A DNA stretch of 64,000 bases, taken from positions 1-64,000 of the forward strand of contig NZ_JAAHGO010000004.1 of the NCBI RefSeq assembly GCF_010672455.1, given 5' to 3'. Shown here one piece after another: positions 1-64,000 of this stretch (within the stretch, counting starts at the first letter, position 1; each line of letters begins with the position of its first letter). A model generated the notes under the pieces. That model ran no database searches. It worked only from the letters and a program-made list of their open reading frames with translations, and was not told the DNA's origin. Origin of the DNA: Okeania sp. SIO2C9. Lineage in GTDB: Bacteria > Cyanobacteriota > Cyanobacteriia > Cyanobacteriales > Microcoleaceae. Both the position numbers and the translations under genes were made by a program.

Positions 1-175
1 CCCCTCTCCCCATCTCCCCATCTCCCCATCTCCCCCTCTCCCCATCTCCCCATCTCCCCATCCCCCCATCACCCCATCTCCCCATCTCCCCATCTCCCCA
101 TCTCCCCATCTCCCCATCTCCCCATCTCCCCATCACCCCATCTCCCCATCTCCCCATCACCCCATCTCCCTCTAC
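1..175. repeat. CCCCATCT-type tandem repeat array
   Basis: About 20 tandem copies of an octamer of the form CCCCATCT, with variants CCCCATCA and CCCCCTCT. It is clipped by the window edge. The same unit recurs at 14503-14565, 6960-6990 and 26165-26195. This is a short tandemly repeated sequence of the kind known from filamentous cyanobacteria. From 176 to 420 I see no gene. Confidence 0.9.
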
Positions 176-420
176 CATTACGCGAGTACCACTACCAGAT
201 TTTGGGCGTTGCTGAATACTGGGATGATTTTGGCGCTCCACGGAGACACGGACACAGGGAGACACGGGGATTATGGTTTGTGCTCTGTGACAAAATCATC
301 CCGCAATTATGCAATGCCGATGTTGTAACCCTTAAAAGTATAAACCCCGCCCATATCTAGTAGATGGGTGGGGTTAGTTTTTAATACCGATATATTCTTA
401 TGTTTAATGAGAGACATCGG

Positions 421-591
421 TTAAATTTTGCCCTTCATCCAGTTTTTAAACAAATTCTCCTTCACCATAGTCTGTCGCAGCACTTCAACTAAATATTCTT
501 GAGCTTCTTCCCGACTTAAACCTTTCACTTCCTCCCGTAGAACTTGTAATTTGAACTGTTGCTCCATAGTTAAGCTATTAGACATTTCCAT
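421..591 (-). CDS. nblA: NblA/Ycf18-family phycobilisome degradation protein
   Basis: A 56-residue protein read on the minus strand from ATG at 591 to TAA at 421. The core runs MEQQFKLQVLREEV, then LSREEAQEYLVEVLRQTMVKE. This matches the NblA layout: one long amphipathic helix opening with EQQF, then SREQA-like, then a short second helix. NblA proteins bind phycobiliproteins and deliver phycobilisomes to Clp proteolysis under nutrient stress. An AAGGAG ribosome site lies 6 bases before the start. The gene is divergent from the bilin lyase gene at 829 and close to cpcG, so the context is phycobilisome turnover and assembly. The length (usual 54-65 aa) and motif order fit well. The assignment is from memory of the family. 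Confidence 0.82.
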   Translation of the reverse strand: MEMSNSLTMEQQFKLQVLREEVKGLSREEAQEYLVEVLRQTMVKENLFKNWMKGKI

Positions 592-828
592 AGTTTACTC
601 CTTCTTATCTAGATAATAGATATCGGCCAATATACTTAGGCCACAGTTAAGTTGATTTATTGACTCTTATGTAAATTATCGTAACATTTACTTGACATAC
701 TGTCCATGATGTACATTTTAAAACTAATTTATTCGACAAAAGTTAACATTAAATTAATAAAAGCTAGAAGTATTATGATGATTAGGCTAGAACTAATATC
801 CTAAAAATTCAAAGATGGAGAAAGACAA
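592..828. promoter_or_regulatory. Divergent intergenic region between nblA and the bilin lyase gene
   Basis: This AT-rich 237-base gap must hold both promoters. A GATAATAGATATC palindrome-like stretch lies at 612-625. A GGAG at 816-819 is a plausible ribosome site for the start at 829. I cannot assign a specific operator. Confidence 0.35.
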
Positions 829-3617
829 ATGGATGCAATGGAATTTTTTGTGCGACTCGTTGGTAGTAGGAGCTTCTAGCAACTAGAAGGGTATAACTGC
901 CGTCTAATGAGGCCACGGAGGAAGAGCCTGTAAAAATACGAGGCCACCAAAGAAGAAGCCCGTTGGATAACTGAGTTATGGATGTGGGTGCAAGTCCCAC
1001 CCGTTAAGGGACAACGGACTCCCGACCTGGCCACACCGAGCTAGAACTTACCGCTAGCAGAGTGAAGCTGGCATCAGGCCCTAACCAGAGCTAAGGGTGA
1101 TAGGCACACTGGGGGTAATGGGGAGACGGCATGGGTACAGTACGGAATGTCTTGAAAAAGCGTCTTATCCATCGGCAAGAGACACCTTACACTCTTGACC
1201 GCACGCGGTAAATTCCCGCACCACGAAAAAAAAGTAGGTGCATCCCTGGGGACTGCGTAGGCGAAGTGGACAGCCCTAAACCGTCACAAAAATCTATAAC
1301 TTGGAACGAGGAAAAACGCTGAGAGAGTCTTTGGGAAAAGGTCGAAAACCCAAAGTAGGTGGGAAGCACGGAAATCTCTCCAGCGGGTAGGATGCAAGTC
1401 ATTAATTGCTTGCAGGGTAATCAGCGTAGAGAAATTTAGCAAGAGAGTACGCTTAGACACATGAGCAATCATAGTGAAGTCTGGAGCAGCCAAAACTGGA
1501 AGAAATTTCAGAAAGACCTGTTCCGCCTCCAAAAACGAATCTACAAAGCCATGCAGAATGGAGACCACCGCAAGGTCAGAAATCTCCAACGTTTGGTACT
1601 GAAGTCCCGCGCTGCAAGGATGCTTGCTGTACGACAAGTCTCTGAGCTAAATTCTGGGAAGAAAACTTGTGGGGTCAATGGTCAAAAGTCCTTAAACTTT
1701 GAACAAAGGCTTAACTTAGCATTAAAGCTAAAAAGGGCAAACAACTGGGAACATCAAGGACTAAGAGAGGTTAAAATCCCCAAGAAAAACGGGAATATCA
1801 GAACTCTCAAAATACCAACCATCGCGGATAGGGCCTGGCAATGCCTTGTCAAATATGCCCTAGAACCTGCCCACGAGGCCACCTTCCATGGCCGAAGCTA
1901 CGGCTTCAGACCAGGCAGAAGCACGCAAGATGCCCAAAAATATATCTTCAATCACCTAAGAAGCCAATCTAAAGGCCATGAAAAAAGGGTTATTGAACTT
2001 GATATAGAAAAGTGTTTCGACAGAATCAACCACAGCGCGATTATGTCTAAAGTAATTGCCCCTCAACAAATTAAAACGGGGCTGTGGAAATACTTAAAGG
2101 CAGGAGTATCCCCTGAATTTCCTAACCAGGAAACACCCCAAGGGGGAGCCGTTTCGCCACTACTGGCCAACATAGCATTAAACGGCATAGAGGACATTTA
2201 TCCATCCGTAAGGTATGCGGACAACATGGTGTTTTTCCTCAAGCCAAAAGACAGTGCTGAAGAGATATTAAAGAAAGTACAGCAATTCCTCACCGAGCGC
2301 GGGATGAACGTATCGGCAAAGAAGACAAAGATTACGCGGTCAACGGCAGGCTTTGACTTTTTAGAATGGCACTTTAAAGTCCAGAAAAACGGGAAGTTTC
2401 GTTGCACTCCCAATGAGGAGAATTACGAGAAGTTTCGCTTGAAGGTCAAAGCCATAGTCAACAACTCTGCATTAGCCACTGCCGACAAAGCGAAGAAGCT
2501 AGCCCCAATAATACAGGATTGGAGAAACTACCACCGCTATTGCCAAATGGACGGGTCAAGGTTTAACCTGTGGTACTTAAGGCACGATACCTTTAAGAAA
2601 TTCCTCAAGGATAAAAACAAAGGCAAAAATGAGGCCATAAAACTCGTTAACAAAGCATTTCCAGCGGTTCCTTACTCTGAAAACAAATTCGTCATGGTCA
2701 AAGGGGAAAAATCTCCCTACGACTGAGACCTCCTTTACTGGAGTAAGAGAAATTCCAACCTCTACCACGGGCACACGGCTAAAGCGCTAAAACAACAAGG
2801 CTACAAATGTGGACACTGCATACACTACCTGGACGCCAAAGAAAGGGTACATCTGCATCATATTGACGGCAAGCACGACAATTGACAGTCTAAAAACCTC
2901 TTGGCAGTACATGAGTCATGCCACAATTACATCCACATGGGCAAAAGGTCAAAAGCCTAAGATTATCTAGGAGCGTAGTGCGGTGAAAATCGCACGCTAC
3001 GTTCTGAAGGAGAGGTGCGGAAGGTAATACCTCCCATCGACTCTAACCAAAAGAGTGCTGGTAAATGGCGATCGCAACGCACAACCCATCACTTGGCCTT
3101 CAGGCAAGCAGAAATGGGCAGTTCAGATATTCAAGTAACTAGCTTGGGTCCTGGAGATCCAAAAGTAGTAGAAATCTGTAAAATGCACGAAATTGACCCA
3201 AGTTTGGCTGCTGGAGGCGCTTTTGTTACTTGGGATGGTTCCATGGCCTGGGATAAAGATGATGAAAATCACAAAGGGTCAACTGTATTTGCGATTGTTC
3301 CAGATCCAGAAAATCCTAGAAAAGGCAGAATGTTGCGAGAACGAGGCTATGCAGAAATTGTGCCAGTTGTGGGACGCTTTGAAATGGATGATGAAGATGG
3401 ACTAAATCTGATTACGGAATATGAAACTATGAGTTCTATTGAAAGGTTCTGGTTTCCTAACCCTAATCTCAGGATGCGGACTAGCGCAGTGAAGCGATTT
3501 GGTGGATTTAATACTTCTACATTTTGTACAGAAGTTCGAGTAGAGGAACACAACTCAGATTCTGATATAGAAACGTCACAGAATACTGCACAGTTTTATT
3601 CTGCTTTTGGCTGGTAG
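829..3617 (+). CDS. cpcS: CpcS/CpeS-type phycobiliprotein lyase, split by a group II intron
   Basis: The coding sequence is join(829..849, 3042..3617), 198 residues. Exon 1 encodes MDAMEFF and exon 2 resumes as SNQKSAGKWRSQRTTHHLA. The joined N-terminus (EFF, then SAGKW.SQRT.HHLAF) is the signature start of CpcS/CpeS chromophore lyases. These are lipocalin-fold proteins that attach phycocyanobilin to Cys-82-type sites of phycobiliproteins. Further family blocks follow: the EIDP segment, the WDGSM.WD segment, the GSTVF..VPDPENP segment, the RGYAE segment, LITEYETM and the FWFPNPNLRMRTS stretch. Without splicing the frame hits stops inside the intron, so function depends on intron removal. Exon 2 could be read from an upstream alternative start, but that product would lack the conserved N-terminus. 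The neighbours nblA and cpcG support a role in phycobilisome assembly. CpcS versus CpeS specificity cannot be told here. Confidence 0.85.
1461..2960 (+). pseudogene. Group II intron-encoded protein (reverse transcriptase/maturase plus HNH), broken by two in-frame TGA codons
   Basis: The open part, 1461-2726, encodes 421 residues with RT blocks: LREVKIPKKNGNIRTLKIPT, GRSYGFRPGRST, the ELDIEKCFDRI motif A, and TPQGGAVSPLLANIAL. A maturase (X) domain with a DWRNYHRYCQ-like segment follows. The catalytic YADD box is YADN (residues 252-255; AAC at 2223-2225). At 2724-2726 a TGA ends the frame. The same frame then continues for 77 codons through an HNH module (CGHC, HLHHIDGKHDN, SCHNYIH) and carries a second TGA at 2883-2885. 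TAA at 2958-2960 is the natural end. Both TGA codons fall where tryptophan (TGG) is expected. The RT is probably inactive, but maturase function could persist or be supplied in trans. Confidence 0.85.
2971..3004 (+). ncRNA. Group II intron domain V catalytic hairpin
   Basis: A 34-base stem-loop with a GAGC start, an AGC catalytic triad position, a GAAA loop and a GTTC end. The stem GCGTAG pairs with CTACG, and TGCG pairs with CGCA. This is the most conserved part of group II introns. Its intactness suggests that the ribozyme is still under selection even though the encoded protein is broken. Confidence 0.9.
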
Positions 3618-4238
3618 ATATAGCGCTACGCGCAAGTCAAAAGTCAAAAAATAAAAGTCAAAAGTTAAAATTGGAAGTTAGAAGTAATCCCTGACTAACT
3701 TTGAGCTGCTTGGTGCGCTACCAGATGCGACTGTCGTCGTCACGCGGTCGCATCCGCATTTATAAATGTCCGCGCCCTATTTGCGTAGCACTATAGGTAA
3801 AATTATGCCCAAAGTTTAGCAAATAGTTATCAGAAATGTTACAGATTGTTGCGTAAGTTAATAAAAGTGAGACTTGGATTGCCTCAATCCCTTAATCTAA
3901 AGGTTGACTATCAAAAATGGAGCTTTGAGGACTCCCGGTATAATCTCCGATTTACCGGGAGACGAATCGCGATCAAACAAACAATAAGCACTCCATCATC
4001 GAGGTGTCACTGCGGTCGGGCAGATCGTAGAATAAATTGACTGTGTAGGCGTACTGTCAGGGGCTGGCAACAGTCTAGATAAGTGCCATTCAAGCAGTAA
4101 ACCTAAATCGTGAGGTTTGGGAATCTCCCGTTATAATCTTTAGATTTAATGGGAGAGGATGTCAATGATGCAATTTTTTGAATCGCAGCAAGGTTTAGTG
4201 TGCTTTGGCCACACTTGATAAATCAAATTTAATAATTT
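3618..4238. repeat. Intergenic region with palindromic repeats upstream of cpcG
   Basis: No gene is supported here. The region holds a heptamer patch at 3635-3685. A GC-rich interspersed repeat lies at 3712-3757 and is shared with 9352-9403 and 59710-59757. Two related hairpins also lie here: 3930-3962 (stem TCCCGGTA/TACCGGGA) and 4122-4153 (stem CTCCCGTTA with a TAATGGGAG partner). Both carry TATAATCT-like -10 sequences inside, so either could also serve as the cpcG promoter. Confidence 0.5.
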
Positions 4239-4252
4239 AAGGAGATTCTCAC

Positions 4253-5008
4253 GTGGTGATTCCATTATTAGAATACAAACCTATTAGTCAAAACTCACGA
4301 GTTACGGGTTATGAAGTCCCTGGTGATGACCAACCAATGATTTATTCAGCCGAATCTTTGCCCTCTGGGTCAGGATGGGATGAGTTAATCTGGGCAGCTT
4401 ATCGTCAAATTTATAGCGAACATCAGATTCTTAAGAGAGATCGCCAAATCTTCCTAGAATCTCAACTCAAAAATGGTCAACTTACAGTTCGAGATTTTAT
4501 TCGTGGTTTGGTTATTTCCGATCCATTCCGTCGTAACAATTACGATACAAATAGCAACTATCGCTTTGTTGAGTTATGTGTTCAACGTGTTTTAGGTCGT
4601 GATGTTTACAGCGAAAAGGAAAAGATTGCTTGGTCTATCGTTGTAGCAACTAAAGGTATCGAAGGTTTCATTGATGAGTTGGTTAATAGCGAGGAATACC
4701 TCGACAACTTTGGCTTTGATACTGTACCTTACCAGCGTCGTCGGGTTATACCCCAAAGGGATGGAGGAGAAACTCCTTTTAACCTAAAGACACCTCGTTA
4801 TGGTTTCTACTATCGGACTATTCTTGGTTTCCCTCAAATAGTTTACCAAAATCAATTACGTCGCTTTACTCCCCAAGAAAAGAAACCTCAAGCAGGCGAT
4901 CCTTCTCTTTATTTAAATTTAGCACAGGGTCTTAATGTTCAAGGTACATCAGCACGAGTTAATCTAGGTAATATCAATCTGGGTATGGTACCTTATCGTA
5001 AGGTATAA
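4253..5008 (+). CDS. cpcG: Phycobilisome rod-core linker polypeptide
   Basis: The protein has 251 residues. The opening IPLLEYKPISQNSRVTGYEVPGDDQP is the hallmark N-terminus of CpcG. The PBS linker domain follows at about residues 35-170, with the ELIWAAYRQIYSEHQIL segment, the FIRGL block, the RFVELCVQRVLGRDVYSEKEKIAWSI block and EYLDNFG. CpcG anchors phycocyanin rods to the allophycocyanin core on the thylakoid surface. The start is GTG at 4253, with AAGGAG at 4239-4244, 8 bases away. The next codon is also GTG. The lyase gene upstream on the same strand is about 630 bases away, so separate transcription is likely. The length is normal for CpcG (230-280 aa), so a membrane-type CpcG2/CpcL with a C-terminal hydrophobic tail is unlikely; none is seen. 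Confidence 0.93.
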   Translation: MVIPLLEYKPISQNSRVTGYEVPGDDQPMIYSAESLPSGSGWDELIWAAYRQIYSEHQILKRDRQIFLESQLKNGQLTVRDFIRGLVISDPFRRNNYDTNSNYRFVELCVQRVLGRDVYSEKEKIAWSIVVATKGIEGFIDELVNSEEYLDNFGFDTVPYQRRRVIPQRDGGETPFNLKTPRYGFYYRTILGFPQIVYQNQLRRFTPQEKKPQAGDPSLYLNLAQGLNVQGTSARVNLGNINLGMVPYRKV

Positions 5009-5045
5009 CTTAGATTCTTACTCTAGTACCTCTGTTGAGTGGGAT

Positions 5046-5133
5046 TAATTTTTGTAGGGGTGGAATATTCGTGCAGAGTATTTGGTGAACTTGCCAAAAC
5101 TAGGAACATGAGTATTCTATCCCTACAAATTTT
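5046..5133. repeat. Large inverted repeat after cpcG
   Basis: An 88-base near-palindrome. The left arm begins TTTTTGTAGGGGTGGAATATTC and the right arm ends GAGTATTCTATCCCTACAAA. It could act as a transcription end for cpcG or be a small inverted-repeat element. Heptamers (CAGGAGT) follow at 5164-5200. A half-element with a TATAACCAGATTTCATAT end lies near 5280-5296. Confidence 0.6.
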
Positions 5134-5318
5134 TAGTTACTGAAGAAATGTATGATTTCATAGGAGTCAGTAGTCAGGAGTCAGGAGTCAGGAGAAAGGA
5201 AGGATGAGAGTGGGAATTATCTAAGAATATTCTGGTATTTTATATCTGTTTTGAATGGAAGTATAGAGTGGGACAACTGTATAACCAGATTTCATATTAC
5301 TGAAAAAACAATACTGAG

Positions 5319-6134
5319 TTAAAATTGAGTAATTTGAACTTGATCTCCATACTTCAAATTAAGCTGAGATTGAGCGCTACTAGCATTAGCCGCGATTTCG
5401 ACAAAATTGTGAGAACCAACAATTGCAATTAGTTCACCTGGTTTACAGTCACTATAAGTATTGCCACTGACTATAGTTTTGTAGGATGAAAGATTTTCAT
5501 TTTTTTGAATCACAACTGACCAGGTTTTACCCTCAATATAACTTCTAGGAATATTAGTAATTATATTACCAAAATAGTCAATGTATTGAACTGAACCTTC
5601 AATACCTGACTCTGTAAAATTAATTTTATTTAAGGGTAATTTTATTAAACTTTCTGGGTTAATTTTTTCTCCCAAATTTTCTAATGAAACCCCACTAGCA
5701 ATATGAGCGCCAACAGGAGCAAATATGTCTCGACCGTGGAAGGTTGTGCTAGGTGCATTTGTGCGCCAATAGTCAGAATTAGTCAATTCGACAACTCTCA
5801 TTTCTTGTGTCTCTACGTTTCCCAGCACCCCACTAAAAATACCGTTATCGGGTCCGACAAAAAAACCTGTTGATAATTGAATGGCGATCGCTCTTCTGGC
5901 ACTTCCTACACCTGGATCGACAACAGCTATGTGAACTGTTCCTGGGGGAAAATAGGGATAAGCATTTTTCAAACAAAATCTTGCTGCAAATAAATTTTGA
6001 GCAGGAATTTCATGGGTAAGGTCTATTAGGGTTAGTGTCGGGTTAATTTGATAAATTATACCTTTCATCACACCGACATAAACATCTTTTAATCCAAAAT
6101 CAGTTAACAGTGTAACTATTTTTCTATCAGACAT
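5319..6134 (-). CDS. SAM hydroxide adenosyltransferase (DUF62 family)
   Basis: The protein has 271 residues. The N-terminus MSDRKIVTLLTDFGLKDVYVG and the blocks VHIAVVDPGVGSARRAIAI, FVGPDNGIFS, TFHGRDIFAPVGAHIASG and VQYIDYFGNIITNI are typical of the SAM-dependent chlorinase/fluorinase superfamily. The non-halogenating members use water or hydroxide to split S-adenosylmethionine into adenosine and methionine. The fluorinase-specific insertion loop is absent by eye, so a hydrolase role is the likelier one. It is a cytosolic, trimeric enzyme in known cases. It stands alone between repeat-rich gaps, with no operon partner in view. Confidence 0.85.
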   Translation of the reverse strand: MSDRKIVTLLTDFGLKDVYVGVMKGIIYQINPTLTLIDLTHEIPAQNLFAARFCLKNAYPYFPPGTVHIAVVDPGVGSARRAIAIQLSTGFFVGPDNGIFSGVLGNVETQEMRVVELTNSDYWRTNAPSTTFHGRDIFAPVGAHIASGVSLENLGEKINPESLIKLPLNKINFTESGIEGSVQYIDYFGNIITNIPRSYIEGKTWSVVIQKNENLSSYKTIVSGNTYSDCKPGELIAIVGSHNFVEIAANASSAQSQLNLKYGDQVQITQF

Positions 6135-6147
6135 GATTATTTTTGAT

Positions 6148-6310
6148 ATTATATCATGTTCGGACTGGTCAGTTATAAATAAAATTTAAGAACTGACAGT
6201 ACCGAATAAATACTGAAATTATCTTTACTTTTCTTCTTTCCTTCCCCTAATCCTGAGGACTGACTCCTCGCTAAGTTATTTATAAGTATTCAACCGAACA
6301 TAATATTATA
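6148..6310. mobile_element. Small inverted-repeat element, ATATCATGTTCGG family
   Basis: The left end ATATCATGTTCGG pairs with the right end CCGAACATAATAT. The interior is AT-rich. Related ends are at 6588/6878, 22391/22573 and 48491/48645. There is no coding capacity, so this is a MITE-like, non-autonomous element. Its left end lies only about 15 bases from the start of the DUF62 gene and may influence its expression. Confidence 0.6.
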
Positions 6311-6587
6311 GCAGGGAATAGACAACAGGGAACAGGGAATAGGCAATAGACAATAGTAGGAAAAATTTTCCTGTCTGGCGCAAGCGGTCGATCTTCGGAG
6401 CTTCCCGTAGTGGACTGACACACCTTAAATGGTGCATTAGATGGGGAGATGGGGGGATGGGGAGATCAAGACACCTAGAAACAAAAATAAGAGTGCACAG
6501 TTTTAGATGTGTCAGTCTAGTAGGCTGGGATAGCGAGGATACCTGGCCATATCCAATCGACCTAGAAAGCCGTCAGATCTCGCGTCA

Positions 6588-6878
6588 TATCATGTCCGGT
6601 AGCATCAGTATTGTAAGCGTGAAGGTCATTTCAGTTATCAGTTATCAGTTATCAGTTATCAGTTATCAGTGAACCTCCGACTGAAGTCGGAGGCTTGAAA
6701 TACTGAACTAAATATTTTTTTCATCCCCTTAAAAGGGGAGGCACATACCCTCATTTTTTGGTAAGGAAGAAGGAAGAAGGAAGAGGGAAGAAGGCTTAAA
6801 AGCTTGAAAAAGCGTAAATTTTCTGTAGACATTCACCCTTGGTTTTACACAAACGATACCAGCGGACATGATATCAGT
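6588..6878. mobile_element. MITE-like element with ATATCATGTCCGG ends
   Basis: Left end ATATCATGTCCGGTAGCATC; right end GATACCAGCGGACATGATAT. The centre carries an 'AGTTATC' heptamer run (6628-6668), a short palindromic repeat and GGAAGAA repeats. The right half is closely shared, inverted, with 48491-48570. From 6311 to 6587 I see only repeat debris, including the GCGGTCGATCTTCG repeat at 6386-6410. Confidence 0.65.
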
Positions 6879-7028
6879 GCCAGTCGTAAGGGAACGCGCA
6901 CCAAGAGAGGTAATGCTGACCAAGAGAGGGAATTCGCACCAAGCAGGTAGAAAAATGCTCATCTCCCCATCTCCCCATCTCCCCACATTCCCCTCCTGGG
7001 ATGGGTTAGGGATGGGTCTCCTCCCCAT

Positions 7029-9239
7029 CTAATTCAATTGTTCAATTTGATATTGGGCATCTCTATAACCTCCTGTTCGACCTTGCTCTAAATAAAGTTT
7101 GGCTGCTTTTTCAAAATCAGTAATTGCCCCTTTTTTATCCCCAAGATTAACTCTAACCAATCCTCTACTATAGTAAGCATCAGCATATTCAGAGTTAAGT
7201 CGAATTGCTTGAACATAGTCAGCGATCGCTTGCTCATAATTTTCTTGTTCGGAATAAACACTAGCACGATTTGCATAAGCTTCTGCATTATTAGGACTAA
7301 TAGCTATTGCTTGAGTATAATCTTCTATTGCCTTTTCCAGTTGATTTGCCGAAGCGTAAGCTAATCCTCTATTTGTATAAGCTGATGGACTTTTGGGAGC
7401 AATTTCAATTGTTTTTGTACAATCAGATATAGATTTTTCATATTCTTTAATATTGAGGTAAGCAATACATCGATTATTATAAGCAACTTCATTTTCAGGG
7501 TTAATTGTAATTGCTTGATTACAATCAGATATAGCTTTTTCATACGCTGCTAAATTCAAATATGTGCTACAACGATTAGCATAAGCTTCTTCATTTGCAG
7601 GGTCTATTTCAATAACTTTGTTGTAATCATCTAAAGATCCTTGATAATCTCCCAGAAAAAAGCGCGCTCTGCCTCTACTATAATAACCATCTATCTTTTG
7701 GGGTTCAAGTCTAACCATCTCAGTATAATCTGCTATTGCTCCTTGTAAATCATTATTGGCAGCACGAGCTAATCCTCGACCATGGTAAGCATCTATATTA
7801 TTGGGTTGCAGTCGAATAGCTTGAGTGTGGTCTTGAATAGCAGCGGGATAGTTTTGAGAGCTGTAGTGAACTAATCCTCTTTTATAAAAAGCTTCCGCAT
7901 CTTGAGGTTTGAGGCGTAATACTTGGGTGAAATCATTAATTGCTCCAGCATAATCTTGGAGATCATAACGAGCTGTCCCTCTGTTAAAATTGGCATTAAC
8001 ATGGCTAGGGTTCAAATTAATTACCTTGCTGTAGTCAGCAATAGCTTCTTGGTAATTTTCTAAGTTATAATAAGCGTTACCACGTTTATAGTAAAATTCT
8101 TCTTCATCGGGATTTAGTTGAATTGCTTTGTCATAAGCAGCAATTGCTGCTTGTTGATTACCATTGTTCGCATTTTCTACCCCTTTCTCAAATATTCTCT
8201 CTGCTTTGACCGGGTTTGGGCGATTCAAGAAACTCACTAACCCAATCAGCACTGCAATGACCCCAACGCTGGCAAAACCAAATAAAACGAACCATAAGGG
8301 ATGAGATTTGATTCTCTGTGAGCTCGTTTTGGTTTGAGGATTTGGACTGGTTTTAATTGTGGGTGATGGTGTAAATGTTTGAGAGCGACCGCTAATTTTC
8401 TGTAGCGCTTTGACAACTTCTTCTACAGACTGGTAACGTTTTGTGTAATGGTAATGTACCATTCGATCAACAATATCAGCTAGATTTGAGGAACATTGGG
8501 TTCGATTTCGCCAGACAATACCACTAGGATTTGATGGACTAAGGTCTTGTAGTTTAGGGAGTTCGCTACTGGGAATACCTGTCAGAGCTTGAATACCAAT
8601 CATGCCCACTGCATACAAATCGCTATTAAATTGAGGAATTCCCTGAAATTGTTCGATGGGCATATAGGAAGGAGTACCTGTCGCTATTGTTCGTTGTACT
8701 TCTCCATTTTCTGCTGCAATTCTATGACTAACTTCTTTGACAGAACCAAAATCAATTAAAACTAATTTTTCATCTGGTTGATGTCTAATTAAATTAGATG
8801 GGTTAACATCCCGATGAATTACGCCATTTTCATGCACAAATACCAAAATTTCTAAAATTTCTAACAACAGTTTGATTACTTGTTTTTCTTCCCAAGGTTT
8901 ACCTGGTATAATTTCTTTATTTAATGGTGTTCCAGGGATAAATTCTTCAACTAAATAAAATTGGTTATTTTCTTCAAAATAAGCTAATAGTAAAGGAATC
9001 TGCTCGTGCCTACCTAATTTTTCTAATATTTCTGCTTCTTGTTTAAATAAACGGTGAGCAGTTCTAACTATTGTATAACTATTGCCAGGAGCGCGTAGTT
9101 GTTTGACCACACATTGAGGATGCCCAGGGCGACGAGTATCCGCTGCCAGATAGGTTTGTCCAAATGCACCAGCACTCAGGATTTGAACGACGCGGTAACG
9201 TCCATCTAGAAGTTGACCAATCATGTTCGTGTTACTCAT
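7029..9239 (-). CDS. Membrane Ser/Thr protein kinase with C-terminal TPR repeats
   Basis: The protein has 736 residues. The kinase domain spans about 12-280. K46 (VVK motif), HRD at 142-144 with N149, and DFG at 163-165 are all present, and the GTPSYMPIEQF activation segment fits a Hanks-type kinase. A proline/serine-rich linker follows, then one membrane helix at about 314-341. About eleven TPR units (34-residue periodicity, with NA.A..NRG and YY.RG signatures) run to the C-terminus. The predicted topology is a cytosolic kinase with TPRs across the membrane. TPRs usually bind partner proteins. The next upstream gene on the same strand, ending at 9956, is a paralogue with a dead kinase domain. 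The 716-base gap makes an operon uncertain. Confidence 0.9.
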   Translation of the reverse strand: MSNTNMIGQLLDGRYRVVQILSAGAFGQTYLAADTRRPGHPQCVVKQLRAPGNSYTIVRTAHRLFKQEAEILEKLGRHEQIPLLLAYFEENNQFYLVEEFIPGTPLNKEIIPGKPWEEKQVIKLLLEILEILVFVHENGVIHRDVNPSNLIRHQPDEKLVLIDFGSVKEVSHRIAAENGEVQRTIATGTPSYMPIEQFQGIPQFNSDLYAVGMIGIQALTGIPSSELPKLQDLSPSNPSGIVWRNRTQCSSNLADIVDRMVHYHYTKRYQSVEEVVKALQKISGRSQTFTPSPTIKTSPNPQTKTSSQRIKSHPLWFVLFGFASVGVIAVLIGLVSFLNRPNPVKAERIFEKGVENANNGNQQAAIAAYDKAIQLNPDEEEFYYKRGNAYYNLENYQEAIADYSKVINLNPSHVNANFNRGTARYDLQDYAGAINDFTQVLRLKPQDAEAFYKRGLVHYSSQNYPAAIQDHTQAIRLQPNNIDAYHGRGLARAANNDLQGAIADYTEMVRLEPQKIDGYYSRGRARFFLGDYQGSLDDYNKVIEIDPANEEAYANRCSTYLNLAAYEKAISDCNQAITINPENEVAYNNRCIAYLNIKEYEKSISDCTKTIEIAPKSPSAYTNRGLAYASANQLEKAIEDYTQAIAISPNNAEAYANRASVYSEQENYEQAIADYVQAIRLNSEYADAYYSRGLVRVNLGDKKGAITDFEKAAKLYLEQGRTGGYRDAQYQIEQLN

Positions 9240-9275
9240 AAGGTGGTAGGTGGTAGGTGGTAGGTTTTAGGTGTT

Positions 9276-9625
9276 ATACCATTTTTAAAAAAGAATGTTA
9301 CAAATAATAAGGGCAATTAAAAGACTTTACAGGAGATGTCCCTTTGACTAAGCGGTGCGACCCCGCGACGACGTCAGCTCTCTTGCGGAACGCGCACCAA
9401 GAGAAAAAGATAACTTACGACCTAATAAATGGTATTAAAGCTATTCATTCTGACTCGGTGACTTCCCCTCCTAGGAGGGGCTAGGGGTGGGTGGGTTAAC
9501 TCCTAAGAAATAACCTAGCTATTTGTAGCAAAGATTTATAAAATTGGTATTATACCAATTTTAAAAAAGAATTTTATGAATAATCAGGGGAATTAAAAAG
9601 ATTTTGCATTAGATATCTCTTTGAA
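9276..9625. repeat. Direct repeat pair and GC-rich palindromic repeat between the kinase genes
   Basis: Two related copies of a block that opens TTTTAAAAAAGAAT.TTA, followed by AATTAAAA(A)GA, lie at about 9281-9345 and 9553-9625. The GC-rich repeat GCGGTGCGACCCCGCGACG at 9352-9403 belongs to the same family as 3712-3757 and the insert in the TnpB gene at 59710-59757. I see no gene in 9240-9955. Confidence 0.55.
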
Positions 9626-9955
9626 ACTCTGTCCTTAAAGACAAGGTTTGATGTAAGGGATATTCACCTTAATAAATAATATTTAAGATATAGGAATAGA
9701 CAGGTAGGTTAGGACTTATGCGGATGATGATCCGAATCAGGGGAAATGTTTGTCCCACTGTTCCCTGTTCCCTGCTATATTTATTCTGATTTGAGAATCA
9801 TAACTACTAGAAAAAGTATAACTATTTCTATCAAACATTGATCGAACTAGCATTAGTGTGGTAGATAAATTTTAATATTTTGTCAGTAGACTGAATCAAG
9901 GAAAACAAATATTACAGGTTTTGAAGTAGCAAAATTTGGTTGTTGAAGCAGTTGA

Positions 9956-12169
9956 TTATTGGAGTAGTTTTTCGATCATATTTTGTGAGTTTTGATAATT
10001 TTTTGTTCTGCCTTGCTCTAAAAAGAGATTGGCACTTTGGCGAAGGTCTGCTATTGCTGCTTGTATCTCTTGTAGCTCAGAAAGAATAATACCTCGATTA
10101 TAATAAGCTATAGCATTACTCGGATTTATTTTTATTGCCTCGTCAAAGTCTTCAATAGCTTGATTATAGTTTCCTATATCTAAGAAAATTATACCTCGAT
10201 CGCTGTAGGCAAAAGAATTGTCAGGATTTATTTTGATTGTTGTGGTTAAGTCTTCTATAGCACCAGACAAATCACCACTAGCAGACCGCGCTCTAGCTCT
10301 GTTTTTGTATGCTTCAGCATTTTCAGGATTCATCTCAATAGTTATACTACAGTTTTCTGCTGCTTTTTGATATTCTCCTAAATTCAAGTACGCAATACAT
10401 TGATTATGGTATGCTAGAGAATCTTGAGGGTTTATTTCTATTGCTTGGTGACAATCTTTAATTGCTGCTCGATAATTTGCTAGCTTTAGATAAGCACTAC
10501 ATCTTTTTGTATAGGTATCGGAATAATCTGGTTTTAATTCTAGTACCCGGTCGTAGTCTGCTATTGCACCTTGATAATCTTCAATTTCAAACTGAGCTAT
10601 ACCTCGACTTTCGTAAGCTTGTGCATTGCTGGGGTTAAGTTTTATTGTTTGAGTGTAGTCACTTATTGCACCTGCTTGGTCTCCGATCGCTGCTCTAGCT
10701 ATTCCTCGATGAAGATAAGCATCGCTATGTTGAGGATTAAGTTTAATTGATTGACTATAATCTTGAATCGCATTTTTGTAATCCCCAATTTTTTCATAAA
10801 TTAGTCCTCGTTTTTGATAAGCTTGGGTATACTTGGGATAAATTCTTAATGTTTGTGTTAAATCGGTAATCGCTTTTTCATTGTCGCCTAATTCATAATA
10901 AGTTAAGGCACGTTGATAATAAGTGTGATAATTTTCTTTGATCGTAATAGCTGCTGTATAGTCTTTAATTGCTTTTTCATAAGCTCTTTGGGAAGAATAA
11001 GAGTTCCCTCTTTGATAATAGATGGCTGCATTTTGTGGGTTAAATTGCAGTGCTTGGGTATAGTTGGCGATCGCTGCTTGTTGCTCTCCTTGTTTAGCTA
11101 ATTCTCGACCTTGCTGATAGAGTGCTTGTGTTTTGAATATAAATTGCCAATGGCAGAAATAGGCGATGGCTATTCCTGCTATGGTTATGACTGTTAAACC
11201 TGCAATAAGTCTAATTTTTGTGTTGTTTGTGAGTGGAGGTGGTGGTGTGGGAGTATCTATTTCTTGAGGCACTGTAATTATTGTTTCTAGTTTTGAGAGA
11301 ATGTTATTCTCGGTAGATATTACTATGTTTTTTAATTCTGTTAGCGCTTCTGAAGCTGAGTCATAATGTTGTTTACCTTTACTGTTTACCATTTTGTCAA
11401 TGATATTTGATAGGGTTAGAGAGCATACTTGTAGATTTTGCCAAGGTATTTCTAGTCCTAGGGTCTTGTTAGTCTGCTTTTGCTTGAGTAAATCTTGAGT
11501 AGATAATCCTGTTAGTGCTTGAATAGCAATTATTCCTAGAGCATAAATATCACTATTTTTATCTAGCTCTTTTTGACTTTCTTCTAATGGTATATAAAGT
11601 AAACTATCAGAGTTATTTTGGCTACCATTTTTTGAGATTAATAATTCCTCGTTTTGTTCTAAAATTCTTGTAATTTCTCTTTCTAACCCAAAGTTTATTA
11701 AGACTAATTTTCCATCTAATTCTCGCCGGATTAAGTTTGCTGGTGTTATTTTTCCATGAGTTTCCCCATGACCATGAATAAAGGCTAAAATTTCTAGTAC
11801 ATCCTTTAATATTTTGATTACTTCTACTTCTGGCAAGGACTTACCTGTAGCCAATTCTTGAGCTAGAGATAAACCTACTATATAGTCTTCGACTAAGTAT
11901 ATATTATTGTTTTCTTCAGAATAAGCTAATAAGTTAGGTAAGCCATTGTGTTCACTCAAATGATAGATATTTTCTGCTTTTTCTTGAAATAATGATAATA
12001 CAACTTCTCGATTTTCTTTCTTAAAGTTGCTTAGTCTAATTTCTCTGACTACGCATTGAGGAGAATTTGGACGGTGGGTATCTGTAGCCAGATATGTTTG
12101 TCCTAAGATACTTGAATTTATAGGTTTGATAAAACGATAGCGTTTATCTACAATTTGGTCAATTATCAT
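9956..12169 (-). CDS. Pseudokinase-TPR membrane protein, paralogue of the neighbouring kinase
   Basis: The protein has 737 residues and the same architecture as the gene at 7029-9239: kinase fold at about 1-290, one membrane helix at about 316-345, then about eleven TPRs. The catalytic residues are gone. The VAIK lysine is R42, HRD is HGK (138-140) and DFG is NFG (159-161). The N of the catalytic loop (PAN) and the general fold remain. The activation segment lacks the GTPSYMP block. It probably cannot phosphorylate. It may instead bind nucleotide or partner proteins, for example by pairing with the active paralogue. The frame is intact over 737 codons, so the protein is maintained rather than decaying. 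Confidence 0.88.
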   Translation of the reverse strand: MIIDQIVDKRYRFIKPINSSILGQTYLATDTHRPNSPQCVVREIRLSNFKKENREVVLSLFQEKAENIYHLSEHNGLPNLLAYSEENNNIYLVEDYIVGLSLAQELATGKSLPEVEVIKILKDVLEILAFIHGHGETHGKITPANLIRRELDGKLVLINFGLEREITRILEQNEELLISKNGSQNNSDSLLYIPLEESQKELDKNSDIYALGIIAIQALTGLSTQDLLKQKQTNKTLGLEIPWQNLQVCSLTLSNIIDKMVNSKGKQHYDSASEALTELKNIVISTENNILSKLETIITVPQEIDTPTPPPPLTNNTKIRLIAGLTVITIAGIAIAYFCHWQFIFKTQALYQQGRELAKQGEQQAAIANYTQALQFNPQNAAIYYQRGNSYSSQRAYEKAIKDYTAAITIKENYHTYYQRALTYYELGDNEKAITDLTQTLRIYPKYTQAYQKRGLIYEKIGDYKNAIQDYSQSIKLNPQHSDAYLHRGIARAAIGDQAGAISDYTQTIKLNPSNAQAYESRGIAQFEIEDYQGAIADYDRVLELKPDYSDTYTKRCSAYLKLANYRAAIKDCHQAIEINPQDSLAYHNQCIAYLNLGEYQKAAENCSITIEMNPENAEAYKNRARARSASGDLSGAIEDLTTTIKINPDNSFAYSDRGIIFLDIGNYNQAIEDFDEAIKINPSNAIAYYNRGIILSELQEIQAAIADLRQSANLFLEQGRTKNYQNSQNMIEKLLQ

Positions 12170-12195
12170 CTATTTTTACCCCATTACAAATGTGT

Positions 12196-12345
12196 GTTAT
12201 GGCAGAAGGAAGAAGAAAGAAGAAAAAAGGCGTTTAAGTAGGTAGGCGATTAGTTAGTTATCTATGACATAAGGAAAAATATGACCTTGTCTGAGTTTTA
12301 AGCTTTTTATATGTTCTAACCTTTCCTTCGACTGCTATATATCAA
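12196..12345. mobile_element. Inverted-repeat element ending in ...CGACTGCTATA
   Basis: The right part (TTGTCTGAGTTTTAAGCTT, then TCTAACCTTTCCTTCGACTGCTATA) recurs at 19880-19932 and, inverted, at 31093-31160. A GAAGAAAGAAG purine run fills the left part. The copies share no coding frame. Heptamer runs (TTTTAGG) follow at 12395-12450. The rest of the gap to 12823 is AT-rich with nothing recognised. Confidence 0.5.
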
Positions 12346-12823
12346 ATTTGAAAAAGATAGTTACATTAAAGAATTAGTAGTCAGGAGTCAGGTTCTAGGA
12401 GTCAAGTTTTAGGTTTTAGGTTTTAGGTTTTAGGTTTCAGGTTTTAGGAGGAATATTATAAAATACTCCTGCTACAATCGCGATCAAAGTTAAGGCTTTT
12501 TTCCTATTTTTTCATAGGCTATTTTCTGGCAACATATAGCAATTAGTAGCAATTAGGTTTCAGCTATTAGCTTTTTAATTTTTCTCTACCTGTCTATTCA
12601 AGGTTTATTGGAGTTAATAAGTAAAGTAAATATGAAAAGCTTTATATAGTTTGACTGTAAAAATATTTAGTTTGGTAATTCTACTCTCTTAGTCAAATCA
12701 TATCAATTCATTATTTATGGTGATTTATCATAGCTAACGATACTATAGTAATCAAAAATGATCAGATTGTATTGTCAGAATTAAATAATTATATCAACTT
12801 CAAAAAAATTAATTTCATCTCCA

Positions 12824-13375
12824 TCAATTGCTCATTTTTTTGAGGCGCTGACCATGCCATAAATGAATTAGCTTTAATCCTAAAAAATAACTTACTGTCC
12901 CACAAATTATACCCATTACTAAACAACCTAAAAATAGGGCTGCTACAAACTGAGTTCCATATTGCATTAACTCTTGAAATGAAATAATACTTTCAGGTAT
13001 AAACTCCTCTTGAGAGTTGAGTAATAATCGACCAACTTGAAAGTTAATTGCATAAATTGGCACATAAGTCAAGGGATTACTCACCCAAGTACCAGCAGCT
13101 GCAGCAATTTTATGACCTCGGAACAGAGTTGCTAGTGCTACACCCACTATGGTTTGAAGACCAAAAATTGGAAATAATCCGGCAAAGACCCCCATTGCTA
13201 AACCTCTAGCAATATATTCTGGAGTTCCCCGCATCCGAATGAAGCGCCAGTATAAATATCGCCCGTATCTATTCCACTTTGTTCGTGTACGTCTATGAGA
13301 TGGATATTTTGTTGTGACTCGCTTAGGTAGTAGTTGCTGGGGAATTTGTGAAATATTTGAGATATTTTTGAACAT
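12824..13375 (-). CDS. DUF2062 domain-containing membrane protein
   Basis: The protein has 183 residues. A basic N-terminus (TKYPSHRRTRTKWNRYGRYLYWRFIRM) precedes the DUF2062 core: RGTPEYIARGLAMGVFAGLF, the FGLQTIVGVALATLFRGHK segment, the AAAGTWVSNPLTYVPIY segment, then a C-terminal hydrophobic segment. Two to three membrane helices are likely (about residues 58-80, 88-120 and 140-168). The family is widespread in bacteria and has no agreed function. The gene is flanked by repeat-rich gaps with no operon partner. Confidence 0.85.
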   Translation of the reverse strand: MFKNISNISQIPQQLLPKRVTTKYPSHRRTRTKWNRYGRYLYWRFIRMRGTPEYIARGLAMGVFAGLFPIFGLQTIVGVALATLFRGHKIAAAAGTWVSNPLTYVPIYAINFQVGRLLLNSQEEFIPESIISFQELMQYGTQFVAALFLGCLVMGIICGTVSYFLGLKLIHLWHGQRLKKMSN

Positions 13376-13532
13376 ACTAAAGATATAAGTAAATTGATTT
13401 TTGATGACTATGATTTTTATGGAGTTTATCTTCTTCTTTCTTGAATATTATAGTTAGTCTAAATGATTGGGAAAAATCCTTAAACAGATAATAAAGTCTG
13501 AAACTATTATCTCTATTTATGGCGATATTTTT

Positions 13533-13787
13533 ACCGAATAATTAATAATTATTAATTAAATAATTCTGGTTAAAAGCCTCCCCTTTCAAGGGGAAAAAAG
13601 CGGTCGTTTGCGTTTGCGATAGCATTCCGTAAGGAAAGCATTCCGTAGGATGGGATGGCGAGGTCTCCTCGTCATATCCAATCGACCAAGAGAAGAAATA
13701 ATATTTCCTTATATTCAATTCCGTAGCGGTTTTAACCAGAGGTAATTATCCACTATCCATTATCCATTATCCATTATCCATTAATGA
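13533..13787. mobile_element. MITE-like element, family A (TTTAAAGCCTCCCC / GGTTTTAACCAGAGG)
   Basis: It starts ACCGAATAATTAATAATT, then CTGGTTAAAAGCCTCCCC. It carries an internal arm GCGGTCG...CGACCAAGAG around a 'CCATATCCAATCGACC' segment and ends TTTTAACCAGAGGTAATTAT plus TCCATTATCCATTA. The outer parts are inverted copies of each other. At least ten relatives occur in the window: 14770, 24756, 25845, 26060, 41688, 44172, 45242, 47087, 49324, 56057 and 57680. Confidence 0.75.
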
Positions 13788-14086
13788 AGGGATATTGATT
13801 TTCTGCATAACTATACCAAAAACTGGTAATTGATTATCAAATATGCTCGGGTTCGGTATAAAAAAATGTTCCATCCTCAGCGCCATTGCCAAATCTTTCT
13901 CACTCTTCCCCTCATGGGAGCAGGGCTAATTCTTTGTGGTCAGAGAATATTAAGTTAGAAATACATTTAATTGTGCTACTGGAGTAGCACACCTAAAACT
14001 GTGCACTCTGATTTTTGTTTCTAGGTGTCTTTTTCTCCCCCTAATATAGAACCCCCGATCGTATCTTCATAAATTTAGCAAGGAGT

Positions 14087-14128
<42 letters not shown>

Positions 14129-14244
14129 TAAGAGGGAAGATGTGGGGAGAAATAATACAAAAAATTCAACACTCCTTGCTGATGATTTTTCCTCAAAATT
14201 GATGCGCGAAAAGACTTGACTACATAATTGTATAGTTCTCAAAT

Positions 14245-14378
14245 GGGTTCTATAGAATCCGGTTGAATAGTTATTGTATAGTTGGGAGTAGGGTAGTAGG
14301 GTAGTGGGGGAGATTAAAGGCTTGAAGTAATTATAGAATTATCAACATATACTATAATAATCGGATTCTATATAACCC
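14245..14378. mobile_element. MITE-like element with GGGTTCTATAGAATCCGG ends
   Basis: Left end GGGTTCTATAGAATCCGGTTG; right end CGGATTCTATATAACCC. The centre holds a GGGTAGTA repeat. The same ends (ATATAGAATCCGG) flank the giant heptamer array at 20658-22195. Heptamers (CAGGAGA) lie at 14085-14128 and the ATCACCCC octamer array at 14503-14565. I see no gene in 13376-15219. Confidence 0.65.
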
Positions 14379-14769
14379 CACATTCCCCTCCAGGGAGAGG
14401 CACGCGGGTGGGTACCCACACTCCCCACACTCCCTATCAATTATTCTAAGCGTGACAATAAATTGACCCTGCCTCATGGGAGGGGTGAGGAGTGAGTCTC
14501 CATCACCCCATCACCCCATCACCCCATCACCCCATCACCCCATCACCCCATCACCCCATCACTCCACCCTCTTTACACCAATGCTACGGGATTTGATATG
14601 ATAAGGGCAAAAATCACAGCAGTTTTGAAGTTGATAAGGTACAAAATTTTAGGACTTTAGGCAGTAGGCAGTAGACATCTCCTCCAAATGAGGCAACAGC
14701 TCCGGAAGGCAACAGGGAGAAATAATTGATAATTTATGGATAATAATTGATTTTATTTTTGATTTTTAC

Positions 14770-14965
14770 CTTAATTATTCGGTAAAAATCCTCTGACTCG
14801 CCGTGGAGAAACAGCGGTCGATCTTCGCAGCTTCCCGCAGGGTAGGATGGCTCCGAAACCTGCGCCATATCCAATCGACCAAGAGAAGAAAAAATTTTCA
14901 TCTCTTTGTCAATCCTCTTCTTTTCAAGGAGAGATAATAATTAATAATTAATAATTAATAATTAA
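14770..14965. mobile_element. MITE-like element, family A
   Basis: It has a GGTAAAAATCCTCT left part, then the internal GCGGTCGATCTTCG arm and the CCATATCCAATCGACCAAG arm, and ends in a TAATTAATAATTAATAAT run. It is a diverged copy of the element at 13533. Confidence 0.6.
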
Positions 14966-15219
14966 TTGTTGAACAGATGTCTAGTAGGGAAAAAAGATTA
15001 ACCTTAAAACTGTACCTCACGCTGTCTAAAAAGTGCTGTAAGTAATTTACTTGTATCAAAAACAGAAATATGTCACAATTATGAAAACTTAGGTTTAGTC
15101 TACTAAAAAACCACATCTTTTTAGAGCAGGGATACATGGACTCCCCAAGGTGAAAATAGGTAATTTCCTACCGAATGCTCTACAAACATGAATCGCAAAC
15201 GATAGACAGGGGAGTGTCA

Positions 15220-16599
15220 ATGACTACTGGAAATACTATTGCAGCGATTGCTACCGCTATTATCCCCCAACAGGGAAGTGTGGGGATAGTCCGGATGTCT
15301 GGTTCTGAGGCAATTTTCATTGCCAAAACCTTATTTCATGCACCAGGGAAGCAGGTTTGGGAGACTCACCGCATTCTCTATGGCTATATTCGCCATCCCC
15401 AAACTGGACAGTTAGTAGATGAAGCTTTATTATTAATTATGAAGACTCCTCGTTCTTATACTCGTGAGGATATAGTTGAGTTTCACTGTCATGGTGGAAT
15501 TATCCCCATACAACAAGTATTACAGTTATGTATTGAGGCAGGGGCACGCCTAGCTCAACCAGGAGAATTTACTTTACGAGCTTTTTTAAATGGACGACTG
15601 GATCTGACTCAGGCGGAAAGTATTGCCGATCTTGTGGGGTCTCAATCTCCTGTAGCTGCTCAGGTTGCTTTGGCTGGTTTACAAGGTAAGTTAGCTAGTC
15701 CAATTCGTCAGTTAAGGGCTAACTGTATTGATATATTAGCAGAGATAGAGGCTCGTATTGATTTTGAGGAAGATTTACCTCCTTTGGATGAGTCTACAAT
15801 TGCTCAAGAAGTTAATAATATTTTGGTAAGTTTATCACAAATACTGGCAACTGCAAATCGGGGCGAGTTATTACGAAGTGGTTTGAAAGTGGCTATTATC
15901 GGACGTCCGAATGTGGGTAAGTCGAGTCTATTAAATGCCTGGAGTCGTAGCGATCGCGCTATTGTGACTAATCTTCCTGGAACTACGAGGGATGTGGTAG
16001 AGTCTCAGTTAGTGGTGGGTGGTATCCCGGTGCAGGTTTTGGATACGGCGGGTATTCGAGAAACTGAAGACCAGGTGGAAAAAATGGGGGTGGAGCGATC
16101 GCGTCGAGCTGCTGAGTCTGCTGACCTTGTTTTATTGACTATTGACGCTAGTGCTGGTTGGATGGAGTTAGATGAGGTTATTTATCAACAGGTAAAACAT
16201 CGTTCTTTAATTTTAATAATTAATAAGGTTGACCTGGTTAAGTCGGAATTTATTAAGTCTATTTTTTATCCAGAAACTATTAAGAATGTTGTGACTACAG
16301 CAGTGATTAATAATCAAGGAATTGAAGAACTCGAAGCAGCAATTATTAATTCTGTAAATTTGGGTAATTTGCAGGCAGAAAATCTAGATTTTGCTATTAA
16401 TCAAAGGCAAGCAGCAGCTTTAACTAGGGCGAAAGTTGCTTTGGAGCAATGTTTAAATACAATTAAAAATAATTTACCTCTAGATTTTTGGACAATAGAT
16501 TTAAGGGGAGCAATTTATGCTTTGGGAGAGGTTACAGGAGAAGATGTAACGGAATCTGTTTTAGATAAAATTTTTAGTCGCTTTTGTATTGGGAAATAA
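15220..16599 (+). CDS. mnmE: tRNA modification GTPase MnmE (TrmE)
   Basis: The protein has 459 residues from ATG at 15220. An in-frame ATG at 15175 would add 15 residues not typical of the family, while 15220 has a GGGGAG site just upstream. The N-terminal tetrahydrofolate domain ([19 protein letters not shown]) is followed by helical segments. The GTPase insert has GRPNVGKSS (G1), the TTRD switch, DTAG (G3) and NKVD (G4). The protein ends in CIGK with the catalytic cysteine. With MnmG it installs the 5-carboxymethylaminomethyl group on wobble uridine-34 of tRNAs. No mnmG is nearby. It is intact and shows normal core-gene features. Confidence 0.97.
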
Positions 16600-16674
16600 T
16601 TTTTCAGAGTTTTACTCTCTACTCTCTTCTCTACTTTTTCTGTAGTCTCAATATTTAGGTATTTGGGTCATCAT

Positions 16675-16785
16675 GATCTATTAGACATCTCCGGAAAAGA
16701 AGTAGTAGGCAGTAGGAGGAAAGAATTGATAATTTCTGTGTGATAATTGATTTGATTTTTTATTATTGGAGATGTCTATTAGACC
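16675..16785. mobile_element. Small inverted-repeat element with TTAGACATCTCC ends
   Basis: Left TATTAGACATCTCCGG; right GGAGATGTCTATTA. A TAGTAGGCAGTAGGAGG core is followed by TGATAATTGATTTGATTTTT. Relatives are seen at 14660-14760, 20255-20320 and 44090-44165. A heptamer run (TGACTCC) lies at 17000-17028 before the next gene. There is no other gene in 16600-17137. Confidence 0.6.
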
Positions 16786-16995
16786 AAGCGTGAAAAAAGA
16801 ATGCTTAACTTAGGTGACACTTCAATTATTCTGAATAACTTTTTTGATAACTAGCACCCTAGTTATTGTTAATTATTCTGATGTTTACTTCTCCCCTACT
16901 CCCCAGGGCTAATTCTTTGTCGTAGCGAGAATATTTACAACCCTATATTTTTTTGAGATCCTGTGCTTCCCACACTCCCCACACTCCCCACCTCG

Positions 16996-17028
<33 letters not shown>

Positions 17029-17137
17029 TTTGGCCGTTCAAAAAAATTATGAGAAATTTTGTGAAATTTTGTGATAAATTATGATAAAGTGTTAAATAAC
17101 ATAACAATATCAACATAATACATAAGGATAAAAACAA

Positions 17138-17536
17138 ATGAGTGGATTTATCGGAGCATTGTTTGGACTATTTGGCGGTAAGAAGGACGATAACCAACCA
17201 AAGGAAGCTTTTTTTCTAGATGCAGATAGTGCAAGTAGTCTTGGTGATGTAAACTTTATGCGGAAATCTATTGCAGTTAAGAGGAGCTATCCCAAAGCAG
17301 CAGGTAAGATTAACTTGATAGAAGGAGAGACAGAAAAGGCTGCTTCTTCTATGCAAGTGAAAGAAACTGTAGGAGAAGCTAAAACTGCTTCCTATGCTTC
17401 TAGCACATCTACTTCTTCTAGTTCAACACAATCTTCTACATTTACTCCTACTACTGTAAAGCCTCGTAGTATTAGTAATTCTAATTCTGAAATAGATTTC
17501 ACAAGCATGGCTCGTAACATCAAGAAAAAGAAATAA
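17138..17536 (+). CDS. Small cyanobacterial protein of unknown function
   Basis: The protein has 132 residues. A glycine-rich hydrophobic N-terminus (MSGFIGALFGLFGGKKDD) is followed by FFLDADSASSLGDVNFMRKS and then a serine/threonine-rich low-complexity middle. The C-terminus is FTSMARNIKKKK, which is basic. I recall similar 'FL-D-D-A-GD-YMR' proteins in other filamentous cyanobacteria, but I cannot name a function. The N-terminus could be a short membrane anchor or amphipathic helix. An AAGGATA ribosome site precedes the ATG. The good start, codon use like its neighbours and lack of overlap support a real gene. Confidence 0.7.
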   Translation: MSGFIGALFGLFGGKKDDNQPKEAFFLDADSASSLGDVNFMRKSIAVKRSYPKAAGKINLIEGETEKAASSMQVKETVGEAKTASYASSTSTSSSSTQSSTFTPTTVKPRSISNSNSEIDFTSMARNIKKKK

Positions 17537-17702
17537 TTAGTTTTGCTACACTTAGATGGCAAAGTAATTATTATCAATTTGACTGAAAAATATAGCAATC
17601 CAATTTCAGGTTTGAAACTTTACCATTGAGTAAGTTTATTGCACAATGGCTAAGTTTTTATATCTACTGAGGATTGCTATTTTTTTTATCTCAACGTTTT
17701 TT

Positions 17703-18335
17703 TTAATTCTCTCCTAAACCTAACTGTCCCCAATAACCAGTAAATATCCGACTGCCATCTTTAAGCACATGAATTTCTAGGCGATCGCTTGCCCAATTTA
17801 ATTGATTTTTTAATGCTGGGTTAAATACTCTCACTCTTTGATTACTAGAAGAAACTAAGGAATTAGGAGAGTGAATAGCTAAGGTTTCTATAAATGGTCC
17901 GTCAATTAAAATATCTAACTGAGATAATAATTTTTCAGCTCCTTCTGGCGCATTTTTGGATTGCAATTCTCTGAGGGTAAACCCACTAAAAGACATTATA
18001 TTTAAACCATTAGATTTTAAGATTTTTGCTAATTCTGTCAGTGCTGATGCTTGTAAAAATGGCTCCCCTCCAGAAAAGGTAACTCCTGTATTTCGAGGAT
18101 TATTTAATATTTTATTTGCTAGTTCTTCAACACTGATTAATTGGTGAATATCAAAAGACCAAGAATCAGGATTAAAACATCCACCACACCCACGTTTACA
18201 ACCTTGTACCCATACTACAGCACGACAACCAGGTCCGTTTACTTCAGATTCATCAATATAACCCATAATATTGAGATATCCTGATGGAATTTTTACTGGT
18301 GTTGTTGTTGATAATTTGGCTGTTAAGTTACTCAT
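17703..18335 (-). CDS. Radical SAM activating-enzyme-like protein (NrdG/PflA type)
   Basis: The protein has about 210 residues from ATG at 18335; an ATG at 18362 adds nine more. The block GPGCRAVVWVQGCKRGCGGCFNP carries the CX3CX2C iron-sulfur motif of small glycyl-radical activating enzymes. GVTFSGGEPFLQA follows as the SAM-binding GGE motif, then a truncated TIM-barrel half (IDGPFIE, SNQRVRVF). Such proteins usually activate anaerobic ribonucleotide reductase or act in peptide or cofactor modification. No nrdD or other substrate gene is seen nearby, so the substrate is unknown. A second radical SAM gene follows upstream on the same strand, 300 bases away. Confidence 0.85.
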   Translation of the reverse strand: MSNLTAKLSTTTPVKIPSGYLNIMGYIDESEVNGPGCRAVVWVQGCKRGCGGCFNPDSWSFDIHQLISVEELANKILNNPRNTGVTFSGGEPFLQASALTELAKILKSNGLNIMSFSGFTLRELQSKNAPEGAEKLLSQLDILIDGPFIETLAIHSPNSLVSSSNQRVRVFNPALKNQLNWASDRLEIHVLKDGSRIFTGYWGQLGLGEN

Positions 18336-18461
18336 ATTTCTATTTACTTGTTTTGTAAGCATTCAGCGGTCAGCTATCAGCTATCAGTTTTATTACTTTT
18401 AGTGGACAATTTACAGCGCTTTTCGCTCTTGATGAACCACATCTTCACAAGCAAAAATCCT

Positions 18462-18489
18462 GTAGGGGCGAATGGCCATTCGCCCCTAC
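18462..18489. repeat. Perfect 28-base palindrome GTAGGGGCGAATGG...
   Basis: The two 14-base arms GTAGGGGCGAATGG and CCATTCGCCCCTAC are exact reverse complements. Relatives lie inside the Rpn gene (29632-29659), in the small elements at 41883 and 53632, and in the TnpB remnant (63237-63261). This is a REP-like dispersed palindrome. Confidence 0.85.
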
Positions 18490-18664
18490 TGTGGTCTATC
18501 CATAAGAAAACCGCTGTAAGCTCGTTGCTATTGTGCTTCAATTCTTTGTTGAAAAATGTAGTAGAAGTTAAGCAAGTGCTTGCTTAATTCATTAAAAAGC
18601 TGTTTGCGCAGCATTCCGCAGGAAATGCTTACCTTATTTTTTTTATCATCAAGCAACCAGGATT

Positions 18665-19459
18665 TTATTTCTGTTTATAACGAACAGGAATGTTAGTATT
18701 TCTGTAAATTTCTTCTGCAAAATTTTGTAAATTTTCTGGGCTAATACATTTTAATTTTTGTACTGCATAAGGATGATATTCTGTATGATTTCCTCTGCCA
18801 TCTAATTGACGTTTGATAGGTTTAGGTCTAGTGGGGGTGTTAAGTTGAATTTCATCTGGTTTGAGAGATTTTACCAAGTTAATATATTCTACTTTGTTTT
18901 GAGTATTCCATGGAGATAAAATCATTGTTTGGATTGCTAATTTGCCTTGATATTTATCTTTAAAATCTTTGATGTTTTGCCAGATATCTGACAGATTTAA
19001 GATTTCTGCGGGTCGATTAATTCCTTGTAGTTGTTTGAGGGTTACTGCATCTATTTTGATTGATACTCGATCTGCTAAAGTTAAGGCTAATTTGACTTCT
19101 GGATTAGTTAAAGTTGTGCCATTTGTTAATACTAATATGGGTTTGTTTGTTAATTTTTTTGTTTCTTGCAGAATCTCTTTTAAATTCAGAGCTAATGTTG
19201 GTTCTCCACTGCCACTCAGGGTGATAATATCTACATCCCACGGCGCAAATTTTTGCAGATTTAATAATATTTCTGTGGTAGAGACATAGACTGAGCGATC
19301 GCTTATTTTTTGTTCGATTTCTCCTAATTGACAGTAAACACAATTGAAGGAACAGGTAGAAATTTTGCCTATGGGGTCTATTCCTAGAGAGCGACCATAT
19401 CGCCATGATTTTACTGGTCCATAGACTGGTATAAATTCATCAGTTAATTTTGTAATCAT
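18665..19459 (-). CDS. Radical SAM protein (COG0731-like)
   Basis: The protein has 264 residues. It has CX3CX2C at C36/C40/C43 (STCSFNCVYCQLG), then LSGSGEPTL as the SAM-contacting GEP motif, VLTNGTTL and VSIKIDA. The C-terminal DEIQLNTPTRPKP segment fits proteins annotated as wyosine-synthetase-like or 'radical SAM/COG0731'. These are related to Moco and wyosine enzymes, but the bacterial role is not established. The frame is complete with an ATG start. The adjacent NrdG-like gene lies on the same strand and may be co-transcribed. Confidence 0.85.
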   Translation of the reverse strand: MITKLTDEFIPVYGPVKSWRYGRSLGIDPIGKISTCSFNCVYCQLGEIEQKISDRSVYVSTTEILLNLQKFAPWDVDIITLSGSGEPTLALNLKEILQETKKLTNKPILVLTNGTTLTNPEVKLALTLADRVSIKIDAVTLKQLQGINRPAEILNLSDIWQNIKDFKDKYQGKLAIQTMILSPWNTQNKVEYINLVKSLKPDEIQLNTPTRPKPIKRQLDGRGNHTEYHPYAVQKLKCISPENLQNFAEEIYRNTNIPVRYKQK

Positions 19460-19825
19460 TTGATTTTATTGATTTAATTTTTATTTCTCACATTAGACTT
19501 CTTCCAAAAGTCAGGGAATAGGGAATAGGGAATAGGGAATAAATAATTTCATATCTTGAATTAATTTAATTAAAACTTTTGCAAGAAGTCTATTTATTAT
19601 CTATAGTGTGTTTATTTGAGATATAAATATAGATTGAGTTTTTTTATTATAAAAAAACTGCGCAGTTCTATTACCTTATATTCTTGTGTTTGCTGCTATT
19701 TAATGCTGTTTTCCCTCCTTTACTATTCCCTCCATACCTTTTTCATAGCACTTGGTCTCCACACCCCATATCAAAACGCCATATAAATAATTTTTTGTCG
19801 AATTCACAAGTCTATCTTTAAGTTT

Positions 19826-19935
19826 TTTATAGCAGAAGGAAGAAGAAAGAAGGAAGAAAGAAGAAGGAAAAATCTTACTTTGTCTGAGTTTGAAGCTTTT
19901 GATATTTTCTAACTTTTTCTTCGACTGCTATATCT
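19826..19935. mobile_element. Inverted-repeat element related to 12196-12345
   Basis: A TATAGCAG start with GAAGGAAGAAAG repeats, then TTTGTCTGAGTTTGAAGC and TTCTTCGACTGCTATA. The ends TATAGCAG and CTGCTATA pair. I see no gene in 19460-20657; that stretch also holds a GGGAATA heptamer run (19515-19540) and other repeat debris. Confidence 0.55.
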
Positions 19936-20657
19936 ATAATTTTATACATAATTACTGAATTTCAATTAATCGGGGGATACTATATTTTTTATATTCTAAC
20001 GAATCATAAAATCTGCATAAGTAGGTAGGTCTAATTAAACGTAAAAAAAATTGTAGGGGGGAGTTTAACCGCAAGCGTTGACTTCAGCGCTTACGAGTTC
20101 TAAAAACCCCCTCCTTAATATTGCCTTTATTTATGCTCACCTATTTATAATTTCTTTATTAAGAAGATAGATATAAGTAGATGTTTTTTGAAGTATTGCG
20201 GTATACAAATATTCTGTTTTTTTACATAAATTAATAAACTGACAACATATAGGGGGTAGGGAGTAGGGGGAAATAATTAGTAACTTCTGTGTGATAATTG
20301 ATTTTATTTTTTATTATTGAACAAGAGTACGGGAGCAAGATGCTTCCACTATCGTGTCTGGTAACAAAAATAATTACAATGCACCACCACCCTTAACGAA
20401 GTCAGAACTCAGAAGTTAGAACTCAGCAGTTAACCCACCGCTAACCCTGACCGTGGAGGGGAAGTAGGGGATTTGAGAAAAGCTCCAAAAACCCGATCGC
20501 CTTAAAAGGTTGGGTTGCGCGACCCAATCCTGTTTGATCAATTATTTTTTTAGTGTGAGCATCCTGGTCTAGTGTCGCTACCCGAAAGTTAAAAGTCATG
20601 CATTTAAAAGCGAGTGCTAATTGGTGAGGTTTCCTCAGAATGTAAGACGCACATCTG

Positions 20658-22195
20658 ATATAGAATCCGGGTAATTAGTTATCGTATTACTGAGGAGTAA
20701 GGAGTAATGAGTAATGAGTTAGGAGTAATGAGTAATGAGTTAGGAGTAATGAGTAATGAGTAATAAGTAATGAGTAATGAGTAATGAGTAATGAGTAATG
20801 AGTAATGAGTAATGAGTAAGGAGTAATGAGTTAGGAGTAATGAGTAATGAGTAATGAGTTAGGAGTAATGAGTAATGAGTAATGAGTTAGGAGTAATGAG
20901 TAATGAGTAATGAGTAATGAGTAATAAGTTAGGAGTAATGAGTAATGAGTAATGAGTTAGGAGTAATGAGTTAGGAGTAATGAGTAATGAGTAATGAGTA
21001 ATGAGTAATAAGTTAGGAGTAATGAGTAATGAGTAATGAGTAATGAGTAATGAGTAATGAGTTAGGAGTTAGGAGTAATGAGTTAGGAGTAATGAGTTAG
21101 GAGTAATGAGTAATGAGTAATGAGTTAGGAGTAATGAGTAATGAGTTAGGAGTAATGAGTAATGAGTTAGGAGTAATGAGTAATGAGTTAGGAGTAATGA
21201 GTAATGAGTAATGAGTAATGAGTAATGAGTTAGGAGTAATGAGTAATGAGTAATGAGTTAGGAGTAATGAGTTAGGAGTAATGAGTAATGAGTTAGGAGT
21301 AATGAGTAATGAGTTAGGAGTAATGAGTAATGAGTAATGAGTTAGGAGTAATGAGTTAGGAGTAATGAGTTAGGAGTAATGAGTTAGGAGTAATGAGTTA
21401 GGAGTAATGAGTAATGAGTAATGAGTAATAAGTAATGAGTTAGGAGTAATGAGTTAGGAGTAATGAGTTAGGAGTAATGAGTAATGAGTAATGAGTAATG
21501 AGTTAGGAGTAATGAGTTAGGAGTAATGAGTAATGAGTAATGAGTAATAAGTAATGAGTTAGGAGTAATGAGTTAGGAGTAATGAGTTAGGAGTAATGAG
21601 TAATGAGTAATGAGTAATAAGTAATGAGTTAGGAGTAATGAGTAATGAGTAATGAGTAATGAGTTAGGAGTAATGAGTAATGAGTAATGAGTAATAAGTA
21701 ATGAGTTAGGAGTAATGAGTAATGAGTAATGAGTAATAAGTAATGAGTTAGGAGTAATGAGTAATGAGTTAGGAGTAATGAGTTAGGAGTAATGAGTTAG
21801 GAGTAATGAGTAATGAGTAATGAGTAATAAGTAATGAGTTAGGAGTAATGAGTAATGAGTAATGAGTAATAAGTAATGAGTTAGGAGTAATGAGTTAGGA
21901 GTAATGAGTAATGAGTAATGAGTAATGAGTAATGAGTTAGGAGTAATAAGTAATGAGTAATGAGTAATGAGTAATGAGTTAGGAGTAATAAGTAATGAGT
22001 AATGAGTAATGAGTAATGAGTTAGGAGTAATAAGTAATGAGTTAGGAGTAATGAGTAATGAGTAATGAGTAATGAGTAATGAGTTAGGAGTAAGAAAGGA
22101 AATGAAAATGCATAAATTTTTAAATTCGTATTTATGCTTAACATATTTTAGTTGAGGATTATTGAATGCGATTACTGTATAACCGGATTTTATAT
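20658..22195. mobile_element. Inverted-repeat element carrying a giant heptamer array
   Basis: Left end ATATAGAATCCGGGTAATTAG; right end ACTGTATAACCGGATTTTATAT, a partial inverted copy. These match the ends of the 134-base element at 14245-14378. The element is therefore about ten times its relative's size, almost entirely because of the central heptamer expansion. Confidence 0.6.
20693..22094. repeat. About 200-unit heptanucleotide array of two unit types
   Basis: About 1.4 kb of 7-base units, almost all either AGTAATG or AGTTAGG, with occasional AGTAATA. Because 7 is not a multiple of 3, the minus strand reads LLITHYSLLITPNS-type peptides in every frame without stops. The 87-141 residue frames there are not genes. 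Unit order is irregular, but longer motifs recur (for example four AGTAATG/A, then AGTTAGG pairs between 21530 and 21860). Confidence 0.95.
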
Positions 22196-22390
22196 GAGAG
22201 TCAATCATTTTTGATTTGTAATTGTTTTAGGATTTTGCCACCAGTTATTTCCACCATCCTGCACTAGCAATAAGGAGACTTGACATCAGGAATAGTCTCT
22301 TTATTGCTAGTGCGAGCATCCTGGTCTAGAGAGTACAGGAGCAATAATATGGGAGCAAGATGCTCCCACAATATTAAACAGATTTGATCT

Positions 22391-22573
22391 GATCTCATGT
22401 CCGGATAAGAGCGCGATAGAACTCCGTTCCGCGCTCCGCGACCAAAAAACTTTCTTCTTCTATTCCTCTTTCTTCTTCTTTCTTTCCTCCTAACTCCTGA
22501 CTCCTAACTCCTGACTGCTAACTCCTGACTCCTCTATCATTTATTTATAAGTATTCAACCGGACATGATATTA
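22391..22573. mobile_element. MITE-like element, CATGTCCGG/CCGGACATG ends
   Basis: Left TCTCATGTCCGGATAAGAGC; right TATTCAACCGGACATGATATT. The centre carries TGACTCC/TAACTCC heptamers (22485-22530). The interior (ATAAGAGCG, AGAACTCC, CGACCAAAAAACTTTC) recurs at 60425-60480. Hairpins based on GGGAGCAAGATGCTCCC lie at 22349-22368 and 20333-20350. Confidence 0.6.
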
Positions 22574-24721
22574 CTTTCGCATAGATAAACCAATTCGTTT
22601 TAACTTTTCATTTATTTCCAAAACTCTTACTTTTACTACTTGCCCAACTTTCACAATTTGCTTTGGATCTTTAACAAAATAATCTGCTAATTGAGAGATA
22701 TGTACTAACCCATCTTGATGTACTCCCACATCAACAAAAGCACCAAAATTTGCCACATTAGTTACTATTCCTTCCAACTCCATTCCTACTTTTAAATCTT
22801 TAATTTCTTTAATGTCTTCTCGAAAAGTTGCATACTTAAATTCTGCTCTAGGGTCGCGTCCTGGTTTTTCCAATTCACTGATAATATCTTTGAGTGTTGG
22901 TTCGCCAATTTTATCAGTTACATACTTTTTTAAATCCAGAGATTTTACTTGATTTGAGATTTGATTAATCTGATTTATCGATACAGCTAAATCTTGAGCT
23001 ATATTTTCTACAACTGAATAACTTTCTGGATGTACTGCGGTATTATCTAAAGGATTTTCACCGCTGCGAATTCTTAAAAAACCAGCACAAAGTTCAAAAG
23101 TTTTCCCTCCCAATTTTGATACTTTCAAAATTTCTTGACGATTCTTAAAAGCTCCATTTTCATTCCGATATTTAACTAAATTTTTAGCGACTGTCGAACT
23201 CATACCAGAAACAAAAATTAGTAGTTCTTTTGAAGCAGTATTCAAATCTACTCCCACATAATTTACACAACTTTCTACTGTCTCATCTAACTTTTTTTTC
23301 AACAATTTTTGGTCTACATCATGTTGATATTGACCGACTCCTATAGACTTCGGGTCGATTTTTACCAGTTCTGCTAAAGGGTCTTGTAAACGTCTACCAA
23401 TACTAATAGCTCCCCGCACTGTAATATCTAAGTCGGGAAATTCTTCTATTGCTACTTTAGAAGCGGAATAAATTGAAGCACCAGATTCATTCACTATGAC
23501 TTTTATTGGTTTTTTATCTAAAGTAGAAATTACTTCAGTCATAAATTCATCTGTTTCTCTTCCTGCCGTACCATTACCAATAGCAATAAGTTCAATTTTG
23601 TACTTTTGAATTAATTGCTTAATAGTTGTAGCAGCTTGTTGTTTTTCCGCCGCAGATTTATGGGGAAATATTGCTTGATATTTTAAGAATTTCCCTGTTT
23701 CATCTAACACAACAACTTTGCAACCTGTTCTAAATCCCGGGTCAATTCCTAAAGTAGGTTTCATTCCTGCTGGTGGAGATAATAATAACTCTTTGAGATT
23801 AGTTTCAAAAGTTTTAATTGACTCAATATCTGCCTCAGCTTTCTTTTGCCCTCGAACTTCATTAATCAAAGAATTTTTCATCAAACGATTCAACGCATCT
23901 TTGAGCATTTCCTGATAAAAATTTCTGACTTCTTTAACTCTAGTTTTAATTTCTGAATCTGCTAAATAAGACAGTACAAAATCTCGGTCAAAATCAAGTT
24001 CTAGATTTAAAACCCCTTCACTTTCTGCTCGTAACAAAGCCAACATATTATGAGGAGCAATATCTTTAACATTTACCCGAAAATTTCGGTACATTTCAAA
24101 CTTAGTAGTACCTTCTGGATAATCATCTTTAATTTTGGAACTAAAACAACCAGATTTGAGAAAATATTCTCTGATATAAGAGCGTAATTCAGCTTTTTCT
24201 GCCACTGACTCTGCCAAAATATCAGATGCTCCTTGAATTGCCTCTTCTATATTTTTTACTCCTTTTTCTTCATCAATATACTTAACAGCTTCTTGCTCAA
24301 TAGATGTAAATTTTGCTTGAGAATTATTCAGAGACTTAATAAATTCTGCCAAAGATTCTAAACCTTTTTCCTTAGCAATAGTCGCCCTCGTCCGTCGTTT
24401 TGGTTTATAGGGAAGATATAGGTCTTCAAGTTCTGTTTTTTGCAGACATAACTCAATTTTTTCCTCTAGTTCATCGGTAAGTTTGCCAGCTTCATTAATT
24501 GCTTTGAGAATCACCTTTTTTCTTTCTTCAAGTTCCTCAAGATAAATAAATCTATCCCAAATATTTCGTAGTTGAGTTTCATCCAAAGAATTTGTATATT
24601 CTTTCCGATAGCGAGCAACAAAGGGAATAGTCGCTCCTCCATTTAAAAGCTCCAAAGCATTTTTAATACTTTTAGAATTGATATTTAATTCTTGAGCCAA
24701 AGTTTTATTTATGTCCAGCAT
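22571..24721 (-). CDS. tex: Tex-family RNA-binding transcription accessory protein
   Basis: The protein has 716 residues from ATG at 24721 (MLDINKTLAQELNINSKS). A longer in-frame start at 24823 adds 34 unrelated residues that come from the repeat upstream. The Tex N-terminal domain (GGATIPFVARYRKEYT, LDETQLRNI) is followed by a central YqgF/RuvC-like domain (TLGIDPGFRTGCKVVVLD, IAIGNGTAGRETDEF). Then come an HhH repeat region (VGVDLNTASKELLIFVSGM) and a C-terminal S1 RNA-binding domain (GMELEGIVTNVANFGAFVDVG). Tex is a conserved nucleic-acid-binding factor linked to transcription. Its stop overlaps the edge of the small element at 22391-22573. Confidence 0.95.
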   Translation of the reverse strand: MLDINKTLAQELNINSKSIKNALELLNGGATIPFVARYRKEYTNSLDETQLRNIWDRFIYLEELEERKKVILKAINEAGKLTDELEEKIELCLQKTELEDLYLPYKPKRRTRATIAKEKGLESLAEFIKSLNNSQAKFTSIEQEAVKYIDEEKGVKNIEEAIQGASDILAESVAEKAELRSYIREYFLKSGCFSSKIKDDYPEGTTKFEMYRNFRVNVKDIAPHNMLALLRAESEGVLNLELDFDRDFVLSYLADSEIKTRVKEVRNFYQEMLKDALNRLMKNSLINEVRGQKKAEADIESIKTFETNLKELLLSPPAGMKPTLGIDPGFRTGCKVVVLDETGKFLKYQAIFPHKSAAEKQQAATTIKQLIQKYKIELIAIGNGTAGRETDEFMTEVISTLDKKPIKVIVNESGASIYSASKVAIEEFPDLDITVRGAISIGRRLQDPLAELVKIDPKSIGVGQYQHDVDQKLLKKKLDETVESCVNYVGVDLNTASKELLIFVSGMSSTVAKNLVKYRNENGAFKNRQEILKVSKLGGKTFELCAGFLRIRSGENPLDNTAVHPESYSVVENIAQDLAVSINQINQISNQVKSLDLKKYVTDKIGEPTLKDIISELEKPGRDPRAEFKYATFREDIKEIKDLKVGMELEGIVTNVANFGAFVDVGVHQDGLVHISQLADYFVKDPKQIVKVGQVVKVRVLEINEKLKRIGLSMRK

Positions 24722-24755
24722 AAACCATCTATATAAATATATTTTTTTTGATTTT

Positions 24756-24892
24756 ACCGAATAATTAAGGTAAAAATCCTCTCCTTTAAAGGAGAAACAA
24801 GAAAAAATTTTCCTTTTATTCAATCCTATCCGTTTTTAGGGAGAGGTAATTATCAATTATCAATTATCCATTATCCATGATCCATTATTTTT
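24756..24892. mobile_element. MITE-like element, family A, upstream of tex
   Basis: It begins ACCGAATAATTAAGGTAAAAATCC, has CTCCTTTAAAGGAGAAAC inside and ends GGGAGAGGTAATTATCAATT. It abuts the tex start and supplies the spurious N-terminal extension of its open frame. Confidence 0.65.
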
Positions 24893-25615
24893 ATAGCAAT
24901 ATGATTTAAGTTGTGAAATATTGGAGAATTTTAGGGAGCACCGGAGCTGGGAGAAGGGAGAAGGGAACAGAAAAAAAGAAAAAAATGAATATATATAAAC
25001 ATGATAACTACTATATTCTCTACTTTGAAGGAATATTTCAATTCTCACATTTGAATTCCTGTCGGAAAATGTTAAAATTTTGATAGCAATATGATTTAAC
25101 TTGTGAAATATTGGAGAATTTTAGGGAGCACCGGAGCTGGGAGAAGGGAACAGAAAAAAAGAAAAAATGGGGGTTGCATATTATGGAATGATATTGCCAA
25201 AAATTAGTTTAGACCTTGAGTAAAAAAAACCGAATATTAATAATTATAGCTATTGATTAATCCAAAATCCTGTTCATCAAAAATCTAAAATCATTCGTTA
25301 CTGTGCAACGCCAAAAAATGAATATATATGAACATGATAACTGGGATAGATTATCTACTTAGAAGGAACATTTCAATTCTCACATCTGAATTCCTGTCGG
25401 AAAATGTTAAAATTTTGATAGCAATATGATTTAACTTGTGAAATATTGGAGAATTTTAGGGAGCACCGGAGCTGGGATAAGGGAACAGAAAAAAAGAAAA
25501 AAATGAATATATATAAACATGATAACTACTATATTCTCTACTTAGAAGGAACATTTCAATTCTCACATCTGAATTCCTGTCGGAAAATGTTAAAATCAAG
25601 TCATAATTCAGGAAA
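24893..25615. repeat. Three-copy tandem/dispersed repeat of about 190 bases
   Basis: The block 'ATAGCAATATGATTTAA.TTG', then GGAGCACCGGAGCTGGGA, then GAATTCCTGTCGGAAAATGT starts at about 24894, 25083 and 25418. Copy two is interrupted after its first 90 bases by an unrelated 145-base stretch (25165-25310). Reading frames in it are not conserved between copies, so I call no gene. Confidence 0.8.
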
Positions 25616-25844
25616 AACTATCATCTATCAGCTATCAGCCATAAACTAATATCAATTCATAATAAAAATTATATAGCTGTTGAAGTGAGAATATTTTTCG
25701 CTCTTTCCCCTTGTTCCCTACTCCCTAATTCCTAAATTTTTTCTTGTGGGTATTCCAACAGACAGAATATAATTATCTTTGTCAGAGGGATTATACCAAT
25801 ACCCAAAATTCAAGAATTTAGAATGCGCGAATTTAGAATTACCT

Positions 25845-25945
25845 CTTCTTTTCAAGGAGAGGATTAACTAATCATGAAAATTTTTATTTATTATCCCCGA
25901 TCAAGGGGAGGCTTTAAACCACAATATTTCGGTAATGCTATACTT
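25845..25945. mobile_element. MITE-like element, family A, inverted and short
   Basis: It runs as CCTCTTCTTTTCAAGGAGAGG, then GATCAAGGGGAGGCTTTAAACC and ATATTTCGGTAAT. It is a reverse-orientation relative of the element at 13533. Confidence 0.55.
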
Positions 25946-26059
25946 GGCTGAAACTTCAGTTATCAAGTAATTAATACAGGTTTAATAACTTATTTCCTAA
26001 TTATTAGCAAGTTAATTATAATTATTCTGATGTTTGTCTCTCCCCCACTCCCCCACTCC

Positions 26060-26400
26060 CTTACCGAATAATTAATAATTAATAATTAAATAATTAAATA
26101 ATTCAGCTTTAAAGCTTCCCCTTTAAAGCTATGCCTGATAAGGAACTCCTGAAACCCTGTAGATGGGGGGATGGGGAGATGGGGAGATGGGGGAAAAAGC
26201 CTCTAATTAAATACGTTTACTCTCCCCGAATAACTATTGAATGACTAACACATAACTTCCATCTAATGTCTACGTTTTATGTTAAGAAATATGTTTATAA
26301 AGCCTCCCCTTGAAAGGGGAAAAAAATAATTTTTTTCCTTTTAGTCAATCCTCTTCCTTTTAGGGAGAAGTAACTATCCATTATCCATTATCCATTAATG
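26060..26400. mobile_element. MITE-like element, family A, interrupted
   Basis: It starts TTACCGAATAATTAATAATT with TTTAAAGCTTCCCC. It contains a foreign middle with a GGGGAGAT octamer run (26164-26195), and resumes as AAAGCCTCCCCTTGAAAGGGG to the TCCATTATCCATTAATGAA end. This may be two copies side by side rather than one interrupted copy. Confidence 0.5.
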
Positions 26401-26554
26401 AATCACCTACTTAAAAAAGTGTAGAAAAGTTTTTGATAAATGGTATTATTATTAACAGGTTAAGCAAAAATAAAAAGCTGACCGCTGACCGCTAATAGCT
26501 AAATGCTTACAAAATTAATCATAATTCATAATAAACTTTTTTGAATAGGTAAAA

Positions 26555-27424
26555 ATGGCTAAAATTAAATTACGACGTACTGAAAATATTAATGGCGATA
26601 TATATGTTGATAGTACCTGTATAGACTGTGATACTTGTCGCTGGATGTCACCTACAATTTTTCATCGAAGTGGAGATAAGTCAGCAGTTTATCATCAACC
26701 AAAAAACGATAAAGAAAGACAAGAAGCAATGCAAGCTTTACTATCTTGCCCAACAAATTCTATCGGCACTATTGAAACACCAAAAGACATCAAAAAAATT
26801 CAACAAACCTTGCCAATTTTAGTAGCAGATAATGTTTATCATTGTGGATATCATTCAGAAAAATCTTTTGGTGCAGCTAGTTATTTTATTGTCAGACCAG
26901 AGGGAAACATTTTAGTTGACTCACCCCAATTTTCACCTCCATTAGTGAAGCGTTTAGAAGAAATGGGAGGAATTAAATATATGTATTTAACCCATCAAGA
27001 TGATGTAGCAGACCATCAAAAATTTAGAGAACATTTTAACTGCGATCGCATCCTTCATGTAGATGATATTTCTTCAGATACTAATGATGTAGAAATCAAA
27101 TTAACTGGCACAGAACCATTTTCCCTAACTCCAGATTTATTAATTATTCCTGTACCTGGTCACAGTAAAGGTCATACAGTCTTACTATATGGAAAATTTT
27201 TATTTACAGGCGACCATCTAGCTTGGTCTAGTCAGTTAAATCAACTTTATGCTTTTCGTCGTTATTGTGGGTATTCTTGGTCAGAACAAATTAAATCTAT
27301 AAGTAAACTCATACCTTATAGTTTTGAATGGATATTACCTGGTCATGGTCATCGATATTATACCGATCCAAAAACTATGGAACAACAGTTACAAAAGTGT
27401 ATTAATTGGATGGAAAAATTATGA
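26555..27424 (+). CDS. Ferredoxin-metallo-beta-lactamase fusion protein
   Basis: The protein has 289 residues. The N-terminal 4Fe-4S ferredoxin-like domain has cysteines at 22, 25 and 28 plus one near 65 (TCIDCDTCRWMSPTIF, SCPTNSIG). A metallo-beta-lactamase fold follows from about residue 90: LVDSPQF, then TLTHQDDVADH-like LTHQDDVADH as the metal motif, VPGHSKGHTV, LFTGDHL and ILPGHGHRYY. The DDVADH form of the motif is usual in the cyanobacterial family as I recall it. The reaction is unknown; a redox-linked hydrolase is suggested. It stands alone, and its start is a normal ATG. Confidence 0.88.
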   Translation: MAKIKLRRTENINGDIYVDSTCIDCDTCRWMSPTIFHRSGDKSAVYHQPKNDKERQEAMQALLSCPTNSIGTIETPKDIKKIQQTLPILVADNVYHCGYHSEKSFGAASYFIVRPEGNILVDSPQFSPPLVKRLEEMGGIKYMYLTHQDDVADHQKFREHFNCDRILHVDDISSDTNDVEIKLTGTEPFSLTPDLLIIPVPGHSKGHTVLLYGKFLFTGDHLAWSSQLNQLYAFRRYCGYSWSEQIKSISKLIPYSFEWILPGHGHRYYTDPKTMEQQLQKCINWMEKL

Positions 27425-27529
27425 GTTTTTCTAACAGTTATGACGATTAATATAAAGTAGTTAGGATTTACAGAATATTCCAAGTATATGAAGTACAAAT
27501 ATTAATAATTAAATGAATGCAAGTGCGGG

Positions 27530-27546
27530 CATCTTGCCCGCGAGGG
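27530..27546. repeat. GCGGGCATCTTGCCCGC hairpin
   Basis: Palindrome with GCGGGCA/TGCCCGC arms, 100 bases after the ferredoxin-MBL gene. It is one of the 'GAGCATCTTGCTC' hairpins also seen at 20333 and 22349. No T-run follows, so a terminator role is doubtful. Confidence 0.5.
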
Positions 27547-27875
27547 GTGTATCTAACTAAGGTGGAATTCGCTGTATCTCAATTATCAAAAATAGCACTA
27601 TAAAAAGGGGATTCAAAAATTCAGGTCAAGGTGGCTTTTTCCCTTCCTATTTTTTATCAAAATAATATGGTTCTAAAACCCCGCCTTGATTGGCGAAATA
27701 TTTTTGGAGAGTTGCTCAAATCCCCGTTACAAAAATAACTTCTGACTGTCTTGAGTGTGTCTTGCATTCTGAGGAGACCTCAGAATTACACACTCGCTTC
27801 TGACTTCTGACTTCTGACTTCCTTAAAATCCCCTCTTTTATTTGAATGAAACAGATTCTAATATATTCGATTAAG

Positions 27876-28000
27876 AAGGGTGCATCTCTTATGTACAAAA
27901 ATACTTTTTTCCTATATATTCTCTGTTACCTGTTGCCAGATGAGCTGTTGCCTAAAAGCGATAAATTTTTGGCCTGATTCAAAATTGAGACGCACCCTTT
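27876..28000. mobile_element. Small inverted-repeat element, AAGGGTGCATCTC ends
   Basis: Left GAAGGGTGCATCTC and right GAGACGCACCCTTT pair at 12 of 14 positions. It is 125 bases long and non-coding. It lies just before the first antitoxin/PIN copy. The rest of 27425-28061 has inverted repeat debris only. Confidence 0.55.
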
Positions 28001-28061
28001 CTATCTGCTATAGTAATAGTAAGTATCTGACTCAAATAGTAGACAAAAAGGAAGTTATACT

Positions 28062-28295
28062 ATGAACGAAAATATTGTTTATATGGAAAATGTAATTAAA
28101 CAAATAGATGAAATGAATCTAGATCAACAATTATAATTAATTGCTTATATTGCTAATAAAATTCATAAATATAAATCTTCATCAAACAAAAAAACCTCTT
28201 TAACAAGTATCATCGGTAGTGGCAAAGGATGTTTTGCTACTCCAGAGGAAGCAGATCATTTTATTAATCAAGAGCGAGATAAATGGGAATTTTAG
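28062..28295 (+). pseudogene. Antitoxin-like gene, copy 1, with in-frame TAA
   Basis: The frame from ATG 28062 to TAG 28295 (77 codons) has a TAA after the QQL residues (codon 25). It then continues LIAYIANKI, IIGSGKGCFATPEEADHFINQERDKWEF. The C-terminal half with GSGKG.F.TPEEAD.FI...RD.W is a recognisable antitoxin tail of the kind found before PIN toxins. It overlaps the PIN start by an ATGG-type overlap. AAGGAAG precedes the start. Confidence 0.75.
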
Positions 28296-28720
28296 AAGCA
28301 ATTACAGGAACACGAGTTTATTTAGATACTAATATCTTTATTTATGCAGTGGAAGGATATGCTGAATTTCAAGCTTTATTAAATGAGTTGTTTGAGGCTT
28401 TTGATAATGGAAATCTCAAAGCCATTACTAGCGAATTAACTTTAGCAGAAGTTTTAGTAAAACCATTAATTGAGAATAATACTGAAGTTTGTTTAATTTA
28501 TGAAAATGCCATCCAAAATTCGCAATTGCTTGAAGTAGTACCAATCAATCGAAAAATTCTCATAGAATCAGCTTGATTAAGAACCATAATTAATTTAAGA
28601 TTGCCAGATGCAATTCATGGTGCAACTGCAATTTTAAATGGATGTGAAACTTTTTTAACTAACGATAAACGCTTAGAGTCTCTTTCTGGTATTAATGTTC
28701 TTATTTTATCTAATTTATAG
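28283..28720 (+). pseudogene. PIN-domain toxin (VapC-like), copy 1, with in-frame TGA
   Basis: Up to TGA at 28574 the frame encodes 97 residues: YLDTNIFIYAVEG with the first acidic residue, and SELTLAEVLVKP with the second. After the stop the same frame gives LRTIINLRLPDAIHGAT and FLTNDKRLESL with the third and fourth acidic residues, to TAG at 28718-28720. A full 145-residue PIN nuclease is therefore cut at codon 98 (probably CGA or TGG to TGA). The product lacks part of the active site. Copy 2 at 30210 has the same stop. Confidence 0.85.
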
Positions 28721-28903
28721 TCGCCAAATATACTTTAGCTTGGGTTGCGCTACTGCTTAACCCAACAACACTAATATACATTGAGATTTAACAAATTACT
28801 GTTAGGTTTAGGGGTTCCTCAACCCAACCAACAAAGTACTATTTTTTTATTATAACCGTTTGATAAAAATCATATTAATTATCTTTCTCTTTGATTCATA
28901 AAA

Positions 28904-29822
28904 CTAACGTTCCTGCAACCAACTTTCTAAATCCTCCAAACTATTAAAATCCAAAATATCCTCCGTTAACATTTCCAAATCAGACAAAAGTAAATCTTCA
29001 ATCTGACTACTTATTGTCTCTGGAATTTCTCCAAAGCGCTTTTTCAGTAAGCGCATAACCAGAGCGATCGCTTGATTCAGTCTTCCTTTTTCTTCTCCTT
29101 TTTCTTCCGCATAAATTATCCTTCCTCTCTCATCTTGCATTGCTATTGCTCGACGCTCAACTATATCTAATTCTTCTACCGTCATATTAATTCTATTAGC
29201 AATATTTAAAGCCTTTTCTATTTCCGAAAGTTCCCCTGAATTTTCTGGAATACTATCCAATCTGTTAGCCTCTTTCAGAAAATAAATCCATTTATCAGTC
29301 AAAGTATTTAACTCAGAATAAAGCCTTCTTAAATTTCGGCAATTCTAGGAAAATTAATCGCAATTGTTTGTCGAGACATTCAAAATTTTTAGTCTCCTCC
29401 TTAAACACAAACTTATTGATAAAATTATCATTTTTTTCAAACAAAATAAAATCTGTAATTGTCACGGCTATGGCTGGGTTTAGTAAGAGATAATCCTCTC
29501 CTGTTTCTAACTGATTGGCATAAGCTTTAGCCAGATTGTAAACTACTCGTTTATTGAAACCAGCCATTCTAGCGACTTGCATTTCAATAACTACAATTGA
29601 GCCGTCTACTAAAACTGCTTTTATATTCAAGGTAGGGGCAATTCGCGAATCGCCCCTACTCAATTGACCGGGATTAAAGGGATTAAGAATTGTGAGAGAT
29701 TGAATGACTTTTTTGCCTCCATAAATTATGGCGTTGAGAAAGCTAATTAAGATATCTTTGCTTTGTTCGGAGCCAAAGATTTTTTTAAAGGCATAATCGA
29801 CCTTGGGATTGATAAATTTCAT
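28904..29822 (-). pseudogene. Rpn-family (PD-(D/E)XK) nuclease/putative transposase, frameshifted
   Basis: The N-terminal part (29822-29313) reads MKFINPKVDYAFKKIFGSEQ, then VVIEMQVARMAGFNKRVVYN, the EMQ nuclease motif of Rpn proteins. The frame shifts by one base near 29310 (AAGAAGGCTTTATTC). It continues as LNTLTDKWIYFLKEANRLDS, EEKGEEKGRLNQAIALVMRL and a SWLQER end at 28904. An in-frame palindrome insert (29632-29659) also adds about ten residues (SRGDSRIAPT) in the nuclease domain. It lies between the two antitoxin/PIN copies, on the opposite strand. Confidence 0.85.
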
Positions 29823-29988
29823 AATGGTTTTGATATAGTTTTATATTAGGGAACTTTTAAGTCAGGTTTACAATTAACAAATTTGGCAACTATTATAGTA
29901 TATTCCAAGTATGTAAAATATAGATTTTGATCTGCTATAGTAATAGTAAGTATCTGACTCAAATAGTAGACAAAAAGGAAGTTATACT

Positions 29989-30222
29989 ATGAATGAAAAT
30001 ATTGTTTATGTGGAAAATGTAATTAAACAAATAGATGAAATGAATCTAGATAAACAATTATAATTAATTGCTTATATTGCTAATAAAATCCAGAAATATA
30101 AATCTTCACCAAACAAAAAAACCTCTTTAAAAAGTATCATCGGTAGTGGCAAAGGATGTTTTGCTACTCCAGGGGAAGTAGATAATTTTATTAATCAAGA
30201 ATGAGATAAATGGGAATTTTAG
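29989..30222 (+). pseudogene. Antitoxin-like gene, copy 2, with two stops
   Basis: A near-identical copy of 28062-28295. It shares the TAA after codon 24 and has a further TGA where copy 1 has CGA (near 30200). The 60 bases upstream (TCTGCTATAGTAATAGTAAG and on) are also shared between the copies. Confidence 0.75.
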
Positions 30223-30656
30223 AAGCAATTACAGGAACACGAGTTTATTTAGATACTAATATCTTTATTTATGCAGTGGAAGGATATGCTGAATTTCAAG
30301 CTTTATTAAATGAGTTGTTTGAGGCTTTTGATAATGGAAATCTCAAAGCCATTACTAGCGAATTAACTTTAGCAGAAGTTTTAGTAAAACCATTAATTGA
30401 GAATAATACTGAAGTTTGTTTAATTTATGAAAATGCCATCCAAAATTCGCAATTGCTTGAAGTAGTACCAATCAATCGAAAAATTCTCATAGAATCAGCT
30501 TGATTAAGAACCATAATTAATTTAAGATTGCCAGATGCAATTCATGGTGCAACTGCAATTTTAAATGGATGTGAAACTTTTTTAACTAACGATAAACGCT
30601 TAGAGTCTCTTTCTGGTATTAATGTTGTTATTTTATCTGATTTTTTGTCTAGTTAA
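30210..30656 (+). pseudogene. PIN-domain toxin (VapC-like), copy 2, with in-frame TGA
   Basis: The first 97 residues are identical to copy 1, with the same TGA. The downstream half is identical until the last dozen codons, where the end differs (SDFLSS instead of SNL). Stop codon TAA is at 30654-30656. The shared lesion shows that duplication came after inactivation, or that gene conversion keeps the copies alike. Confidence 0.85.
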
Positions 30657-30937
30657 TTATCCAAAGTAATATCATTTTCGGTGCATGGCAGTGTTAGGCG
30701 TTGCTTGTTCCCATTTTAGAAAGTTGTTGTTGCTATGGGATGACGTTGCGATCGCTTTAGTTGATTAATTTTATAATTTTAGTTGAATAAAAAGTCATGC
30801 GTAAGGGCGAACAACCCCCAATGTATATATCGTATCACAATTTTTTATGAAATACTACCTGAAAAAGTTCTGATTTTTTGTGGTGCTTTCAAAAATGCAA
30901 TTTAGCGACTTCAGGTACATAGACATAGAATAGATTA

Positions 30938-31090
30938 AGAGGATATCTGAAAAGTTTTTTGATACTGAATTTTGCCCCCCTAGCCCCCCAATTTTGGGGG
31001 GAACAAGAATTTGCTTACTCTAGTCCCCCAATGGGTGGGGGATGCGCGGGGGCTTTGATGTAGCAAAAGGGACTTCTCAGACAACCTAAT
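30938..31090. mobile_element. Inverted-repeat element, AGGTTGTCTGAGAAGT type
   Basis: Left AAGAGGATATCTGAAAAGT; right ACTTCTCAGACAACCT. The middle is built of CCCCCTAGCCCCCCAATTTTGGGG-type repeats. A second copy lies at about 41503-41640 with the same right end (GGGACTTCTCAGACAACCT). Flanking TA suggests an IS630/Tc1-like target, which is inferred. From 31093 a half copy of the CTGCTATA element follows. Confidence 0.6.
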
Positions 31091-31221
31091 AAGATATAGC
31101 AGTCAAAGGAAAGGTAAAGGTTAGGATATATCAAAAGCTCAAAACTCAGACAAAGCAAGCTTCTTCCTTCTTCCTCCTTCCTTCTTCCTTCTTCCTTATT
31201 TTAAGTTGGCCATTAAATATT

Positions 31222-32643
31222 ATGGGATTACTAGATTTACAGAAATTTTTTCAAGCGACAAACCCCAGTCAGGTTCTGAAAGCAGATAGCCCAGAAGACG
31301 AAAAGTATTACATAGATTTTTCTGAAGTGCGGGGAGGCAAAATTATTGAAGAACTTCGGGAAAACATCACATTCTTTTCTCCAGATGAACCTACTTGTGA
31401 ACTATTTACAGGTCATATCGGTTGTGGCAAATCTACAGAATTATTACGACTGAAGGCAGCTTTAGAAAAAGCAGAATTTCATGTGGTTTATTTTGAATCT
31501 TCCCAAGATTTAGAAATGGGCGATGTTGATATTGGGGATATCATGTTAGCGATCGCTCGTCGAATTACAGAAAGTATTGGGAGCTTAGAAAAAATAACTT
31601 TGCCCCAACCAAGAGGTTTCCAAAGAATTATTGATGGAGCGACTAAACTTTTACAAACAGAGATAGAGTTGTCTGCGGAAGCTAAACTGCCTGGGGTTGG
31701 TGAAATTTCCGCTAGTTCGGAAGGTAAGTTTTCTATGGAAGCAGGTGTGCCAGGTATTGCGGAAGTGAAAGCTAGTGATGATGAGGGAGTTTCTCTAGCT
31801 TTGGGAATTGGTAAAATTACCGCTAAAACTAAGAAAAGTCTTGAACTGCGCAAGAAATTAAAAGATTATTTGGAACCGCAAACAGATAATATTCTGGAAA
31901 CTATCAACACAGAATTAATTGAACCTACCGTTGAGAAGTTGAAACAATATGGGAAAAAAGGTTTGGTAGTAATAGTTGATAACCTTGACCGTGTAGAAAA
32001 TGTAATTAAATCTGGGCGTCGCCCTCAACCTGAATATTTATTTGTAGATAGGGGAGAAAATTTACGCCTACTCAAGTGTCATCTTATTTATACGATGCCT
32101 TTGTCTCTAATGTTTTCCAATGATTACAATAGACTCACCAGTCGTCTAGCGGTGGAACCGAAAGTTTTGCCGATGGTACCTGTGAAACTGCGAGATGGTA
32201 ATGAATGTGTTTTGGGAATGAAGAATTTACGACAGATGGTTTTGGCGAGAGCATTTCCTGACTTAGACCCCGAACAGCGACTCGGTTTAATTTCGGAAGT
32301 TTTTGATGCGCCAGAAACACTCGATCGCCTCTGTCAAATTAGTGGGGGTCACGTTCGCGAATTATTGCAACTGTTGCGTAGCTTAATAACAAAAGAGCGG
32401 AAACTACCACTTTCTCGTGAATGGTTAGAAAGAGTTATTCGGGACAAAGGTAATCAAATGAAATTGGGAGTGGACGATCAAGAGTGGGAGTTGTTGCGTC
32501 AAGTACAAGAAAGTCAAGAGGTAAAGGGCGATCGGGAATATCAAATTCTGGTTGGTACTAGGTTAGTATATGAATATCGAGACAGTCAGGGGTCTTGGTT
32601 TCAAGTGAACCCAATATTGGCAGAATTGGGAAATTTAATTTAA
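31222..32643 (+). CDS. P-loop NTPase (AAA/STAND-like) paired with the downstream WD40 protein
   Basis: The protein has 473 residues. Walker A is GHIGCGKST (64-72) and Walker B is VVIVDNLDR (about 247-255). An insertion of small glycine/serine-rich repeats (ELSAEAKLPGVGEISASSEG-like, about 150-200) sits between them. The C-terminal half contains ISGGHVRELLQLLRSL, a sensor/lid-like helical segment, and a winged-helix-like end. Proteins opening with a LLDLQKFFQATNP-type stretch are common in cyanobacteria, often beside large STAND proteins. The function is not established; a regulatory or conflict-system ATPase is likely. The next gene on the same strand is the giant STAND-WD40 protein, 583 bases on, separated by repeat arrays. 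Confidence 0.8.
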   Translation: MGLLDLQKFFQATNPSQVLKADSPEDEKYYIDFSEVRGGKIIEELRENITFFSPDEPTCELFTGHIGCGKSTELLRLKAALEKAEFHVVYFESSQDLEMGDVDIGDIMLAIARRITESIGSLEKITLPQPRGFQRIIDGATKLLQTEIELSAEAKLPGVGEISASSEGKFSMEAGVPGIAEVKASDDEGVSLALGIGKITAKTKKSLELRKKLKDYLEPQTDNILETINTELIEPTVEKLKQYGKKGLVVIVDNLDRVENVIKSGRRPQPEYLFVDRGENLRLLKCHLIYTMPLSLMFSNDYNRLTSRLAVEPKVLPMVPVKLRDGNECVLGMKNLRQMVLARAFPDLDPEQRLGLISEVFDAPETLDRLCQISGGHVRELLQLLRSLITKERKLPLSREWLERVIRDKGNQMKLGVDDQEWELLRQVQESQEVKGDREYQILVGTRLVYEYRDSQGSWFQVNPILAELGNLI

Positions 32644-32873
32644 TAGTTTGTAATAGGGCTTTAGCCCCAAATAATATAGTTTGTAGTAGAGCTTTAGCCC
32701 CAAATAATATAGTTTGTAATAGAGCTTTAGCCCCAAATAATATAGTTTGTAATAGAGCTTTAGCCCCAAATAATATAGTTTGTAGTAGAGCTTTAGCCCC
32801 AAATAATATAGTTTGTAGTAGGGCTTTAGCCCCAAATAATATAGTTTGTAGTAGGGCTTTAGCCCCAAATAAT
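32643..32873. repeat. 33-base tandem repeat, seven copies
   Basis: The unit is TAGTTTGTAATAGGGCTTTA followed by GCCCCAAATAATA, 33 bases, seven times, with G/A and A/G changes. Each unit contains the palindrome GGGCTTTAGCCC or GAGCTTTAGCCC. It begins at the stop of the NTPase gene. Because 33 is a multiple of 3, both strands stay open; these frames are not genes. Confidence 0.95.
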
Positions 32874-33049
32874 TAGGACTTAGACACCCGCAATGTATTT
32901 TCGTCATTTAGGGTTTGCGGAGCATTCCGGGACAGAAAGCAATCTCAAATTCTAGATCGCTTGTTTTTGACTGCCTGTTGAAGAGCGATCGCAAGTCTAG
33001 GCAATAGTAACTTTTAGCTAGCTATTCTAATGCACCATTTTAGATGTGT

Positions 33050-33210
33050 CAGTCCACTACGAGCATTGACTGGGCTAAAGCCCTACTACGAGCATTGACT
33101 GGGCTAAAGCCTTACTACGAGCATTGACTGGGCTGAAGCCCTACTACGAGCATTGACTGGGCTGAAGCCCTACTACGAGCATTGACTGGGCTGAAGCCCT
33201 ACTACGAGCA
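33050..33210. repeat. 29-base tandem repeat, five to six copies
   Basis: The unit is GGGCTAAAGCCCTACTACGA followed by GCATTGACT. It carries GGGCTAAAGCCC, the same palindrome core as the 33-base array upstream but in a different frame. The last unit runs into the start region of the STAND gene and supplies an extra in-frame TTG at 33182. Confidence 0.95.
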
Positions 33211-33226
33211 TAATCAATATAACACT

Positions 33227-36200
33227 ATGACAAACCCAAACAAACTAGAAAATCTTTCACAGAAAAATCAAAATTCTTTACAGGAATTAGCCTTTGCTCT
33301 TGAAGCTGAAGGGAAAAATTTTTCTTTGATTTTAGCTCGTTGTAATTTTAAGAGTTTACAACATAATCTCATACAAATATTAGCTAATATCTGTTCTCTA
33401 AAAATTCAGCAACTTAATTTAGAACCATCTGCAATTACTCTTTATACTACTATTGAAAAACAAATAGGAAATGAACAATTTCAAGCTTTAATGGTATTGG
33501 GTTTAGAGTCTGTCAAAGAAATTTCTCGACTATTGCCTAGTGCTAATCAAATTCGGGGAGAATTTAGCGACAATTTTCACTTTCCATTGGTGCTGTGGGT
33601 GACGGATAATGTGTTAGCTGAAATGATTCGTTTGGCACCAGATTTTTATAGTTGGGCAGTGACAATTGATTTTGAAGCTTCTACTAATAATGTGGTTGAT
33701 TTTATTCGGTCAACTAGCGAAGATGTTTATCAAAAAACTTTCGAGTCTGGGAATATTTTTCTGGGCAAAGATGATTTTGATAGTTGCACTGGTATCCAAC
33801 TTAAGGCGGCTTTTCAAGAGTTATTAAATGGTGGGGTAAAAATAGAATCGGAATTAGAGGCAAGTTTTGAATTTGCTCTGGGAAAATTAGGTGATGATTT
33901 GGAGGAATCTCGGCAACATTATGAGCAGAGTTTAGTGTTGTGGAAAGAAAATAATAATCTGGTAAAACAAGGATATTTGTTATTTTATTTGGGTTTATGG
34001 TGGCGAGACTATGCTGAAGGAAATCGTCAGGAATATCAGCATAGTTGTCTACGGGCAAAAGATTATTTTCAGGAATGTATAGATTGTTTTGAAATTGCTC
34101 AAAGAAGTGATTTAGTAGATAGATTTATTAATTATTTGGCAGAGGTTAATCATCGACTTTTGGATTGGGATGAGTTGGAAAAAGTTGCTGAAAAAGCTTT
34201 AAATCTTCATCAAAGTCATCAAACAAAATTTAGGATGGCAAGAGCTTATGGATTTTTAGCAGAAGTTAAGTCGAATCGAAAAGTTTGGCATGAAACTCAA
34301 GAATTAGCTGAACAAGCATTATCTTTACTAGCAGAATCTATTGATGAAATATCCAATGATTCTGAAAAAAATAACCAAGTATTAGATTGGGAACTCCACT
34401 ATCACAAAGGTTGGTATTTATTTTCTTTAGCTAAAGCTCAAAAAAATCTTGACCAAGTAGAAAAAGCAGTTACAACTTTAGAAGCAGCAAAAAGTATTAC
34501 TAAGCCTAGTTACGACCCCGAACTTTATCGGTTAATTTTGAAAGAATTGGGAAATTGTTATTTCCATAGAGGAGATTATTTACCAGCATTTAATCAAAAA
34601 CTAGAACAACAAGAAATTGAGACTCAATTTGCTATTAAAGCTTTCATTGGAGCCGGGAAATTACAGCCAAGAAAACATCGTTCTAATCCTGCTTTATCCT
34701 CGATTCAAGCATCAAAAAAACTCACTCAAGAAATAGCTACTTCTGGTAGGTTGCCAGATGTAGAAAATTTAGTCAATCGGATTAAAGTTTCTCACCATAG
34801 ATTCACAATTTTGTATGGTTCTTCTGGAGTTGGTAAAAGTTCTTTAGTGGAAGCTGGATTAATTCCAATTTTGAAAGGAGACTCTGTAGATTCTAGGGAT
34901 ATTTTGCCAGTTTTGCAGCAAGTTTATACTGATTGGAGGCAAAATCTTGGTGATAGTTTGGCAAAGGCTATTTCAGAGTTGGAAAATAGGGAATATAATC
35001 CCCCTAAATCCCCCTTAGAAAGGCGGACTTTTAAGACTTCCCCCTCAGAAATGGAGTGCTTTGAAGACTCTCCTTTTAGAAATATGAGGCACATTGACGA
35101 TCCCCCTAAATCCCCCTTAGAAAGGGGGACTTTGAAGACTTCTCCCTTAGAAAAGGAGACTTTGAAGACTCCCTTAGAAAACTCCCCCCTTCTTAAGGGG
35201 GGTAGGGGGGGATCTAAAACTGTACCTCATAGATTAAAGAACTACGATAGTTTTATTAATTCTAATGATGACTTATTGTCAATTTTAAGAGCGCTGGAAA
35301 AGCAGAATAAAGTCACTGTTTTAATCTTCGACCAATTTGAGGAATTTTTCTTTAATAATAAGGATATAAATCAACGACTACAATTTTATGATTTTCTCCA
35401 AGAATGTTTGAAAATTTCTTTTGTCAATGTAATTATTTCCCTGCGAGAAGATTTCATTAACTATCTTTTAGAATGTAATCGTCTGGTCAGTTTAGATATT
35501 ATTAATAATGACATTATCAGCAAAAAACATATCTATTATATTGGTGATTTTTCTATCGAAAATGCTAAGTCTGTAATTCAAGGAATAACATCTCAGACTA
35601 CTTTTACTTTAACCCCAGAATTAATAGATGAATTAGTCAAAGATTTAGCAGGAAATTTGAATACTGTGCGACCAATTGAGTTACAAATTGTGGGGTCGCA
35701 GTTGCAAAATGAGAATATTACAACTTTAGTAGAATATCAAAAAAAGGGTCCGAAACAAGCTTTCGTCGGGCGGTATTTAGAAGAGGTAATTAAGTATTGC
35801 GGACCGGAGAATGAAAGGTTAGCAAAAGTAGTTTTATATTTCCTCACAGATGAGAATAATACTCGCCCGCTCAAAAGTCGGGTGGAGCTGGAGGAATATA
35901 CTGAGAAACCCGAACGGATGGAATTAATTTTGACAGTTTTAGTTAAGTCTAGGTTAGTTTTTAGAATTCCCGCAATTCCTTCAGATAATTATCAATTAAT
36001 TCACGATTATTTGGCATATTTTGTCAGAAAAGAAATGTCAGAAGCAGCTCAGATATCTGCTGAGTTGGAGAAGGAAAGAGAGCTGCGGAAACAGACAGAA
36101 AAAATGTTAAACGATGCTTTGAGAAAACAATTAAATGCTGCTCGTCGTGCGGCTATTACTTTAGGGGGAATGGTGTTAGCTGTTGGAGGACTTGCTGTTA

Positions 36201-39200
36201 CGGCAACCTTATTCGGAATTAACACTTATTTGTTAGGTTTAAGTACTGCTTCTAAGCAAAATCAAGAATTAGATAGGTTGGTATCTGCTATTGAAGTAGG
36301 AAAGAAATTAAAATTGTTATCTTTTGGAGCAACTCCAGGAACTAAACTGGAAGTTTTGTCAGAATTAAGTACAGCAATTCAGGAAGTAAAAGAGTTTAAT
36401 AGATTTAAGCATGAGGATGGTGTGACTCATGTCAGTGTTAGTAATGATGAAAAAATGATTGCCACAGGGAGTAAAGATAATACAGTAAAAGTTTGGTGGG
36501 TTGATGGTAGTAAAGAGGAAAAAACCTTTGATGAACATAAGGATGATATTACTCAGGTTGACTTTAGCTCTGATGGTAAAATAGTTGCTTCTGCTAGTAA
36601 AGATAATCGAGCAATAATTAGGTGGATAGATGGTAGTAGAAAGCCTATAGTATTAGAACATAATGATGATGTCTTGGATGTTAGTTTTAGTCTAAATAAT
36701 CAATTTGTAGCTACAGCTTGTCAAGATAAAATAGTGCGAATTTGGAATATAAAAGATGGTAGTTTAGTTAAAACTTTTGATAGTCATACTGCTCCTGTTG
36801 CTCATGTTACTTTTAGTCCTAATGGTAAAGTTGTTGCTTCTGCTGATATAAACAATACTATAAAACTTTGGTTTATTGATGGAGGAAAAAAAGTGGATAT
36901 TAATAATTATGGAACAATTGATTTAAGGTTTGTAAATAACAAAGTAATTCTTTTGTCTAGCAAAAATAGTGATTTTAAAGCGTATAATTTGGACGGAGAA
37001 GTTATCAAAATGTACAGATATTTTCCTTTTGCTAGCTTGAAAGACAATTTTTTAATGGTTACTGTTAACAAAGAACACGACTATTCCAAAGATTATGGTT
37101 TTTTTATAGATAAACATAAACAAGATGTTTTTCATGTGGCTTTTGACGATCGTTATATTGGTTCCAATATAGATGAGCCTATAACCTCAGCCAGTAATTA
37201 TAATAAAGTCATATTTTGGGCACTTGATAATGATTTGATGTCTAGTGATTACCAAAATATTTTATTTAGCTTTAACAAGAAAATTACTGCGACTGTTATT
37301 GATGATGTAGTAGATGAAAAACTAAAAATCAAGAGGAATAATGGCTCTTTTATTTTAACAATACCTGACTTTAATGCCTTTGGCTTCAGTCCTAAAAATC
37401 AAAATCTTATTACTAACAATAGTAACTACAGTTACACTCCTAAATTATGGAATATTGATAAAGGAGAAATAATTCTACAGGAAAATACTGGATATGTAAA
37501 AAAGATCGACGTTAGCCCTGATGGAAAAACAATTGTTGCTATTAGTAATGATAACTTTATTAAATTATGGAATAATGATGGTTTACTTATCAAGCATCTA
37601 GAGCATTATGGAGCAGAAGAGATTTATTTGAGTCCAGACAGCAAAATTATTGCTTCTGTTAGTCAAGATAAAATTAAACTTTGGAGTAATAAAGGTAAAC
37701 TAATTGCCGAACTATATGGAAATTATCAACAACTGCAAAAACTTATTTTTAGTCCAGACAGTCAGGCTATTAGTTTAGTAACTCGTGACGAAGTAATTTT
37801 TTTTAGTAGGAATGGCAAATTAATTAGTTCTTTTCAGGAAAGTAATGAAATAATTAAAGACGTTATTCTCAGTCCAGATAAACAATTAATTGCTACTCGA
37901 GCCTATAATAAAGTTAAATTATTTAATTTTGACGGTAAATTAATTAAAGATTTAGGCGGTCACTATCAAAAAGTTAAAAAGATAATTTTTAGCCCAGATA
38001 GTCAGATTATTGCTTCTATTGGTGACGATCATTTTGCTAAACTTTGGAAAAGGAATGGTACTTACATAGGTAAATTAAAGTCTCCAGGCCAATATTTAAT
38101 AAGCCTCTACTTTAAGTATGATAGTAAGGCTATTATTACTATTAGCAGAGATTTTTATGATTCTAGAAAAAGTATAATTAAGTTGTGGAAAAGTGATGGA
38201 ACTCCAATGACATCAAATAAAATTTATGATTTTGAAATTGAGGATATTCAGTTACATCCAAATACTAATTTTATTGTTTCTACTACTGATAATTTTATCA
38301 AACTTTGGAACTATGATGGAAATTTAATTACAGGATATTACGCTGAAAGCTTTGATATTAGTTATGATGGTAAAATAATTGCTATAGCTAGTGACAATAC
38401 TATTAAACTTTTGAGTAGTAAAAATAATAAAGAAATAAAGACTATTTCAAGAAATCAAAACGATGTTAAAGAAATAATTTTTAGTCCTGATGGAAACATA
38501 TTTGCTTCTATTGAGAACGATCGCAACTCTACTAATGAAGAAAATATAATTATTTTTTGGGATAGAGAGGGTAATGAGCTAAAAACTGTTAGGGGAAATA
38601 AAGTTAGTTTTAATGAAAGCAATAATACTATTTATTCTATTAGTGAAGGTCAAGATTGTAAAACCCTAATATTTTGGCAAGTTAAAGGTAAAAAACTAGA
38701 AAGTACTAAAGAGTATGATTTTTGTGAACAATTTGCTTCAATTTTAGACTATAGTGATGATCGCCAAATAATTGTTTGGGGTAAAAAAGAATATCTGTTA
38801 AAACTCTGGAATATTGATAGTGAGTTAATCAGAACTTTCAAAGGTCATAATGCTAAAGTGAGTAGTGTCAGTTTCAGTCATGATGGAAAAAAAATTGTCT
38901 CTGGTAGCTATGACGATACTATTAAAATTTGGCACAGGGATGGTAGGTTAATCAATACGATTCAAGAAAAGAATGATGTAAACACTGTAACTTTCAGCCC
39001 TAATGATAAACATATTCTCTCTGGTAGTGATGATGAAACATTAAAGCTTTGGAGTTTGGATGGAAAACTTATCCATACCTTTGAGGGTCATACAGATATA
39101 GTAACAAAGGCAACTTTTAGCTCTGATGGCACAATTATTGCTTCAGTTAGTAGTAATGATACTGTTATACTATGGGATATTAGGACTAAAAAAATCAAAA

Positions 39201-39523
39201 CACTCATTGAGAATGATGACGAGTCGGTTGAGACTATCAGTTTCAGTGCTAATAGTGATATCCTAGCCATCGAACATGACGATGGTAAAGTAACACTCCA
39301 TCTACTCAATGGCATCTTTGTCAAACAAACCTACCTCTACACAACAAATTCATTCTTAGGTGAAAAATTTAATCCTAATGGGAAAACGATCGCTGTACAA
39401 AACCAGTCAGGAGTCTTACTTTTAAATGCAGACTTAGACGACCTACTCAACCGTGCTTGTAATTGGGCGAGTGCTTATCTCAAAACCACTGAAAATGAAG
39501 ATATAAAACATCTTTGCGATTAA
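33227..39523 (+). CDS. Giant STAND protein: N-terminal domain, TPR, nSTAND ATPase, membrane helix, WD40 repeats
   Basis: The protein has 2,098 residues from ATG 33227. A TTG at 33182 lies in a tandem repeat and is less likely. An N-terminal domain of about 190 residues contains FPLVLWVTDNVLAEMIRLAP, reminiscent of NTPase-like domains preceding TPR regions. TPR-like helices (about 200-470) include LYRLILKELGNCYFHRGDY. The STAND ATPase has Walker A GSSGVGKSS (about 531) and Walker B VLIFDQFEEF (about 697). A repeat-derived insert lies at about 592-664. A hydrophobic segment (GGMVLAVGGLAVTATLFG) lies near 980-1000. About twenty WD40 blades follow from about 1058 (SFSHDGKKIVSGSYDDTIKIW). Such proteins act as sensors that oligomerise on ligand binding. 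No effector domain is obvious, so the partner NTPase upstream may matter. Confidence 0.88.
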   Translation: MTNPNKLENLSQKNQNSLQELAFALEAEGKNFSLILARCNFKSLQHNLIQILANICSLKIQQLNLEPSAITLYTTIEKQIGNEQFQALMVLGLESVKEISRLLPSANQIRGEFSDNFHFPLVLWVTDNVLAEMIRLAPDFYSWAVTIDFEASTNNVVDFIRSTSEDVYQKTFESGNIFLGKDDFDSCTGIQLKAAFQELLNGGVKIESELEASFEFALGKLGDDLEESRQHYEQSLVLWKENNNLVKQGYLLFYLGLWWRDYAEGNRQEYQHSCLRAKDYFQECIDCFEIAQRSDLVDRFINYLAEVNHRLLDWDELEKVAEKALNLHQSHQTKFRMARAYGFLAEVKSNRKVWHETQELAEQALSLLAESIDEISNDSEKNNQVLDWELHYHKGWYLFSLAKAQKNLDQVEKAVTTLEAAKSITKPSYDPELYRLILKELGNCYFHRGDYLPAFNQKLEQQEIETQFAIKAFIGAGKLQPRKHRSNPALSSIQASKKLTQEIATSGRLPDVENLVNRIKVSHHRFTILYGSSGVGKSSLVEAGLIPILKGDSVDSRDILPVLQQVYTDWRQNLGDSLAKAISELENREYNPPKSPLERRTFKTSPSEMECFEDSPFRNMRHIDDPPKSPLERGTLKTSPLEKETLKTPLENSPLLKGGRGGSKTVPHRLKNYDSFINSNDDLLSILRALEKQNKVTVLIFDQFEEFFFNNKDINQRLQFYDFLQECLKISFVNVIISLREDFINYLLECNRLVSLDIINNDIISKKHIYYIGDFSIENAKSVIQGITSQTTFTLTPELIDELVKDLAGNLNTVRPIELQIVGSQLQNENITTLVEYQKKGPKQAFVGRYLEEVIKYCGPENERLAKVVLYFLTDENNTRPLKSRVELEEYTEKPERMELILTVLVKSRLVFRIPAIPSDNYQLIHDYLAYFVRKEMSEAAQISAELEKERELRKQTEKMLNDALRKQLNAARRAAITLGGMVLAVGGLAVTATLFGINTYLLGLSTASKQNQELDRLVSAIEVGKKLKLLSFGATPGTKLEVLSELSTAIQEVKEFNRFKHEDGVTHVSVSNDEKMIATGSKDNTVKVWWVDGSKEEKTFDEHKDDITQVDFSSDGKIVASASKDNRAIIRWIDGSRKPIVLEHNDDVLDVSFSLNNQFVATACQDKIVRIWNIKDGSLVKTFDSHTAPVAHVTFSPNGKVVASADINNTIKLWFIDGGKKVDINNYGTIDLRFVNNKVILLSSKNSDFKAYNLDGEVIKMYRYFPFASLKDNFLMVTVNKEHDYSKDYGFFIDKHKQDVFHVAFDDRYIGSNIDEPITSASNYNKVIFWALDNDLMSSDYQNILFSFNKKITATVIDDVVDEKLKIKRNNGSFILTIPDFNAFGFSPKNQNLITNNSNYSYTPKLWNIDKGEIILQENTGYVKKIDVSPDGKTIVAISNDNFIKLWNNDGLLIKHLEHYGAEEIYLSPDSKIIASVSQDKIKLWSNKGKLIAELYGNYQQLQKLIFSPDSQAISLVTRDEVIFFSRNGKLISSFQESNEIIKDVILSPDKQLIATRAYNKVKLFNFDGKLIKDLGGHYQKVKKIIFSPDSQIIASIGDDHFAKLWKRNGTYIGKLKSPGQYLISLYFKYDSKAIITISRDFYDSRKSIIKLWKSDGTPMTSNKIYDFEIEDIQLHPNTNFIVSTTDNFIKLWNYDGNLITGYYAESFDISYDGKIIAIASDNTIKLLSSKNNKEIKTISRNQNDVKEIIFSPDGNIFASIENDRNSTNEENIIIFWDREGNELKTVRGNKVSFNESNNTIYSISEGQDCKTLIFWQVKGKKLESTKEYDFCEQFASILDYSDDRQIIVWGKKEYLLKLWNIDSELIRTFKGHNAKVSSVSFSHDGKKIVSGSYDDTIKIWHRDGRLINTIQEKNDVNTVTFSPNDKHILSGSDDETLKLWSLDGKLIHTFEGHTDIVTKATFSSDGTIIASVSSNDTVILWDIRTKKIKTLIENDDESVETISFSANSDILAIEHDDGKVTLHLLNGIFVKQTYLYTTNSFLGEKFNPNGKTIAVQNQSGVLLLNADLDDLLNRACNWASAYLKTTENEDIKHLCD
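34999..35217 (+). repeat. In-frame CCCCCTAAATCCCCCTTAG repeat inside the STAND gene
   Basis: About 219 bases (73 codons) built of copies of a CCCCTAAATCCCCCTTAGAA unit plus a terminal CCCCCCTTCTTAAGGGGGG-like palindrome. It is translated as PPKSPLERGTLKTSP-type peptides. It lies between the Walker A and Walker B motifs. The surrounding protein reads through without a shift. The same CCCCTTTTAAGGGG-style sequence is common in the intergenic DNA of this window. Confidence 0.9.
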
Positions 39524-39831
39524 GACCTTCCTCAAAAACACTACAATATTCTTTAACTTCATTATTATTCGAGGGTATAGAAAACATAATAATTTCTCTA
39601 CCCGACTCCCTGCGAGTCTACGTCGAAGAACAACTACAACTTGGTAGTTATAAAAATGCCAGCGAGTATTTTATGCTCCTAGTGCAGCAAGACCAACAAC
39701 CTCAAACCAAGCAACCCTTAGAAACAAAGTTAATCCAAGGTATAGAGTCTAGTCCCTCCGAACCCATGACTGCACAAAACTGGGATGAAATTCGTCAAGC
39801 AGTGCGAGAAAGAAGTGTCAAGCGATCGTAA
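39514..39831 (+). CDS. ParD/CopG-like antitoxin protein, start uncertain
   Basis: The conserved part reads IIISLPDSLRVYVEEQLQLG, then YKNASEYFMLLVQQDQ. This is the ribbon-helix-helix layout of ParD-type antitoxins. A linker and a short C-terminal tail (DEIRQAVRERSVKRS) follow. The frame opens only from TTG at 39514, overlapping the STAND gene's last ten bases. The family's usual start would fall at the codon ATA 39583-39585 before ENIIISL, probably a former ATG. No ParE toxin follows; a Uma2 nuclease does. Confidence 0.65.
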   Translation: MRLRPSSKTLQYSLTSLLFEGIENIIISLPDSLRVYVEEQLQLGSYKNASEYFMLLVQQDQQPQTKQPLETKLIQGIESSPSEPMTAQNWDEIRQAVRERSVKRS

Positions 39832-39921
39832 AAATAAAACTAAAGTATTTTTCTTAAAAGAGCGATCGTCAATTCTGACTATAATAAAAAATACACCTTT
39901 TCAACTTTTCCCACAAAACCC

Positions 39922-40557
39922 ATGAACAAAACCCAAACCGAACTACCCACAGACACTTGGATAACAGCAACTTGGCAAGAATATATCCAGACTATTGAAG
40001 ACCCAAGTTACGAAAAAGCCAAAAGTTATTACAACAACGGAAAATTCAGAATCGAAATGTCACCAGCAAACAAGCACAGTAAAGACCACATGCTTATTAC
40101 TACCATAGTTAACTTATTTGCAATGGCAAAAAAGATTAAGGTAGATGGCAGAAATGAGTGTACTTATCGCAAAACAGGACTTCGAGCAGCTCAACCAGAC
40201 GCTTCCTATTATTTTAGAGAAAATGCAGATGTAGTTTCTTGGGAAGCATCTATTATTGACCTAGATATTTATCCTCCACCAAATCTAGTTATAGAAGTTG
40301 CCAATACTTCCCTTGCTGATGATAAAGGGGAAAAACGTTTGCTGTATGAAGCAATGAATGTAGCTGAATATTGGATAGTTGACGTACAGAAGCTAGAAGT
40401 TATTGCCTTTGCCATTGCCAAGGTCGGTAGTCAAAGAATTAACCAGTCTCAAGTTTTGCCTGGTTTAGCAATTTCTTTATTAGAAGAAGCACTGCAACGC
40501 ACTCGTCAAGAAAATCAACTCGACATTTATACTTGGTTATTCAGTCAGTTTCAATAG
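39922..40557 (+). CDS. Uma2-family (DUF820) endonuclease-like protein
   Basis: The protein has 211 residues. The pattern is TWQEYIQTIED, an RIEMSPANKHSKDHM segment, AAQPDASYYF, LVIEVANTSLADDKGEKRLLYEAMNVAEYWIVD and LEV. The PDxSY, IEVANTS...D..K.. and Y...GV.EYWIVD-like blocks are typical of the cyanobacterial Uma2 PD-(D/E)XK fold. These are greatly expanded in cyanobacteria and have no firm role. It follows the ParD-like gene by 90 bases on the same strand. A decayed relative sits at 54583-55138. Confidence 0.88.
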   Translation: MNKTQTELPTDTWITATWQEYIQTIEDPSYEKAKSYYNNGKFRIEMSPANKHSKDHMLITTIVNLFAMAKKIKVDGRNECTYRKTGLRAAQPDASYYFRENADVVSWEASIIDLDIYPPPNLVIEVANTSLADDKGEKRLLYEAMNVAEYWIVDVQKLEVIAFAIAKVGSQRINQSQVLPGLAISLLEEALQRTRQENQLDIYTWLFSQFQ

Positions 40558-41069
40558 TAGGGAATAGTGCCGCTACGCGGAAGTCAAAAGTCAAAAATAT
40601 TGATTGGTAAAGCTTTTAGGATTTTGTAACTGGTTAGTTATTTCTGCCATCCTGCAATAGGGAATAGGAGTGAAAAACATTTCTGAGATTCATCATCCGC
40701 ATAAGTCTTAACCAATTTTTTTTTAGCTATAGGATTTTTATATAGCGATCGCTCAAGATTAAATAATCATAAATGAAAAACCAAAATTTTTGGCATTGCT
40801 GAGGGGTGGGATGAATATAAGTTCAGAAATAATCTTGAATCATAAGTATTAACTTCGATTATACCACAATTAGACCATTTCCTTCTTCCTTATTTAAAGA
40901 TTAGATAATTTATGCTAATATACTAAAACTTGAAATGTTAGAGCTATTTGGAGTAGTAGCCACAATTGGCTAACCTTGCTTTCTATTAATTGAACTAGCA
41001 AAGAATAACTGCTTTTGCTCCACAAAACAAAAATAAAGTAAAAATATCTATTAGGAGGATAATGCATAG
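40558..41069. other. Intergenic region before rpsU
   Basis: No gene is seen. It holds heptamer-like AAAAGTC repeats at 40578-40600, a block shared with 22225-22260 (AGGATTTTG, then ATTTCTGCCATCCTGCA) and one HIP1 site at 40744. The rpsU promoter is probably in the last 150 bases. AGGAGGA at 41054-41060 is a strong ribosome site. Confidence 0.5.
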
Positions 41070-41258
41070 ATGACCCAAGTGATACTAGGAGAAAATGAAG
41101 GAATTGAATCTGCATTACGTCGATTTAAACGACAAGTTTCTCAAGCTGGAATATTCCCAGATATGAAAAAACATCGCCACTTTGAGACACCCATTGAAAA
41201 ACGGAAGCGTAAAGCAATGGCTCTACAAAAACAAAGGAAAAGACGTTCCCGTTATTAA
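41070..41258 (+). CDS. rpsU: 30S ribosomal protein S21
   Basis: The protein has 62 residues. It contains [39 protein letters not shown] and a basic tail ([19 protein letters not shown]). This is the normal length and layout for bS21, a small basic protein of the 30S subunit that helps initiation near the anti-Shine-Dalgarno region. A strong AGGAGGA site precedes it. A GAGACGC/GCGTCTC hairpin at 41351-41371 lies about 95 bases after the stop, without a T-run. Confidence 0.97.
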
Positions 41259-41502
41259 TCTTTATTGCTTTATTGTAATTTGAATTTGTTGTCAATTAGT
41301 GTCTTTCTAAGTCTATTAGTCATTAAGAAGCTGTTAAGATAACTTTTGTTGAGACGCCTGGGTGCGTCTCCCTGACACTACTAACAAAAAAAGAACTAAA
41401 CATCAGCAATTACTAATATATTTGGTGAGGTACAAAATTATAACTTTTAGGCAACAAGCTACAGTAAATAAAAAGATAATTGTACCTCACCTATGGTGAA
41501 AA

Positions 41503-41640
41503 ACCCTATATCTTAATTTTGCCCCCCTAGCCCCCCAACTTTGGGGGGGACAAGAGTCAATTTGCTTCTAAAAGTCCCCCAATTTTGGGGGATTTAGGGG
41601 GCTTGTATGTAGAAATGGGACTTCTCAGACAACCTCTTAT
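41503..41640. mobile_element. Element related to 30938-31090
   Basis: It shares TTTTGCCCCCCTAGCCCCCC, GGGGGGGACAAGAGTC and the right end GGGACTTCTCAGACAACCTC with the copy at 30938. The left end is less clear. It is non-coding. Confidence 0.55.
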
Positions 41641-41687
41641 AACTAACCATTTTCTGCTAAATTAATATTAATTTAAAAATTGAATTT

Positions 41688-42000
41688 GACCGAATAATTA
41701 ATAATTAATAATTAAATAATTCTGGTTTAAAGCCTCCCCTTTTAAGGGAAAAAGCTGTCGAGGGATGGCGAGGTCTCCTCGCCATATCCAATCGACCAAG
41801 AGAAAAGAGAATATTCCTTATATTCAATTCCGTAATGGTTAAAACCGGAGGTAATTATTAATTATCCATTATCCATTATCAACAGGACTTACGCACGGAC
41901 ACTAAACCTAGTTAGGGCGAATGCCATTTGCCCCTACATATGCCGTTTTCAAGGTGAATTTGCGTAAGTCCTGATCAATTATCCATTAATGAAACTATAT
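41688..42000. mobile_element. MITE-like element, family A, with a nested small element
   Basis: It starts ACCGAATAATTAATAATT, then GGTTTAAAGCCTCCCC, the CGCCATATCCAATCGACC arm, then GGTTAAAACCGGAGGTAATT and TCCATTATC repeats. A 91-base element (41883-41973) is inserted in its right AT-rich tail. Confidence 0.75.
41883..41973. mobile_element. 91-base palindromic element with 5-base target duplication
   Basis: Ends CAGGACTTACGCA and TGCGTAAGTCCTG are exact inverted repeats. ATCAA flanks both sides (41878-41882 and 41974-41978). The centre contains a GGGCGAATGCCATTTGCCCC palindrome. The same design, with a TAAAT duplication, is at 53632-53705. Confidence 0.85.
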
Positions 42001-42017
42001 TTTGGGAGAGAAAAAAA

Positions 42018-42698
42018 ATGGCTGTATATCAGCCGGAACTTATAGATATTCCCCCTTTTATTGACCACTCTTTATTAACAATTACCGCAACCCCAGAACA
42101 AGTTTCAAAATTCTGTACGGACGCTGAAAAATTTAAGTTTCCATCAGTTTGCGTATATCCTTACTACGTCAAACAAGTAGCCGAATTTCTCCATGGCAAA
42201 CATCCAAAAGTTTGTACTGTGATTGGTTTTCCTCATGGTCAAACTACTGGTATAGCTAAATTATATGAAGCTTCAGTAGCTGTAGAAAATGGCGCTTCAG
42301 AATTAGATGTGATGATTAATTTGAGTCAAATCAAAACAGGCCAAACTAATGAATTACATCAGGAAATTGCCGAAATTTCTGAGGAAACTGGTAAAGCAGT
42401 TAAGGCCATTTTAGAAATGGCATTACTTACAGAAGCAGAAAAGCGATTAGCGACAGAAGTTTTAATGGATTCTGGTGTGGCCTTTATTGTTACTAATACA
42501 GGATGGTATGGTGGAGCAACGGTGGCGGATGTGCAACTGCTCAAGGAAATGACCAAGACTAATGTGGGAATTAAAGCTGCTGGAGGAATTAAAAGTTATG
42601 AGCAAGCAGTGGATCTAATTTCTGTGGGTGCTACTCGGTTAGGTACATCTCGTGGTCTAGAATTGCTTAAACAACAAAAGGACAAATCTGGATATTGA
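42018..42698 (+). CDS. deoC: DeoC-like deoxyribose-phosphate aldolase homologue lacking the Schiff-base lysine
   Basis: The protein has 226 residues. The TIM-barrel blocks [42 protein letters not shown] and [14 protein letters not shown] match cyanobacterial DeoC. Asp97 and Lys186 (VGIKAAGG) of the active site are present. The segment that normally reads FLKTNTGW is FIVTNTGW: the Schiff-base lysine is Val158 (GTT at 42489-42491). A neighbouring block is LEMALLT where LETNLLT is usual. The protein is otherwise full length with a normal GGGAGAG ribosome site. It cannot form the covalent enamine by the known mechanism, so it is either inactive or has another role. Confidence 0.85.
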
Positions 42699-42848
42699 CA
42701 TTCTCAGCAGTGTGAGAGGTGTGGGGAGTGTGGGACGTGTGGGACGTGTGGGACGTGTGGGGAGATGAAGAAATATTTGGCAATGGCGCTCTGATAGAAC
42801 ATTTTTTGATCTGAATTAAACGGATTTGATATAATTATTATTTATTAA

Positions 42849-44035
42849 AATTGCGTATCGCATCTGGAAAATATCGATAAACTCTATATTTAGTGTAGCA
42901 CTATAGTTTGTACTTTGTACATATAGTGTTTTGGCTCAAATTTGACGAAGAGAAAGCGATCGCTATTATGCTGATATACCAGTCAGAGGAAAAAGTCTAG
43001 ACACATCAAAAGTGGAAAACTCAGATAATTCCAGATTTTTCCTTCGCATTCTAGATAACTAATCCCTTTGTTCCAGATTTTTTGATGATTTGATTATATT
43101 TAATTGTCTGGATATGATATATTTAGCGACTATTTAAATTTGGCATCGCATCTGGAAAATATAGATAAACTCTATATCTAGTGTAGCACTATAGTTTGTA
43201 CCTGGTATATATAGTGTTTTGCCTAAATTTGAGGAAGAGAAAGCGACCGCTATGATGCTGATATAGCAGTCAAAGGAAAAAGTCTAGATATAATATAATT
43301 AGCGACTATTTAAATTTGGCATCGTATCTGGAAAATATAGATAAACTCTATATTTAGTGTAGCACTATAGTTTGTACTTGGTATATATAGTGTTTGGGCT
43401 CAAAATAGACGAAGAGAAAGCGATCGCTATTATGCTGATATAGCAGTCAAAGGAAAAATTCTAGACATCTCAAAAACTGAAAACTCAGATAATTCCAGAT
43501 TTTTCCTTCGCATTCTAGATAACTAATCCCTTCCTGGCTGATTTTTTGATGATTTGATTATATTTAATTGTCTGGATATGATATAATTAGCGACTATTTA
43601 AATTTGGCATCGCATCTGGAAAATATAGATAAACTCTATATTTAGTGTAGCACTATAGTTTGTACTTGGTATATATAGTGTTTTGCCTAAATTTGAGGAA
43701 GAGAAAGCGATCGCTATTATGTTGATATAGCAGTCAAAGGAAATTGTCTAGATATATCAAAAGCTGAAAACTCAGATAATTCCAGATTTTTCCTTCGCAT
43801 TCTAGATAACTAATCCCTTTGTTCGAGATTTTTTGATGATTTGATTATATTTAGTTGTCTGGATATGATATAATTAGTGACTATTTAAATTTGGCATCGC
43901 ATCTGGAAAATATCGCTAAACTCTATATTTAGTGTATCACTATAGTTTGTACTTGGTATATATAGTGTTTTGCCTCAAAAATAGACGAAGAGGAAGCGAT
44001 CGCTATTAGCTGATATAGCAGTATAAGGAAAGGGT
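42849..44035. repeat. Five-copy tandem repeat of 177-290 base units
   Basis: The units start (G)CATCGCATCTGGAAAATAT. They share ATAAACTCTATATTTAGTGT, GCACTATAGTTTGTACTTGG, an AGCGATCGCTAT HIP1 site, 'TATAGCAGTCAAAGGAAA' and TTCGCATTCTAGATAACTAA. Copies begin at about 42857, 43145, 43318, 43608 and 43895. Copy two is shortened. There is no conserved frame. A short GGGACGTGTG repeat lies at 42725-42765. Confidence 0.85.
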
Positions 44036-44171
44036 GCAGACACATAGGGTATTCAGTGGTCTATGAAATACATTAGGGAGCAGGAAGTAGAGAGTAGTAG
44101 TGTGAAAGAATTGATGAATAAGAGTGCAATAATTGATTTGATTTTTGATTATTGGAGATACCTATTTCAAC

Positions 44172-44303
44172 AATTAATAATTAATAATGAATAATGAATA
44201 ATTACCTCTCCTTGAAAAGAAGAGAATTGACTCAAAGGAAATTTTTTATTTATTATCCCATTAACAGGGGAGGCTTTAAACCAAAATTTTTCGGTAATTA
44301 AAT
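44172..44303. mobile_element. MITE-like element, family A, inverted
   Basis: It runs AACAATTAATAATTAATAAT, then ACCTCTCCTTGAAAAGAAG, ending GGGGAGGCTTTAAACC and TTTTTCGGTAAT. It is followed by TTCTGACTTTTGACTTC and CTTCTTCC repeats up to the recO start. Confidence 0.65.
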
Positions 44304-44429
44304 ATTATTGATATCCTGACTTCTGACTTCTGACTTTTGACTTCTAACTTCTTCTTCACTTTTGACTTTTGACTTCTAAACTTCTTCTTCCTTCTTCCCT
44401 CTTCCTTCTTCCTTCTTCCTTCTTAAAAT

Positions 44430-45245
44430 ATGTCCCGAACCTACAAAGCAACTGGAATAAATCTTAAAGCTATACCCATAGGCGAATCAGACCGTTTATT
44501 AACCATTTTGACTCCAGAATATGGTTTGATTCGAGTAGTGGCACCAGGAGTGAGGAAGCCAAAATCAAAATTGGGGGGCAGAAGTGAACTATTTGTCGTA
44601 AATCAATTATTAATTTCCCAAGGGCGATCGCTTGATAGAATAAATCAAGCAGAAACTATATTATCCTACGCGGGTCTTAGTCAAAATCTAGGAAAACTAG
44701 CAGCAGGTCAATACTTAGCAGAATTAGTCCTCCATCAAGCCTTAAGCGAACATCCTCAAACAGAACTTTTCTATCTTCTCAGCGAACATTTGGAACGTAT
44801 CGAAAAACTAAAAAATAAAACCGACCGCCTCTGGCATACCCAACTCATATCATATCTCGCTCATGGCATTTATCATCTATTAGCCATAGAAGGAATTGCC
44901 CCCCAAGTACAAATCTGTTGTATTACTGGACGTCCATTACAGCCAAATTTTAATCACCCTAATTGGCAAGTGGGATTCAGTATAGATTCAGGTGGAGCCA
45001 TTAAACTTGCCGATAATTCTGTAATTTCATCTTCACAGCAGCAAGTTAGGATGAATACTATGCTAAATGCCAATCAACTTTCACTATTTCAACAGTTAGC
45101 TCAACCTCAGCTCAATGCTCAGGTAGAACTAACTTCTCATCAAGATTGGGTCATCCTTGAAAAACTTTTAAGAAAATATACTCAATATCATTTGGGTTAC
45201 TCTATCCGCTCTGCGGCTCTTATTGATACATTTTTAAATGGATAA
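44430..45245 (+). CDS. recO: DNA repair protein RecO
   Basis: The protein has 271 residues. The N-terminal OB fold (YKATGINLKAIPIGESDRLL, TILTPEYGLIRVVAPGVRKPKS) is followed by the helical domain (YLAELVLHQALSEHPQTELF) and a C-terminal part with CCITGRPL. RecO loads RecA with RecR in the RecF pathway. The zinc-finger region keeps only the CC pair, as I recall for cyanobacterial RecO. It is complete, and its start is ATG just after a CTTCTTCC repeat run that leaves no clear ribosome site. Confidence 0.93.
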   Translation: MSRTYKATGINLKAIPIGESDRLLTILTPEYGLIRVVAPGVRKPKSKLGGRSELFVVNQLLISQGRSLDRINQAETILSYAGLSQNLGKLAAGQYLAELVLHQALSEHPQTELFYLLSEHLERIEKLKNKTDRLWHTQLISYLAHGIYHLLAIEGIAPQVQICCITGRPLQPNFNHPNWQVGFSIDSGGAIKLADNSVISSSQQQVRMNTMLNANQLSLFQQLAQPQLNAQVELTSHQDWVILEKLLRKYTQYHLGYSIRSAALIDTFLNG

Positions 45246-45392
45246 TTGACAATTGATAATTGATAATTAATCCATTCGGTTTAAAGCCTCTCCTTTTAAG
45301 GAGAAAAAAGAAATCTGATTTATTTATATTTAATCCTCTCGGTTTTAACCAGAGATAATTATCCATTATTCATTATCCATTATCAATTGATG
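45242..45392. mobile_element. MITE-like element, family A, between recO and the MFS gene
   Basis: TTGATAATTGATAATTAATCC, then GGTTTAAAGCCTCTCC, an internal TTTATTTATATTTAATCC, and GGTTTTAACCAGAGATAATT plus CCATTATTCATTATCC. It overlaps the last bases of recO. Confidence 0.65.
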
Positions 45393-45418
45393 AAAATCTA
45401 TAACTCCCTCAATAAAAA

Positions 45419-46801
45419 ATGCAATTGTCTGATTCAGAGTTAAATACAACAGAAAAACAAGAAACACAACCAAAAGTAGACCCTATTTCATCTGCATCCT
45501 TAGCAGAAGACATGGAACCCGAACGTGGACTTTTGCCAGTACTGAAAAATGGTAAATTTTTAATCCTCTGGAGTGGTCAAGTATTTTCCCAACTTGCAGA
45601 TAAAGTTTACCTCGTACTGACGATCGCTATTATTGCTAATCAATTCCAAGCAGCAGACCAAACTATAAGTAGATGGGTATCGGCAATTATGATTGCTTTT
45701 ACTATTCCTGCGGTGCTATTTGGAGCTGGAGCTGGTGTCTATGTGGATAGGTGGCCGAAAAAGATAGTATTGGTGGCCACAAATTTACTAAGAGGAGGAT
45801 TAGTTTTGATTCTGCCACTGATATTGTGGCTGTCTAACGATTTTAATCTAGGCAATTTACCTTTGGGATTTTGCTTAATGTTACTTTTAACTTTTCTAGT
45901 TTCTACCCTCACTCAATTTTTTGCCCCTGCTGAACAAGCGGTAATTCCTTTAATTGTGGAAAAGCGACATCTACTTTCGGCTAATTCTTTATATACAACT
46001 ACTATGATGGCTTCTGTAATTATTGGCTTTGCAGTGGGGGACCCATTATTAGAGTTGGCTGATAGTTTAGTAAGCAAAATTGGTGTAGGGGAAGCTATTG
46101 GTAAAGAATTGGTTGTGGGAGGGAGTTACGCGATCGCTGGTTTATTACTAATTTTAATCAAAACTGGGGAACAGAAGGACTTAAGTGAAAGGGAACAACC
46201 TCATATTTTGGAAGACCTGGGGGATGGCCTAAATTACCTGAAAAATCATCTTCAAGTTCGTAACGCGATTATTCAACAAATCATTTTATTTTCTATTTTT
46301 GCAGCTTTGGCAGTTTTAGCTGTACGTTTGGCAGAGATTATTCCTGGTATGGAGGCTGAAGAATTTGGATTTTTATTAGCTGCTGCTGGTATAGGTATGG
46401 CTATGGGCGCTGGAATAGTGGGTCAACTTGGGCATTGGTTATCCCATTTTCAACTTAGTCTGATTGGATCTATAGGAATGGCAAGTTCTTTAGTTGGTTT
46501 GTCTATATTTAACCAACAGTTGTGGGTGAGTATGGGTTTGATTGGTCTTTTGGGAATGTTTGGTGCAATAGTGGGAGTGCCGATGCAAACTACTGTTCAA
46601 GCTGAAACTCCTGAAGAAATGCGGGGTAAGGTATTTGGTCTCCAGAATAATGCGGTTAATATTGCTTTAAGTTTACCTTTGGCTTTAGCGGGAGTTGCAG
46701 AAACTTTTTTGGGTTTATCAACTGTTCTTCTTGGGTTGGCAGGGGTGGCAATATTAGCAGGTGTTTTCTTCAGTTTCTTTTCTATAACAACTTTTGAATA
46801 A
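45419..46801 (+). CDS. MFS transporter
   Basis: The protein has 460 residues. A hydrophilic N-terminal tail of about 40 residues precedes about 12 membrane helices, starting at FLILWSGQVFSQLADKVYLVL. The GVYVDRWPKKIVLVATNLLRGG segment is the loop 2-3 motif (D-RW-KK) of drug-efflux-like MFS proteins. The repeat EEMRGKVFGLQNNAVNIALSL is the equivalent motif of the second half. The substrate cannot be told. It follows recO at 173 bases with a small element between, so an operon is possible but not shown. The start is ATG 45419. Confidence 0.88.
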   Translation: MQLSDSELNTTEKQETQPKVDPISSASLAEDMEPERGLLPVLKNGKFLILWSGQVFSQLADKVYLVLTIAIIANQFQAADQTISRWVSAIMIAFTIPAVLFGAGAGVYVDRWPKKIVLVATNLLRGGLVLILPLILWLSNDFNLGNLPLGFCLMLLLTFLVSTLTQFFAPAEQAVIPLIVEKRHLLSANSLYTTTMMASVIIGFAVGDPLLELADSLVSKIGVGEAIGKELVVGGSYAIAGLLLILIKTGEQKDLSEREQPHILEDLGDGLNYLKNHLQVRNAIIQQIILFSIFAALAVLAVRLAEIIPGMEAEEFGFLLAAAGIGMAMGAGIVGQLGHWLSHFQLSLIGSIGMASSLVGLSIFNQQLWVSMGLIGLLGMFGAIVGVPMQTTVQAETPEEMRGKVFGLQNNAVNIALSLPLALAGVAETFLGLSTVLLGLAGVAILAGVFFSFFSITTFE

Positions 46802-46834
46802 TTGTCATTTCAGTTATCAGTTAGGAGTGGGTAG

Positions 46835-46854
46835 GGACGTTGCATGCAACGTCC
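46835..46854. repeat. Perfect 20-base palindrome GGACGTTGCATGCAACGTCC
   Basis: Exact self-complementary sequence 35 bases after the MFS gene's stop. No T-run follows. It may be a REP-like unit or a weak terminator. The rest of 46802-47086 includes a right end of the ATATCATGTCCGG family at 46977-46999. Confidence 0.7.
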
Positions 46855-47086
46855 GCACAGGGAGAAGTAATATCATTTTTGGAAAACACTAACTATAAAG
46901 TCATTGCGACTGTAACGCAGTGAAAGGAAGCAATCTCAAACCCCTGAGATATCTCTTCCATCTATACCCTAATCATAACTATTCAACCAAACATGATATA
47001 AAAAGTAAGAATAATTAACATTAACTTGGCTATTTTTAGCAAAAAAATTATTCTACCTGTTTTGATTAATTAATAACTGAAGTCTT

Positions 47087-47275
47087 ACCGAATAATTAAT
47101 AATTAATAATTAAATAATTCTGGTTTAAAGCCTCCTCTTTTAAGGGAAAAAAAGCGGTTGAGGGATGGCGAGGTCCCCTCGCCATATCCAATCAACCAAG
47201 AGAAGAAATAATATTTCCTTATCTTCCATCCTCTAGGTTTTAACCAGAGGTAATTATTAATTATCCATTAATGAA
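47087..47275. mobile_element. MITE-like element, family A
   Basis: ACCGAATAATTAATAATT, then GGTTTAAAGCCTCCTC, an AGCGGTTG/CAACCAAGAG internal arm and the CCCTCGCCATATCCAATC segment. It ends GGTTTTAACCAGAGGTAATT and TCCATTAATGAA. It is nearly identical in plan to 13533 and 41688. Confidence 0.75.
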
Positions 47276-47524
47276 CCAAGTATAGCATTACTTTTAGGAA
47301 CTGGTATAATAAGACGTACCTTCGACAAAAAAAGATACAGCAGATTCCAAGTATATGAAATATATAACCCATGTGGTATTTTTTCTTAAAATACAAAGGT
47401 TTCAGGAAAGCCGTCTTCAGGCTCCTAAAAACTATAAGGGTTTAGGAAGCTGAAAAATTGACTGCCAGAATCATAAAACTCGGATGGGTACTACTTGTTA
47501 AATAGAACCCATAGGAAATTATAA

Positions 47525-47827
47525 ATGCACCTAATTTCAATCCGTAATCTCCGTGCCGATCTAGCACCACATCAGCATGATGTTCAAAACCAAGTTAATG
47601 CTTGGTACGCAACTGTTAAAAGTGCTGAGTGGAAAAATTTAGAAGAAGTTCGCAGAATTTATCGAGATGCTGAAGCTGTAGGAAATTTTACGGTTTTTAA
47701 TATTAAAGGAAATAGTTACCGTTTGATTGTTGGAATTAATTACGAAAATCAAACTATTTACTATAAATACTTTTTAACCCATGCTGAATATGACAAGAAC
47801 AAGTGGAAAGATGACCCTTACTTTTGA
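47525..47827 (+). CDS. higB: HigB-like RelE-superfamily mRNA interferase toxin
   Basis: The protein has 100 residues. The blocks VNAWYATVKSAEWKNLEEVR, AEAVGNFTVFNIKGNSYRLI and VGINYENQTIYYKYFLTHAEYDKNKW match the HigB (COG4680) toxin family. These cleave mRNA on the ribosome. It overlaps the downstream antitoxin by 17 bases, the usual toxin-first order of higBA. It is complete and has no broken motifs, unlike the other toxin loci in this window. Confidence 0.92.
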   Translation: MHLISIRNLRADLAPHQHDVQNQVNAWYATVKSAEWKNLEEVRRIYRDAEAVGNFTVFNIKGNSYRLIVGINYENQTIYYKYFLTHAEYDKNKWKDDPYF

Positions 47828-48212
47828 CGAGATATATTATCGTGATTTACTAATCAAATTTACTCCAAAAGTTATAGAAACAGAACTAGAATACGAAGCG
47901 TATTTGGCAGTATTAGAAGAGTTGACTTTTGCTAAAAATCTTACCCAGGAGGAAAAAGCTCTATATAAATTGTTAGTTTTGTTAATAGAAAACTATGAAA
48001 CTGAAAATTATCCGATGACACCGGTAGAGCCTTACGAAATTTTACAGCATTTAATAGTAGCAAGCGGAATTAGTCAACAAGATTTAGTGGGAATTATTGG
48101 TTCTGATGAGGTAGTTTCTCAGCTTATGGATGGTAAACTTTCTTTGAATAACTGGCAGTCAAAAGCTCTAGCAGATTATTTCCAAATCTCTCCAACTATT
48201 TTTCAATTGTAG
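47811..48212 (+). CDS. higA: HigA-like antitoxin
   Basis: The protein has 133 residues from ATG 47811 (MTLTFDEIYYRDLL); an earlier in-frame ATG at 47781 is less likely. The TELEYEAYLAVLEELTFAKN helix and the PVEPYEILQHLIVASGISQQ stretch are followed by a C-terminal helix-turn-helix (DLVGIIGSDEVVSQLMDGKL). This is the long HigA form with an N-terminal toxin-binding region. The pair probably autoregulates through a site in the 47400-47520 region. A GGGAACA heptamer run follows the gene at 48255-48280. Confidence 0.9.
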   Translation: MTLTFDEIYYRDLLIKFTPKVIETELEYEAYLAVLEELTFAKNLTQEEKALYKLLVLLIENYETENYPMTPVEPYEILQHLIVASGISQQDLVGIIGSDEVVSQLMDGKLSLNNWQSKALADYFQISPTIFQL

Positions 48213-48347
48213 GTCTTAAGTAGTCGTGCAAAATTAATTTCCTAGTTGAAAGAGGGAACAGGGAACAGGGAACAGGAAGAAAAATTGATAATTTCTCGAT
48301 AAGATTGGATATTTATAGTAAGATGTTCAATTAATTTTGCATAAGCA

Positions 48348-48476
48348 GAACCTATCCCACTAATAAGATTTTTGCTAAAAACTCTAAATATTTTGAGAGT
48401 TAAAAACCAAAAATTCAGTTTTTTAAACAGATTTTACTTAAAGAAATAAGTTTGTTAAAAATAGTGGGATAGGTTC
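48348..48476. mobile_element. 129-base MITE with GAACCTATCCCACTA ends
   Basis: The left end GAACCTATCCCACTA and right end TAGTGGGATAGGTTC are exact 15-base inverted repeats. Further pairing (TTTTTGCTAAAAAC versus GTTAAAAATA) extends inward. ATAAG occurs on both sides (48341-48345 and 48477-48481), offset by two bases on the left, a possible target duplication. There is no coding capacity. Confidence 0.8.
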
Positions 48477-48490
48477 ATAAGTACTTAGTT

Positions 48491-48645
48491 ATATCATGTC
48501 CGCTGGTATCGTTTGTGTAAAACCAAGGGTGAATATTTACAGGAAATTTACGTTTTTTCAAGCTTTTAAGCCTTCTTCCGTCTTCCTTCTTCCTTCTTCC
48601 TTACCTTCACTATACAATAACGATGCTACCGGACATGATATTAAT
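48491..48645. mobile_element. MITE-like element, ATATCATGTCCG family
   Basis: Left ATATCATGTCCGCTGGTATC; right GATGCTACCGGACATGATAT. The centre carries CTTCTTCC repeats. It shares its left 80 bases, inverted, with the right end of the element at 6588-6878. Confidence 0.7.
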
Positions 48646-48680
48646 GGATAAAGTTGATTTCGATAGATTTTCCTGCATAC

Positions 48681-49018
48681 CATATAATTGCAAATACGTC
48701 AAACGAGCGTATAGGTAACTTGGAAAAATTAGTTCGTCATCCTTAAATCAATATGAGGCGATCGCCTGTCTAAGCAACGAAATAACAAGTGTTTCAGGCT
48801 TTAAAATCTTTTTAGGTAATATAACTCCCTTGGATCTTAATTTGTTGATTTTATCATGGAAAAGCTGAAACTATTGAAACTATGTTGGCGATTTCAGGAA
48901 ATTTTTCCTATTTTTTGTCAGAGATTGATGACAAAGTTTAAAATTTTAAAATCAGAAGTTCAGATTGATAATTAAAACTTTTCACAAGTAGCGATCGCTA
49001 AAATAAGCAACGAGGACT
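48681..49018. repeat. 340-base dispersed repeat, copy 1
   Basis: It matches 61966-62306 along its length (TTGCAAATACGTCAAA, TCTTTTTAGGTAATA, GATTGATAATTAAAACTTTTCA). An internal hairpin TTTGTC-loop-GACAAA is at 48914-48935. A partial third copy (GTGTTTCAGGCTGTAAAATC) is at 49178-49225. No reading frame is conserved. A small structured RNA is possible but not shown. Confidence 0.75.
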
Positions 49019-49323
49019 ATAGTTATTTCCAGAGGAACAGTAGTTAACGAAAAACTTCGACAAACCTTGTTGTTAAAGTTTCAATTTAATAGAAGTAGGC
49101 AACAGGCAAATTTTTAGGAAATAGGAAATTAAGTCTGTTCAGCAAATGTTAACCTGGGGGCATTACAGGGATAATAGGTGTTTCAGGCTGTAAAATCTTT
49201 TAAGGTAATAAATACCCTTGGATTATTCTTTGCTTATATTATTATGCTGGTGAGTACAAAGTTCTTCTAAAATAATGATTAGCTTTTAAGGCTGAAAGTA
49301 TTACTGGAAAATGCTTACAGCAC

Positions 49324-49675
49324 TTACCGAATAATTAATAATTAGGGTCTTGCTGAAAAAGTCTTTTTTAAGAAGTAGGGGAGCGGGGGAGTAGGGGAGT
49401 AGGAGAGAATTTTCTTGCCCAACTATGCGCTAAAAATTCGCTCCTTTTTGAGCATGAAGAGCTGAAAACCATGTATTTTTTCAATACCTAAAAAGTCTAA
49501 AACCTTTATATGGTAATTATTTGATATTTATTCAGCAACCCCTAATTAGTAATTAAATAATTCTAGTTTAAAGCTTCCCCTTTTAAGGGAAAAAAAGTGC
49601 TAGGATATTTCCTTCTTTTCAATCCTCTCGGTTTTAAGCAGAGGTAATTATCAATTATCCATTATCAATTAATGA
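49324..49675. mobile_element. MITE-like element, family A, split by another element
   Basis: ACCGAATAATTAATAATT precedes, and AATTAAATAATTCTAGTTTAAA follows, a foreign 200-base element. The right part ends GGTTTTAAGCAGAGGTAATT and CCATTATCAATTAATGAA. It lies between the repeats at 48681-49320 and the hemB 3' side. Confidence 0.75.
49344..49543. mobile_element. 200-base element with AGGGTCTTGCTGAA ends, nested
   Basis: Left AGGGTCTTGCTGAAAAA and right TTATTCAGCAACCCCT are inverted repeats. AATT flanks both sides (49340-49343 and 49544-49547), a 4-base target duplication. A relative with an ATTT duplication is at 54285-54519. It contains GTAGGGGA repeats in the centre. Confidence 0.8.
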
Positions 49676-49760
49676 AAGTTCTTTGGGAAAAGTTTCTAAC
49701 CTTGAAACTGCTGAAAGACCTATCTAGCAATAGTGATTCCAAGAACTTTGTACTGCCTAA
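49676..49760. repeat. AAGTTCTTTG / CCAAGAACTTTGTACTG inverted repeat
   Basis: The left AAAGTTCTTTGGGAAAAG pairs with the right GATTCCAAGAACTTTG. Relatives occur at 49253-49325, 53888-53908, 56408-56575 and 57975-58145. Its right end lies 15 bases from the hemB stop and could serve as a transcription end. Confidence 0.5.
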
Positions 49761-49774
49761 ATTGGAATTTTTCC

Positions 49775-50824
<1,050 letters not shown>

Positions 50825-51088
50825 TCAAAAATTCACATCTAGTCAATGGAGATTAGGGAGCTACAAAAAGTCAGGATTTTCAGCAGAGAAGGGCGGAAAA
50901 ATCAAGGGGGACGGCAGGAATTTTCAATAGAGTTATTCACCACAAATAGAAAATATTCCATGGCATAAATAAATTTGAGAGATACACCTAACACTTTCGG
51001 GTGAATCTCTCTAAAATCAAATATTTTTAGGTATAATTAAGTTGGGTATTTTAAAGTGACGTAGGTTTGCCAGAAATTAGAGCTGAAC

Positions 51089-51790
51089 CTACACTTCTTT
51101 TTTTTGATTACGTTTTAACAAAGAAAATGCTCCACAAGCAGTAGTAAATAAGCTTAATATAGTTGTTGGCTCTGGAGTAGAAGCAGTCAACTCAACATTA
51201 TCAATTAAAAGTCCAGAATTAACTATAGTATCTCCTACGTTTACAACTCCAAATCCTAGGGTGTAATTTGCAGTCTCAGAAAAGGTAAAAGAAAAGCTTT
51301 GATATCCTGTCTCTTCAGAGACAGGAGTCATGGAAGTAACAAAATTAGAGTTAGTATCAGCTAAAAGCTCTAAGCTTGTAATAGAAACAAAGGCAGAATC
51401 GTTAAAAAATTCCTCAGGAGTAAATTCATTTGTTAAAAAGTTAAAATCAAAAGTTAGAGTATCTCCAGCTTCTGCAAAAATAGTTTGCTTGATACCAGAA
51501 CCTATAGTAGCGTCAATGTTTAATGAACTGTCGATATCTCCTAAACCCAAACCAAGGAAAGCTTCAAGCTCAGATTCTGAAACTCCAAAATCACTATTCA
51601 TTAACGCATTGAAATTACCATCTGAAGGTGCTGTACCAAAACTACTGTCTTCTATACTTGTATCTCCAATTGTACTCCATCCAGTGAAACCGTTTTCAAA
51701 ACTACCATTTACAATTGCACTAGCACCAGAAAAAGTAGATAAAGTAGCTAGTGTAGCACTAGCAGTAGCGATTGAAACCTTTTTGAACAT
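51089..51790 (-). CDS. PEP-CTERM sorted secreted protein
   Basis: The protein has 233 residues. A signal peptide (MFKKVSIATASATLATLSTF...SGASA) precedes a beta-rich body starting IVNGSFENGFTGWSTIG, as in many DUF642/NPCBM-like secreted proteins. The C-terminus has PEPTTILSLFTTACGAFSLL and a KRNQKK basic tail, an exosortase-type PEP-CTERM signal. The product is exported and probably processed by an exosortase, then surface-bound or released. The role is unknown, perhaps in the sheath or matrix. No exosortase gene is in the window. Confidence 0.85.
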   Translation of the reverse strand: MFKKVSIATASATLATLSTFSGASAIVNGSFENGFTGWSTIGDTSIEDSSFGTAPSDGNFNALMNSDFGVSESELEAFLGLGLGDIDSSLNIDATIGSGIKQTIFAEAGDTLTFDFNFLTNEFTPEEFFNDSAFVSITSLELLADTNSNFVTSMTPVSEETGYQSFSFTFSETANYTLGFGVVNVGDTIVNSGLLIDNVELTASTPEPTTILSLFTTACGAFSLLKRNQKKEV

Positions 51791-52077
51791 AATTCAATTC
51801 TTTTGTAAAATTTATTTTTATTGCCTAGAACCATAATCTACACCCCCCGAAAATTATGCAACCCCTTCTGGCTCAACTTTACAGAATCTTTAAATTTTTC
51901 TTAAGATGTTTTTGGCGATTAAAATCAGTGGAATTAATTATTAGATAACAGTTTGAGGTATCTATCTATGGCAAGAGGGATTATGAAGTTTTGATGAAGC
52001 AAAATTAGATAATACATCCGGGAAGTTTTGGAGTGCTAAGATCGAATGTTCATCAAAATAGCTTCACCTTATCACGG

Positions 52078-52322
52078 GGAGTACGTCAAAGTTCTAAAGG
52101 AAACTTCATTAGTACCAGGATTATAAAGAGTATAGGTAGCATTTCCCGGCAAACTTCCCACATTACCTACTCCTATAACCTGACGGAGTGTTGTCAAAGT
52201 TTGAGTAGATGATGTTGTCTCAAGAGCACCTACTTCAGCTCCCAACTTTGTCACCCCACTATTCACCGAACCATTTTCCAACTGATATTTAAAAGCTAAA
52301 CCAGACCGACCACAAAATAAAA
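52078..52322 (-). pseudogene. Duplicated 3' fragment of the degenerate metallophosphoesterase gene
   Basis: About 245 bases nearly identical to 55310-55552, the 3' end of the gene at 55301-56032. The encoded run FCGRSGLAFKYQLENGSVNS to YTLYNPGTNEVSFRTLTY is shared. The 5' part of the gene is missing; the similarity stops after FLFCGR/LFCGR. It sits 31 bases beyond the end of the amine oxidase gene. It is a recent partial duplication and probably not functional. Confidence 0.85.
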
Positions 52323-52352
52323 ATAAGATTAGCATTCTTCATTAAAACCTTT

Positions 52353-53576
52353 CTAAACTGAATAAGCAGTGTAAATAGTTTGTAAGGCTCTTTGCACAAC
52401 ATCTTCATCTGAAAGTGCCGATAAAGCTAAAGCTGGTGGCCCCCCATTTAAAACCATAATGATAGGTTCTTTAATGTATGGATAAAGATTAAACCATTGG
52501 TTAAACTGCCCCCGAGGAAGATCGTTTTCTGGAGTTAATATCCAGGTAGTTGATAAATCCCAGAATGGCCGATCGAATAACAAATAAACTTTGTCTAAAG
52601 TCCCCATTCCGAGTCGATCGATAGCTCGCTGCTTATTTTTAGGCAATACAGGATTGAACTTGATATCTCCTCTTTTGAGTACACCAAGGGGAACTGTGAC
52701 CAAAACCGCATCAAAAGATTGATTATTAATTTTCTCAAAACCCAGTGTCACCCCTTTTTGAGTTCTCGAAATTTCCTTAACCAGTGTATTCAATTTAATT
52801 TTGTAGTCTCCCTTGAAGGCTGCCAAAATACCTGCGTATCCATCTGGGAATATGACATCGGGACCATCATAGTCGTTCACGAAGAGATAAGCCCACTGAT
52901 TGATTTGATCTTCATTTGTTCCAGCCGTGTGCTGGATACTAACGACATTTTCCAACCATCCTGGGGCATCGCGGTCCCTAATTTTACGCCCACCACGTCC
53001 TCGAATAATGTAATCCTCTTTTTCCGTTTGGATAAGTCGCTGACCTAGCCCCTCGGCCAAATCCACAAGGGGGTTTCCGTTTATCCCATGAATCCAACTA
53101 GCTCCCAGTTCCAATGGTACTCCCAGTCGTTCATCTGTCCAGATCCGTCCCCCAATGCGATCGCGTGCTTCAAACACAGTAACTTCTCGACTATTTGTGG
53201 AAAGTTTATGTGCTGAAGCAAGGCCGCTCATTCCCGCACCAATAATTGCAATCCTATCAGCACTACCTTGCAAAATTGAGTTAGCTGCCCGAATACCGGA
53301 TTCGTAGGCAGCATGAACTGTACTGTTGTAGTTTGGAAAAGTAGCTTCACCAGCAAAAAATATCTTCTTGTCAATGGGTTGCTCCAGGGCACGAATGTCA
53401 CTGCGCGAAGCTCCCTTTGGGATGTGTGAATATGAGCCATAAGTGTAGGGATCGCGGCTCCAATTGGTTCGGATGTAGCCCAGAAGTTTTTGGTTTTTTG
53501 CCTGAAAATTGTGCCAGGGCAAGAAATTCAAAAGTAAGCCACTTGTAACTCCATGTAGTAATAATCGTCGATTCAT
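52353..53576 (-). CDS. Flavin amine oxidase-like protein, apparently circularly permuted
   Basis: The protein has 407 residues. After a signal-like start (MNRRLLLHGVTSGLLLNFLP) come residues 32-101 with YIRTNWSRDPYTYGSYSHIP, then IFFAGEATFPNYNSTVHAAY. This is the segment that normally ends monoamine oxidase-type enzymes and contacts the FAD. Only then follows the FAD-binding start, RIAIIGAGMSGLASAHKLS (GxGxxG at 113-118), VFEARDRIGGR and the LGASWIHG motif. The protein stops at ALSDEDVVQRALQTIYTAYSV, just where the moved C-terminal block would usually begin. All expected parts are thus present, in permuted order. The RR start suggests export. It is an oxidase of amines or amino acids; substrate unknown. 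Confidence 0.8.
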   Translation of the reverse strand: MNRRLLLHGVTSGLLLNFLPWHNFQAKNQKLLGYIRTNWSRDPYTYGSYSHIPKGASRSDIRALEQPIDKKIFFAGEATFPNYNSTVHAAYESGIRAANSILQGSADRIAIIGAGMSGLASAHKLSTNSREVTVFEARDRIGGRIWTDERLGVPLELGASWIHGINGNPLVDLAEGLGQRLIQTEKEDYIIRGRGGRKIRDRDAPGWLENVVSIQHTAGTNEDQINQWAYLFVNDYDGPDVIFPDGYAGILAAFKGDYKIKLNTLVKEISRTQKGVTLGFEKINNQSFDAVLVTVPLGVLKRGDIKFNPVLPKNKQRAIDRLGMGTLDKVYLLFDRPFWDLSTTWILTPENDLPRGQFNQWFNLYPYIKEPIIMVLNGGPPALALSALSDEDVVQRALQTIYTAYSV

Positions 53577-53631
53577 TTTTAGCTAGATTTATCACAGGAT
53601 CATTAGTTACTTTAGCCTAAATTTGATAAAT

Positions 53632-53705
53632 CAGGACTTACGCAAATTGACTTTTAAACCACCACCTGTAGGGGCGAATGGCATTCGCCCTCCCTATAAG
53701 TCCTG
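53632..53705. mobile_element. 74-base palindromic element with 5-base target duplication
   Basis: CAGGACTTACGCA at left; ATAAGTCCTG at right (right end partly decayed). TAAAT flanks both sides (53627-53631 and 53706-53710). The centre is a GGGGCGAATGGCATTCGCCC palindrome. It is the same family as 41883-41973. Confidence 0.8.
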
Positions 53706-53955
53706 TAAATATTAAGTGTAGTCAAAAAAGTGTTTGGGGAGGGGTTGAGCGATCGCTTATCTGCTATAATTTTCCTTATTTAGATTCCACAAAATTCTCA
53801 ATCTGTCGAACTACTGATTAGGGAGCTACAAAAAGTCAGCATTTTCAGCAGAGAAGGGCGGAAAAATCAAGAGAGAATGTTTTTTTCTATTGAGAACTTT
53901 GTACTGTCCAATAAAACAATAAAATTTGTACAACTTAATTTTTACATGAATCATA

Positions 53956-54165
53956 ATGAAGAAAAAATTGATTCTTCTTTTAAAGAATATTTCCCTTATA
54001 GCTGAACAAAGAAAACAAAAACCAACCGCACAAAAAGAAAGTCAAAGATGGCTTGATAGTCTCATCAAAACCGAGTCAATCATTCTTTATGACTTGCAAG
54101 TAGGGGTAAATATAGCATACTTTTCTAGGCAAAGGCTTTTAAATCTTGACAGAAAAGCATTATAA
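53956..54165 (+). pseudogene. Possible transposase remnant
   Basis: A 69-residue frame. Its middle, QKESQRWLDSLIKTESII, resembles a segment of IS4-type transposases as I recall them. The rest matches nothing I know. No inverted repeats or other transposase parts are seen nearby, so this is a guess. If correct it is a small internal fragment. Confidence 0.3.
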
Positions 54166-54284
54166 AATTAGTTGGCACGCTCATTGCAGCTTCTCTAGTT
54201 TTAAGGCAAGCTAGTTATTTGGTATAAATATAATAGAGTTGAAAGAGAGTTGAGATGATAAGATAGCTCTTTAGGCTAATATTT

Positions 54285-54519
54285 AGGGCTTGCTGATTAA
54301 ATATAAAAGTATTTACAGATAAAGGTTTTAGCCTTTTTGGGGTCGAAAAAAGTACACCTATTTCAGTCTAAAACGCTCAAAAAGTTAGTATTTTAGGCGC
54401 ATAGTTGGGCAGAAAAATAAAGAGACAATTCTTACTCCTAACTCCTCTCAATTCCCTTTTCTCCTGTCTCCTGTCTCCTGTCTCCTACCCTCACCCATAA
54501 GATTTTTTCAGCAAACCCT
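54285..54519. mobile_element. 235-base element with AGGGCTTGCTGA ends
   Basis: Left AGGGCTTGCTGATTAA; right TTTTTTCAGCAAACCCT. ATTT flanks both sides (54281-54284 and 54520-54523). The centre includes a CTCCTGT heptamer run (54462-54485) and a block shared, inverted, with the element at 49344. It lies just upstream of the broken Uma2 gene. Confidence 0.8.
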
Positions 54520-54582
54520 ATTTAGATTTTTTAGTCTGATATTCTAGATTAGTAACGAAATAACTATATCCCCTAAGTAAAA

Positions 54583-55138
54583 ATGTTAACTATTGGAACA
54601 CAAAAAAGCGATCGAATTAGCACAATTACTAATACAACTTGGGCTGAATATATTAGTTTAGACTTGCCCAGTAAACGAGTCTCATTTCGCAATGGAGTTA
54701 TTACTATCGTGTCCCCAGGACGTAACCATGAATTGATTGGTGATTATATCAGGTTGATTATTTTGGCGTATTGTCGTAATCTTAATATTCCTGTTTTCAC
54801 CTTTAATCAAACTACTCTTAAGGAAGAAGGAAAAGAAGGGAAAGAACCTGATGTAGCTTACTGTTTTGAAATAGACAATAGACTTGCCAGATTTGGCAGT
54901 AGAAATAAACCTAACATCAGGGAGTATAGACGATTTAACTAAATATCAATACTTAAAAATTCCTGAAGTTTGGCTATGGGAAAACAATAAAATTAGATTC
55001 TTTGTTTATGGTGATTCAGGATATTTAGAATTGAAAACAAGCAATTCTCTGCCTAACTTAAATAGCGATCGCGTGACAACAATTGTCAATAGTTGTTTTG
55101 GTAAAAGTGTTTTAGAAGTAGAAAATTATTTCCGTTAA
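54583..55138 (+). pseudogene. Uma2-family endonuclease gene with a frameshift
   Basis: The first frame (54583 to about 54875) gives TTWAEYISLDLPSKRVSFRNG, then VSPGRNHELIGDYIRLII, then KEPDVAYCFEID. The product then continues in another frame as LPDLAVEINLTSGSIDDLTKYQYLKIPEVW and an EVENYF end at 55138. One base has been gained or lost near 54875-54885 (GACAATAGACTTGCC). The rejoined protein (about 185 aa) has the normal Uma2 order, so this is a recent break or a programmed shift; I see no slippery site. Confidence 0.8.
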
Positions 55139-55300
55139 AGCTTAATTAAAAAATCACAAAAATGAACCAAAATGATTATTTTTTTACTATCAGAATTGAT
55201 AAATACAAAAGTTATCGCTGCCATAAAAACTTCTGATGGCGAGATTAATTGAAACTTAGAGCAGGAAGTCTAAATAGCAATATTTAAAATCTCCATCGCT

Positions 55301-56032
55301 TTAGTGTGGGGGGTACGTCAAAGTTCTAAAGGAAACTTCATTAGTATTAGGATTATAAAGAGTATAGGTAGCATTTCCGGGCAAACTTCCCACATTACCG
55401 ACTCCTATAACCTGACGTGGTGTTCTCAAAGTTTGAGTAGATGATGTTGTCTCAATAGCACCTACTTCAGCTCCCAACTTTGTCACTCCACTATTCACCG
55501 AACCATTTTCCAACTGATATTTAAAAGCTAAACCAGACCTACCACAAAATAAATTATTAACGCCAAAACGCATTAATCTATCTAACATTTGTATCGGTGG
55601 AGTATCGGGAGTCAATTTATCGCTTACTCCCAGAGTGCTGCCGTGAATTAATAAACAGTCAAGTTCAGAAAAACCAAAAGGCAAATTTCTCAACCATTCT
55701 ACTGTTTCTCTATCCACATTATCCCATAATTTTTTCACACTATCTATGCCATATTCTGCTATTAATTCTGTCGGTTCAGCTGTGGTAGTTAATCCATGTA
55801 AAATCAAACATTGTTCTTCCCACCATCCCGTACAAATTTGGGGTATAAGTTCATTTTTTTTGGGATAACGTACTCGCTCTACTAATTTTTTGCAATCTAT
55901 ATTTAGCCCGACTAAATCTCCTAAAATATATAAAGATTCCACATAATATTTCTGTTTTTTAATATCAGCAAGTACAGCTTCATAAGCTGTGATGTTTCCT
56001 TGGATTCCAGTTAAAATTGCCCAATAATTCAT
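55301..56032 (-). CDS. Degenerate metallophosphoesterase-like protein
   Basis: The protein has 243 residues and is related to the intact-looking gene at 56622-57437. The usual metal ligands are largely gone: S/CxHGN is TGIQGN at the start, GNWD/GCWDED is CTGWWEEQ, and CGHTH is CGRSG. GDLVG, LLIHGS and the NVGSLPGNATYTLYN end remain. It is probably a non-catalytic paralogue. The frame is open throughout, and its 3' third has been copied to 52078-52322. A low-complexity SVNSGVTKLGAEVGAIETTS segment replaces part of the family's C-terminal region. Confidence 0.75.
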   Translation of the reverse strand: MNYWAILTGIQGNITAYEAVLADIKKQKYYVESLYILGDLVGLNIDCKKLVERVRYPKKNELIPQICTGWWEEQCLILHGLTTTAEPTELIAEYGIDSVKKLWDNVDRETVEWLRNLPFGFSELDCLLIHGSTLGVSDKLTPDTPPIQMLDRLMRFGVNNLFCGRSGLAFKYQLENGSVNSGVTKLGAEVGAIETTSSTQTLRTPRQVIGVGNVGSLPGNATYTLYNPNTNEVSFRTLTYPPH

Positions 56033-56056
56033 ATAATTTTTTGCTTTTTTTTAGGT

Positions 56057-56400
56057 TAGATGATAATGAATAATGAATAATGAATAATGAATAATGGATA
56101 ATTACCTCTGGTTAAAACCGTTATTGATCGAATAAGCTGTTAAGCATTTAAACGATGTATTGTGATTTTTAGCAAAATCACCAAATATTTGCTGTACGAG
56201 ACTTTTACTTGAATTATCTATTTTTAAAATAGGCAATCTAAATGGTTAACCGCTTATAAGAAAATATGATTTCTTCTCTTGGTCGATTGGATATGGCGCA
56301 GGTTTCCTTGCCATTCCACCCTACGGGAAGCTCCGCTAACAACCGCTTTTTTTCCCCTTAAAAGGGGAAGCTTTAAACCAGAATTATTCAATTATCATTT
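56057..56400. mobile_element. MITE-like element, family A, inverted
   Basis: ATAATGAATAATGAATAATG repeats, then ACCTCTGGTTAAAACCG, an interrupting stretch (56130-56265), the TTGGTCGATTGGATATGGCG and AAGCTCCGCTAAC internal arm, and TAAAAGGGGAAGCTTTAAACC. It is followed by a copy of the GTACAAAGTTCTT inverted repeat at 56408-56575 and a TTAATTATTAATTA run. Confidence 0.65.
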
Positions 56401-56621
56401 ATTCATTACTAGACAGTGCAAAGTTCTTAGAATAACTATTGCTAGCTAAGGCTTTCAGCGATATAAAGGTTCAAAACTTTTTATTCAGAGCTGTAAGTAC
56501 TATAAGCCTTTTTCAGTAATATTTTCAGTCTTCAAAGCTAATAGTTTTTTTGCATAACTTTGTACTCTCCAGTATTAATAATTAATAATTAATTATTAAT
56601 TATTAATTATTAATTATCTTT

Positions 56622-57437
56622 TTATCTTTCACATATATGAGTAGGATCGTCAGCTTTTTCAGCAAACTCTAAACCCCTAGCCAAACGCCAAGCAAAAATT
56701 TCTGGCAACCCCTTATTAACTATAGCTTCACAAGTAAGTTGATAATTGTATGGAATCTCTCGAATATTTACTTCTCCTGTTTCATTGTCATAAATAACAT
56801 AAGTAGCATTCGGTCTGCCATGACGAGGTTCTCCTACAGAACCAACATTAACAATTTTTTTCAGAGGAGCAATACAACTGTTTGACTCTAAATTTTCGCT
56901 CCCAAAACTACTAACTTTAACTAATAATTGACCAGCATCAAGAGTCCGAACATAAGGCACATGAGTATGACCGCAAAACAATACATCAGCACCACTACTA
57001 ATTACTCTTTCAACTGCTAAAAATCCATCTAAATCTGGCAATAAATATTCATGGTTACTATGAGGACTACCATGAACAAAACACATATTTTCCTCTTTCA
57101 AAGTATCAGGTAAAGAACTTAAATATTCTCGCGTTTCTGGATGAATTTCTCGATCAGTCCATTCGTGGGCTAACTTGCCACGTTTTTCTGCTAATAAAGA
57201 AGGATAACTACATTCACAAGAATTTAATCCCTCCACAATATCCTCATCCCAACAACCTAAAACCGTGGGAATATCTAAACTGCGAATTTGCTCGACAACC
57301 GCGTTAGGATGAGGACCATAACCAACCAAATCTCCCACACAGAAAATTTTCTCTGCTTTCTGTTTTTCTATATCTATTAATACAGAATTTAAAGCTTCGT
57401 AATTGCCATGAATGCAAGACATAACTGCGATTTTCAT
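56622..57437 (-). CDS. Metallophosphoesterase, YfcE/Mre11-like calcineurin fold
   Basis: The protein has 271 residues from ATG 57437; an in-frame start at 57470 adds 11 residues without family character, and GAGGAAG sits before 57437. The motifs are MSCIHGNYEAL, CVGDLVGYGPHPN, VLGCWDED, CFVHGSPHSNHEY and LFCGHTHVPY, then VNVGSVGEPRHGRPNATYVI. The first Asp is Cys (SCIHGN), which I recall as normal for this cyanobacterial subfamily. It is a phosphodiesterase or phosphatase of unknown substrate. The tail ADDPTHICER is conserved in the family. The degenerate paralogue at 55301 lies just downstream on the same strand. Confidence 0.88.
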   Translation of the reverse strand: MKIAVMSCIHGNYEALNSVLIDIEKQKAEKIFCVGDLVGYGPHPNAVVEQIRSLDIPTVLGCWDEDIVEGLNSCECSYPSLLAEKRGKLAHEWTDREIHPETREYLSSLPDTLKEENMCFVHGSPHSNHEYLLPDLDGFLAVERVISSGADVLFCGHTHVPYVRTLDAGQLLVKVSSFGSENLESNSCIAPLKKIVNVGSVGEPRHGRPNATYVIYDNETGEVNIREIPYNYQLTCEAIVNKGLPEIFAWRLARGLEFAEKADDPTHICER

Positions 57438-57679
57438 ACTAATTCTTCCTCTTTCATTAATGGAATTCAAAAGTCAAAAGTCAAAAGTAAAAAGTAAAAT
57501 TTTATAGCTCAAAACTTTAATGCTTCAGTAATTTTAGCAAATTAACAGAATTCAAAAGTTAAAAGTCAAAAGTCATGCATTATGATTTTATGGCTCAAAA
57601 CTTTGATGCTTCAGTAATTTCAGCAAATTATTCGACATCTAAAGTTTGGAACTATTTGTAACATTCTTTTTTCAAATTG

Positions 57680-57870
57680 GCATAATGGATAATTACCTCT
57701 GTTTAAAACCGTTATTGATTGAATATAAGGAAATATTATTTCTTTTCTTGGTAGATTGGATATGGTTAGGAAACCCATCCATCCCACCCTACGGAAAGCT
57801 CCGAAGATAGACCGCTTTTTTCCTTTTAAAAGGGGAAGCTTCAAGGCGCGAATTGTTTTAATATTTAATT
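57680..57870. mobile_element. MITE-like element, family A, inverted
   Basis: ATAATGGATAATTACCTCTG, TTTAAAACCG, then TTGGTAGATTGGATATGG, GGAAAGCTCCGAAGATAGACC and AAAAGGGGAAGCTTCAAGGC. AAAAGTCAAAAG heptamers and a direct repeat (CTCAAAACTTTGATGCTTCA) precede it at 57474-57620. A further GTACAAAGTTCT repeat is at 57975-58145. I see no gene in 57438-58158. Confidence 0.65.
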
Positions 57871-58158
57871 ATTACAGCAGATTTTATCTTAGTATGGTAC
57901 AGCTATGACAGCCTAGAAGGCTGTGTTACAAATAATATTTGTACAACATAAACTTGGAATCTGTTGTAATTATTTAACTAGACAGTACAAAGTTCTAGGA
58001 ACAATTATTACTAGCTAAGACTTTCAGCTATCTAAAGGTGAGAAACTTTACATTGGAAACTTTAAGTGCTGTAAGCCTTTTCCAATAATACTGTCAGTAT
58101 ACTCTCCGATTCTAAATTCTCAATTCTAAATTTGTACTCTTCAGTATTTAATTATTAA

Positions 58159-58926
58159 TTATTCATTATTCATTATTCCTAATGTTTCTTTCACTTGTTG
58201 TTGATAAGCTAAAATTGCTGTTTCTGGCAAACAACAATCTTGTAAACTTTCTGCCAAAGCTTTTTGATTTAAGTTATTACCAAAAACTTCAATTCCACTA
58301 AAACGTTCTGGTCTACCTTCTAGCCATCTTGGTAAATTTAATTCTTGATATTCAGTCTCTTTTCCTAGTACAAAATCAAAGTAAAAAGCACGTCCGTCAG
58401 CAATATCAAAAATTGCTTTGGCACGAATAATTTGACCATAAGCTCCAGCAGTTAATTCTTCATACCAAAACATATCTAAACTTGCCGGGTCGATGACTTG
58501 ACCCTGGGTGGGCGATCGCCAGAATTGACAGTTATTAATATTACTTTCAATAGCATATCCTTCTACAGTTTGGTTCGCCCACTGATGCCATTCGCTATTT
58601 TCTGTTCCCGGTGGGATAATGGCAATACGACTGCTAGGAATGTTCTCAAGCAGTGATGACATTGCATTTAGCTCTAAATAAAATCCTAATTCAATGAAAG
58701 CAACTGTACTATTAGCAAGATATTCTAGGAGTTCTGACTGTTGAGCATCAGTAATAATTTTGAGATTGGGAAAATCTGTAGCAAGGCAAGTGTGGTCAAT
58801 GGGAACATTGCCAGTACCGGGACTGAAATAAACAGCAGGACTATCTTTCGGGATTTGTTCCCGAATAAAACTTGTTTTGCCGACTCCCGGTGGGCCCGCT
58901 ACTACAGTAATTATAGGTTTTGACAT
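58159..58926 (-). CDS. CobW/P47K-like GTP-binding protein
   Basis: The protein has 255 residues. The N-terminal P-loop is VVAGPPGVGKTS (residues 8-19). The CobW C-terminal-like part includes GAYGQIIRAKAIFDIADGRAFYFDFVLG and the RFSGIEVFGNNLNQKAL segment. The CxCC metal motif of classical CobW/COG0523 chaperones is not seen, so metal binding by that route is doubtful. The family handles zinc, cobalt or other metals for target enzymes. It stands 720 bases downstream, in the direction of transcription, of nothing obviously related. The end LGIMNNE runs into an AT-rich repeat. Confidence 0.75.
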   Translation of the reverse strand: MSKPIITVVAGPPGVGKTSFIREQIPKDSPAVYFSPGTGNVPIDHTCLATDFPNLKIITDAQQSELLEYLANSTVAFIELGFYLELNAMSSLLENIPSSRIAIIPPGTENSEWHQWANQTVEGYAIESNINNCQFWRSPTQGQVIDPASLDMFWYEELTAGAYGQIIRAKAIFDIADGRAFYFDFVLGKETEYQELNLPRWLEGRPERFSGIEVFGNNLNQKALAESLQDCCLPETAILAYQQQVKETLGIMNNE

Positions 58927-58984
58927 TTGGCGTTGGTAATTTGAGGTATGATATCATTTTCCGTTCTACTAAACTTACCCAAAC

Positions 58985-59125
58985 TTACCCATACACGATA
59001 ACCTCCGGTTAAGCGTAAGCTATCGCATAGGTTTTGGAGCTAGCTTCCTGCTTCACTGAAGACCACCGACCGCAGTCTGTAACTTATCTTCTCCACAGGC
59101 TTAAAATCGCTTGGAACTCAAGCTA
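58985..59125 (-). ncRNA. Candidate omega RNA at the 3' end of the TnpB remnant
   Basis: Read on the minus strand from the tnpB stop, the sequence forms short hairpins (CTTGAGTTCCAAG; ACTGCGGTCGGTGGTCTTCAGT) and contains AAGCAGGAAGCTAGCTCC. In IS200/IS605 elements the guide RNA for TnpB overlaps and follows the tnpB 3' end. The position and structure fit. The end of the element, and so the guide, cannot be fixed by eye. Confidence 0.35.
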
Positions 59126-60277
59126 CTGATGCACATAGTTTTTCAAGTTGACAGCAGCATTAAAATCTCTATCAGCTTCAAAACCGCATTCACTACATTC
59201 ATAAGTTCTCATACTTAAAGGCATTTTCTGTTGATGCCCACAGTTTGAACATATTTGAGAACTTGGATAAAATCTATCCGCTATGACTAATTCACTACCG
59301 TACCATTCACATTTGTATATAAGTTGACGTTTAAACTCATAAAAACCACAGTCTGCTATGGCACTTGCTAGTTTATGGTTTTTTAGCATTCCACTTACGT
59401 TTAAATCCTCAATTACTATGGTGCTGTGGTTTAAAGCTCGCCCATGTTGTGAGTTTATGTAGTGTATCTGCTCTGATATCAGCTACTTTTTTGTGTGATG
59501 AAGCTAGTTTTTTTACTGCTTTGGCTCTATTTTTTGTTTGCGTAGCATTCCGCAGTAAACCAGGTTCTTTTTTATTGACATGGCGTTGATAACGAGTTAA
59601 TCGTTTTTGGGCTTGTTTGTAGGCTTTAACGTTAGCGTAGGTTGTTCCATCACTACAAGTTGCTAGAGAATTTATACCAACATCTACACCGATAACATCT
59701 CGTTTACTTGGTGCGCGTTCCGCAAGCGAGCTGTCGTCGTCGCGGGGTCGCATCCGCTTTTTGTAGTAGGGTTGGGTTGATAATCATATTTAAAACTAAT
59801 ATACCAATCACCTGCGCGTTTGGATATTCTCACATTTTTGACTGGTACAGAGGGTAAGATTTCATAAGTTTTTACTATTCCTATTCTTGGTAGTTTAATA
59901 TAGTTTCCTTTCAGGATATTAATACTTCCTTCTAGATAGAAACTATCTTTTTTCCCTTTTTTCTTGAATCTAGGGAATCCACGTTGGGGAATAGTTAAAA
60001 AGTTTTTAAATGCCCTGTCTAAGTCTCTTAAAGCTTGCTGGGGGGCACACTTTGATACTTCATAATACCAAGGATTTTCACTTTTAACTTCAGCAATTAA
60101 ACGTTTATGCAAAGTGATAGCACTAGGCCGTTTCTTAGTTGATTCGTACTTCTGTATACAAGTTGCTAATCCCCAATTATAAGCATGACGAGCTACACCT
60201 GCGTGTTTGGCAAGTATTGTTTTTTGGTAATTGTTAACTTTTAACTTGGTCTTGAAGTATTGCATTTGAACACGCAC
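59123..60277 (-). pseudogene. tnpB: IS200/IS605-type TnpB (OrfB) gene, interrupted
   Basis: Three consecutive frames make one TnpB. 60277-59760 gives the N-terminal part (FKTKLKVNNYQKTILAKHAG, WYYEVSKCAPQQALRDLDRAFKNF). 59753-59409 gives DVIGVDVGINSLATCSDG with the first RuvC Asp. 59420-59123 gives IVIEDLNVSGM with the Glu, then CSNCGH...CSECG zinc ribbon and DRDFNAAVNLKNY with the last Asp. A 48-base GC-rich palindromic repeat (59710-59757) breaks the first junction, and a one-base shift breaks the second near 59400. A GCATTCCGCA repeat piece lies in frame (LLRNATQ). It was once active; all catalytic residues are still readable. Confidence 0.9.
59710..59757. repeat. GC-rich palindromic repeat inserted in tnpB
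   Basis: GGTGCGCGTTCCGCAAGCGA... to GGGGTCGCATCCGC, the reverse complement of the repeat at 9352-9403 with a few changes. Another relative lies at 3712-3757. It shows that this short repeat moves, or is copied, into genes. Confidence 0.8.
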
Positions 60278-60610
<333 letters not shown>

Positions 60611-61804
60611 TCAACTTTTCAATGCTGATACGATACGGGAACTTGCCATCCTTGCCCCCGATAGGTTTCTGGCGACAGGTCCTACTTGCAAAGCAGCTAA
60701 CCCACCCATAATAAATAGTTCGCAACCAGACCAGCGCAAATATTCGTCTAATACTGGCAAACCATTCACTATTTTCACTGGGTGAGTATGCAAGACTTCT
60801 TTTAAGATAGGTTGTTGTGTGACATCAAGTTTTGTACCTGTTGCTAACCAGATGCGGTCGAATTCCCACGTCATTCCATCATCACATTTTACTTGCCAGC
60901 GATCGCTGGCAAACTCAGCACCCACTACCTGACATTCCTCAAAAATAGATAATTTGTCTTGGTGTTGGTAACGGCGCAACTGAGTCATCACTGCTGGTGT
61001 CATGGAACCGCCATCTCGTGCTTGTTGAATTAACTGCCATCGTTTTTGCCAGTCAGTTTCGGCGCTAAAAGCTTTTAAATATTTTGGGCCTAACCAACCG
61101 GGTTCGGCATCAAATAATTTCTCTTTGAGCTGACGTCTTACCATCAAGGTTACGTTTGCGCCTCGTTTTAAGGCTCCCACTACTAAGTGACCGCTAGTTA
61201 ATCCTCCACCGATAATTAGCACTTTTTCCCCTCTGAGTCGCAAACCTTGCAAGTCTACTTGGTGGGAGTGACAAAGGCGTTGGTTTGGATAGGGGGTAGG
61301 AATTTTTTTCGCCCATTGTGGAAGTTGAGGTTTTCCTCCACCATTGGCTATGATTACTTGACGAGCTATGGTTGAGTTACCATCATCTAGTTCGACTCGA
61401 AATTGAGGGTTCCCTCGGTGGGTGATGGGAGCAATGTTTGTCACTGATGCTTTATATACTTTGTCTTCTAACTGCCAGCGACTAACTACGTCTTGGGAAA
61501 ATTCTTGAAATAGTTTTGTTCCAGGTAGGTCGTAGGGGGGGAATAGTTCGTTTGGGCGATTTTCCGCAAACCGACGCAGGGAATAGGGGTCTGGGTCTGG
61601 GTGGTGAACGGCGGGCGATCGCAAGTGGGGTATTTCTTGGGCTGCAAATTGCTGTCGCCACTGACTCATCCAAGTGGCACTGGGGTCAAATACTATTATT
61701 TTATGGCGATACTTTTTCCGTTTTTGCAACAGATGAGTTACCAATGTTAGGGCGTGGGGCCCCGCACCTACGATGGCAATGTTGGTTTGTATTGGTAAGG
61801 ACAT
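60611..61804 (-). CDS. FAD/NAD(P)-binding oxidoreductase (N-monooxygenase-like), iron-regulated
   Basis: The protein has 397 residues from ATG 61804; a TTG at 61819 is less likely. NIAIVGAGPHALTLVTHLL is the FAD-binding start. IPHLRSPAVHHPDPDPYSLR resembles the lysine/ornithine N-monooxygenase and YwjB-like family. LIIGGGLTSGHLVVGAL is a second Rossmann motif for NAD(P)H, and RIWLATGTKLD and LFIMGGLAALQVGPVARNL end the protein. It is full length. A near-perfect Fur box lies 23 bases upstream of the start, so the gene should be repressed when iron is plentiful. A role in siderophore making or reductive iron use is plausible. Confidence 0.82.
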   Translation of the reverse strand: MSLPIQTNIAIVGAGPHALTLVTHLLQKRKKYRHKIIVFDPSATWMSQWRQQFAAQEIPHLRSPAVHHPDPDPYSLRRFAENRPNELFPPYDLPGTKLFQEFSQDVVSRWQLEDKVYKASVTNIAPITHRGNPQFRVELDDGNSTIARQVIIANGGGKPQLPQWAKKIPTPYPNQRLCHSHQVDLQGLRLRGEKVLIIGGGLTSGHLVVGALKRGANVTLMVRRQLKEKLFDAEPGWLGPKYLKAFSAETDWQKRWQLIQQARDGGSMTPAVMTQLRRYQHQDKLSIFEECQVVGAEFASDRWQVKCDDGMTWEFDRIWLATGTKLDVTQQPILKEVLHTHPVKIVNGLPVLDEYLRWSGCELFIMGGLAALQVGPVARNLSGARMASSRIVSALKS

Positions 61805-61826
61805 GGAATTAAAAAACAATAGTTAT

Positions 61827-61845
61827 GATAATGATAATCATTATT
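61827..61845. promoter_or_regulatory. Fur box
   Basis: GATAATGATAATCATTATT matches the 19-base Fur consensus GATAATGATAATCATTATC at 18 positions. It is centred about 32 bases before the ATG of the flavoprotein gene, where it would block its promoter. Confidence 0.88.
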
Positions 61846-61965
61846 ATTTTAATTATATATATAGCTGTAACGGCTCACAAACAAGATTTTTCCTAGGTCA
61901 TGCTGCGCAACAAGCAAACAAGCTTAGATTATTTGCATATCATCTGAGTAGGCTTTAGGTTATAT

Positions 61966-62306
61966 CATATAGTTGCAAATACGTCAAATCAGTATATAGG
62001 CAACTTAGAAAAATTAGTTCATCATGGTTGAATAAAAATGAGATTTCGCCTGTCTAAACAACGAAATAATAAGTGTTTGAGGCTTTAAAATCTTTTTAGG
62101 TAATAAAATTCCTTTGATTATAGCTCTGTATATATTATCACATAAAAGCTAAAACTATTGAAATTCTGTTGGCTATTTCAGGTAATTTATCCGATTTTTT
62201 GTCATCAATCTCTGACAAAGTTTAAAATCTTAAAATTAGAAGTTGAGATTGATAATTAAAACTTTTCACTTGAGCGATCGCTGAAATTAAAGAATGAGGA
62301 TTAAAT
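61966..62306. repeat. 340-base dispersed repeat, copy 2
   Basis: It matches 48681-49018 in the same orientation (TTGCAAATACGTCAAA to AATTAAAACTTTTCAC). The hairpin at 62198-62219 (TTTGTC-loop-GACAAA) has its ten-base loop in the opposite direction to that of copy 1. Both copies have a HIP1-like GCGATCGC after the hairpin. Confidence 0.75.
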
Positions 62307-62604
62307 AAAATACAGAAATTAAAGAGCAAAAATTAAAATGTTTAAATGACGCAGAATTTGATGTTGAATGAGAAATGATTGACTACTCCCCGGAGGTCAG
62401 TCACGGGGAAACAAGCGCAGATACTACGCAACAGGATAAATCCTTGTTGCTCCGTCTGTTCTTAGCTGACCAAAGATATACTCTTTGGGGACAAGTCAAA
62501 GTGCCCCTACACAGTCTGCTTAAGTCTAAACCTAGCTTTGCGGCTTACTTTTGTGATGATATTTGCAGCCCCATTACAGTCTGCATTCACAAAACCTAAA
62601 AAAT

Positions 62605-63060
62605 AACGGGAGGAAGTACGCAGCGCCCGTTTTAACGGCTGGTTGAATAACGACACGCGGGTAATAAAGCGTAGTAAAAATCTGCTATACTTAGAGGAAT
62701 AAGGAACAAGGTTTGTCGCCATGACAAGACCGCGCTTTGCGGTGAGATTCCGGTAGACAGGAGACGGGGAATTGATTTCCTACGACGGCTGTTAGCTCCG
62801 CATTCGGCACCGAAAAGCAAGTAGGCAGCTAGAGCAGCGAGAAGATTGCTCCAACCAGCGCGAGTAAAACCACTCGTGAAAGCTATAAAAAAGTAAGCTC
62901 ACAGCTAAATCTTTGATTTACGCCGAGGAGTTTAGAAGTCTGCCCTTCAGGCTTTAAGCAAATGTGGATTTATGAGGGGCTGCGTGCGGAAGTAAATTCC
63001 GCACATTTATTCGCCCCGTCCCAAATGGGGGTGGACTAACCACAGAATCCAGGGTGTTTC
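62605..63060. other. Foreign-looking insert of about 450 bases within the second tnpB
   Basis: More GC-rich than its surroundings, with stems such as GTGCGGAA/TTCCGCAC (62984-63004) and CCAGGGTGTTTCAACCCCTGG (63050-63070). It lies between the GLYRSGNN and NADCNG parts of TnpB. Short frames in it (for example 62632-62820 minus) match nothing I know. Confidence 0.5.
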
Positions 63061-63117
63061 AACCCCTGGAGATGTCAAAATTATTACCACTTCTATACAA
63101 ACCACGCTGTCTTGATG

Positions 63118-63163
63118 CAGTCGCTCATGGGGGAAACCCCCAAGACCGCGCTGCATCGCTTTA
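63118..63163. repeat. Hairpin repeat GATGCAGTCGCTC...GCGCTGCATC
   Basis: Arms GATGCAG(TCGC)... and ...GCGCTGCATC with an inner TGGGGGAAACCCCCA stem-loop. I recall very similar repeats in Moorena/Okeania-type genomes. It interrupts the second tnpB after the RVKR residues. Confidence 0.75.
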
Positions 63164-64000
63164 CTCTTTTTCCTGACGGTTTCCAATCATTGGGTTTCTC
63201 ACCATAATTAGGCAGATTGTCACCATCTAAAAATGAAGGGGCGAATGCCATTCGCCCCTACAAGTATAGCTTTCTTCGGTTTCTATAAATATAATCCCAT
63301 ACTCTTGACATAATTGAGCTATTCTCTGTTTGAGTCTAGCTGTCGGAATTGGTAAAAATTCTGAATTACTTTTTTTTCCTAATTCTATTTCATTTTTCTG
63401 ACCTTTATTCCAACCAAATGCAATTGTACCAATAGAATTTTTGTGCGCAATGATTAATTACTATTCTGGCTGCTTTATTAATTCCCAAATCGCATTTGAC
63501 GGTTACGCTTTTCTGTAACTGCAGCTAGTTTATTTGACCAAAATCCAGTCGGTTGATTTTCTTTAATGGTTGATATCTGTTTGTTGTACCAACGATTCAT
63601 TGATTTAATCTGTTTCCCATCTACTATCAAGCTAGTATTTACATTGGATACACAGGTCAACCAATTATTTACACCATGGTCTATTCCTAAGACATTTTCT
63701 CGATCTAATTGAGGTTTAATTACCATTTCTTTTTGATAGACAAATTCCCAATAAAAACATCTATTTATGGGTAATATTCTTAGTTATTTGAGACTAGAGA
63801 ATGCTCTTATACTAGGCATGGGAATTAAAAAGCTATCTATTCCAAACCAGCGTTTACAGGTATTCCCTAATGGTACTCTAATTTGATTATCTTTAAGTTT
63901 TAATGCTTGCTTGGGGTAACTAACTGTAGCCATTCCCCCTTTTTTTCTGTAGTTAGGAATCCTTGGTATGTCTAAGATTTTTCCTTCTCTGTAGGCTTTA

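Follow-up and report, generated by a model that had tools for sequence, protein, structure and literature searches.

A probable natural circular permutant of the flavin amine oxidase fold in Okeania sp. SIO2C9 and its relatives in other bacteria

The permuted gene and its parts

The window, a stretch of 64,000 nucleotides of Okeania sp. SIO2C9 DNA that was analysed as a whole, carries on its reverse strand an ORF at 52353-53576 with 407 codons counted from its ATG, encoding a protein here designated P0001. The coordinates, strand and length given in the original prediction are correct. The stop-to-stop frame is 409 aa, only 2 codons longer than the ATG-started protein, and so no FAD domain is concealed upstream of the gene. 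The following parts were distinguished:

52353..53576 (-): whole gene, P0001, a 407-aa circularly permuted, predicted FAD amine oxidoreductase
53499..53576 (-): predicted twin-arginine-type export leader, residues 1-26 (MNRRLLLHG...FQA), boundary set by eye
53271..53483 (-): moved block, residues 32-102, model positions 354-424, C-terminal in linear relatives (profile match)
53265..53270 (-): joint between the old C-terminus (model position 424) and the old N-terminus (model position 4), residues 103-104
52968..53264 (-): normal N-terminal FAD (Rossmann) part, residues 105-203, model positions 4-102
52944..52967 (-): scar, residues 204-211, replacing model positions 103-155 (helical substrate subdomain)
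52365..52943 (-): substrate domain and remaining FAD domain, residues 212-404, model positions 156-345
52590..52592 (-): Lys329, position of the conserved flavin amine oxidase (FAO) lysine near flavin N5, by alignment to LSD1 (6vyp)
52353..52364 (-): stop codon and new C-terminus (residues 405-407), separated by 8 model positions from where the moved block starts

The moved block, which ordinarily makes up the last fifth of such a protein, bears the motifs RTNWS..GSYS..FFAGEAT..NSTVHAAYESG and contains Y49 and T86, which we take to be the equivalents of LSD1 Y761 and T810. The Rossmann part has GxGxxG at residues 113-118 and RxGGR at 140-144; G113, G115, G118, R140, G142, G143 and R144 are invariant in all eight alignment rows.

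Rotated order relative to linear relatives

P0001 matches the Pfam family Amino_oxidase (PF01593) in three stretches, with an E-value of 1.4e-68 and a score of 232.7 bits (cut-off 19.8). A phmmer search of the PDB places LSD1 (6vyp chain) at the top, with LSD2 and the spermine and polyamine oxidases also among the best matches. Residues 106-195, 228-400 and 37-101 align to residues 110-199, 384-562 and 581-657 of the human LSD1 chain, respectively, the moved block being the weakest of the three segments (i-Evalue 4e-6).

Against a reference profile built from 21 linear relatives only (425 model positions), residues 32-102 of native P0001 fall on model positions 354-424 (85.2 bits), residues 105-203 on 4-102 (118.1 bits) and residues 212-404 on 156-345 (161.3 bits). 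The order of N-terminal FAD part, substrate domain and C-terminal FAD part that is normal for PF01593 is absent, the order in P0001 being 354-424, 4-102, 156-345; we therefore class the protein as a permuted variant of the family and not as an ordinary member. Residues 32-101 had been predicted to be the usual C-terminal end of such proteins, placed ahead of the GxGxxG motif, and the profile match agrees. The accompanying statement that the protein ends where this block should begin is correct to within 8 of the 425 model positions.

When P0001 is rotated in silico at residue 104, the two separate stretches of 161.3 and 85.2 bits become a single stretch of 260.2 bits (model positions 156-424), with a further 117.7 bits at positions 5-102. 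Against LSD1, two pieces of 71.3 and 29.2 bits likewise merge into one of 113.3 bits. The linear model is used once, with no duplication, leaving uncovered 8 positions at the new termini and the stretch 103-155. The latter is replaced by 8 residues (204-211), so that approximately 45 residues of the helical substrate subdomain are lost.

Among 38 NCBIfam families matched, the 25 listed are all under cut-off and mostly cover the N-terminal FAD motif alone, and PHROGs gives two weak matches to the Rossmann part only. Order-bound annotation conceals permuted proteins: profile libraries return pieces only.

Distribution of the permuted form

A scan of species genomes finds this order across residues 1-406/407 in Okeania, Hydrocoleum and an Opitutaceae MAG (62%); at 52% each, it also occurs in an uncultured Roseibium and in a Rhodobacteraceae MAG. 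Full-length permuted relatives are found in Okeania/Hydrocoleum, in Pseudomonadota (alphaproteobacteria at least) and in the Opitutaceae MAG. Because other bacteria retain the same rearranged enzyme, the gene is the product of a stable natural rearrangement, not a defective copy.

Six of 59 genomes near the window (its own included) carry the permuted gene, among them four of the five genomes of the same genus. Across larger groups the permuted form is thinly spread. Even draws at E <= 1e-40 gave matches in 3/386 genomes of the window's phylum (1 permuted, its own, and 2 linear), 7/349 of the phylum of the Roseibium genome (4 permuted, one of these of the second kind described below, and 3 linear), 4/385 of its class (3 permuted, 1 linear) and 14/87 of its family (4 permuted, 10 linear). 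The phylum of the Opitutaceae MAG gave 1/288, the MAG itself, and the family of genome G571 gave 4/17, all permuted. At E <= 1e-25, 13/119 genomes of one pseudomonadotal family (that of genome G1232) matched, with nine proteins of group II, two of group III and two linear. A class-wide draw with a group II/III profile at E <= 1e-30 matched 7/229 genomes and returned one permuted protein, which was already known.

When all fetched loci were pooled and identical ORFs removed, 82 distinct ORFs matched the linear profile: 29 permuted, 50 linear and 3 partial, a set that is biased because most loci were fetched with permuted queries. The permuted ORFs comprise 18 of group I (to which P0001 belongs), 9 of group II and 2 of group III. 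The original prediction had suggested comparing the order of matches in homologues, and this order is rotated in all 29. Conservation outside the source genome, the two further permuted groups and the loss of approximately 45 residues go beyond that prediction. A phage origin was rejected: tblastn of P0001 against 50,697 phage records gave no match, and four scans of viral contigs yielded nothing beyond two contigs with the linear form and a single frame that is partial and distant. Plasmid records matched in 178 cases, and the four inspected for order (H1, H3, H4 and H8) are all linear.

Anatomy of the permuted groups

The moved block is present as a single copy in 29/29 permuted ORFs. Its start falls at model positions 345-354 and its end at 421-424; the N-block begins at positions 3-6, and the new termini range from an overlap of 2 model positions (L051) to a gap of 11. 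These common boundaries indicate that one and the same loop was opened in all three groups, and that the old ends were joined at one and the same place. An RR motif and a hydrophobic stretch, recognised by eye and by pattern, precede the moved block in 18/18 group I ORFs, and R3 and R4 are invariant in 8/8 alignment rows; groups II and III start directly with the block, without a leader.

The stretch between the N-block and the M-block is 59-62 residues long in group I, 94-97 in group II and 110 in group III, and in linear ORFs it is 96-179 in one set and 102-106 in another. The loss of approximately 45 residues is thus confined to group I. The position of the catalytic lysine (Lys329) is K in all 29 permuted proteins and that of Tyr49 is Y in all 29; Thr86 is retained in 19 of them and replaced by M in 9 and by S in the remaining one. 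Group II (L063, L068-L076) consists of leaderless, full-size, putative permuted amine oxidases from 9/119 genomes of the G1232 family, with Met in place of Thr86. Group III (L078 and L079, same family) is a third, very divergent permuted form represented by two near-identical sequences.

Predicted structure

AlphaFold2 gave a pLDDT of 36.4 with 7 close alignment rows. With 13 rows, including two linear homologues entered as pieces, the pLDDT was 72.7 and the pTM 0.75; the four other models of this run were weaker (pLDDT 63.4-50.3). Structure prediction had been proposed as a further check on the permutation, and in the 13-row model the old termini appear linked by a short loop. Strand 72-74 (FFA), helix 88-102 and strand 108-112 (the AIIGAG side) follow in succession, an arrangement that a joint completing a beta-alpha-beta unit would produce; as modelled, the old C-terminal helix runs straight into Rossmann strand 1. 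A stretch of weak confidence at residues 205-238 coincides with the missing helical subdomain. Foldseek ranks chains of LSD2, maize polyamine oxidase and LSD1 highest (E-values down to 3.4e-16). Among the 50 matches listed, the TM-score is 0.52-0.60 of the query and the rmsd a large 5.6-20 Å, values to be expected of a superposition bound to chain order.

Selection, phylogeny and number of origins

Fifteen pairs among six Okeania/Hydrocoleum copies have dN/dS values of 0.191-0.316. For the window copy against L041, dN/dS is 0.124 in the moved block (residues 32-103), 0.279 in residues 104-407 and 0.567 in the leader. These values show that the permuted gene is maintained and that the Okeania copies are under purifying selection.

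The last tree was built from 46 rotated cores, with 28 distant or near-identical rows left out (25 named rows of the same kind were left out of an earlier tree test). Group I forms one clade in this tree (support 93/92, unstarred) and in 95% of bootstrap trees. Its sister is a clade of linear alphaproteobacterial proteins with RR leaders (L053, L128, L130, L131 and L134-L136; 100/96, starred), and the two together have a support of 95/90 (starred). The first tree, which was larger, requires 2 changes for group I, and 70% of its bootstrap trees have the group as one clade. The Okeania, Hydrocoleum and Opitutaceae copies are nested inside group I, beside the copy of the Rhodobacteraceae MAG (99/97, starred), making it likely that Okeania acquired the permuted gene by horizontal transfer. 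The Opitutaceae and Rhodobacteraceae copies lie on MAG contigs (L042 is 6.6 kb) that may be misbinned.

Constraining groups I, II and III to a single origin lowers the likelihood by 16.3 (p 0.035) and 17.0 (p 0.031) in two trees. A single origin for all three is thereby weakly rejected, the weakness being due to the long branches of groups II and III, which stand together in the first tree. Common origins of groups I and II (p 0.30 and 0.136) and of groups II and III (p 0.47 and 0.32) are not rejected. The linker motif GAR[RS]V is common to L051, L052, L057 and group II, and the joints of L052 and group II are equal in length and share GARRV; this likeness speaks for a common origin of groups I and II. 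GARRV-like letters ahead of a Rossmann strand are common. Repeated natural permutation of the FAO fold at this one loop is a tentative proposal to which we give only just short of even odds. It would involve two or three independent events, one giving the exported, shortened group I that spread from alphaproteobacteria to marine cyanobacteria, and one or two giving the leaderless, full-size groups II and III of a single pseudomonadotal family. If it is true, the FAO fold has a preferred natural opening site, and linking the original C-terminal helix with Rossmann strand 1 is a repeatable evolutionary move.

Proposed enzyme and its export

We consider P0001, with a probability of roughly 0.85, to be a complete natural circular permutant of the FAO fold: reopened, exported by the Tat pathway, active as an amine oxidase, of alphaproteobacterial origin and horizontally transferred. 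The original prediction, a flavin oxidase permuted in nature and provided with an export-type leader, is upheld by the rotated order, the 29 permuted ORFs, purifying selection and the AlphaFold2 model. The new termini would lie in the loop that leads from the last helix of the substrate domain to the 'RTNW..GSYS' strand. A few residues would connect the old C-terminal helix with Rossmann strand 1, leaving the FAD-binding beta-alpha-beta unit continuous in the model, and the putative twin-arginine leader would stand ahead of the new N-terminus. The permutation probably arose on the branch leaving the linear Tat-exported alphaproteobacterial amine oxidases, alongside the loss of approximately 45 residues, and the permuted gene would then have reached Okeania by horizontal transfer.

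We infer that P0001 binds FAD, is exported and has oxidase chemistry. Given the putative twin-arginine leader, the protein most likely takes up FAD while folding in the cytoplasm, with export by Tat to follow. The exported enzyme would most likely oxidise an amine by hydride transfer to FAD, with reoxidation by O2 giving H2O2; Lys329 is expected beside flavin N5, and Y49 and T86 of the moved block would line the flavin face. With low confidence, we infer a polyamine-like or lysyl amine substrate because of the likeness to LSD1 and polyamine oxidases.

No CxxCH motif was found in frames of at least 70 aa within positions 46001-60000 of the window, nor in L038, L041-L043 and L093; a few CxxCH frames are present in L092 and L094-L097. 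In a study of related enzymes, Tat-bearing FAOs without an adjacent cytochrome c are mostly fast with O2, with one exception, and a lysine near flavin N5 is tied to the O2 reactivity of FAOs (PMC12224317). With no cytochrome c gene beside it in the window, P0001 would be nearer to the Tat-only, mostly O2-reactive class.

Alternative explanations

The rearranged, repeat-bearing neighbourhood around the gene and a C-terminal end 8 model positions short of the moved block could be taken as signs of an inactive remnant, in which the N-terminal block is an extra domain and the true C-terminus was lost. The moved block, however, supplies precisely those model positions that are missing, and the architecture is repeated in other species, at dN/dS 0.19-0.32. 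A remnant with an added domain, the outcome that the original prediction had set against itself, is rejected since the N-terminal block is the sole copy of the C-terminal block in 29/29 permuted ORFs, and we regard it as highly improbable. An assembly chimera or sequencing artefact is more improbable still: many of the relatives come from draft genomes or MAGs, but independent assemblies (Okeania, Hydrocoleum, Roseibium, further Pseudomonadota and the Opitutaceae MAG) all have the order, in a lone open frame with the same joint among permuted relatives, and it was rejected on the number of separate assemblies that share the order. It is unlikely that the conserved permutant is no longer an amine oxidase and has become, through loss of the helical subdomain, a redox carrier or an FAD protein that acts on a different substrate. 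Such a loss could alter or abolish amine oxidation, the residues in question are absent from every group I member measured and from no linear relative compared, and no neighbouring gene points to amine metabolism. Against this change of function, Lys329 and Tyr49 are kept in every permuted protein and Thr86 in 19 of 29, and groups II and III retain 94-110 residues in the stretch concerned.

The route of permutation is a separate matter. Tandem duplication followed by trimming at both ends, as originally proposed, would be one such route. When the 16 genomes with a permuted gene were searched with the linear profile, the best match in each was the permuted gene itself, in rotated pieces; among the matches listed, the others were weaker and lay in long frames resembling other FAD oxidases, with no close linear paralogue, tandem copy or half-trimmed intermediate. 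The duplication route thus gains no support from these genomes, and the one overlap at the new termini (L051) is of 2 model positions. Fission and fusion, or cut-and-paste of the last exon-sized block, would fit this absence of intermediates, the near lack of overlap and the leader that remains at the front, for which the duplication model would need an extra internal deletion. On the other side, no separate half-genes came to light either, in searches not aimed at them, and duplication is one of the two main models of permutation (PMC3320104). Fission and fusion or cut-and-paste is a serious contender, with somewhat less than an even chance. The route is testable because close linear sisters exist (L053, L128-L136).

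Relation to known systems

As a permuted flavin amine oxidase, P0001 shares with PF01593 (LSD1/LSD2, polyamine oxidases, MAOs and bacterial FAOs) all blocks of the fold, the GxGxxG and RxGGR motifs, the GEAT block and the lysine near N5; it differs in having the C-terminal block first and in missing approximately 45 residues of the helical subdomain. In contrast to enzymes with MAO-type covalent FAD, it is without the covalent-FAD cysteine, the position of which we take to be Ser48. The linear Tat-type amine oxidases of alphaproteobacteria (L053, L128, L130, L131 and L134-L136), the nearest linear relatives of group I by the tree, and those of cyanobacteria (L013-L016) have a putative RR leader and motifs as in group I, but the order is normal and the helical subdomain full (N-to-M gap of 102-113, versus 59-62 in group I). 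The Tat-exported FAOs NicA2, Pnao and relatives (PMC12224317) have the FAO fold and lysine, and probably the RR leader, in common with P0001; by contrast, P0001 is permuted and has no cytochrome c gene alongside within positions 46001-60000 of the window.

Known natural circular permutants include saposin/swaposin, transhydrogenases, cpRAS GTPases and DNA methyltransferases (PMC3320104, PMC2430557). P0001 would represent the same kind of event, an intact fold with relocated termini, its structure being a prediction. Among the matches listed in searches of the open-access literature, there is no report of a natural permutation of the FAO fold and no flavin amine oxidase among known natural permutants. 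PMC12667903 and PMC11757225 make no mention of flavin, FAD, oxidoreductases or amine oxidases in their main text. New here are the permutation in the FAO fold, its spread, the predicted leader on the new N-terminus and the possible repeat; circular permutation and the enzyme family are known. Flavin amine oxidases include LSD1, MAO and the polyamine oxidases, and serve as biocatalysts. A permutant kept by selection would show that this FAD fold survives the joining of its two ends and the opening of another pair elsewhere. It would also offer fusion proteins a ready natural scaffold whose new terminus is close to the substrate domain.

Neighbouring genes and repeats

Neighbouring genes were surveyed at 12 loci of 13.2-13.5 kb, from which 30 frames were scanned in Pfam together with 10 frames of the window; the neighbour frames were picked simply as the longest ORFs, a crude criterion that certainly let in some false ones. 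No shared gene neighbourhood and no pointer to a substrate was found across these loci and window frames. Directly before the permuted oxidase at one locus (L092, 1951-7390) are co-directional PhzF-like, KAS III-like, PF14518 iron oxygenase-like and DUF6999 genes, which look like a small biosynthetic cluster that is absent at the other loci surveyed.

Two direct repeats are located near the permuted gene of the window. A 246-bp repeat (52076-52321 and 55308-55553, 95.5% identity) places, just downstream of the permuted gene, a partial copy of the end of a metallophosphoesterase-like ORF (55301-56032); both copies are present in L037 and L038, and one is matched in the fetched stretch of L039. 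A 56-bp repeat (50851-50906 and 53816-53871, 98%) flanks a 2.9-kb segment containing the permuted gene and an ORF at 51089-51790, the end of which presumably resembles a PEP-CTERM signal. This repeat pair is a possible insertion or duplication scar. An IS605 OrfB/TnpB-like gene at 59123-60277 is decayed and split over three ORFs (HTH, OrfB and TNB domains), and a Uma2-family gene at 54583-55138 is split across two overlapping frames. At 47525-48212, a HigB-family ORF is followed by an overlapping 143-aa ORF without a Pfam match, likely forming a toxin-antitoxin pair.
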